DNA of 32,729 nucleotides from Pseudomonadota bacterium. GTDB lineage: Bacteria > Desulfobacterota > Desulfobulbia > Desulfobulbales > CALZHT01. Each line of letters begins with the position of its first letter. Position 1 is the stretch's first letter. The position numbers were made by a program, and so were the translations under genes. Of the stretch, positions 1 through 32,729 are shown piece after piece. The notes beneath the pieces were generated by a model, which had not been told where the DNA came from, did no database searches, and saw nothing but the letters and a program-made list of their open reading frames with translations. The DNA lies in assembly GCA_018823135.1 (NCBI GenBank), contig JAHJJF010000005.1:1-32729 (forward strand). The letters are read 5' to 3'.

Positions 1-147
1 CAGACCGCCAGTGAAGGTGATACCAATAAAGCCATGAACATGTTTGATGAGTTTATCGCCACCTATCCTGAAAGCTCTTTTATTGAAGAAGCAAAAGAGG
101 CACGGGAAATGCTCAAAGCCGAAGCCGCTCAACCGGCAGGTGAATAG
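1..147 (+). CDS. C-terminal end of a TPR-like protein (partial)
   Basis: This is the last 48 codons of a gene that begins before the window, read in frame 1 and ending in TAG at 145-147. The peptide contains an alternating pattern (FDEFIATYPES, then an EEAKEAREML helix) typical of the last TPR-like helix pair in BamD/YbgF-like or other tetratricopeptide proteins: 'F..F...YP.S.....A' is the usual tol-pal/BamD repeat signature. It ends in an Ala/Pro/Glu-rich tail. Too little is present to name the family. It converges with the lipoprotein gene that follows on the other strand, 76 bases away. Confidence 0.6.
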   Translation, partial: QTASEGDTNKAMNMFDEFIATYPESSFIEEAKEAREMLKAEAAQPAGE

Positions 148-223
148 GCGGTAATTGCTGCATACCCAATAATGCTTCATTAAAACGGAAGAGCCTTATT
201 CTTCACTGAAGCAATTTTAATCC

Positions 224-1225
224 TCAGAGATTCCAGCCCCAGTATTTCAGGAATTCTGGAAAATTCCACATGTCGGATTCTTCCCGCGCCCAGAACTTGA
301 GGCTCGTATAAAATACCGTTCCGGTTGTCTCAGCCGGGCCGTAATCCTTGTCTTCACCGATATGCCAATCCATGGCCCACCAGCTCATGAGTAGCCGTTC
401 ATAGGGCTTAAAGCTTCCCTTGACGTACCCCTTCCTGAATCCCTGTGTATCATAAAACCCGGTTGTTGTCTCACCCAGAGGAAGAGCCTGCAGCAGTTCA
501 ATCGGAAACATCGGAACCCTGAAAATTTCTCTGTTGGACTCCGCTGGATCCGGTCCTATAACTCCTGCCCCCATAACTCGATGGGTGCCCTTTCTCAGTG
601 CTAAATAATACTGTTCCTGACGATTCAAGGCGCTTTCGGAAAGTGCGAGTAGACCTGGGAGCGTCTCACCGTAGACGCGTTGCTTTGAAATATCCCATGC
701 CTCCGGGAATGCTTTTTGGGGCAAATATGAAGTTGGGATAAAATTCAGGTAACAGCCGCAGGTATGGACCGAGGTGATGAGAACAGGTTGTTTCTGCGCA
801 TTGACCGTTACAATGGTAATCAGCCCGACATTATATCCGCCGGTAAGATGCGAGAACGGCACCTTCTCAAAATGTATTCTGTAAATATAATTGGTATACG
901 CAGCGTTATCGGTCTTGAAAAATACTTTCTGGACATACAGGGCAGGCCGCCGGGGATCTACAAAAACCTTGGTATCTCCCGAAGGAGTTATGCGGGCAGA
1001 TGGTATACCAATCCTGTTAACGGGAAAATTATTTTCTTCAACAAGAAAAATGGGAGCGAATCGAAAAAAATCTGAGTCTTCAACAACAGGGAGATAATAT
1101 CCCACAGGACTAATGGGTGCTTGTTCCGGCTGGAGCCCTGCGCAGCCCGCAAGGCTGAAGAGAAAAATACAAAACAGCAAATAAAGGATTTGAATCCGGT
1201 GATTTCTTCTCAGGGCTGCTTTCAT
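224..1225 (-). CDS. Unrecognised lipoprotein, about 333 aa
   Basis: I do not recognise the family. The first 28 residues form a lipoprotein signal: a basic start (KAALRRNHR), a hydrophobic stretch and a lipobox LAGC with the lipidated Cys near residue 28, so the mature protein should be membrane anchored and face the periplasm. The mature part has no further membrane segment. A His/Cys motif HTCGCY lies near residues 154-159 and could bind metal or heme, though this is not a CxxCH site. I chose the ATG at 1225; an in-frame TTG at 1246 would add seven residues before the signal peptide and is less plausible. The gene starts 47 bases after the tyrS stop on the same strand and may be co-transcribed with it. 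Substrate and role are unknown. Confidence 0.75.
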   Translation of the reverse strand: MKAALRRNHRIQILYLLFCIFLFSLAGCAGLQPEQAPISPVGYYLPVVEDSDFFRFAPIFLVEENNFPVNRIGIPSARITPSGDTKVFVDPRRPALYVQKVFFKTDNAAYTNYIYRIHFEKVPFSHLTGGYNVGLITIVTVNAQKQPVLITSVHTCGCYLNFIPTSYLPQKAFPEAWDISKQRVYGETLPGLLALSESALNRQEQYYLALRKGTHRVMGAGVIGPDPAESNREIFRVPMFPIELLQALPLGETTTGFYDTQGFRKGYVKGSFKPYERLLMSWWAMDWHIGEDKDYGPAETTGTVFYTSLKFWAREESDMWNFPEFLKYWGWNL

Positions 1226-1272
1226 GGATCCACACGATTCTAACAAGGAACAACCTGTTTGGTTTCAAAAGA

Positions 1273-2490
1273 TTATTGAAATTGGACCCTGCAGAATCTC
1301 CTCTTGCCGACCTTCAGTAAAACCTCTCCGGAAGTCTCGACGGTATATTCAGGATCGGAAACTTTCTCGCCATCAAGAGATACGGCTTTTTGCTGGATCA
1401 ACCGCCTTGCTTCGGAAGTACCATCTGCAAGACCGGCATCAACAAGGAGGCGTGGCAGCCAGATTGTCTTTTCCTCTGAGTGGATCTTTTTTTCAGGTAT
1501 ATCATCAGGAAGATCATGGTTTTTAAAAACCTTGTCAAAATTTTCTTCGGCCTTAAAAGCTTCTTCTTCCCCATAAAATCGGGCGGCGAGTTCTCGGGCA
1601 AGCTTCTGCTTTACTTCTTTCGGATGAACTTTTCCATCCTCCATCTGTTGCTTCAGCGTTGCGATCTCATCTTGAGGAAGGTCGCTTAACAACTCGTAAT
1701 ACCTGAACATCAGTGTATCGGAGACGGAAAGGACCTTGCCGTAAATATCGCCGGAAGATTCAGTTATGCCGATATAATTGCCCAAAGACTTGCTCATCTT
1801 GTTAACGCCGTCAAGGCCTTCCAGGAGCGGCATGGTGATGACCACCTGAGGTTCCTGTCCCCAGGCCCGCTGCAAATCCCGCCCCATGAGAAGATTAAAG
1901 AGCTGGTCGGTTCCGCCGATTTCCACATCAGCTTTCATAACCACAGAATCATAGCCCTGAATCAGGGGATAGAGAAATTCATGGATACTTATGGGTCGCT
2001 CATTTTCGAATCTCACCTTGAAATCCTCGCGTTCGAGCATGCGGGCAACGGTCAACTGCGATGCAAGTTGAACAAATTCCTGGGCAGTGAGCTTGTTCAG
2101 CCATGTGCTGTTAAAAACCACTTCCGTCCGGTCAGGATCAAGAATTTTAAATATCTGTTCCTTATAGGTTTCGGCATTTTTTTTGACATCCTCCTGGGTG
2201 AGGACTTTTCTGGTTTCGGATTTTCCAGTAGGATCACCGATCATCCCGGTAAAATCACCGATCAGAAACTGCACGTTATGACCCAATTCCTGAAAATGCT
2301 TCAATTTCTGGATAAGAACGGTATGGCCAAGATGCAGATCAGGAGCCGTGGGATCAAACCCTGCCTTTATCGTTAAAGGAACACCTGTCTCTTTGGATTT
2401 CAAGAGCTTCTGAGACAGGTTTTCCTTTGAGATTACATCAACCGTACCCCGTGTGATCAGGGCTATCTGTTCATCTATTGTCAAATTCAT
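1273..2490 (-). CDS. tyrS: Tyrosyl-tRNA synthetase
   Basis: The enzyme charges tRNA-Tyr with tyrosine in the cytoplasm, using ATP. At 405 aa it matches the bacterial class I TyrRS family. The Rossmann catalytic domain carries the HIGH-type motif HLGH at residues 53-56 and a canonical KMSKS at 231-235. A C-terminal S4 RNA-binding domain occupies roughly residues 345-402 ([19 protein letters not shown]...). The HLGH and KMSKS forms and the length favour the TyrZ-like branch over the E. coli TyrS branch. The start ATG lies 72 bases after the rny stop on the same strand, and the lipoprotein gene follows 47 bases later, so rny-tyrS-lipoprotein may form one transcript. Confidence 0.96.
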
Positions 2491-2562
2491 TTATTGCTGA
2501 AGCAGTTGGAGGTCTCCCCAAAAGGAAAAGACCTCAGAATTATTACCATACGTTATCATTGG

Positions 2563-4128
2563 TTATTTTGCGTATTCTACGGATCGGGTTTCCCGGATAA
2601 CCGTCACTCTGATCTGTCCCGGATAGGTCAGATTCTTTTCAATTTCCTTGGCTATATCCTTACCTAAAAGAGTTGTCTCGGAATCTGATACTTCCGTACT
2701 GTTTACAACGATTCGCAATTCCCGACCAGCCTGAATCGCATACGATTTTTCAACACCTTTAAAAGATGATGCAATGGTTTCAAGATCTTCAAGCCTCTTG
2801 ACATAGGTCTCAAGCATCTCTTTTCTGGCTCCGGGCCTTGCACCTGAAAGGGCATCAGCGGACTGGACCAGAATATCGAGAACGCTGGTGGGTTCAACAT
2901 CCTCATGATGTGCCGCGATGGCATGAACCACCTCAGGCGCCTCGCCGTATTTCTTTGCTAAATCCCGGCCAATACTTGCATGGGATCCTTCAACCTCATG
3001 GTCAACCGCTTTACCGATATCATGCAGGAGCCCGGCGCGTTTAGCCTGTTTGACGTTCAGACCGAGTTCTGCAGCCATGATACCGCAGAGGAAAGATACT
3101 TCCAGGGAATGCTGCAACACATTCTGGCCGTAGCTCGTACGGTACTTAAGACGTCCAAGCAATTTGACCAGCTCAACATTTACCCCATGAGAACCGACAT
3201 CAAAGGTTGCCTGCTCCCCGGCTTCACGGATGGTCACCTCAAGCTCCTGGGCAACCTTTTCCACCACTTCTTCAATCCGGGCCGGATGAATCCTGCCGTC
3301 TGATATCAAGCGCTCCAATGCTTGGCGGGCCACTTCCCGGCGGACCGGATTAAAGCCGGACAAAATCACCGCCTCAGGAGTATCATCAATTATAATATCA
3401 ATTCCAGTTGCAGCCTCAATCGCCCGAATATTTCTTCCTTCGCGGCCGATAATCCGGCCCTTCATCTCCTCGTTGGGCAACGGAACAACCGACACGGTTT
3501 TTTCCGCAACATAATCACCGGCATAGCGAGAAATAGCCAGAGCAAGAATATTCTTGGCCTTGCGATCAGCCTGAATTTTCATCTCATTTTCGATACGGAC
3601 TACAGCCTTGGCCGCCTCCATACGAGCCTCGCTTTCAATGCTTTCCATGAGCATGGATTTGGCATCTTCTCTGGAAATGCCTGAAATTTTCTCCAGCTGA
3701 AACCGCTGCTCCTCGATTACCGTGTCAAGCTCCTTCTTTTTTCTTTCGAGCTTTTTGTCATCATCGATTGAAGCCTTTTCTTTCTTGAGGAGTTCCATCT
3801 CGCGCTTATCGAGAATTTCGATTTTTCGTTCTATCTGATCAAGCTTCTGCGCGAGCCTTTTTTCCTCTTCGGTAATCTCAATTTTTCGATCCTTAATTTC
3901 CCGCTCAATTTCCTGCTTATACTGAAACGCATCATCCTTGATCTGGAGTGACGCCTCTTTTTTTATCTGTTCGGCTTCCGCCAGGGCTTTTTCAATAAAC
4001 CTCTTTCCCTGCTCCTCAATATTATCCTTGCGGACCTCAATAAATTTCTTTCGAAAATAAAATCCGAGGCCGACTCCTGCCCCAACCCCGACCAATACGA
4101 ATAAAATCACCTGTAATAACATGCTCAC
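2563..4128 (-). CDS. rny: Ribonuclease Y
   Basis: This is a membrane-anchored endoribonuclease that starts mRNA decay. At 521 aa it has the full family layout. Residues 4-26 form a single N-terminal membrane helix. Residues 30-165 form a long charged coiled coil. A KH RNA-binding domain has [10 protein letters not shown] at 224-233. An HD metal-dependent nuclease domain has HDIGK at 369-373, with further His residues in AAHHED near 406-410. I chose the GTG at 4128 because a clear AGGAGG sits about nine bases upstream; an in-frame ATG two codons later is also possible. The gene is preceded by a long AT-rich gap and therefore probably has its own promoter there. tyrS follows. Confidence 0.96.
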
Positions 4129-4873
4129 GGGGATTGCCCTCCTGTTCTATATTGTTAACAATGATGCGCAGCTGTGAAAAAGTGAAGATAGCAAACACAA
4201 AATGCATTTATCTCCAGAATGCTTTAAGTCACGCGTCATTGATTAAAATGATCTTTTGCGAACCACCGAATGTATATTCCCAATTTTAAAATGGACATAT
4301 GTCCGGCATTACAAAAGACACCAGCAAATTCAGTAAACCGACTTGTCATGCAATAAAAAAATAATAATTCCAAGACGTTGAACAGAAAAAAGCACGTCAA
4401 CAACGAAACGAAATTCCATGGGAATATCATTAATTTGTATTGAGAAAAAAAAGGGGGCGGGGAAATTGGGGGGGGACCAAAAACTTGCCGAAAAAATTCG
4501 ACGGTGCCAAAACTATTAAAAATTATTCATTAACTAGTGATATAGCCTTTATTTTTCAATATGAGGCCCATAGCGCAAAAAAAAACCCGGCATCTTTCAC
4601 TTACAGTGCTTAAAAAATAACTCACTGAAATTATCCGAAATGAACCCGCCGGCACAACGCACATATAACATTTATATAAATCTAAGCGTGTCAGGAATGA
4701 CTTATCCCAAACGTACAACTACTTCAAATTTCACACAATTACCCCAGATACTGACCCTTTGGAATCCCTTTTCACAATTAGAAAGGGGCATTCTCACTAC
4801 AAAACTTTTGTACCTCCCTGTTTTGTCATATATATAAACGCTTCTCACAACCGAGGCGCGTGATTTCCTTAAA
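4129..4873. other. Long AT-rich intergenic region between 6S RNA and rny
   Basis: These 745 bases hold no ORF I can support. The few 60-65 codon ORFs have odd composition (Cys/Phe/Trp rich) and no ribosome-binding site or recognisable motif. The region is clearly more AT-rich than its surroundings and contains homopolymer runs: A7 then G-rich sequence around 4445-4460, G8 near 4470-4477, and A9 near 4578. The end nearest rny must contain the rny ribosome-binding site and presumably its promoter, but I could not assign a convincing -35/-10 pair. In gamma-proteobacteria the gene after 6S RNA is often a 5-formyltetrahydrofolate cyclo-ligase; it is absent here. Confidence 0.5.
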
Positions 4874-5060
4874 AAAAACTCCCCCGCCATTGCCGTGTGA
4901 ACAGCGACATCGAACCTAACAGTGTTAGGTGGGTGTTGAAACTCATAGTTGCTTCAAGGAATTTCGATTGCGCGAATTCCTTTCCATAACCAGCGGAGTC
5001 ACCCTTGATGCCAATGTTGGCTCGAAACTAACTGTCTAGCACCAACAAGGCAGGGGAATA
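4874..5060 (-). ncRNA. ssrS: 6S RNA
   Basis: 6S RNA is a regulator that mimics an open promoter and binds sigma70 RNA polymerase. Read on the minus strand this is about 185 nt. Its ends form a strong closing stem: UCCCCUGCC (5049-5057) pairs without mismatch with GGCGGGGGA (4880-4888), followed inward by UUG/CAA. On the 3' side, after CACCCA, there is the small hairpin CCUAAC-ACU-GUUAGG (4915-4929), placed like the equivalent 3' hairpin in E. coli 6S RNA. An apical stem AAGGAAUU/AAUUCCUU lies near 4956-4982. The closing stem runs straight into a U8 tract (4872-4879), which suits an intrinsic terminator or processed 3' end. The gene lies just downstream of zapA, the classic proteobacterial ssrS position. 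Exact ends are estimated. Confidence 0.85.
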
Positions 5061-5078
5061 ACTTTAACCTTATATTAC

Positions 5079-5357
5079 TTAGAGTAAATTCTCAATTTTT
5101 TTCGTCAATCGGTCAATATCTTCATCAACCTCGCGCCTGAAATTTTCGAAATCTCTCTTTAATTTCACATACTTGCCTGCCATATTAAGGCTGATCAAAA
5201 TTGCAAGTTTATGGGACGGAAGACGCGCGGAGGCATGGCTTTTATCCTCTAGCTGAGATTTCACCAGCTGTAAAATCTCGTCAACATCTTCTTCCGGAGC
5301 ATCCGTATAAAGCGGATATTCCTGCCCAAGTACTTCAAACTTTACTAATCGCTCCAA
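5079..5357 (-). CDS. zapA: Cell division protein ZapA
   Basis: ZapA binds FtsZ and bundles its filaments at the division ring. The protein has the family layout: an N-terminal strand region (VKFEVLGQEYPLY), then a helical part with the conserved block LAILISLNMAGKY, and a C-terminal coiled coil (residues about 60-92) for dimer and tetramer formation. I chose a TTG start at 5357 (92 aa, beginning MERLVKFEV) because GGGAGG lies just upstream; a longer frame up to 5384 would add a non-homologous, Trp-rich leader. The gene follows the ZapB-like gene by 42 bases and is followed within 20 bases by 6S RNA, so the RNA could be processed from a zapA transcript or have its own promoter inside zapA. Confidence 0.9.
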   Translation of the reverse strand: MERLVKFEVLGQEYPLYTDAPEEDVDEILQLVKSQLEDKSHASARLPSHKLAILISLNMAGKYVKLKRDFENFRREVDEDIDRLTKKIENLL

Positions 5358-5399
5358 GAAGCCTCCCAACCAGCACCATGACAAAACGTTGTAATTGTT

Positions 5400-5711
5400 C
5401 TACTGTTGCCCGCCAATAGTAAAAATCTGCGATTGAGATTTTTCCCCGGTTTCCCTTTGCGGCTCCGCAGTACTTGGGGATGATGCCTTCTCCCATTTCT
5501 CTATGGAATCAATCAGTCCCGAAACACGCTTATGAATAACCGACTTTTCGCCCTTTAAACTATCCACCGTTTCCCGGAGTTCTTTCAGTTCTTTATCCTT
5601 CTGTCCGAGCACCGCTTCAAGAGAAAGTTTCTCCTGCTTGAGTATATTATAATTTGCAATCATCTTTTCAACGATTGCCTCCAGTCTGTTGATATCTTCC
5701 GCATGTTCCAT
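5400..5711 (-). CDS. ZapB-like coiled-coil protein
   Basis: This is a small (103 aa) protein whose residues 5-75 form an almost continuous coiled coil (heptads through INRLEAIVEKM and LKELRETVDSLKGE), followed by a polar tail rich in Ser, Glu and Gln. A short coiled-coil protein placed directly before zapA matches the ZapB/ZapB-like family, which links ZapA-decorated FtsZ rings and the chromosome terminus. The sequence itself only shows the coiled coil, so the name rests on neighbourhood and length. I chose the ATG at 5711, about ten bases after GGGAGG, rather than the ATG at 5747 that lies before that site. Confidence 0.7.
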   Translation of the reverse strand: MEHAEDINRLEAIVEKMIANYNILKQEKLSLEAVLGQKDKELKELRETVDSLKGEKSVIHKRVSGLIDSIEKWEKASSPSTAEPQRETGEKSQSQIFTIGGQQ

Positions 5712-5778
5712 TTCTTGAAAACCTCCCGACCCTTTCGCCTGCCACACAGATGAAGAAGAGCTGTCTTATTGTCTTAAC

Positions 5779-5806
5779 TATCTAAAATCAAAAGAATTTT
5801 CGTCAA
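5779..5806 (-). promoter_or_regulatory. Possible sigma70 promoter for the zapB-like/zapA/6S unit
   Basis: On the minus strand, TTGACG (5801-5806) matches five of six -35 consensus bases. It is followed after 16 bases by TAGATA (5779-5784), a weak -10. It lies about 70 bases before the ZapB-like start, in the 224-base gap after glmU, which otherwise holds nothing recognisable. The poor -10 keeps confidence low. Confidence 0.3.
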
Positions 5807-5935
5807 CCGGAAAAACTTTTTTGAATGTCTGAAAAACATTGAATGCAATGAAAATATACAACCTAAAAAAAACCAAAGTCAACCGAAATAAACCGATAGT
5901 TTAAAAGAGTGCCTTAGCAAAAATGCTGCGCGGCA

Positions 5936-6955
5936 TTAATTATCCTGTTTTCGTGATGTTAGAGGCGAAACCTTTTCAAAACTTTTAATCTCAACTCCTT
6001 CAAGATTGGAAAATGCGCCGATTATCACGCCTTCACCAACTTTACAATTATTAAGCATTACTGACTGTTCAACAATACAGTCACTGCCAATTGTGGTCTC
6101 CCCCTGTAATAAAACGCTTTGACCAATAATGGTATCTTTTCCAATGATTACGTTTTTTTCAATACAAATACTTTCCGGTCGCAGCAGCGTTACACCGGAA
6201 GCCATCAGCCACTCGTTACGCCTGTTAATAAGGGTCTGATGCGCCTTGGCGAGTTCCATGCGCGAATTAACACCCAGCACCTCATCAGGGTCTTCGCATA
6301 TATACCTGGTAACCCTTTTGCCCTGGGAAGTTGCGATGCTGACAATATCGGTGAGATACATTTCTCCCTGTTTGTTATCCGTGCCCACCATTTCTAAAGC
6401 ACTCCACAGAAAGTCTAGATCAACGCAATAAATACCAGCATTGATCTCTTTGATTTTCTTGGTTTTTTCATCTGCATCCTTTTCTTCGACAATGCCGACG
6501 AGATTGCCGCTTTTATCAGAGACGATTCGCCCGTAATTTTGTGGATTATCGAGAACAGTGGTCATTACGGAAAGTACTGTTTGCGTTTTTCCATGAAACT
6601 CAAGCATCGCCTTGAGGGTCTGGGGGCGAATAAGCGGAGTATCACCACAAAGAATCAGTGCGGTTCCGGAAAAATCATCAAGTTCCTCCCGGCAGGAAAG
6701 CACCGCATGTCCCGTTCCGAGCTGCTCTTTCTGGACAACGGTATCCACCTTGTATCCGGAAAGTGACGATTCAACCGACTCTCTTTTATAGCCGGTCACC
6801 ACAATGACTTTTTGTATTTCACAGCCATTTACCGAATCAATTACATGATGCAGCATTGGTGAAAAAAAGACTTCATGGAGCACTTTTGCCCTGGCCGATT
6901 TCATCCTTGTGCCTTTTCCGGCAGCAAGGATAATTGCACACTGTTTAAGACCCAT
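5936..6955 (-). CDS. Short GlmU-like N-acetylglucosamine-1-phosphate uridylyltransferase without acetyltransferase domain
   Basis: The N-terminal 230 residues are a GlmU-type pyrophosphorylase domain, which makes UDP-GlcNAc from UTP and GlcNAc-1-phosphate. It shows the nucleotide loop LAAGKGTRMKS (10-20), QLGTGHA (78-84), the metal Asp in CGD (103-105), a YGRIV segment (141-145) and LGVNSR (227-232). Residues 255-325 begin a left-handed beta-helix of hexapeptide repeats, but the protein stops at 339 aa, whereas full GlmU is about 450-460 aa. The missing part holds the acetyl-CoA site and catalytic His of the GlcN-1-P acetyltransferase. A good ribosome-binding site (GAGGAAATGG) precedes the ATG. 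It might be a real GlmU with the second activity supplied elsewhere, or a related sugar nucleotidyltransferase. Confidence 0.8.
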   Translation of the reverse strand: MGLKQCAIILAAGKGTRMKSARAKVLHEVFFSPMLHHVIDSVNGCEIQKVIVVTGYKRESVESSLSGYKVDTVVQKEQLGTGHAVLSCREELDDFSGTALILCGDTPLIRPQTLKAMLEFHGKTQTVLSVMTTVLDNPQNYGRIVSDKSGNLVGIVEEKDADEKTKKIKEINAGIYCVDLDFLWSALEMVGTDNKQGEMYLTDIVSIATSQGKRVTRYICEDPDEVLGVNSRMELAKAHQTLINRRNEWLMASGVTLLRPESICIEKNVIIGKDTIIGQSVLLQGETTIGSDCIVEQSVMLNNCKVGEGVIIGAFSNLEGVEIKSFEKVSPLTSRKQDN

Positions 6956-7036
6956 CCATTTCCTCTTTAGTCAAATAAGCATTATTGAAGCTTCCAGTCG
7001 CGGAGAACCACAAGCATTCGAGTTACGAAAATGCAC

Positions 7037-8605
7037 TCACTTTTCCTGTTCAAAATCCAGCAACTCGAGAATTGCTTCGGGGAGCTCTGCGGCGAGTTCT
7101 GAGGCGGTGTAGCCCATATCCATTCCCATTGTTTCCGAGAGACCGTCCGCGGCAAGGCCATGAACATAGGCCCCCAGACAGGCTGCATGCCATGGATGCA
7201 CGCCCTGGGCAAGGAACCCGCCGATCAGTCCCGATAGAACATCTCCCATGCCGCCGGCGGCAAGTCCTGGATTACCGGTGGGATTGACTCTCGCCTCCCC
7301 GGCGCCATCGGCGATAACCGTTCCAGCCCCTTTAAGCAGCAAGATAACGCCGTTATCCTCGGCAAAACTTCTTGCCATTTCTAATCGCCTTAACTGTATC
7401 TCCTTTGAGCTGATGCCTGTCAACCGTGCCATCTCTCCCGGGTGAGGGGTCAGAATCCTGGCAGCAGGGGGATTTTTTATCTCCGAACGAAAGGCTGCCA
7501 GGATATTCAAAGCATCCGCGTCCACCACCATGGGTAGATCCAGATTACTGTAAAGTTGCAATACCAGCTCCGCAGTCTCGGGATCGGTACCCAGCCCCGG
7601 CCCAATAACCACCGCCTGCTTTCCGGCGGCGGCATCCATTATCCGCTGAAAATCCTGCACGCTAAACTGCCCTTTTTCCGTCCCAGAAACCGGGATGGTC
7701 ATGGCTTCCACAAGACAGGACTCATACACAGTATTGATCACCTGCGGCGCACAAAGACTCACCAGACCCACCCCGCATCGCAAGGCACCACGGGCACTCA
7801 AGATCGCCGCCCCTGTTTTTCCGGGGGAGCCGGCAATGATCAGCAAATGGCCGAAAGTCCCTTTATGGTCCAGGGCATTACGATCAGGGAGCCATTGGCA
7901 AAGATCTTCTTTCTCCAGTAACTCGCAGCGGATATCAGCGTTATAAACGGCCTCCGGGGGTATGCCGATATCCACCAGGGACAATTCACCGACATATTCC
8001 GCCCCGGGATAGACAAAATGACCGGGTTTGGCAAGACCGTAGGTAACTGTTAGCTGCGCTTTAATACATGCTCCCAGGGGATTGCCCGTATCACTGTCAA
8101 GACCTGACGGGATATCCACGGATACCACGGGCACAGGGTATTGGTTGATTATTGTTATGACTTCGGCAAAATGTCCGGCAACTTCCCGTTTCAAGCCGGT
8201 GCCGAATAGGGCATCGACGGTCAGCCAGCTGCCGGCCAGACTGAGCTCCACGCGGTCAAAAGCGTCGCCCTCAAGAAGGGGAATGATCGGGATCGGCAAT
8301 TTCCGGACAATCTGAAGATTGATTGCCGCATCCCCTTTAATCTTTTCAGGAGACACCAGAAGAAACACAACGGGTTCAGCCCCCAGCTGATGAAGATGCC
8401 TGGCAATGACCAGGCCATCCCCGCCATTGTTGCCGGGGCCGACAAAAATTGACACGGTTTTTCCGGCTGGATCCCCAAAGGTCTGGATGATCTTATCAAC
8501 CGTGCCCCGTCCGGCGTTTTCCATGAGGACAATCCCGGGGATGCCGTAACGGTCTATGGCCTCCTGATCAAGCTCCCGCATCTGATGGGCATTTGCAAGC
8601 TTCAT
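7037..8605 (-). CDS. nnr: Bifunctional NAD(P)HX repair enzyme (epimerase plus ADP/ATP-dependent dehydratase)
   Basis: The enzyme repairs hydrated NADH and NADPH. The N-terminal YjeF_N epimerase domain (residues 1-215) interconverts R and S forms and shows VGPGNNGGDG (55-64), DALFGTG (131-137) and DIPSGLD (164-170). The C-terminal ribokinase-like dehydratase domain (about 225-520) uses ADP or ATP and shows KGTFGHLLIIAGS (248-260), VDADALN (361-367), LTPHPGE (385-391) and a glycine-rich NPTGNPGLAAGGMGD (441-455). At 522 aa it is full length. glmU starts 81 bases downstream on the same strand, so the two may be co-transcribed. It is divergent from the archease-rtcB pair. Confidence 0.95.
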   Translation of the reverse strand: MKLANAHQMRELDQEAIDRYGIPGIVLMENAGRGTVDKIIQTFGDPAGKTVSIFVGPGNNGGDGLVIARHLHQLGAEPVVFLLVSPEKIKGDAAINLQIVRKLPIPIIPLLEGDAFDRVELSLAGSWLTVDALFGTGLKREVAGHFAEVITIINQYPVPVVSVDIPSGLDSDTGNPLGACIKAQLTVTYGLAKPGHFVYPGAEYVGELSLVDIGIPPEAVYNADIRCELLEKEDLCQWLPDRNALDHKGTFGHLLIIAGSPGKTGAAILSARGALRCGVGLVSLCAPQVINTVYESCLVEAMTIPVSGTEKGQFSVQDFQRIMDAAAGKQAVVIGPGLGTDPETAELVLQLYSNLDLPMVVDADALNILAAFRSEIKNPPAARILTPHPGEMARLTGISSKEIQLRRLEMARSFAEDNGVILLLKGAGTVIADGAGEARVNPTGNPGLAAGGMGDVLSGLIGGFLAQGVHPWHAACLGAYVHGLAADGLSETMGMDMGYTASELAAELPEAILELLDFEQEK

Positions 8606-8846
8606 AACCGCTGACCCCTTTTTGATTAATATCGTTTCATGTTCAAACGCATTATTGTTATAACTTAATTTAAAGGAGAGCTAAATACTACAATCACCTG
8701 AAAAAATATAAAACTTTGAACGTTTTATTTTCACTGGAGTCCGCTTGTACATATAATCCGCTCAGGGGTAATTGTTCACCTCAATAGCGTTGAACTTCGC
8801 CCATTTTCTTATACTAACTTTAGCTGATCAGAGCTCAATATATTGC
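8606..8846. promoter_or_regulatory. Divergent promoter region between nnr and archease
   Basis: This 241-base AT-rich gap separates two divergent units and must hold both promoters. On the plus strand a perfect TATAAT lies at 8752-8757, about 90 bases before the archease ATG, with only a weak -35 (TTTCAC) 17 bases upstream. I saw no sigma54 -24/-12 element of the kind that drives rtcBA in E. coli. Confidence 0.35.
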
Positions 8847-9269
8847 ATGCAAAACAAGTACTGGGAACATTTTCACCATATCGCCGATATCGGCGTGCGT
8901 GGCGTGGGCAAAACCCCGGAGGAGGCCTTCGAACAGGCGGCCCTGGCGTTGACCGCGGTTATAACTGATATTGAATCGGTGTTACCGGAAACAAAACTTA
9001 CCGTGCATTGCGAAGCGGACGACCAGGAATTGCTTTTTGCCGATTGGTTGAATGCCGTTCTCTACGAAATGGACATCCGGAAAATGCTCTTCAGCCGTTA
9101 CCAGGTACTTATCCACGACAATATCCTCGAAGCGGAGATCTTTGGAGAAAAAACTGACCCACACAAACATGCTCCAGCAGTTGAAATCAAGGGGGCAACC
9201 TATACGTCCCTCAAGGTGAAAAAAAATAAACGCGGTCAATGGATCGCACAGTGTATTGTTGATGTTTAA
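8847..9269 (+). CDS. Archease, RtcB cofactor
   Basis: Archease helps the RNA ligase RtcB turn over by promoting its guanylylation. The 140 aa length fits the family. The family N-terminal motif is visible as HFHHIADIGVRG (8-19), including the conserved Asp14, followed by a helix TPEEAFEQAALAL and the block LLFADWLNAVLYEMD. The C-terminus ends in a strand pattern (CIVDV) typical of archeases, with the conserved VEIKGATY. I chose the ATG at 8847; an in-frame TTG 75 bases upstream would add a leader with no homology. The ribosome-binding site is weak. rtcB follows after 65 bases, supporting a functional pair. Confidence 0.9.
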   Translation: MQNKYWEHFHHIADIGVRGVGKTPEEAFEQAALALTAVITDIESVLPETKLTVHCEADDQELLFADWLNAVLYEMDIRKMLFSRYQVLIHDNILEAEIFGEKTDPHKHAPAVEIKGATYTSLKVKKNKRGQWIAQCIVDV

Positions 9270-9334
9270 TATTCGAAGTATGCGAATTGCTTTAACCCCA
9301 GGAGATTCGGACAATCTCCACCAGGGAGGCATCC

Positions 9335-10765
9335 ATGGATACAAAATTATTCAAGCGGCGTGACGAAAACGAGTGGGAAATCCGGCCCCATGGGAAAATG
9401 CAGGTTCCAGGAAAGATCTTTGCCAGCGAAAGCCTTGTCAGATCAATGGACGATAAAGTCTTTGAACAGGTTACCAATGTCGCCGGCCTCCCTGGCATTG
9501 TTGAGGGTTCCTTTGCAATGCCAGACGCCCATTGGGGGTATGGTTTCCCCATCGGCGGCGTTGCGGCATTTGACGCATCAAAAGGGGGCGTGGTTTCCGC
9601 AGGCGGCGTAGGCTTTGATATCTCCTGCGGGGTCAGAACCCTGGTAACCGGACTGACCGCTGAAGATGTTGGCGGCGTGCGGGATAAACTTACCGATCTC
9701 CTTGCCGCAACGATCCCGGCGGGGGTCGGCAGCACCGGCAAACTGCGCCTCAATGATAAAGAAATGGAAAAAATGCTGCTGGGCGGCGCAAAATGGGCGG
9801 TTTCCCATGGCTATGGGATAAAAAAAGATCTGAGCCGCTGCGAGGAAAAAGGCCAGATGCCCGGCGCACTTCCCGAGCATGTCTCGAATCAGGCAAAAAA
9901 AAGACAGCGGGATGAAATGGGCACTCTGGGTTCGGGCAACCATTATCTTGAAATCCAACGGGTGGTCGAGGTGTTTGATCCGCTGGTTGCGGATGTCTTC
10001 GGTCTGGCGCTCAGCGATATTGTGGTGAGCATCCATTGCGGTTCCCGTGGTCTCGGCCATCAGATCGGCACCGAATATCTTAAATCCATGCTGACGGCGG
10101 CAAACAAGTACGGTATTGCCATACCCGAACGAGAACTTGCCTGCGCCCCCATTGATTCCCCCCAGGGGCAGGCCTATCTCGGTGCAATGCGGGCCGCTAT
10201 CAACTGCGCCCTTGCCAACCGTCAGATTCTCACCCATCTGACCAGAAGCGTTTTTGAACGAATCCTCCCACGGGCGCAGATTGATCTGCTCTACGATGTT
10301 TCCCATAACACCTGCAAGGAAGAAGACCATACTATTCAGGGCAAAAAAACACGTCTCTTTGTCCACCGAAAAGGCGCCACCCGCTCTCTTGGGCCGGGAC
10401 ACCCGGATATCCCTGCCGAATTCAGGCAAGTCGGCCAACCAGTCCTGATCGGCGGCACCATGGGCACTTCATCTTATATTCTCGTGGGCGCCAGCACCAG
10501 CGAGGACAAATCCTTCAGTTCAGCCTGCCATGGGGCCGGAAGAAATATGAGCCGCAGGATGGCAATGAAAAAATATAAGGGCAGAACCATCGTAGATGAT
10601 CTTGCCGCCCGGGGAATTGTGATCCGCAGCCCATCGTTCAGAGGCGTTTCCGAAGAAGCCCCCGGTGCATACAAGGATGTCGACGAAGTTGTAGAGGCGA
10701 CACACGCTGCCGGGCTTGCAAAAAAGGTGGTCCGGGTGGAGCCGTTGATCTGCATCAAGGGATAA
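9335..10765 (+). CDS. rtcB: RNA-splicing ligase RtcB
   Basis: RtcB joins RNA ends bearing 2',3'-cyclic phosphate or 3'-phosphate to 5'-OH ends, using GTP and manganese, in tRNA splicing or RNA repair. The 476 aa protein keeps the metal and nucleotide residues: Asp95 and Cys98 in GFDISCG, His203 in GSGNHYLE, His234 in HCGSRGLGHQ, His324 in YDVSHN, and the guanylylated His399 in CHGAGRNMSR. A good GGAGG site precedes the ATG. With archease just upstream this is a two-gene RNA-ligase unit. No RtcA cyclase and no RtcR regulator are in the window, so what induces it cannot be read from here. Confidence 0.97.
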   Translation: MDTKLFKRRDENEWEIRPHGKMQVPGKIFASESLVRSMDDKVFEQVTNVAGLPGIVEGSFAMPDAHWGYGFPIGGVAAFDASKGGVVSAGGVGFDISCGVRTLVTGLTAEDVGGVRDKLTDLLAATIPAGVGSTGKLRLNDKEMEKMLLGGAKWAVSHGYGIKKDLSRCEEKGQMPGALPEHVSNQAKKRQRDEMGTLGSGNHYLEIQRVVEVFDPLVADVFGLALSDIVVSIHCGSRGLGHQIGTEYLKSMLTAANKYGIAIPERELACAPIDSPQGQAYLGAMRAAINCALANRQILTHLTRSVFERILPRAQIDLLYDVSHNTCKEEDHTIQGKKTRLFVHRKGATRSLGPGHPDIPAEFRQVGQPVLIGGTMGTSSYILVGASTSEDKSFSSACHGAGRNMSRRMAMKKYKGRTIVDDLAARGIVIRSPSFRGVSEEAPGAYKDVDEVVEATHAAGLAKKVVRVEPLICIKG

Positions 10766-11027
10766 TGAAATCCCCACGGATGATTCCTGCCCTTTTCATG
10801 AATTGATTTAACACCAGGGATCCGGGATAATATCATTTGCCAACACAACATATTGTAATCATCTGATTAATTTTGTATCCTGATATTCATCTCAAAGATT
10901 ACAGGACTTCACAGACATTGCCTGACACACGGTAATTTTGTGATCCGTTGCAGTTGTGCTCACCGAGCGGACTGAAATAAAATAAAAACAACCGTTTCCC
11001 GCCAGACAATTTCCACGAGACTCTCTT
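10766..11027. other. Intergenic region between rtcB and the kinase gene
   Basis: There are 262 bases with no supportable ORF, no strong terminator after rtcB and no clear promoter. The kinase gene that follows has a weak ribosome-binding site, so its control cannot be read from here. Confidence 0.4.
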
Positions 11028-13577
11028 ATGAATATATTCAAAAAGTATCCCACCATCATCTCCGGGGCAGGAATCACCTTACTTTTTCTGTTGCTGGGCC
11101 TCGTCCACCTGGAAGTGATCGACAGCCTGGAATTAAAACTCTATGACCTGAGAATGCACCTCCTTTCAGATCAGGACAGTCCCAGTGAAATCGTCCTGGT
11201 CAACATTGACGACTACTCCATTGAAAATCTCGGCCGCTGGCCATGGCCAAGATCACATATCGCCAAAGGAATCGAAAGCATCAATGCCGGAAACCCGAAA
11301 GCCATCGGCTTGAATATCATCTTCAGTGAGCCGGAAGAAAACACCGGGCTCATAGCCCTTAAAAGGGTGGAAGAAATCCTTGAAGAATCAGGGTTGGCGA
11401 AAACTGAAAATGGCAAAAATGTCATCAAGGAAATGGACAAGCTTTACCTGGCCCTTGACAACGATTCCCTGCTGGCCGATTCAATTAAAGCCGCCGGCAA
11501 TGTCATCCTGCCCATGGCCATGCTTGAATCGGACATTGAAGGTGTTGACACCGGCGAAGCCGATGACAGCCTGCTCAGCATGTCCATAACCAACATGAAA
11601 ATACTGGAGAATTCTTCTTCCCCACAGGCAACCAACCTCCTGCTGCCCATTAAACCGCTGATGCTGGCCGCCAACGGCCTGGGCCATCTTACCCTTGCCT
11701 ATGACATGGACGGCAAGGTCCGTATGGAGAAAACCATTTATGAATTCCGGGAACAATTTTATCCCTCCTATGCCCTGCGGCTAACAGCCGCATACCTGAA
11801 TGTTCCCCTTGAAGAGATCAGCGTTGAACTGGGGAGTTCCATTCAACTGGGCTCCCGACGGGTGTCCACCACCCTGGACTCTGATTTTCCGGTGACTTTC
11901 AAGGGATCCAGCGGCGCCTTCCGGTCCTATTCCTTTTTTGATGTATATACCGGCAAGATTCCTGAAAGCGCTTTTAAAAACAAACTTGTGCTCATCGGCC
12001 CTTCGGCGCTTGGCTTGATTAATCCGTTAAATACACCACTGGAACCGAATATGCCCCTGGGTGAATTATCGGCAAATGTCATCTGGTCGATGCTCAACAA
12101 TAAAACAATTAACAGCCCGGCATGGGACCAGGCCTTCGAGCTCCTGCTGATTCTCCTGGTCGGGCTGATTATTACAATTGTCCTGCCGCGGCTCAAAGCA
12201 AGATTGTCGGCGCTGGTCTTTTTCGGGCTCATGGTGCTGTTTCTCGGTGGCACAACCTATGCCTTTGCCGCAAATGGTCTCTGGATTCATACCGCCTATC
12301 CCCTGCTGGAACTGATCTTCGGTTACTTTGTGGTGATTTCGCTGAAATACTTCTTCACCGAGACCGACAAAGAAAAGGTTGAAGGCGAATCAGCCGAGAC
12401 CAACCGGATGCTCGGGCTGTCATTTCAAGGTCAGGGGATGCTTGACATGGCCTTTGATAAATTCCGTAAATGCCCCGTTGACCAGGGCATGCAGGAAGTT
12501 CTCTATAACCTTGCCCTTGACTACGAGCGTAAAAGACAATTCAACAAAGCAGCTTCAGTTTATGAATATATTGAAAAACACGGCGGTGAGTTCAAGGATG
12601 CCGATGACCGGAAAAAGAAAATGGTCCAGCTTGGTGATACGGTGATCATGGGCACAGGGGGCGCGGACCCACTGCTTTCAAACATAGGTGGTGATGGAGA
12701 CACCAAACCCACCCTTGGCCGTTATGAAATCATCAAGCAGCTGGGCAAAGGCGCCATGGGCATCGTCTATCTTGGCAAGGATCCGCGAATCAATCGGACC
12801 ACGGCGATTAAAACCTTCCGTTTTGCCGATGAACTTGAATCGGATGAAATCGCCGAGATGAAAAAAATGTTCTTCCTTGAAGCGGAAAGCGCCGGCACCC
12901 TGTCTCATCCGAATATCGTCACAATCTACGATGCCGGCGAAGAAGAGGATCTTGCCTATATTGCCATGGAATATCTGGTGGGCAATGATTTAAAGGGCAA
13001 CACAAAAAAAGGCTCACTCCTGCCCATGCGCAAGGTTGTCGGCTACATGGCAGACCTTGCTGATGCCCTTGACTATGCACACAGGCAGGGAATTATCCAT
13101 CGCGATATAAAACCTGCCAACATTATGCTTCTTGATAACGGCGTGGTCAAAATAACTGACTTCGGCATCGCCAGGATTACCTCAAGTTCAAAAACCCAGA
13201 CCCAGACCGGTATCGTCAAGGGCACACCATTCTACATGTCCCCGGAACAGATCTCCGGCGAAAAAGTTGACGGGCGCTCCGATCTTTTTGCCATGGGTGT
13301 TGTCATGTATCAACTCTTCACCGGCGAGGTCCCCTTCCGGGCTGAGAATTTTGCGACACTCATGCATAAAATTATCAATGAACCTCATATTGATCCGAGA
13401 AAACATAACCCGGATATCCCTAAACCCCTGGCACAGATTATCAATTTTGCCCTGGTCAAGGACAAAACTAAACGGTATCAGAAAGCAAGCCAGATGGCTG
13501 ATCATCTGAATAAAGTTCTCAGGTGGATGGACAAAACCGCAAATGGCACACAGACTGCCGAAAGATCATCCTCGTGA
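11028..13577 (+). CDS. CHASE2-domain, TPR-like membrane Ser/Thr protein kinase
   Basis: This 849 aa kinase spans the inner membrane. A membrane helix (about 10-28) leads into a periplasmic CHASE2 sensor domain (about 30-360, with the typical VLVNIDDYSIENLGRWPWPR and LVLIGPSALGL blocks). Two to three further helices follow (about 368-440). A short TPR-like helical segment (about 455-520) links to a eukaryotic-type kinase domain (565-835). Catalytic features are intact: G-loop GKGAMG (573-578), ATP-binding Lys595, HRD at 691-693 with KPAN, DFG at 711-713, and a TxxYMSPE segment closing the activation loop. The periplasmic ligand is unknown. The PP2C phosphatase gene starts 34 bases later, a standard partner that would reverse the phosphorylation. 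Confidence 0.93.
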   Translation: MNIFKKYPTIISGAGITLLFLLLGLVHLEVIDSLELKLYDLRMHLLSDQDSPSEIVLVNIDDYSIENLGRWPWPRSHIAKGIESINAGNPKAIGLNIIFSEPEENTGLIALKRVEEILEESGLAKTENGKNVIKEMDKLYLALDNDSLLADSIKAAGNVILPMAMLESDIEGVDTGEADDSLLSMSITNMKILENSSSPQATNLLLPIKPLMLAANGLGHLTLAYDMDGKVRMEKTIYEFREQFYPSYALRLTAAYLNVPLEEISVELGSSIQLGSRRVSTTLDSDFPVTFKGSSGAFRSYSFFDVYTGKIPESAFKNKLVLIGPSALGLINPLNTPLEPNMPLGELSANVIWSMLNNKTINSPAWDQAFELLLILLVGLIITIVLPRLKARLSALVFFGLMVLFLGGTTYAFAANGLWIHTAYPLLELIFGYFVVISLKYFFTETDKEKVEGESAETNRMLGLSFQGQGMLDMAFDKFRKCPVDQGMQEVLYNLALDYERKRQFNKAASVYEYIEKHGGEFKDADDRKKKMVQLGDTVIMGTGGADPLLSNIGGDGDTKPTLGRYEIIKQLGKGAMGIVYLGKDPRINRTTAIKTFRFADELESDEIAEMKKMFFLEAESAGTLSHPNIVTIYDAGEEEDLAYIAMEYLVGNDLKGNTKKGSLLPMRKVVGYMADLADALDYAHRQGIIHRDIKPANIMLLDNGVVKITDFGIARITSSSKTQTQTGIVKGTPFYMSPEQISGEKVDGRSDLFAMGVVMYQLFTGEVPFRAENFATLMHKIINEPHIDPRKHNPDIPKPLAQIINFALVKDKTKRYQKASQMADHLNKVLRWMDKTANGTQTAERSSS

Positions 13578-13611
13578 AAAATATTTACCTATTATTTCAA
13601 AGGGTTAATTA

Positions 13612-14421
13612 ATGCTAGCCATTGAATCCGCCGGCCTTACCGATATCGGCAATAAAAGAAAAAACAATGAAGACAGCTACTTCCTTGATGACGACCTGAA
13701 ACTCTATATTGTTGCGGATGGCATGGGCGGGCATCTTGCCGGGGAGGTTGCCAGCAAACTGGTGGTGGACACCACCAGAGATTACCTTAAACGTTTCCAT
13801 ACCGGTATTCAGGTCGAAGAACTCATTGACACCGACCCGTCACTTTCCAAAAACGCCAACCGCCTTATCGCCGGACTGCAACTGGCAAACAGTGTCGTCA
13901 ACAAATTTTCTGAAAACAAGGGCGCTTACAGCGGAATGGGTTCAACGGTTTCCGCAGTGTATTTCCCCGGAGACTCGCTCATAGCGTCAAACATCGGCGA
14001 CAGCCCCATCTTCCTGGTCCATAAGGGAGAAATCAGTCTTGTTTCAGTCATCCACAATGTTGCCGCAGAGCAGGCGATCCTTGATCCTGAAGGCGCCAAA
14101 GACCTGAACGGCAAATATTCCAATATCCTCACCAGGGCCATGGGCAAGGATGAGGATATAATGCCCGCCACCCGTGAAATCAGGGTAGTGCCCGGTGATA
14201 TCATCATCCTCTGTTCCGACGGACTCTCGAGCTATGTCCCGGACCATGAGATAAAAGATATTGTCGCGGCAGGCTCTCTTGAGGAATCCTGTAAAACCCT
14301 GGTCGACCTCGCTTTAGAAAGAGGCGGGCACGACAATATCACGGTAGTCCTCCTCAGAGTCAAAAAGGTCCGCGGATTCCTGTCAGGATTGTTCGAATTC
14401 TTGAAAAAACCTTTTGGCTGA
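13612..14421 (+). CDS. PP2C-family Ser/Thr protein phosphatase
   Basis: A 269 aa cytoplasmic metal-dependent phosphatase of the bacterial PrpC/Stp group. The metal-binding and catalytic motifs are all present: NNEDSY (18-23), VADGMGGH (34-41), NIGDS (127-131), CSDGLSSY (201-208) and GGHDNITVV (238-246). It directly follows the CHASE2 kinase and likely dephosphorylates that kinase and its targets. The C-terminal 20 residues (FLSGLFEFLKKPFG) look amphipathic and might associate with the membrane, which would put the phosphatase near its kinase; that point is inference. Confidence 0.94.
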   Translation: MLAIESAGLTDIGNKRKNNEDSYFLDDDLKLYIVADGMGGHLAGEVASKLVVDTTRDYLKRFHTGIQVEELIDTDPSLSKNANRLIAGLQLANSVVNKFSENKGAYSGMGSTVSAVYFPGDSLIASNIGDSPIFLVHKGEISLVSVIHNVAAEQAILDPEGAKDLNGKYSNILTRAMGKDEDIMPATREIRVVPGDIIILCSDGLSSYVPDHEIKDIVAAGSLEESCKTLVDLALERGGHDNITVVLLRVKKVRGFLSGLFEFLKKPFG

Positions 14422-14531
14422 CCAAAAGATTTCAGGGATTTTTTTTGCGGGTTCCCTCTGTCTGATCAATCTGATTTTTCACAGCCCCGCAACTTGATGA
14501 TCAGGCGGCAGAAAAGCAAGGACTCCCGGCC

Positions 14532-14732
14532 ATGCAGAAAACATTAATTTTCATCGGCATAGCTTTTCTGGCAATCGGTCTGCTCTGGCCGACGCTCTCC
14601 AGAATTCCTCTTGGAAGGTTCCCCGGAGATATCATCATTACCCGGCCTCATTTCAAAATATACATCCCCATCACCACAATGGTCCTGATCAGCCTGATTC
14701 TCTCGGTTCTGGCGCGGATATTCCGGAAATAA
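14532..14732 (+). CDS. DUF2905 family small membrane protein
   Basis: A 66 aa protein with two membrane helices (about 4-20 and 43-62). They are joined by the loop IPLGRFPGDIIITRPHFKIY, which is the hallmark of the DUF2905 family (LGRLPGD followed by a hydrophobic strand and Tyr). The family is widespread in bacteria and has no known function. AAGGA lies about nine bases before the ATG. It sits 110 bases after the phosphatase gene and about 210 bases before kamA, with no clear link to either. Confidence 0.85.
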   Translation: MQKTLIFIGIAFLAIGLLWPTLSRIPLGRFPGDIIITRPHFKIYIPITTMVLISLILSVLARIFRK

Positions 14733-14770
14733 ATCCATCTGATTACAACAAGTTATATCGTCAGCAGACG

Positions 14771-14787
14771 ATTATTTAAAAAATAAT
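14771..14787. repeat. AT-rich palindrome upstream of kamA
   Basis: ATTATTT and its exact reverse complement AAATAAT are separated by three bases. It lies just upstream of a candidate kamA promoter and could be an operator, or the AT richness of the area could produce it by chance. Confidence 0.3.
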
Positions 14788-14807
14788 TTCCCCATAACAA
14801 ATTTCTC

Positions 14808-14836
14808 TTGCTTTTCCATTATAAGAACCCTATAAA
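14808..14836 (+). promoter_or_regulatory. Candidate sigma70 promoter of kamA
   Basis: TTGCTT (14808-14813) and TATAAA (14831-14836) are separated by exactly 17 bases, about 105 bases before the chosen kamA start. Four of six -35 and five of six -10 bases match consensus. Confidence 0.4.
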
Positions 14837-14942
14837 GCAGTTAAATAGTAGATGTTTAATTATACAAATTTGCCACCAGCACCGGACCAGGCAACCATCC
14901 GGAATTATAAAGAATCACAAAGAGTTTCAAGGAACAGCCGCC

Positions 14943-16394
14943 ATGTCGAAATTAGAAATCACCACTGTACAGGATGAACCCCCAGACGAAGTCTCGCAAA
15001 ATGAGGAAAAACCTCCAAGCCAGGGTATTTATTCCTCAACCACCGCCTATCGCAACGCTTCACCCGCAATAACCCACCTTTCAGTCAACAACCTCGGATC
15101 GAAAAAAACCAAAACCACCAGGAAGATACAGAACATTCTGCCATTTTTTCCTTTATCTGAAGATAAAAGCCACCAGGGCTGGACTTCATGGCAATGGCAG
15201 ATCCGTCACAGAATTAAAACAGTCCGGCAACTGGAAAATTTCTTTGCCGGCGCAGCCATCCAATCGGACATCGAAAACGCCATCCACCGCTTTCCAATGG
15301 CGATCACCCCTTATTACGCTTCGCTGATCCGCAAGATGGAACCCTCAGACCCTGTTTATCGCATGGCTGTCCCAATGACCGACGAACTGCATGATCCGCC
15401 CTTTCTCCTGGATGACCCCCTGGAAGAAGAGCACGACATGCCTGTCCCCGGCTTGGTGCATCGTTACCCTGACCGTGCCCTGATCATGGTGACCTCCATG
15501 TGCGCCATGTACTGTCGGCACTGCACAAGAAAACGGGTTGCCGGGCAACGTGAAGTCAACATTTCACAGCCGCAGCTGAAAAGAATTATCAATTACCTGG
15601 TAAATCATCCGGAAATACACGATGTTATCCTGTCCGGAGGCGATCCTCTTACCTTACGGACTGAATCACTGGAAAAAATTATTGCCGCGGTCCGCAGTGT
15701 TCCCAGTGTCGATATAATCCGTATAGGAACCAGGACACCGGTTACCATGCCGATGCGCATCACCGAAGAACTGGTGACCATGCTTAAAAATTACCAGCCG
15801 CTCTGGGTGAACACTCATTTCAACCATCCCAATGAAATTACCGCAGAATCCCGGGCGGCCTGTGCCAGACTGGTGGATGCCGGTATCCCCATGGGCAACC
15901 AGACCGTCCTCCTGCGCGGCGTCAACGACAACCCCCAGGTGATGGAGGAACTGCTGCGCGGCCTGATAACCATGCGCGTCCGCCCCTATTATCTTTACCA
16001 GTGCGATCTGGTCAGGGGTGTGGAACATTTTCGCACGCCATTGTCCCGGGGCATTGAAATAATGGAATATCTCCGCGGCCGTATTTCCGGGTTTGCAATC
16101 CCGACTTTTGTAGTCGATGCTCCCGGCGGCGGCGGCAAGATCCCCGTGCTCCCCAATTACCTGATCACCAGCAGTCCGACACATACGGTGCTCAGAAATT
16201 TTGAAGGCATGCTGGTCAGTTATCCTGAGCCGATTGCTACCGGAAGGATGGAGGTTCAGTCCTTCCAGACAAAAAACAAAACCATCGAATCTATTAATCC
16301 GACGGTCTTTGATCTCGCCACGGGTCGAGCCCTCAAAATAGAACCGATGACTTCTCTCCGCAAGAAGCGCCGCAGCAGACGTTCGTCTGCCTGA
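14943..16394 (+). CDS. kamA: Lysine 2,3-aminomutase
   Basis: A radical-SAM, PLP-dependent enzyme that converts L-lysine to L-beta-lysine. The [4Fe-4S] motif CAMYCRHC gives Cys187, Cys191 and Cys194. The PLP lysine is Lys399 in APGGGGKIPV. The two Asp residues that bind the substrate lysine side in clostridial lysine 2,3-aminomutase are present: Asp355 in YQCDL and Asp392 in VVDAPG. The core from residue 80 to 430 matches clostridial KamA closely (for example THFNHPNEIT and GNQTVLLRGVND), which separates it from the shorter EpmB. At 483 aa it is longer than usual because of a polar N-terminal extension (about 1-78) and a basic tail ending RKKRRSRRSSA. The ATG at 14943 follows AAGGA; an upstream in-frame leader from 14808 overlaps the candidate promoter. 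Two ATP-grasp genes follow. Confidence 0.95.
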   Translation: MSKLEITTVQDEPPDEVSQNEEKPPSQGIYSSTTAYRNASPAITHLSVNNLGSKKTKTTRKIQNILPFFPLSEDKSHQGWTSWQWQIRHRIKTVRQLENFFAGAAIQSDIENAIHRFPMAITPYYASLIRKMEPSDPVYRMAVPMTDELHDPPFLLDDPLEEEHDMPVPGLVHRYPDRALIMVTSMCAMYCRHCTRKRVAGQREVNISQPQLKRIINYLVNHPEIHDVILSGGDPLTLRTESLEKIIAAVRSVPSVDIIRIGTRTPVTMPMRITEELVTMLKNYQPLWVNTHFNHPNEITAESRAACARLVDAGIPMGNQTVLLRGVNDNPQVMEELLRGLITMRVRPYYLYQCDLVRGVEHFRTPLSRGIEIMEYLRGRISGFAIPTFVVDAPGGGGKIPVLPNYLITSSPTHTVLRNFEGMLVSYPEPIATGRMEVQSFQTKNKTIESINPTVFDLATGRALKIEPMTSLRKKRRSRRSSA

Positions 16395-16475
16395 TCCGGA
16401 CGCTTCCGTCTCAGAAAACAACAGAATCATGATTCCCAACCATGGCGTGCATAGCACCCTTGACCTGAAAGACAT

Positions 16476-16503
16476 CCCGGCGTATTCTAAAAAATACGCC
16501 GGG
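16476..16503 (+). terminator. Strong hairpin between kamA and the ATP-grasp genes
   Basis: A perfect 11-bp stem, CCCGGCGTATT pairing with AATACGCCGGG, encloses a six-base loop. Only a short, mixed TCTTTGCTT follows, so it is an imperfect intrinsic terminator. It could partly terminate kamA mRNA, protect its 3' end, or act on read-through into the next gene 65 bases later. Confidence 0.6.
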
Positions 16504-16567
16504 TCTTTGCTTAATGCAATTGCAACCCTCCTGATTCAAAGACCAGATACCCCGTAAGGAAATTTTC

Positions 16568-17557
16568 ATGAAAATTAAACACATCGGCCTTGTATACGAT
16601 CTGCGTTCCGCTTATCTGGCAGAAGGTTATTCCGAGCAGGATGTGGCGGAATTTGATTCCGAATCGACCATTGACGCCCTTGAACAGGCGATCAACGCCA
16701 ACGGCTACCAGGTCTCGAGAATCGGCCACGGTCGCCAACTCAACCAACGGCTGATTAACGGTGAACGCTGGGATCTGGTTTTCTCCATTGCCGAAGGGCT
16801 TAAAGGACGCTCCCGGGAAGCGCAGGTGCCGGCCCTGCTTGAGATGTACGGCCAGCCCTATGTTTTTTCCGATCCATTGACCTGCGCCGTAACCCTGGAC
16901 AAGTATGTTGCAAAAAAAATTATCCTGGCCGATGGCCTTGCCACCCCAGCCGCGGCCCTGATCCATAGCAAAGACGACCTCAGGGAATTCCGTCTGCCGT
17001 TCCCGGTTTTTGCTAAACCGGTGGCCGAGGGTACCGGCAAGGGTATCAGCAGCCGGAGCCGTATTGATACCATTGATGCCCTGCATAATGTCGCAGGCCA
17101 ACTGCTTGAGGATTTCCCAGGCCAGCCGGTTCTGGTTGAGGCCTATCTTCCGGGAAGGGAATTCACCACCGGCATCCTGGGTACCGGTCATAAAGCCCGT
17201 ATACTGGGCACCCTTGAGGTATGCATCAAAGATAATGCCCCGGCCGCCGACTATTCCTATGAGGTAAAAGAACTTTGCGAAGACTTTGTCGATTATGTCC
17301 CAGTAGTAAAGGGCGACAGCCTGATTGATGCCGTGGAGGCCCTTGCCCTGGCCTCCTACCGTTCACTGGAATGCCGCGACACCGGAAGGGTTGACATTCG
17401 CCTTGATGCCGCAGGCACCCCGTGTTTCATCGAAATCAACCCGCTTCCGGGCCTCCATCCGCACCATTCCGATCTGCCGATGATTGCCACTGCCATGGGT
17501 ATGAATTATAACGATCTTATCGGCGGCATTATCGCCAGCGCCTTTGACCGGGTATAG
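16568..17557 (+). CDS. D-Ala-D-Ala ligase-like ATP-grasp ligase
   Basis: A 329 aa ATP-grasp protein of the D-alanine-D-alanine ligase superfamily, which joins an amino acid to the amino group of another through an acyl-phosphate. The N-terminal domain carries FSIAEGLKGRSREAQVPALL (72-91) in place of the Ddl EGxxGEDG segment. The central domain has PVFAKPVAEGTGKGI (146-160), including the ATP-binding Lys. The C-terminal metal site is RVDIRLD (274-280) and FIEINPLPGL (287-296). The altered N-terminal segment argues against a housekeeping Ddl and for another substrate. TAAGGA lies just before the ATG. The next ligase gene starts 13 bases after its stop, so the two are surely one operon and may act in sequence or as a pair. 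Confidence 0.88.
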   Translation: MKIKHIGLVYDLRSAYLAEGYSEQDVAEFDSESTIDALEQAINANGYQVSRIGHGRQLNQRLINGERWDLVFSIAEGLKGRSREAQVPALLEMYGQPYVFSDPLTCAVTLDKYVAKKIILADGLATPAAALIHSKDDLREFRLPFPVFAKPVAEGTGKGISSRSRIDTIDALHNVAGQLLEDFPGQPVLVEAYLPGREFTTGILGTGHKARILGTLEVCIKDNAPAADYSYEVKELCEDFVDYVPVVKGDSLIDAVEALALASYRSLECRDTGRVDIRLDAAGTPCFIEINPLPGLHPHHSDLPMIATAMGMNYNDLIGGIIASAFDRV

Positions 17558-17570
17558 AGGAATTCATGAA

Positions 17571-19121
17571 ATGACCATCCTGCGCGATAAAGAGATTCTC
17601 CTCCTGTACAATCTGCCGGCCGCCGATGCTCTGGAAAGCGAAAAAGGCGTCCTTGTTGAAAGAGATACAGTTGCCGCATCCCTGGAAAAACTAAAAATAC
17701 CTTATAAGGCCATAGGAGTCCGGGATCTTTATGACATTACCACCGTGCTCGCCGACAAACAGGATCATATAATTTTCAACCTGGTTGAAGGATTTGCAAA
17801 AAAATCGGAATCAGCAGCACACGTCCCTGCGGTCTGCGAATCATTCAACTGCCAGGCCACCGGTGGCTCAACCGCCTGCCTGACCCTTACTCTTGATAAA
17901 GTTAAAACCAAAGGCGTCCTTTCTGCGGCGTCAATTCCGGTACCCAAAGGCATCAAGGTCCGCCCCGGTTCCCTGCCGGAAAAGTCCGAGCTTTTCCCCG
18001 GACCCTATATTGTAAAACCTGCCTGCACCGATGCCAGCGAAGGACTATTTGCCGAGAGCTCGGTTTGCAAGCATTACGGCAAGGAATTACTTGACGCCAT
18101 AAAATTAATCCATAAAGATTTCAAACAACCGGCCATTGTGGAACAGCTGGTTGGCACCCGGGAATTCAATGTTTCGGTGATTGAGATAAACGGCAGGATA
18201 AGCATTCTGCCCATCGCTGAGATCAGTTTCGCGGCCTTTCCGGAAGACATGCCGCGCATCGTCGACTACTCGGCAAAATGGATCGAATCTTCCTTTGCCT
18301 ACGCCAACACACCCCGTATTTTCCCGGATAATCTGCCCGAGACCCAGAAAAAAAGGATATCAACCCTTGCGGTAAAATCCTGGCACGCTCTGGGCTGCCG
18401 CGACTATGCACGAGTGGATTTCAGGATGGACGATTTCGGCAATCTCTATGTTCTCGAGGTGAACTCCAATCCCGACATCTCACCTGATGCAGGTTTTGCC
18501 GCAGCATTGGAAAAAGAAGGCATAGCCTATCATCGCTTTGTCGACGCCATGCTGCAGAATGCAAAAAAACGCCTGCATGCGGATAATCCGCCAAAGACTG
18601 TGATTCCGTCATCACCAGAAGCCCTTTTGCCTCCAATCGCAGAAGATGACGTCCTGGTCCGCCACATCAACCCCAAGGACCAGCAAGATATCCTGAATAT
18701 TCTGAACGCCACGGTGATCTTCAGACCGACAGAATTAGTTGTTGCCGCAGAAGTCCTTGAATCAAGCATCAGCAATGCCATAGAAAGCGAATATTTCTCG
18801 CTGGTCGCTGAATCCGCAGGGCAGATCTGCGGCTGGATCTGTTACGGGCCGACCCCCTGCACCTCCGGAGTCATGGATATTTACTGGATTGTTGCTTCAA
18901 CAAAGCTCCGCAGACGGGGCATCGGCCGCGCCTTAATGACTGCGGCTGAAAAAGAAATCCGTGCATCAGGAGCAAGACTGATTACCATTGATACCGCCGG
19001 CAGAGACGATTACCTCCCCTCCCGCCTTTTCTATCAGAATGCCGGCTATGAAGAAAAAGCCCGGATCAGGGATTTTTATACACCTGGTGATGACAAGGTT
19101 GTTTTTGTTAAGGAGTTGTGA
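17571..19121 (+). CDS. ATP-grasp ligase fused to a GNAT acetyltransferase
   Basis: A 516 aa fusion. Residues 1-330 form a second Ddl-like ATP-grasp domain: NLVEGFAKKSESAAHVPA (70-87), YIVKPA (146-151), a metal site in RVDFRMD (281-287) and VLEVNSNPDI (294-303). After a Pro-rich linker (about 332-360), residues 361-516 form a GNAT N-acetyltransferase domain with the acetyl-CoA loop RRRGIGRALM (447-456) and a typical YQNAGYEE end. In the known acetyl-beta-lysine osmolyte pathway a GNAT enzyme (AblB) acts after KamA (AblA), so this domain may acetylate beta-lysine or a peptide containing it. I chose the ATG at 17571, preceded by GAGG, over an upstream TTG. A three-codon minicistron ATG-AAA-TGA overlaps the start. 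Confidence 0.88.
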   Translation: MTILRDKEILLLYNLPAADALESEKGVLVERDTVAASLEKLKIPYKAIGVRDLYDITTVLADKQDHIIFNLVEGFAKKSESAAHVPAVCESFNCQATGGSTACLTLTLDKVKTKGVLSAASIPVPKGIKVRPGSLPEKSELFPGPYIVKPACTDASEGLFAESSVCKHYGKELLDAIKLIHKDFKQPAIVEQLVGTREFNVSVIEINGRISILPIAEISFAAFPEDMPRIVDYSAKWIESSFAYANTPRIFPDNLPETQKKRISTLAVKSWHALGCRDYARVDFRMDDFGNLYVLEVNSNPDISPDAGFAAALEKEGIAYHRFVDAMLQNAKKRLHADNPPKTVIPSSPEALLPPIAEDDVLVRHINPKDQQDILNILNATVIFRPTELVVAAEVLESSISNAIESEYFSLVAESAGQICGWICYGPTPCTSGVMDIYWIVASTKLRRRGIGRALMTAAEKEIRASGARLITIDTAGRDDYLPSRLFYQNAGYEEKARIRDFYTPGDDKVVFVKEL

Positions 19122-19163
19122 AGCCGACACTCTTGATTTTTTTGATCTTCAGCCGTTGCTTTA

Positions 19164-19697
19164 TCATATGGTCAATCGGGAAATAAATTCCAGGTCTTCC
19201 ATATCCAGCTCGTCATCTTCACCTGCCGATTCTTTAAAAAGCCCGGGGATCACCATCCAGGAAACCGACCACCAGCCCGACTCATTTCTTTCAAGAGCAG
19301 CAACCCCGCCCATCCGAAATCGGAGAATTTCTTTTTCCTGATCGCCGGAGATAAGCAATGCCGCAAGCCTCGCAAGGTGCGGCAGGTGGCCGACAAGCAT
19401 CGTATCCTCATCAGAAGCATTGAGGCGTGATGCCCATATTTGCGGATCATCAAGGGGCAATAATCCTGCAATCTCCAAAGGCGGGGCAAGACTTAGTTCC
19501 CCTGCAAAAGCATCAGCGGTCTGTTGCGCCCGGAGTTTACCGCTGTGATAGACATTTACGGTTTGTGAAAGATCAATGTTTTTTGCTAAAAAGGCGATGA
19601 CCTTTCTGATCTCTTCTATCCCTTTGTACGAGAGAGGCCTTCGGAGATCCTTCTCTTTGGGCATCGCCTCACCGTGCTGAAGCAGATATACTTTCAT
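19164..19697 (-). CDS. sixA: SixA-type histidine phosphatase
   Basis: A 177 aa member of the histidine phosphatase superfamily, in the short SixA branch, which removes phosphate from phosphohistidine in phosphorelay or PTS proteins. The catalytic motif is LLQHGEA, with His8 as the phospho-acceptor (QHG in place of the usual RHG). YHSGKLRAQQTA (50-61) provides the second Arg and helix, and VGHLPHLARL (102-111) gives the second catalytic His104. The C-terminus is acidic (ESAGEDDELDMEDLE). It starts 27 bases after the helicase stop and converges on the ATP-grasp/GNAT gene. Its partner protein is not evident. The H-NOX hybrid kinase nearby has no Hpt domain of its own. Confidence 0.85.
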   Translation of the reverse strand: MKVYLLQHGEAMPKEKDLRRPLSYKGIEEIRKVIAFLAKNIDLSQTVNVYHSGKLRAQQTADAFAGELSLAPPLEIAGLLPLDDPQIWASRLNASDEDTMLVGHLPHLARLAALLISGDQEKEILRFRMGGVAALERNESGWWSVSWMVIPGLFKESAGEDDELDMEDLEFISRLTI

Positions 19698-19724
19698 AAT
19701 TTTCCTTTATTCAAAAAATTAATA

Positions 19725-22199
19725 TCAGATGTTTTCCTGAAGTTTAAGGTGGGCGAGCACAAGGTTGATTTCACCGTAGGAATAGTCGTCGCCCAAGGCG
19801 ATTTTCAGTTCCTTGAGCGAACCACCCTGAATTTCAGTAAGTTTCTGGGCAATGGCCTGTTGTTTTGCAGACGGCACCAGTCTGCCGATTTCCAGCTTGC
19901 CGGCCTGAACGAAACCGGCCAGGTGCCCCTCAATGGTAGCATTGGCCAGACCGCGTTCTTCGGCAATTTGCTTCACGCGTAATCCTGATTGAAACATCTC
20001 AAAACTGACCTGTCTGGTGTTTCTTGCCGGCATTTTTTCTTCTTTGACTTCAACCTCTTGAAGCGCGACTTGGGGTTCGGGCAACATCACCTCGGCAATC
20101 TCGTGTTTCCGGCGATAGGCTGAAACCATGGCAACCAGTTCCGCGCCGTATTTTTCCACGAGCCGGGGGCCGATTCCCTTTATTCTTTTCAGGTCGGCAG
20201 GATTGTCGGGCAGGTTCACCGCAATCTGGATCAGCACGCTCTGGTGCATAATCCGAAAATGTGGGAGCCCTTCCTCCGCGGCCTTTTGCGAACGCCAGTC
20301 CTTCAGGGCCTGAAACAACTCGGGATGACCGACATCGGCGGCGGTGTATTGCGTTGAGGCTTTTCTTTCCTTCCCTGATTTGAAATCAATTTCTGCGACA
20401 GATATGGCGCGCAGATAGCTGGCAAGCGAAAAACCGGCCTCACAACTCTTCACCGCCGCCGACTTCACGGCAATTTCCTTGTTCAATTTGTTCAGGATAT
20501 CCTTGAGCCTTTTAGCAATTTCCTTATTATCCGTGTCTACTCGGAAATCTCGAAGATTTGCTGCCAGAATCGTTTCGATTTTTTCCTGAAAATAGCCTGA
20601 TGCCCTGGTGATGCGCTCCGAAACAACAGCGTCCATTTCGGGCAGTTTGTCATTGGCAAAGAGACTGCGCAATTGCCGCTTGAAATTTTCGCCGATATCA
20701 CAAATTTCAGCCCCCCCCTTTCGCGCCAATTCGTGAAAATCATCCACGCCGGCAACTGTCACCAGTCTGGCGTTTGCGAGCAACACCCGCAGCAACTGAT
20801 TCAAGTAAAAATGCAACGACTTAAAATCAAAGCATTCCATCAATAAACGCTGCTGATAGCGGTTTTTTGCGTCTATCAGCTGTTGTTGCGAGGGCGAATT
20901 TCTCATCGCATTATCCACAAAACGGCATACCGTCTTATCACTTTTCACACAATTTGCTGAAAGAGGCGTACTGAGTATCATGCCCTCAAATGTCTTACAA
21001 CGGCTCAGGGCTACATAAACCTGGCCATGAGCAAAGGCGGCGTTGGCGTCGATCACGGCCTTTTCAAAAGTGAGCCCCTGACTCTTATGAATAGTAATGG
21101 CCCAGGCCAGTTTCAGCGGGAATTGCACGAATTCTCCGACTTTGCTTTCAATAATCTCCTTGGTTTCCTTGTCGATTGTATACTTGATATTTTCCCAGGT
21201 TGCCGGTTCGACTACGATCTCGGCGCGGTCGCCTGGGCACTTGACGGAAACCTCTTCACGAGACACACGTGTCACTTTACCGATCTTGCCGTTGAAATAG
21301 AGTTTATCGCGAGAAGAATCGTTGCGCACGAACATCACCTGGGCGCCGACCTTAAGTTCAAGCTCGGCCGGAGCCGGATAGGTGTATTCGGGGAAATCGC
21401 CTGCGACATCGGCGTTAAAACGACGCGTTTTTGCCGGCAACTCAGCCAATTTGGATTCGTTGATCGCGTCAACGCCGCGATTGTGGGTGCCGAGGGTAAT
21501 GTAACCTTCGTCGTCCTGCAGCACAAAGTTAGGGAGATAACGGCGGTTGATCTCCTGCAGAGTATCCTGATCCAGCCTGTTATCGCGCACCCGGTTGAGC
21601 AGCTCAATGAAACGTGGGTCCGACTGGCGATAAATTTGTTTCAGTTCAATGGAAATCAGTTCGGTGTGACGCAAAGCATTACTGCTGAAAAAATAGAACG
21701 ATTCATAATAATCGCGCAGAAGTTGCCATTCGGCATCCTTCACCACCGGAGACAACTGGTACAGATCGCCGATCATCAACAACTGCACGCCGCCAAAGGG
21801 CAATTCGTTACCGCGATAACGACGCAGGACTGCATCGACGCCGTCCAGCAGATCGGCACGAACCATGCTTATTTCATCGATCACCAGCAGGTCGAGACTC
21901 CTGATGATGTTGATTTTTTCCTTGTTGAATTTGTGCTGGCTGCTGCGATCATACGATTCGCTGCCAGGCACAAACGGACCAAAGGGCATCTGGAAAAAAG
22001 AATGCAGGGTAACCCCGCCGGCATTGATTGCCGCCACTCCGGTGGGCGCGGTGACGATCATCCGTTTAGGGGTGTTCTTTTTCAGATTATGAAGAAAGGT
22101 GGTCTTGCCGGTACCAGCCTTGCCGGTGAGAAAAATATTGCAATCAGTGTCCCTGACAAAATCACCGGCAAGTTGCAGTTCGGGGTTTGAGGTGCTCAT
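19725..22199 (-). CDS. PIF1-like helicase with HRDC and C-terminal HTH domains
   Basis: An 824 aa superfamily 1 helicase, likely acting on DNA repair or replication intermediates. The motor has Walker A GKAGTGKT (26-33), the PIF1-type APTGVAAINAGGVTLHS block, Walker B LLVIDEISM, and a C-terminal motif WAITIHKSQGLTFEKA with YVALSRCKT. After a coiled segment (about 430-600) comes an HRDC-type nucleic-acid-binding domain (ELFQALKDWRSQKAAEEG and LKRIKGIGPRLVEKYG). The last 100 residues form a RecQ-C-like helix-turn-helix (VKQIAEERGLANATIEGHL). I chose the ATG at 22199. A GTG at 22235 overlaps the stop of the upstream gene by four bases (GTGA) and cannot be excluded. The zinc-ribbon gene precedes it and sixA follows. 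Confidence 0.9.
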   Translation of the reverse strand: MSTSNPELQLAGDFVRDTDCNIFLTGKAGTGKTTFLHNLKKNTPKRMIVTAPTGVAAINAGGVTLHSFFQMPFGPFVPGSESYDRSSQHKFNKEKINIIRSLDLLVIDEISMVRADLLDGVDAVLRRYRGNELPFGGVQLLMIGDLYQLSPVVKDAEWQLLRDYYESFYFFSSNALRHTELISIELKQIYRQSDPRFIELLNRVRDNRLDQDTLQEINRRYLPNFVLQDDEGYITLGTHNRGVDAINESKLAELPAKTRRFNADVAGDFPEYTYPAPAELELKVGAQVMFVRNDSSRDKLYFNGKIGKVTRVSREEVSVKCPGDRAEIVVEPATWENIKYTIDKETKEIIESKVGEFVQFPLKLAWAITIHKSQGLTFEKAVIDANAAFAHGQVYVALSRCKTFEGMILSTPLSANCVKSDKTVCRFVDNAMRNSPSQQQLIDAKNRYQQRLLMECFDFKSLHFYLNQLLRVLLANARLVTVAGVDDFHELARKGGAEICDIGENFKRQLRSLFANDKLPEMDAVVSERITRASGYFQEKIETILAANLRDFRVDTDNKEIAKRLKDILNKLNKEIAVKSAAVKSCEAGFSLASYLRAISVAEIDFKSGKERKASTQYTAADVGHPELFQALKDWRSQKAAEEGLPHFRIMHQSVLIQIAVNLPDNPADLKRIKGIGPRLVEKYGAELVAMVSAYRRKHEIAEVMLPEPQVALQEVEVKEEKMPARNTRQVSFEMFQSGLRVKQIAEERGLANATIEGHLAGFVQAGKLEIGRLVPSAKQQAIAQKLTEIQGGSLKELKIALGDDYSYGEINLVLAHLKLQENI

Positions 22200-22231
22200 T
22201 GGTCTCTGGGTTTCAGGGAGGGGAAAAATTC

Positions 22232-22435
22232 TCACTGGTCATCTGATGGTTCTTTTTTCGTCGTTCCAGCGCCGCATTTATCGCAAATTATATTCTCATC
22301 GCTACTCTGCTCGATGAGCTTCCACTTCCGGAGCAGGATCGAATGGTTATTTTTTCTGCGGCAGTCGTTGCATGCCCAGAACTCCACCGGCTTTCCAGCC
22401 TCATTTTTAGCCATGTAGAGAAAACGTATAATCAT
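22232..22435 (-). CDS. Small zinc-ribbon protein
   Basis: A 67 aa protein with two CxxC knuckles, CNDC (about 22-25) and CDKC (about 51-54), spaced as in a single zinc ribbon, with basic residues between them and a polar tail. I do not recognise a named family. AAGGTG four bases before the ATG supports the start. Its stop touches or overlaps the helicase start region, so it is probably co-translated with the helicase and may be a nucleic-acid-binding accessory to it. That role is inference. Confidence 0.65.
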   Translation of the reverse strand: MIIRFLYMAKNEAGKPVEFWACNDCRRKNNHSILLRKWKLIEQSSDENIICDKCGAGTTKKEPSDDQ

Positions 22436-22761
22436 AATTCACCTTATTATTTGAAAACCAGACAATCTCAGGGGATGGTCCGATTAGTATATTATTCTTA
22501 TAGAGCAGTAGTCTCATAACCCATATCAATATAGACCACCGTCTTCATCCAAATTATCTGTCTCCTGATATAACCCTTTTCTTGCCGGTTTGATAGGGTT
22601 ATCCGGAGTCTTCTTTTAAAACAATCAAACATCTTGAGGGGGTCCTTGATAGATTGTGGTGGTGCTATCGACAGAATAAAACATGGGCCTGGGATGATAC
22701 GTGGGTGCCTGTTCCGATTTATTCCATTAAAGCTTCCCGCCACAGAAAAGCAAGGACCTGA
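22436..22761. other. Intergenic region upstream of the zinc-ribbon gene
   Basis: These 326 bases hold no gene I can support. A short inverted repeat AACCC...GGGTT lies near 22573-22601. Short ORFs on both strands lack ribosome-binding sites and motifs. Given the integrase remnant that follows, the stretch may be decayed mobile-element DNA, but I could not align any piece of it. Confidence 0.35.
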
Positions 22762-23043
22762 CCACGGGAAATGCATCCACTGTCCCTGTTCATTGACTGT
22801 TGGGCTGATGACTCAATTTATTATGGCCGCACATGGACCAAGGATGTCGCCTTCCACCATATCAGACGGACCGTAAAAACAAATATGTTGAACGCAGGAC
22901 TTGATAAAATTCACCGTGATTGTATAGTATGCAACTCTCTTGATGGAATGGAAGCATTTTATATGTCTCCCTCTGAAAATGACTTGAAAGAGGCCATGAA
23001 AAGATTTACAAACTGGCTTGATAACGCGTTGGCCAAATTGTAA
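22762..23043 (+). pseudogene. Remnant of a phage-type tyrosine recombinase (integrase) C-terminus
   Basis: The readable frame starts just after a stop at 22759-22761, and its last 70 residues match the C-terminus of phage-type site-specific integrases. FHHIRRT corresponds to the catalytic FHDLRRT box, KTNMLNAGLDKIHRD to the following helix, and SLDGMEAFYMSP to the segment with the nucleophilic Tyr, then a helix ending FTNWLD. The usual LGH before the SLxGM segment reads VCN, so the second catalytic His/Trp site is lost, and the N-terminal core-binding and most of the catalytic domain are missing. This is a decayed, inactive relic. It ends 67 bases before tRNA-Arg, a typical integration site. 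Confidence 0.75.
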
Positions 23044-23110
23044 AAAGTCGACCGAGCCAATAACCAAGCACCACCGCGAAGCGCATAACTCGTCAAGAAC
23101 ACTTCATATT

Positions 23111-23186
23111 GCCCTCGTAGCTCAGGGGATAGAGCTCAGGATTCCTAATCCTGGTGTCGCGCGTTCGATTCGCGCCGAGGGCACCA
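23111..23186 (+). tRNA. tRNA-Arg (anticodon CCU)
   Basis: A 76-base tRNA with encoded CCA. The acceptor stem GCCCTCG pairs with CGAGGGC. The D arm is GCTCAGGGGATAGAGC. The anticodon stem CAGGA/TCCTG closes the loop TTCCTAA, giving anticodon CCT at loop positions 3-5, which reads AGG codons. The T arm is CGCGCGTTCGATTCGCGCC-like with the TTCGATT loop. The structure is intact. A decayed integrase lies upstream. I saw no second copy of its 3' end in the window. Confidence 0.96.
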
Positions 23187-23242
23187 ATTGCCTAACCATA
23201 CCATCCATTTTCTCCCGCAATGAAAAGGATGTCCACCTTATG

Positions 23243-25858
23243 TCAATCACCATGAAGAACGCGGTGGACTGCTAAGGCGAGCTCATCAAGTCGATAAGGC
23301 TTCTGAACCGAACCCGCAAAACCGTATTCCGCGAAGTTGGACATAACCGGATCGTTTGAATAGCCGCTGGAGACCAGCGCTTTGACATCGGGATATATTT
23401 CGGTGAGTTTCTTCAAGGTTTCCAGACCGCCCATACCTCCGGGAATTGTCAGGTCCATTATGACCGCATCGATGGGGGAACCAGCGTCCAGAGCCTGCTG
23501 ATACAGCACAATGGCTTCTTCGCCATTTTCGGCAGACAGAACCTCATAGCCGAGATGACTCAGCATGGAGGAGGCCACGTCTCTGACGATCTCTTCATCA
23601 TCCATAAGAAGTAATCTGCCCGAGCCGCTGATATGTTCATCGGTGAGTATTGCAGTTTCGGTGGCGAGAGCACTGGCCGCCGGCAACAGAATCGTAAAAG
23701 AGGTGCCTTTATTGGGTATCGACTGCACGGAAATATGACCTGCATGCTTGCTGATGATCGAATGGGTGATGGCAAGCCCCAGGCCGTTTCCCTGCTGCTT
23801 GGTGGTGAAGTAGGGATCAAACACCTTATCGAGAATATCGGCGGGGATGCCGGCGCCGCTGTCGCTTATGGTGACTCTGACGTACGCCCCATCTGAAACA
23901 GGCAGCATATTTTCCGCACTGGATTGCACGTTGTCGCAAAGCACCGTAACAACTCCACCTTCGGGCATGGCCTGATCGGCGTTGATGATGATATTCTGAA
24001 TCACCTGGCTCATCTGACTGGTGTCAATATCAACAAGCCAGAGATCATCGGGAATGGAATACTGGCAGGCGACATTGCTCCCCCTGAGAATAAAATCAGC
24101 CGATTCCTTGATAATATCGCCGATGGATGCGGTTTTTTTAACCGGATGACCTCCACGGGAAAATGTCAGCAGCTGCCGGGTGAGGTCCCGGGCCCGGAGC
24201 GACGCTTTTTCCGCTTGCCGCAGGAGCTTATGGACACGATTCTCCTTCGGGGTCAGCTGTGACGCCAGATTGATATTGCCGAGAATTGCCGCCAGGATAT
24301 TATTGAAATCATGGGCGATGCCCCCGGCAAGCACTCCGACGGACTCAAGCTTCTTGATCTTGAGCAGCTCGGCTTCCATCCTGTTCTCTTCGGTGACATC
24401 CCGGAACACGAGAACAATCCCGATGATACGGTTGCTCTTGTCCCGGATCGGCGCGCCGCTGTCGGCAATGCTCCGTTCCGTCCCGTCAAGGGCGATCAGC
24501 GCGGTATGATTGGCAAGACCGATGATCTTGCCGGACTGCAGCACTTTTTCAACCGGGTTTTCACAACGCTCCAGGGTGCGCTCGTTGATGATATGAAAGA
24601 CCTCCGACAACGGCTTGCCCACAGCTTGTTCACGGGTCCAGCCCGTGAGTTTCTCGGCAATTCTGTTCAACAAAACTACGCGTCCGTCGGTATCTGTGGT
24701 TATGACCCCGTCACCAATGCTCGCCAGAGTGACAGCAAGGCGTTCCTTCTCAGCGGCCAGGGCGTCCTCGGCCGTCTTGCGCAGGGTTATGTCCTGGATG
24801 ATCCCTTCCAGAAAATAAGTGTCATTTTTCCTGTCATATGCCTGCCGGACATTCATCGTCACCCAGATGATGCCGCCGTCCAGCCGGTTGAGCTGAACAT
24901 CAAAGCCTGAAACAGGCCCTTTATGTAAAAGATCGAGGAGATCCTGTCGCTGAGCTGGCACAACATAGATCTGCCGGGCGATATCATCCAGAGCGGCAAT
25001 GGCTGCCGCCGGAGTCTCATAGCCGAGAAACCCTGCGAAGGCGGCGTTGCAGTTCAGCAGAACACCGTCCAGGGTACTCTGAAAAATACCGTCCACAGCG
25101 TTTTCAAAGATACTCCGGTATTTCTGCTCCGCCTCGCGGAGTGATTCCTCGGCCTTTTCCTTGTCGCTGATTTCCTGCCGCAGCTGGACATTTGTCTGGC
25201 GCAGTTCACGGGTCTGTTCCTGCACCATGTTTTCCAGGCTGGACTGATATTTCTCAAGCTCATCCTCGTAAAAAAGTCTCTGCAATCCCCCTGCTATAAT
25301 ATCAGCTGCTGCACCGAGAAAGGCAATCTCCTCGTCGCTCTTCTGCATATTGGCCGGCAGATAGAGAGTGATGACGCCCCGCGGCTTCTTGCCGGTCATG
25401 ATCGGTACGCAATAATGGCCATGAGGGCGCATGCCGTCAAACCTGATGCTATGACGCTCGTCAATATTGGCGGCATAAAAAGTACGGCACTCAGCTGCGG
25501 CAAGGCCGCACAGACAGCGGCCGAAAGGCACCCGCGTACAGAGATCCAGAAGCTCCGGCGCAAGATTCCTGTGGGCTTTTAATACCAGCTCTGCAGATTT
25601 CTCTTCCACCAGGAAGACCGCCCCGGCATTTTCGATCTGCAGAAAATCTCTGCCCAGCAGAATGTCAAGGGCCCGGTTGATCAACCTGTCAACTTCCCCG
25701 GCCCGCATGGCTTCCTGGTGAAGATCAATCAGTGAAGCGGCACGTTCTTCTTCGAGATATGCCTCGCGGGTGCGGTCCTCCACCATGGACTCAAGGATCT
25801 GCAGCTTCTTCTGCAGCCGCGACATCTTGATAAGGGCTTTGTCAAAGTCAGAATCCAT
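23243..25858 (-). CDS. Soluble hybrid histidine kinase (GAF-PAS-PAS-HisKA-HATPase-REC), likely H-NOX partner
   Basis: An 871 aa cytoplasmic kinase with no membrane helix. A coiled coil (1-50) leads to a GAF domain (about 55-195) with a Cys/His-rich signature: GRCLCG at 113-118 and HGHYC at 146-150. Another coiled coil (200-245), PAS (245-360) and a second PAS (370-495) follow. HisKA has the phospho-acceptor His516 in GGIAHDFNN. The ATPase domain has N626 and DSGAGIP (666-672). The receiver domain has Asp753/754, phospho-acceptor Asp802 and Lys853. The H-NOX gene ends two bases before this ATG, and the ribosome-binding site GAAGGG lies inside the last H-NOX codons, so the two are translationally coupled. 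No Hpt or output regulator gene is adjacent. It is convergent with tRNA-Arg. Confidence 0.94.
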   Translation of the reverse strand: MDSDFDKALIKMSRLQKKLQILESMVEDRTREAYLEEERAASLIDLHQEAMRAGEVDRLINRALDILLGRDFLQIENAGAVFLVEEKSAELVLKAHRNLAPELLDLCTRVPFGRCLCGLAAAECRTFYAANIDERHSIRFDGMRPHGHYCVPIMTGKKPRGVITLYLPANMQKSDEEIAFLGAAADIIAGGLQRLFYEDELEKYQSSLENMVQEQTRELRQTNVQLRQEISDKEKAEESLREAEQKYRSIFENAVDGIFQSTLDGVLLNCNAAFAGFLGYETPAAAIAALDDIARQIYVVPAQRQDLLDLLHKGPVSGFDVQLNRLDGGIIWVTMNVRQAYDRKNDTYFLEGIIQDITLRKTAEDALAAEKERLAVTLASIGDGVITTDTDGRVVLLNRIAEKLTGWTREQAVGKPLSEVFHIINERTLERCENPVEKVLQSGKIIGLANHTALIALDGTERSIADSGAPIRDKSNRIIGIVLVFRDVTEENRMEAELLKIKKLESVGVLAGGIAHDFNNILAAILGNINLASQLTPKENRVHKLLRQAEKASLRARDLTRQLLTFSRGGHPVKKTASIGDIIKESADFILRGSNVACQYSIPDDLWLVDIDTSQMSQVIQNIIINADQAMPEGGVVTVLCDNVQSSAENMLPVSDGAYVRVTISDSGAGIPADILDKVFDPYFTTKQQGNGLGLAITHSIISKHAGHISVQSIPNKGTSFTILLPAASALATETAILTDEHISGSGRLLLMDDEEIVRDVASSMLSHLGYEVLSAENGEEAIVLYQQALDAGSPIDAVIMDLTIPGGMGGLETLKKLTEIYPDVKALVSSGYSNDPVMSNFAEYGFAGSVQKPYRLDELALAVHRVLHGD

Positions 25859-25860
25859 TT

Positions 25861-26412
25861 CTACCCTTCAAACCTCAGATTGAATACGCATTGCTCGTCT
25901 CCATGAATCATGCATCTTGTCTGACTGTGTTCGATGGGCACCCCATAATGATCGGCAAGCCCGTCAATGAGTCCCTCCACAAGATAACACAATTTTCGTG
26001 CAGAGGAATATTTCATGACAAGGGTATCAGCAAAAGGATCTTCGGCAGAAAATTTCGGGGTCTCGGCATCTTTATAGAGTTTGACGATTTCGATGTGGTG
26101 GATGAAATCAACCGTCTTCAGAAAATCCTTCGGATGGCTGTAGGGACTGAAAAACCGGGGGTACCTTTCGACGAGTTTCGGGATGGCATATCTGCCGAAG
26201 GCACGGAAAACATCAGGCACAGAATTGTCCAGCAATCGCGCTGTTTCAGCAACGATTTGCATGAAGTCTTCATCAGGGTATGTCCCGGGACCGACGATAA
26301 CTCCGGGGTCCCCCATCTTCAGCTGGCATCGCGACAGCACCCCCTCATATTCATCCTCACCGTAATTGTCTGTAATAAAGCCTTCCAGCAGATTGAAGAT
26401 AATACCCTTCAT
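25861..26412 (-). CDS. H-NOX heme nitric-oxide sensor
   Basis: A 183 aa stand-alone H-NOX (HNOB) protein that binds heme b and senses NO, regulating a partner kinase. It starts MKGIIFNLLEGF, the family N-terminus. The proximal heme ligand is His105 in TVDFIHHIE. The heme-propionate YxSxR motif is Y135-S137-R139 (KYSSARK). The expected Pro lies at 119 (TPKF). Cys142, Cys167 and Cys175 have the same spacing as three of the structural zinc ligands described in Vibrio/Shewanella-type H-NOX proteins. I chose the ATG at 26412, six bases after GGGGGAG; a longer frame to 26550 would add 46 unrelated residues. The hybrid kinase gene follows two bases after the stop. Confidence 0.92.
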   Translation of the reverse strand: MKGIIFNLLEGFITDNYGEDEYEGVLSRCQLKMGDPGVIVGPGTYPDEDFMQIVAETARLLDNSVPDVFRAFGRYAIPKLVERYPRFFSPYSHPKDFLKTVDFIHHIEIVKLYKDAETPKFSAEDPFADTLVMKYSSARKLCYLVEGLIDGLADHYGVPIEHSQTRCMIHGDEQCVFNLRFEG

Positions 26413-26867
26413 GAGTTGCTCCCCCCGGAAAAAAAATGAATTGCATAGAGCGCGGATACTCGGCGTTGAAAAAAAAATTGTGCATCTGCCAGGGGCGGGA
26501 AAAAAGTTTATCGCACCGGCGATATTTCCATAAAAACCAAGGGTCCACAATATTATTTCTGGATCACGATTATATTATTAGCAGATTATTAATGAAAAGA
26601 CATCTCCGGAAATTACCGAGAAAACTTGAACAGAGCTATCTTTATCTCTGACATCTTGCGTCTCAACAAATGATCATTGCAATCCTCTGCCCAGCCCATG
26701 TTGTTCAATTATAATAGAAAAACAAAAAACTTACCCATTACCGGAAGTGTTTATTTGATTTTCCGCAGGCACATCTTTGAAAAAATCATATCAGATTTCT
26801 TTTTTTTTGTTTAAAGAGATGAAATACAAATTTGCTACGCCAATTCCCTGCATGAGGTTCTACGTCC
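26413..26867. promoter_or_regulatory. Divergent intergenic region between H-NOX and the RND operon
   Basis: These 455 AT-rich bases separate two divergent operons and should hold both promoters. There is a TATAAT on the minus strand (26569-26574) with a weak TTTCAT 17 bases upstream, and a TATAAT on the plus strand at 26710-26715 without a convincing -35. No ORF here is supportable, and I recognised no regulator-binding palindrome. Confidence 0.35.
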
Positions 26868-28072
26868 ATGCCCATGAAACAGTTAAAAAAGCTCATCACC
26901 AAGGCCCTGCTGGCCGGAACAGCACTCTGCTTCGTCCTGTTTCTTTTGTCCTGCGGAAAGCAGGATGAACAGAAAAAAGGCGGCAAGGGCGGCGGTCGTG
27001 CCGCCCCGGTGGAAGTGGTGGCCATAGAGCATGGCCCCATCACCCTGTTCCGGACATTTAACGGCAGCCTGGAACCCCGGGCCGAGTTTGTGGCGGCCCC
27101 GAAAGTCGGCGGCCGGGTGGAGCGGTTGGCGGTAAAGCTTGCCGACACCGTGCAAAACGGCCAGATTATTGCCGAACTGGACAATGATGAATATATCCAG
27201 GCCGTGGCCCAGGCCAGGGCAGACCTGGCGGTTGCCAACGCCAATATGGTGGAAGCGAAAAGCGCTCTGACAATCGCCGCCCGGGAATTTGAGCGGGTGG
27301 AAACTCTCAAAAAACGCGGTGTCGCCTCTGAATCCCAGTATGACGAGGCCATGGCAAACCAGTCGGCCAAACAGGCGCAGCTTGAGGTTGCCAAGGCACA
27401 GGTGACCAGGGCCGAGGCCTTTCTGGAAACCGCCAATATTCGACTGAGCTATACCAAAGTTACCGCCAACTGGTCCGGCAGTGACAACCCCCGGGTGGTG
27501 GCGGAACGCTATGTTGATGAAGGACACACGGTATCTGCCAATGCCGCTCTGCTGCTCATTGTTGAGCTGAACCCGATTACCGGCATCATCTTCGTCACGG
27601 AAAAGGATTACGCCCGTCTGCAGCCCGGCCAGACCGCCCAGCTCAGCACCGATGCCTTTCCCGGGGAAACCTTTGAAGGCCGCATCGCCCGGATCTCGCC
27701 GGTGTTCCGCCGGGAAACCCGGCAGGCCCGGGTTGAACTTACCATTGACAATCCGAAGCTCCGCCTGAAGCCGGGCATGTTTATTCGCGCCACAGTAAAA
27801 CTGGACAGTGAAATGGATGCAACGATTGTTTCCGAAGCCGCCCTGACCTCCCGCAACGATCACACCGGCATTTTTGTGGTCAACGAGGGAAAAATGACAG
27901 TCTCGTGGCGTCCCGTCCAGGTCGGCATCCGCCAGGGAGACCGCGTCCAGGTTATGGGCGAAGGACTCACCGGCCGGGTGGTTTCCCTGGGCCATCAGCT
28001 CATCGATGACGGCTCGACAATTATCATTTCTGAATCCGTTTCCGAAAACAAACCGGAAAAAGCCGCCACCCC

Positions 28073-28076
<4 letters not shown>
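26868..28076 (+). CDS. RND efflux periplasmic adaptor lipoprotein (membrane fusion protein)
   Basis: The adaptor joins the inner-membrane pump to the outer-membrane channel across the periplasm. At 402 aa it has the family order. A lipoprotein signal has lipobox LLSC with Cys29, followed by a Gly/Lys-rich spacer. The lipoyl/biotinyl half-motif lies around 77-105 ([20 protein letters not shown]). An alpha-helical hairpin (about 105-190) is rich in Ala and includes the usual [11 protein letters not shown] turn. A beta-barrel (about 220-310) and a membrane-proximal domain ending [14 protein letters not shown] follow. The ATG at 26868 is followed two codons later by another possible ATG. The permease start overlaps its stop by four bases (ATGA). 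Confidence 0.93.
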
Positions 28077-31158
<3,082 letters not shown>

Positions 31159-31162
<4 letters not shown>

Positions 31163-32729
31163 AAATAATTTTATTCAGACAAACCCGTCGCACCATCCTG
31201 TGCATACTGCCGGCCCTCCTGCTGCTCATTCCCGGCTGCCTCAAACCGGATTCCCTGCCGGTGTTCCAGTCCGGCATGCAATACCCCGAGATTTCCCCGG
31301 TAGAGGCCGTTTCAGTGTCCCGGGACCTCCAGCCGCAATTCACCGATGAAGATCCGATGGTGACCATTGCCCAGGGAAGTCTTGACCTTGCAGTGGAACA
31401 GGCCATCTGGCTTGCCCTGCGCAATAACCGCGATCTGAAAATCCAGCAGATCAAACCGATGATTGCCGGCTCCTTCGAGGCCATTGAACGGGGCGTCTAT
31501 GATCCGGAACTGTTCGGCGAACTTGAGTTTTCAAGGGAGAAGAGCAGCGAAGCCGGGATAAATGGCAGCCGAATTACAGTTATTGAAGACGATCGAACTG
31601 CCCTTATCGGCCTGCGCCAGAAATTGCCAACCGGCACAACCCTTGAGGCGGCTGTGGAGCACACCGATGATGACACAGACAACAGCGCCAGGATCGGACT
31701 CAGTATCACCCAATCACTCCTGCGCGGTCTTGGCCCTGCGGTCAATCTGGTCAGTGTCCGGCAGGCGGCGATCAACACCGCAGTATCCAATTTTGAACTC
31801 CGCGGCATCACCGAGGCGCTTTTGGCGGAAACAGAAATCGCCTATTGGAATTATGTACTGGCCGCCCGGAAAATTGATATCTTTGAACGCTCGCAGACCA
31901 TTGCCCTGCAGCAGCTTGATGAAATAGTGCAGCGCATTGAGGTGGGCACTCTGCCCCGCATCGAAGCGGCTGCCGCCAAAGCAGAAGTGGCCCGGCGCCA
32001 ACAGGCCTTAATCGATGTGCACAGCGCCCTTGAAGAAAGCCGCCTGCGTCTCCTGCGCCTGATCAATCCAGGAGAAAAAAGGCTCCTTGATCTTCAGATC
32101 AACGCCACCAGCACAGCCGAGATCAATCCGCAGTTAATTACTGATCTGGCAGACCGGTTGCTCCTTGCTGAAAAATCAAGACCTGATTTGAATGAGGCAC
32201 GCCTGCGACTGCGACAGAACCGGCTGGAAACCATCAATACCAGAAATGGCCTCCTGCCCCGGCTTGATCTCTTTATCACCCTTGGCAAGAGCGGCTATGC
32301 CGACTCCTTTTCCGAATCCTTCAAGGACCTTGACGGCAACAACCATGATTTCAGCGTTGGAATTAAACTCAGTCAGTACCTGAACAATCGGCCGGCCAGA
32401 GCCCGTGATTTCGCAGCCCGCTCCTCATGGCGTCAGGCCACGGAAGCGCTTGAAAATCTCAAGCAGATTGTAGAGCTTGACGTTCGCCTGGCGATGAATG
32501 AATTTGAACGCACTCGTCAGCAGATCGCCGCCACCCGAACTACCCGCCTGCTGCAGGAGGAAACCCTGCAAGCTGAAGAGGAACGCTTCGACGTCGGCGC
32601 CAGCACTGCCCTGCAGGTAGCCCAGGCCCAGCGCGATCTTCTGGAAAGCGCCATTGACGAGGTAGAGGCGACAATCAACTGCCGCCAGGCGCTGGTCAGC
32701 CTCTATCGTGCCGAAGGCAGCCTGCTTGA
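31159..32729 (+). CDS. TolC-like outer-membrane efflux lipoprotein (partial, runs off the window)
   Basis: The frame opens at ATG 31159, overlapping the permease stop (ATGA), and stays open for 523 codons to the window end, where the last two bases GA begin an incomplete codon; the TGA seen at the very end is out of frame. The N-terminus is a lipoprotein signal with lipobox IPGC and Cys27. The rest is the outer-membrane factor pattern of two repeated helical halves: [18 protein letters not shown] near the start, then long Ala/Gln/Glu helices, [17 protein letters not shown], and a second half with [20 protein letters not shown] and [12 protein letters not shown]. This last block normally lies close to the C-terminus, so only a few residues are missing. 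It forms the outer channel of the tripartite pump. Confidence 0.92.

Follow-up and report, generated by a model that had tools for sequence, protein, structure and literature searches.

A conserved kamA, ATP-grasp and GNAT gene cluster and its possible acetylated beta-lysyl product

What might a bacterium make with a lysine 2,3-aminomutase, two Ddl-like ATP-grasp proteins and a GNAT acetyltransferase fused to the second of them? The question is raised by genes lying side by side in a stretch of 32,729 nt (the window: forward strand of contig JAHJJF010000005.1, assembly GCA_018823135.1). The answer favored here, which we consider evenly balanced between right and wrong, is a conserved small-molecule pathway whose product is a beta-lysyl peptide or amide bearing an acetyl group that can be taken off again.

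Enzymes encoded by the cluster

The gene set proposed by the sequence-only reading (kamA, AG1 and the AG2-GNAT fusion) was borne out by domains, residues and predicted folds (Table 1). The open reading frame of the fusion spans 17544-19121 (+). Judged by sequence, the ATG at 17571 is a likelier start than the TTG at 17544, since it has the better ribosome site (AGAGGA ahead of the ATG); residues 1-8 of the longer form are predicted with a pLDDT below 50. AG1 stops 13 bp ahead of that ATG, so AG1 and AG2 are probably translated together. The intergenic gap between kamA and AG1, on the other hand, is 173 bp and contains a terminator-like hairpin, so a single kamA-AG1-AG2 transcript is not assured, and the hairpin, as a candidate terminator, could make expression of kamA separable from that of the ligases. 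A search of Rfam with window positions 13000-20000 returned no elements at the gathering threshold. Elsewhere in the window (9335-10765) lies a gene for an RtcB-family protein. Among NCBIfam models it best matches one for intein-containing RtcB-related proteins, at a score below the cut-off.

Table 1. Features of the cluster, in window positions
Feature	Position	Strand	Remarks
kamA, lysine 2,3-aminomutase (radical SAM, PLP), LAM_C domain	14943..16394	+	483 aa
Hairpin, GC-rich, in the kamA-AG1 gap; terminator-like on both strands	16476..16503	.	prediction; surrounding stretch z = -2.95
AG1, stand-alone Ddl-fold ATP-grasp, predicted ligase	16568..17557	+	329 aa
AG2, second Ddl-fold ATP-grasp domain, N-terminal part of the fusion	17571..18584	+	ORF readable from TTG 17544
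GNAT domain, C-terminal part of the AG2 fusion	18651..19121, boundaries approximate	+	nearest solved structure 2r7h

KamA matches the lysine 2,3-aminomutase of C. subterminale (2a5h) at 481 bits, its sole PDB match, and the LAM_C C-terminal domain is found in it. On TIGR03820 it scores 518.5 bits, just under the cut-off of 525.4 and well above its scores on the glutamate, arginine and EpmB models (261 on EpmB vs a cut-off of 369); identities as EpmB or as a glutamate or arginine aminomutase were rejected because of these lower scores. It had been read as a true lysine 2,3-aminomutase, as it probably is, for every lysine-aminomutase residue checked is there: Cys187/191/194 (CxxxCxxC), Asp355 (= D293), Asp392 (= D330) and Lys399 (= K337). 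Both lysine-binding Asp residues and the PLP Lys are conserved in 106 of 106 cluster KamAs, and this retention of the contacts to the lysine side chain supports a pathway by way of beta-lysine. A different amino acid could in principle be the substrate.

AG1 and AG2 had been described as Ddl-like, and sequence searches and structure prediction agree: both are predicted to have a Ddl fold (pLDDT 89.6 for AG1, 90.3 for AG2), and the Foldseek matches listed for them are Ddl or Van-type ligases. Neither reaches Ddl cut-offs, AG1 scoring 149.9 and AG2 112.8 on the NCBIfam Ddl model NF002378 (cut-off 243). Aligned with the genome's own Ddl, the product of a separate gene on contig C106, and in E. 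coli DdlB numbering, both proteins retain the ATP-grasp lysines and the equivalents of K215, R255/D257 and E270/N272. At the Tyr216 position, however, AG1 has Glu and AG2 has Trp, and the Ser281-equivalent is kept in AG1 and absent from AG2. The Ddl triad E15/S150/Y216 is therefore lost in both at Y216 (E15 and S150 were not confidently placed). With Tyr216 replaced and a separate Ddl in the genome, AG1 and AG2 are, so far as sequence can tell, not ordinary Ddl enzymes.

Domain searches confirmed the GNAT domain of the fusion, and its profile has a single PDB match at E <= 1e-8, a structure (2r7h) named as a putative D-alanine N-acetyltransferase. The 43 cluster GNATs match mainly generic NCBIfam models, the window GNAT falling far below every cut-off. 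An identity as AblB, the beta-lysine acetyltransferase, was rejected: matches to TIGR03827 are weak, occur in 2 of the 43 members and do not include the window GNAT among those listed. The window domain is no nearer to AblB than to generic GNATs, and AblB was not found elsewhere in the genome. TIGR03103 likewise matches 2 of the 43 weakly and is not among the families listed for the window's fusion protein or for the GNAT domain within it. At one locus (L139:13647-15140), a cluster-type GNAT is fused to an arginase-family domain.

Distribution of the unit and a fifth component

When species genomes were scanned with an AG1 alignment, at least 574 relatives of AG1 came to light. Neighborhoods were counted around the best 80 of these, picked by AG1 similarity, so the fractions describe close relatives; 45 of the 80 loci have full flanks. 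At these 45, kamA lies beside AG1 in 42, AG2 in 37, a GNAT nearby in 36 and an AG2-GNAT fusion in 12, and over all loci kamA is held by 107 of 121. The outcome that would have refuted the sequence-only reading, ligase genes mostly apart from kamA, is thus not seen among close relatives, and the neighborhood is conserved. Nor is the composition singular: the same set recurs widely in species genomes. Within the window's class, genomes of different families have the same gene order of kamA, AG1, AG2 and GNAT, with the GNAT mostly a separate protein, and AG1 is present at E <= 1e-60 in 108 of 395 genomes drawn phylum-wide. Hundreds of bacterial species, spread over many phyla, carry the kamA-AG1-AG2-GNAT unit, and a deacetylase often accompanies it.

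Pairwise distances between the parts are correlated (Mantel r of 0.73-0.77 among kamA, AG1 and AG2, 0.82 for AG2-GNAT, and 0.89 for both AG1-HDAC and kamA-HDAC), owing partly to shared ancestry. Fusions also join parts: AG2-GNAT (in the window and in others), GNATx-HDAC-GNAT, and a double Ddl-type ATP-grasp (L111, L165). Conservation of the neighborhood across many phyla, correlated divergence and fusions together argue that the parts form one pathway. Perhaps kamA and the ligases are instead mere neighbors with separate functions, kamA serving, for example, in lysine catabolism. The hairpin between kamA and AG1 would suit such an arrangement, and AG1 relatives that are more diverged (about 40-46% identity) often lack kamA as a neighbor in the fetched stretches and have other architectures. 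Set against the adjacency in 42 of 45 close relatives and the correlated divergence, however, separate functions seem very improbable.

Other genes recur near the unit. A small Cys-rich protein (CxxCxxCC; PF03692 match in L108) is encoded just 5' of AG1, mainly in Planctomycetota (L108, L110, L119, L120, L132, L137, L138 and others), and a gene resembling a TetR-type regulator, by sequence inspection, lies upstream of kamA in L076, L077, L079, L080, L086, L087, L089-L091 and L093. In L171-L175, kamA-AG2 is several kb away from AG1, with a histidine kinase and a sigma-54-type response regulator between them in L174. A longer Ddl-like ATP-grasp, of about 720 aa, is followed in L188 (2502-6968) by a gamma-glutamyltranspeptidase and an N-formylglutamate amidohydrolase; it is found as well in L189-L191, and the following genes of L190 and L191 match the lengths of those in L188.

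The deacetylase constitutes a fifth component, encoded outside the window and so out of sight of the sequence-only reading. The protein, of about 580 aa, has a GNAT-like N-terminus (about 250 aa) and a histone-deacetylase-type domain, and some examples carry an extra C-terminal GNAT. The nearest solved structures to the deacetylase domain are acetylpolyamine amidohydrolases (APAH; 251 bits), an assignment made on the L045 relative rather than on a window gene. It is linked to the cluster in some genomes (13 of the 45 full-flank loci, and absent from most cluster neighborhoods). Other genomes have both without linkage, as here, where the deacetylase gene (L160:3583-5457, G000:C143) is 65% identical to that of L045. 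It has an in-frame TAA at 4117-4119 and may be a pseudogene, or the stop may be an assembly error.

In the draw of 395 genomes, AG1 is present in 30 of the 37 with the deacetylase (Fisher p = 9e-13, odds ratio 15, uncorrected for kinship), on a different contig in 15 of the 30. Seven deacetylase-bearing genomes lack AG1 at the threshold used; a diverged AG1 belongs to a cluster in one of them, and in another kamA lies beside the deacetylase. This co-occurrence, together with the APAH enzymes as nearest solved relatives, argues for the deacetylase as part of the pathway. Beside a deacetylase-like gene in L193 (7561-10714), and also in L192 and L197, lies a Ddl-like ATP-grasp of about 710 aa, fused in L193 to a Peptidase_S58 domain.

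The window's own copy of the cluster has probably been acquired horizontally, judging by its relatives. In a quick tree of AG1 without bootstrap, it falls in a clade mostly of Planctomycetota, Lentisphaerota and Acidobacteriota (26 rows, SH-aLRT 97), apart from copies of the same order, and the nearest rows to the window KamA, AG2 and GNAT come from the same set of phyla. The copy thus groups with other phyla and not with its own order. The contig itself looks native, since a PIF1-type helicase encoded downstream shares 54-71% identity with same-order genomes, and misbinning was rejected on that account; an upstream CHASE2 kinase, with full-length matches of 34-41%, is less informative.

Possible products and their use

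Sequence shows the classes of enzyme, the fold, those catalytic residues that were checked, the conservation of the unit and the co-occurrence of the deacetylase. In the order of reactions that we infer from them, KamA would convert L-lysine to beta-lysine, and AG1 and AG2, presumed to use beta-lysine, would activate carboxylates as acyl phosphates and couple them to amines, so that a beta-lysyl compound (dipeptide, tripeptide or amide) results. The GNAT (here on AG2) would acetylate an amino group, at a presumed position on substrate or product, and the GNAT-like/APAH-type deacetylase, encoded elsewhere in the genome, would remove the acetyl group for turnover or deprotection. The resulting peptide would be non-proteinogenic and masked in charge, and its likeliest physiological role, on the same inference, is stress protection or nitrogen storage. 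Several observations weigh against this pathway: the GNAT shows no special closeness to AblB, distant AG1 relatives frequently lie away from kamA, a hairpin follows kamA, and the deacetylase is absent from most neighborhoods and interrupted by a stop codon in this genome. The sequence-only interpretation is supported in part (the KamA residues, the conserved cluster, ligase sequences that differ from ordinary Ddl).

That interpretation had suggested a compatible solute, here taken in the strict sense, a salt-induced acetylated beta-lysyl dipeptide, which we now think unlikely. The parts would fit such a product, and the deacetylase co-occurs with BCCT transporters, a salinity proxy (9/37 vs 18/358, p = 0.0003, uncorrected for kinship). 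However, AG1 shows no such co-occurrence (6/27 vs 102/368, p = 0.66, likewise uncorrected), several relatives carry record titles that to us look like digester or freshwater rather than saline sources, and no salt-linked gene was seen to recur beside the cluster in 121 loci. The osmolyte idea is an analogy only, with AblAB (PMC1224877) and with N-acetylglutaminylglutamine amide.

The pairing of a GNAT with a deacetylase would also suit a logic of protection and deprotection. Acetylation of beta-lysine is a known mechanism of streptothricin resistance, and the product might be a bioactive beta-lysine peptide, streptothricin-like or an antimetabolite, against which the GNAT protects the producer until the deacetylase activates it. 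The STAT model matches 4 of the 43 GNATs, but weakly, and generic GNAT models fit at least equally well. A distribution over many phyla would be unusual for a weapon, and neither an exporter nor an NRPS gene was seen to recur in the cluster across 121 loci; all in all, a bioactive peptide appears quite improbable.

Or perhaps the ligases modify the envelope, attaching, for example, beta-lysine to peptidoglycan precursors after the manner of Ddl and Van enzymes. The Ddl fold invites this analogy, and Van-type ligases are among the nearest characterized non-Ddl relatives of the two proteins. Yet two ligases are conserved where one would suffice, the GNAT and APAH types suggest a soluble small molecule, and the same 121 loci revealed no recurring cell-wall gene. 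Envelope modification is accordingly difficult to credit.

The cluster may then represent a widespread, undescribed class of pathway to an acetylated beta-lysyl peptide, with KamA, two Ddl-fold ligases and a GNAT, and with recycling by an APAH-type enzyme, a view to which we lean tentatively and with somewhat less than even assurance. No description of the cluster or its product was found among the hits listed in searches of open-access literature; subscription journals lie mostly outside it, so the absence is weak evidence. If the proposal is true, a small-molecule pathway built from well-known enzyme classes is common to hundreds of bacterial species, and the known uses of beta-lysine extend past osmolyte, EF-P modification, catabolism and antibiotics. 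The product would be directly searchable by metabolomics, and the AG2-GNAT fusion would allow two enzymatic domains to be assayed in a single protein.

Each part has a familiar counterpart. The N-epsilon-acetyl-beta-lysine pathway of methanogens and some bacteria uses a lysine 2,3-aminomutase (AblA) and a GNAT (AblB), according to PMC1224877 and PMC2821294. The cluster pairs the same two enzyme types but adds two ATP-grasp ligases, and its GNAT is not AblB. EpmB/YjeK, which acts in beta-lysylation of EF-P, shares the KamA superfamily; YjeK lacks the LAM C-terminal domain (PMC2821294), whereas the window KamA has it. AG1 and AG2 share with Ddl the fold and the ATP-grasp catalytic residues but differ at the Tyr216-equivalent and, in AG2, by loss of the Ser281-equivalent. 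N-acetylglutaminylglutamine synthetase (TIGR03103) also combines GNAT and ATP-grasp in one polypeptide, but there the GNAT comes first, while in the window the ATP-grasp is N-terminal and of the Ddl type. Finally, APAH enzymes (e.g., 6phr, 3q9b) are the nearest counterparts of the fifth component's deacetylase domain, to which the protein adds its N-terminal GNAT-like region and sometimes a C-terminal GNAT.
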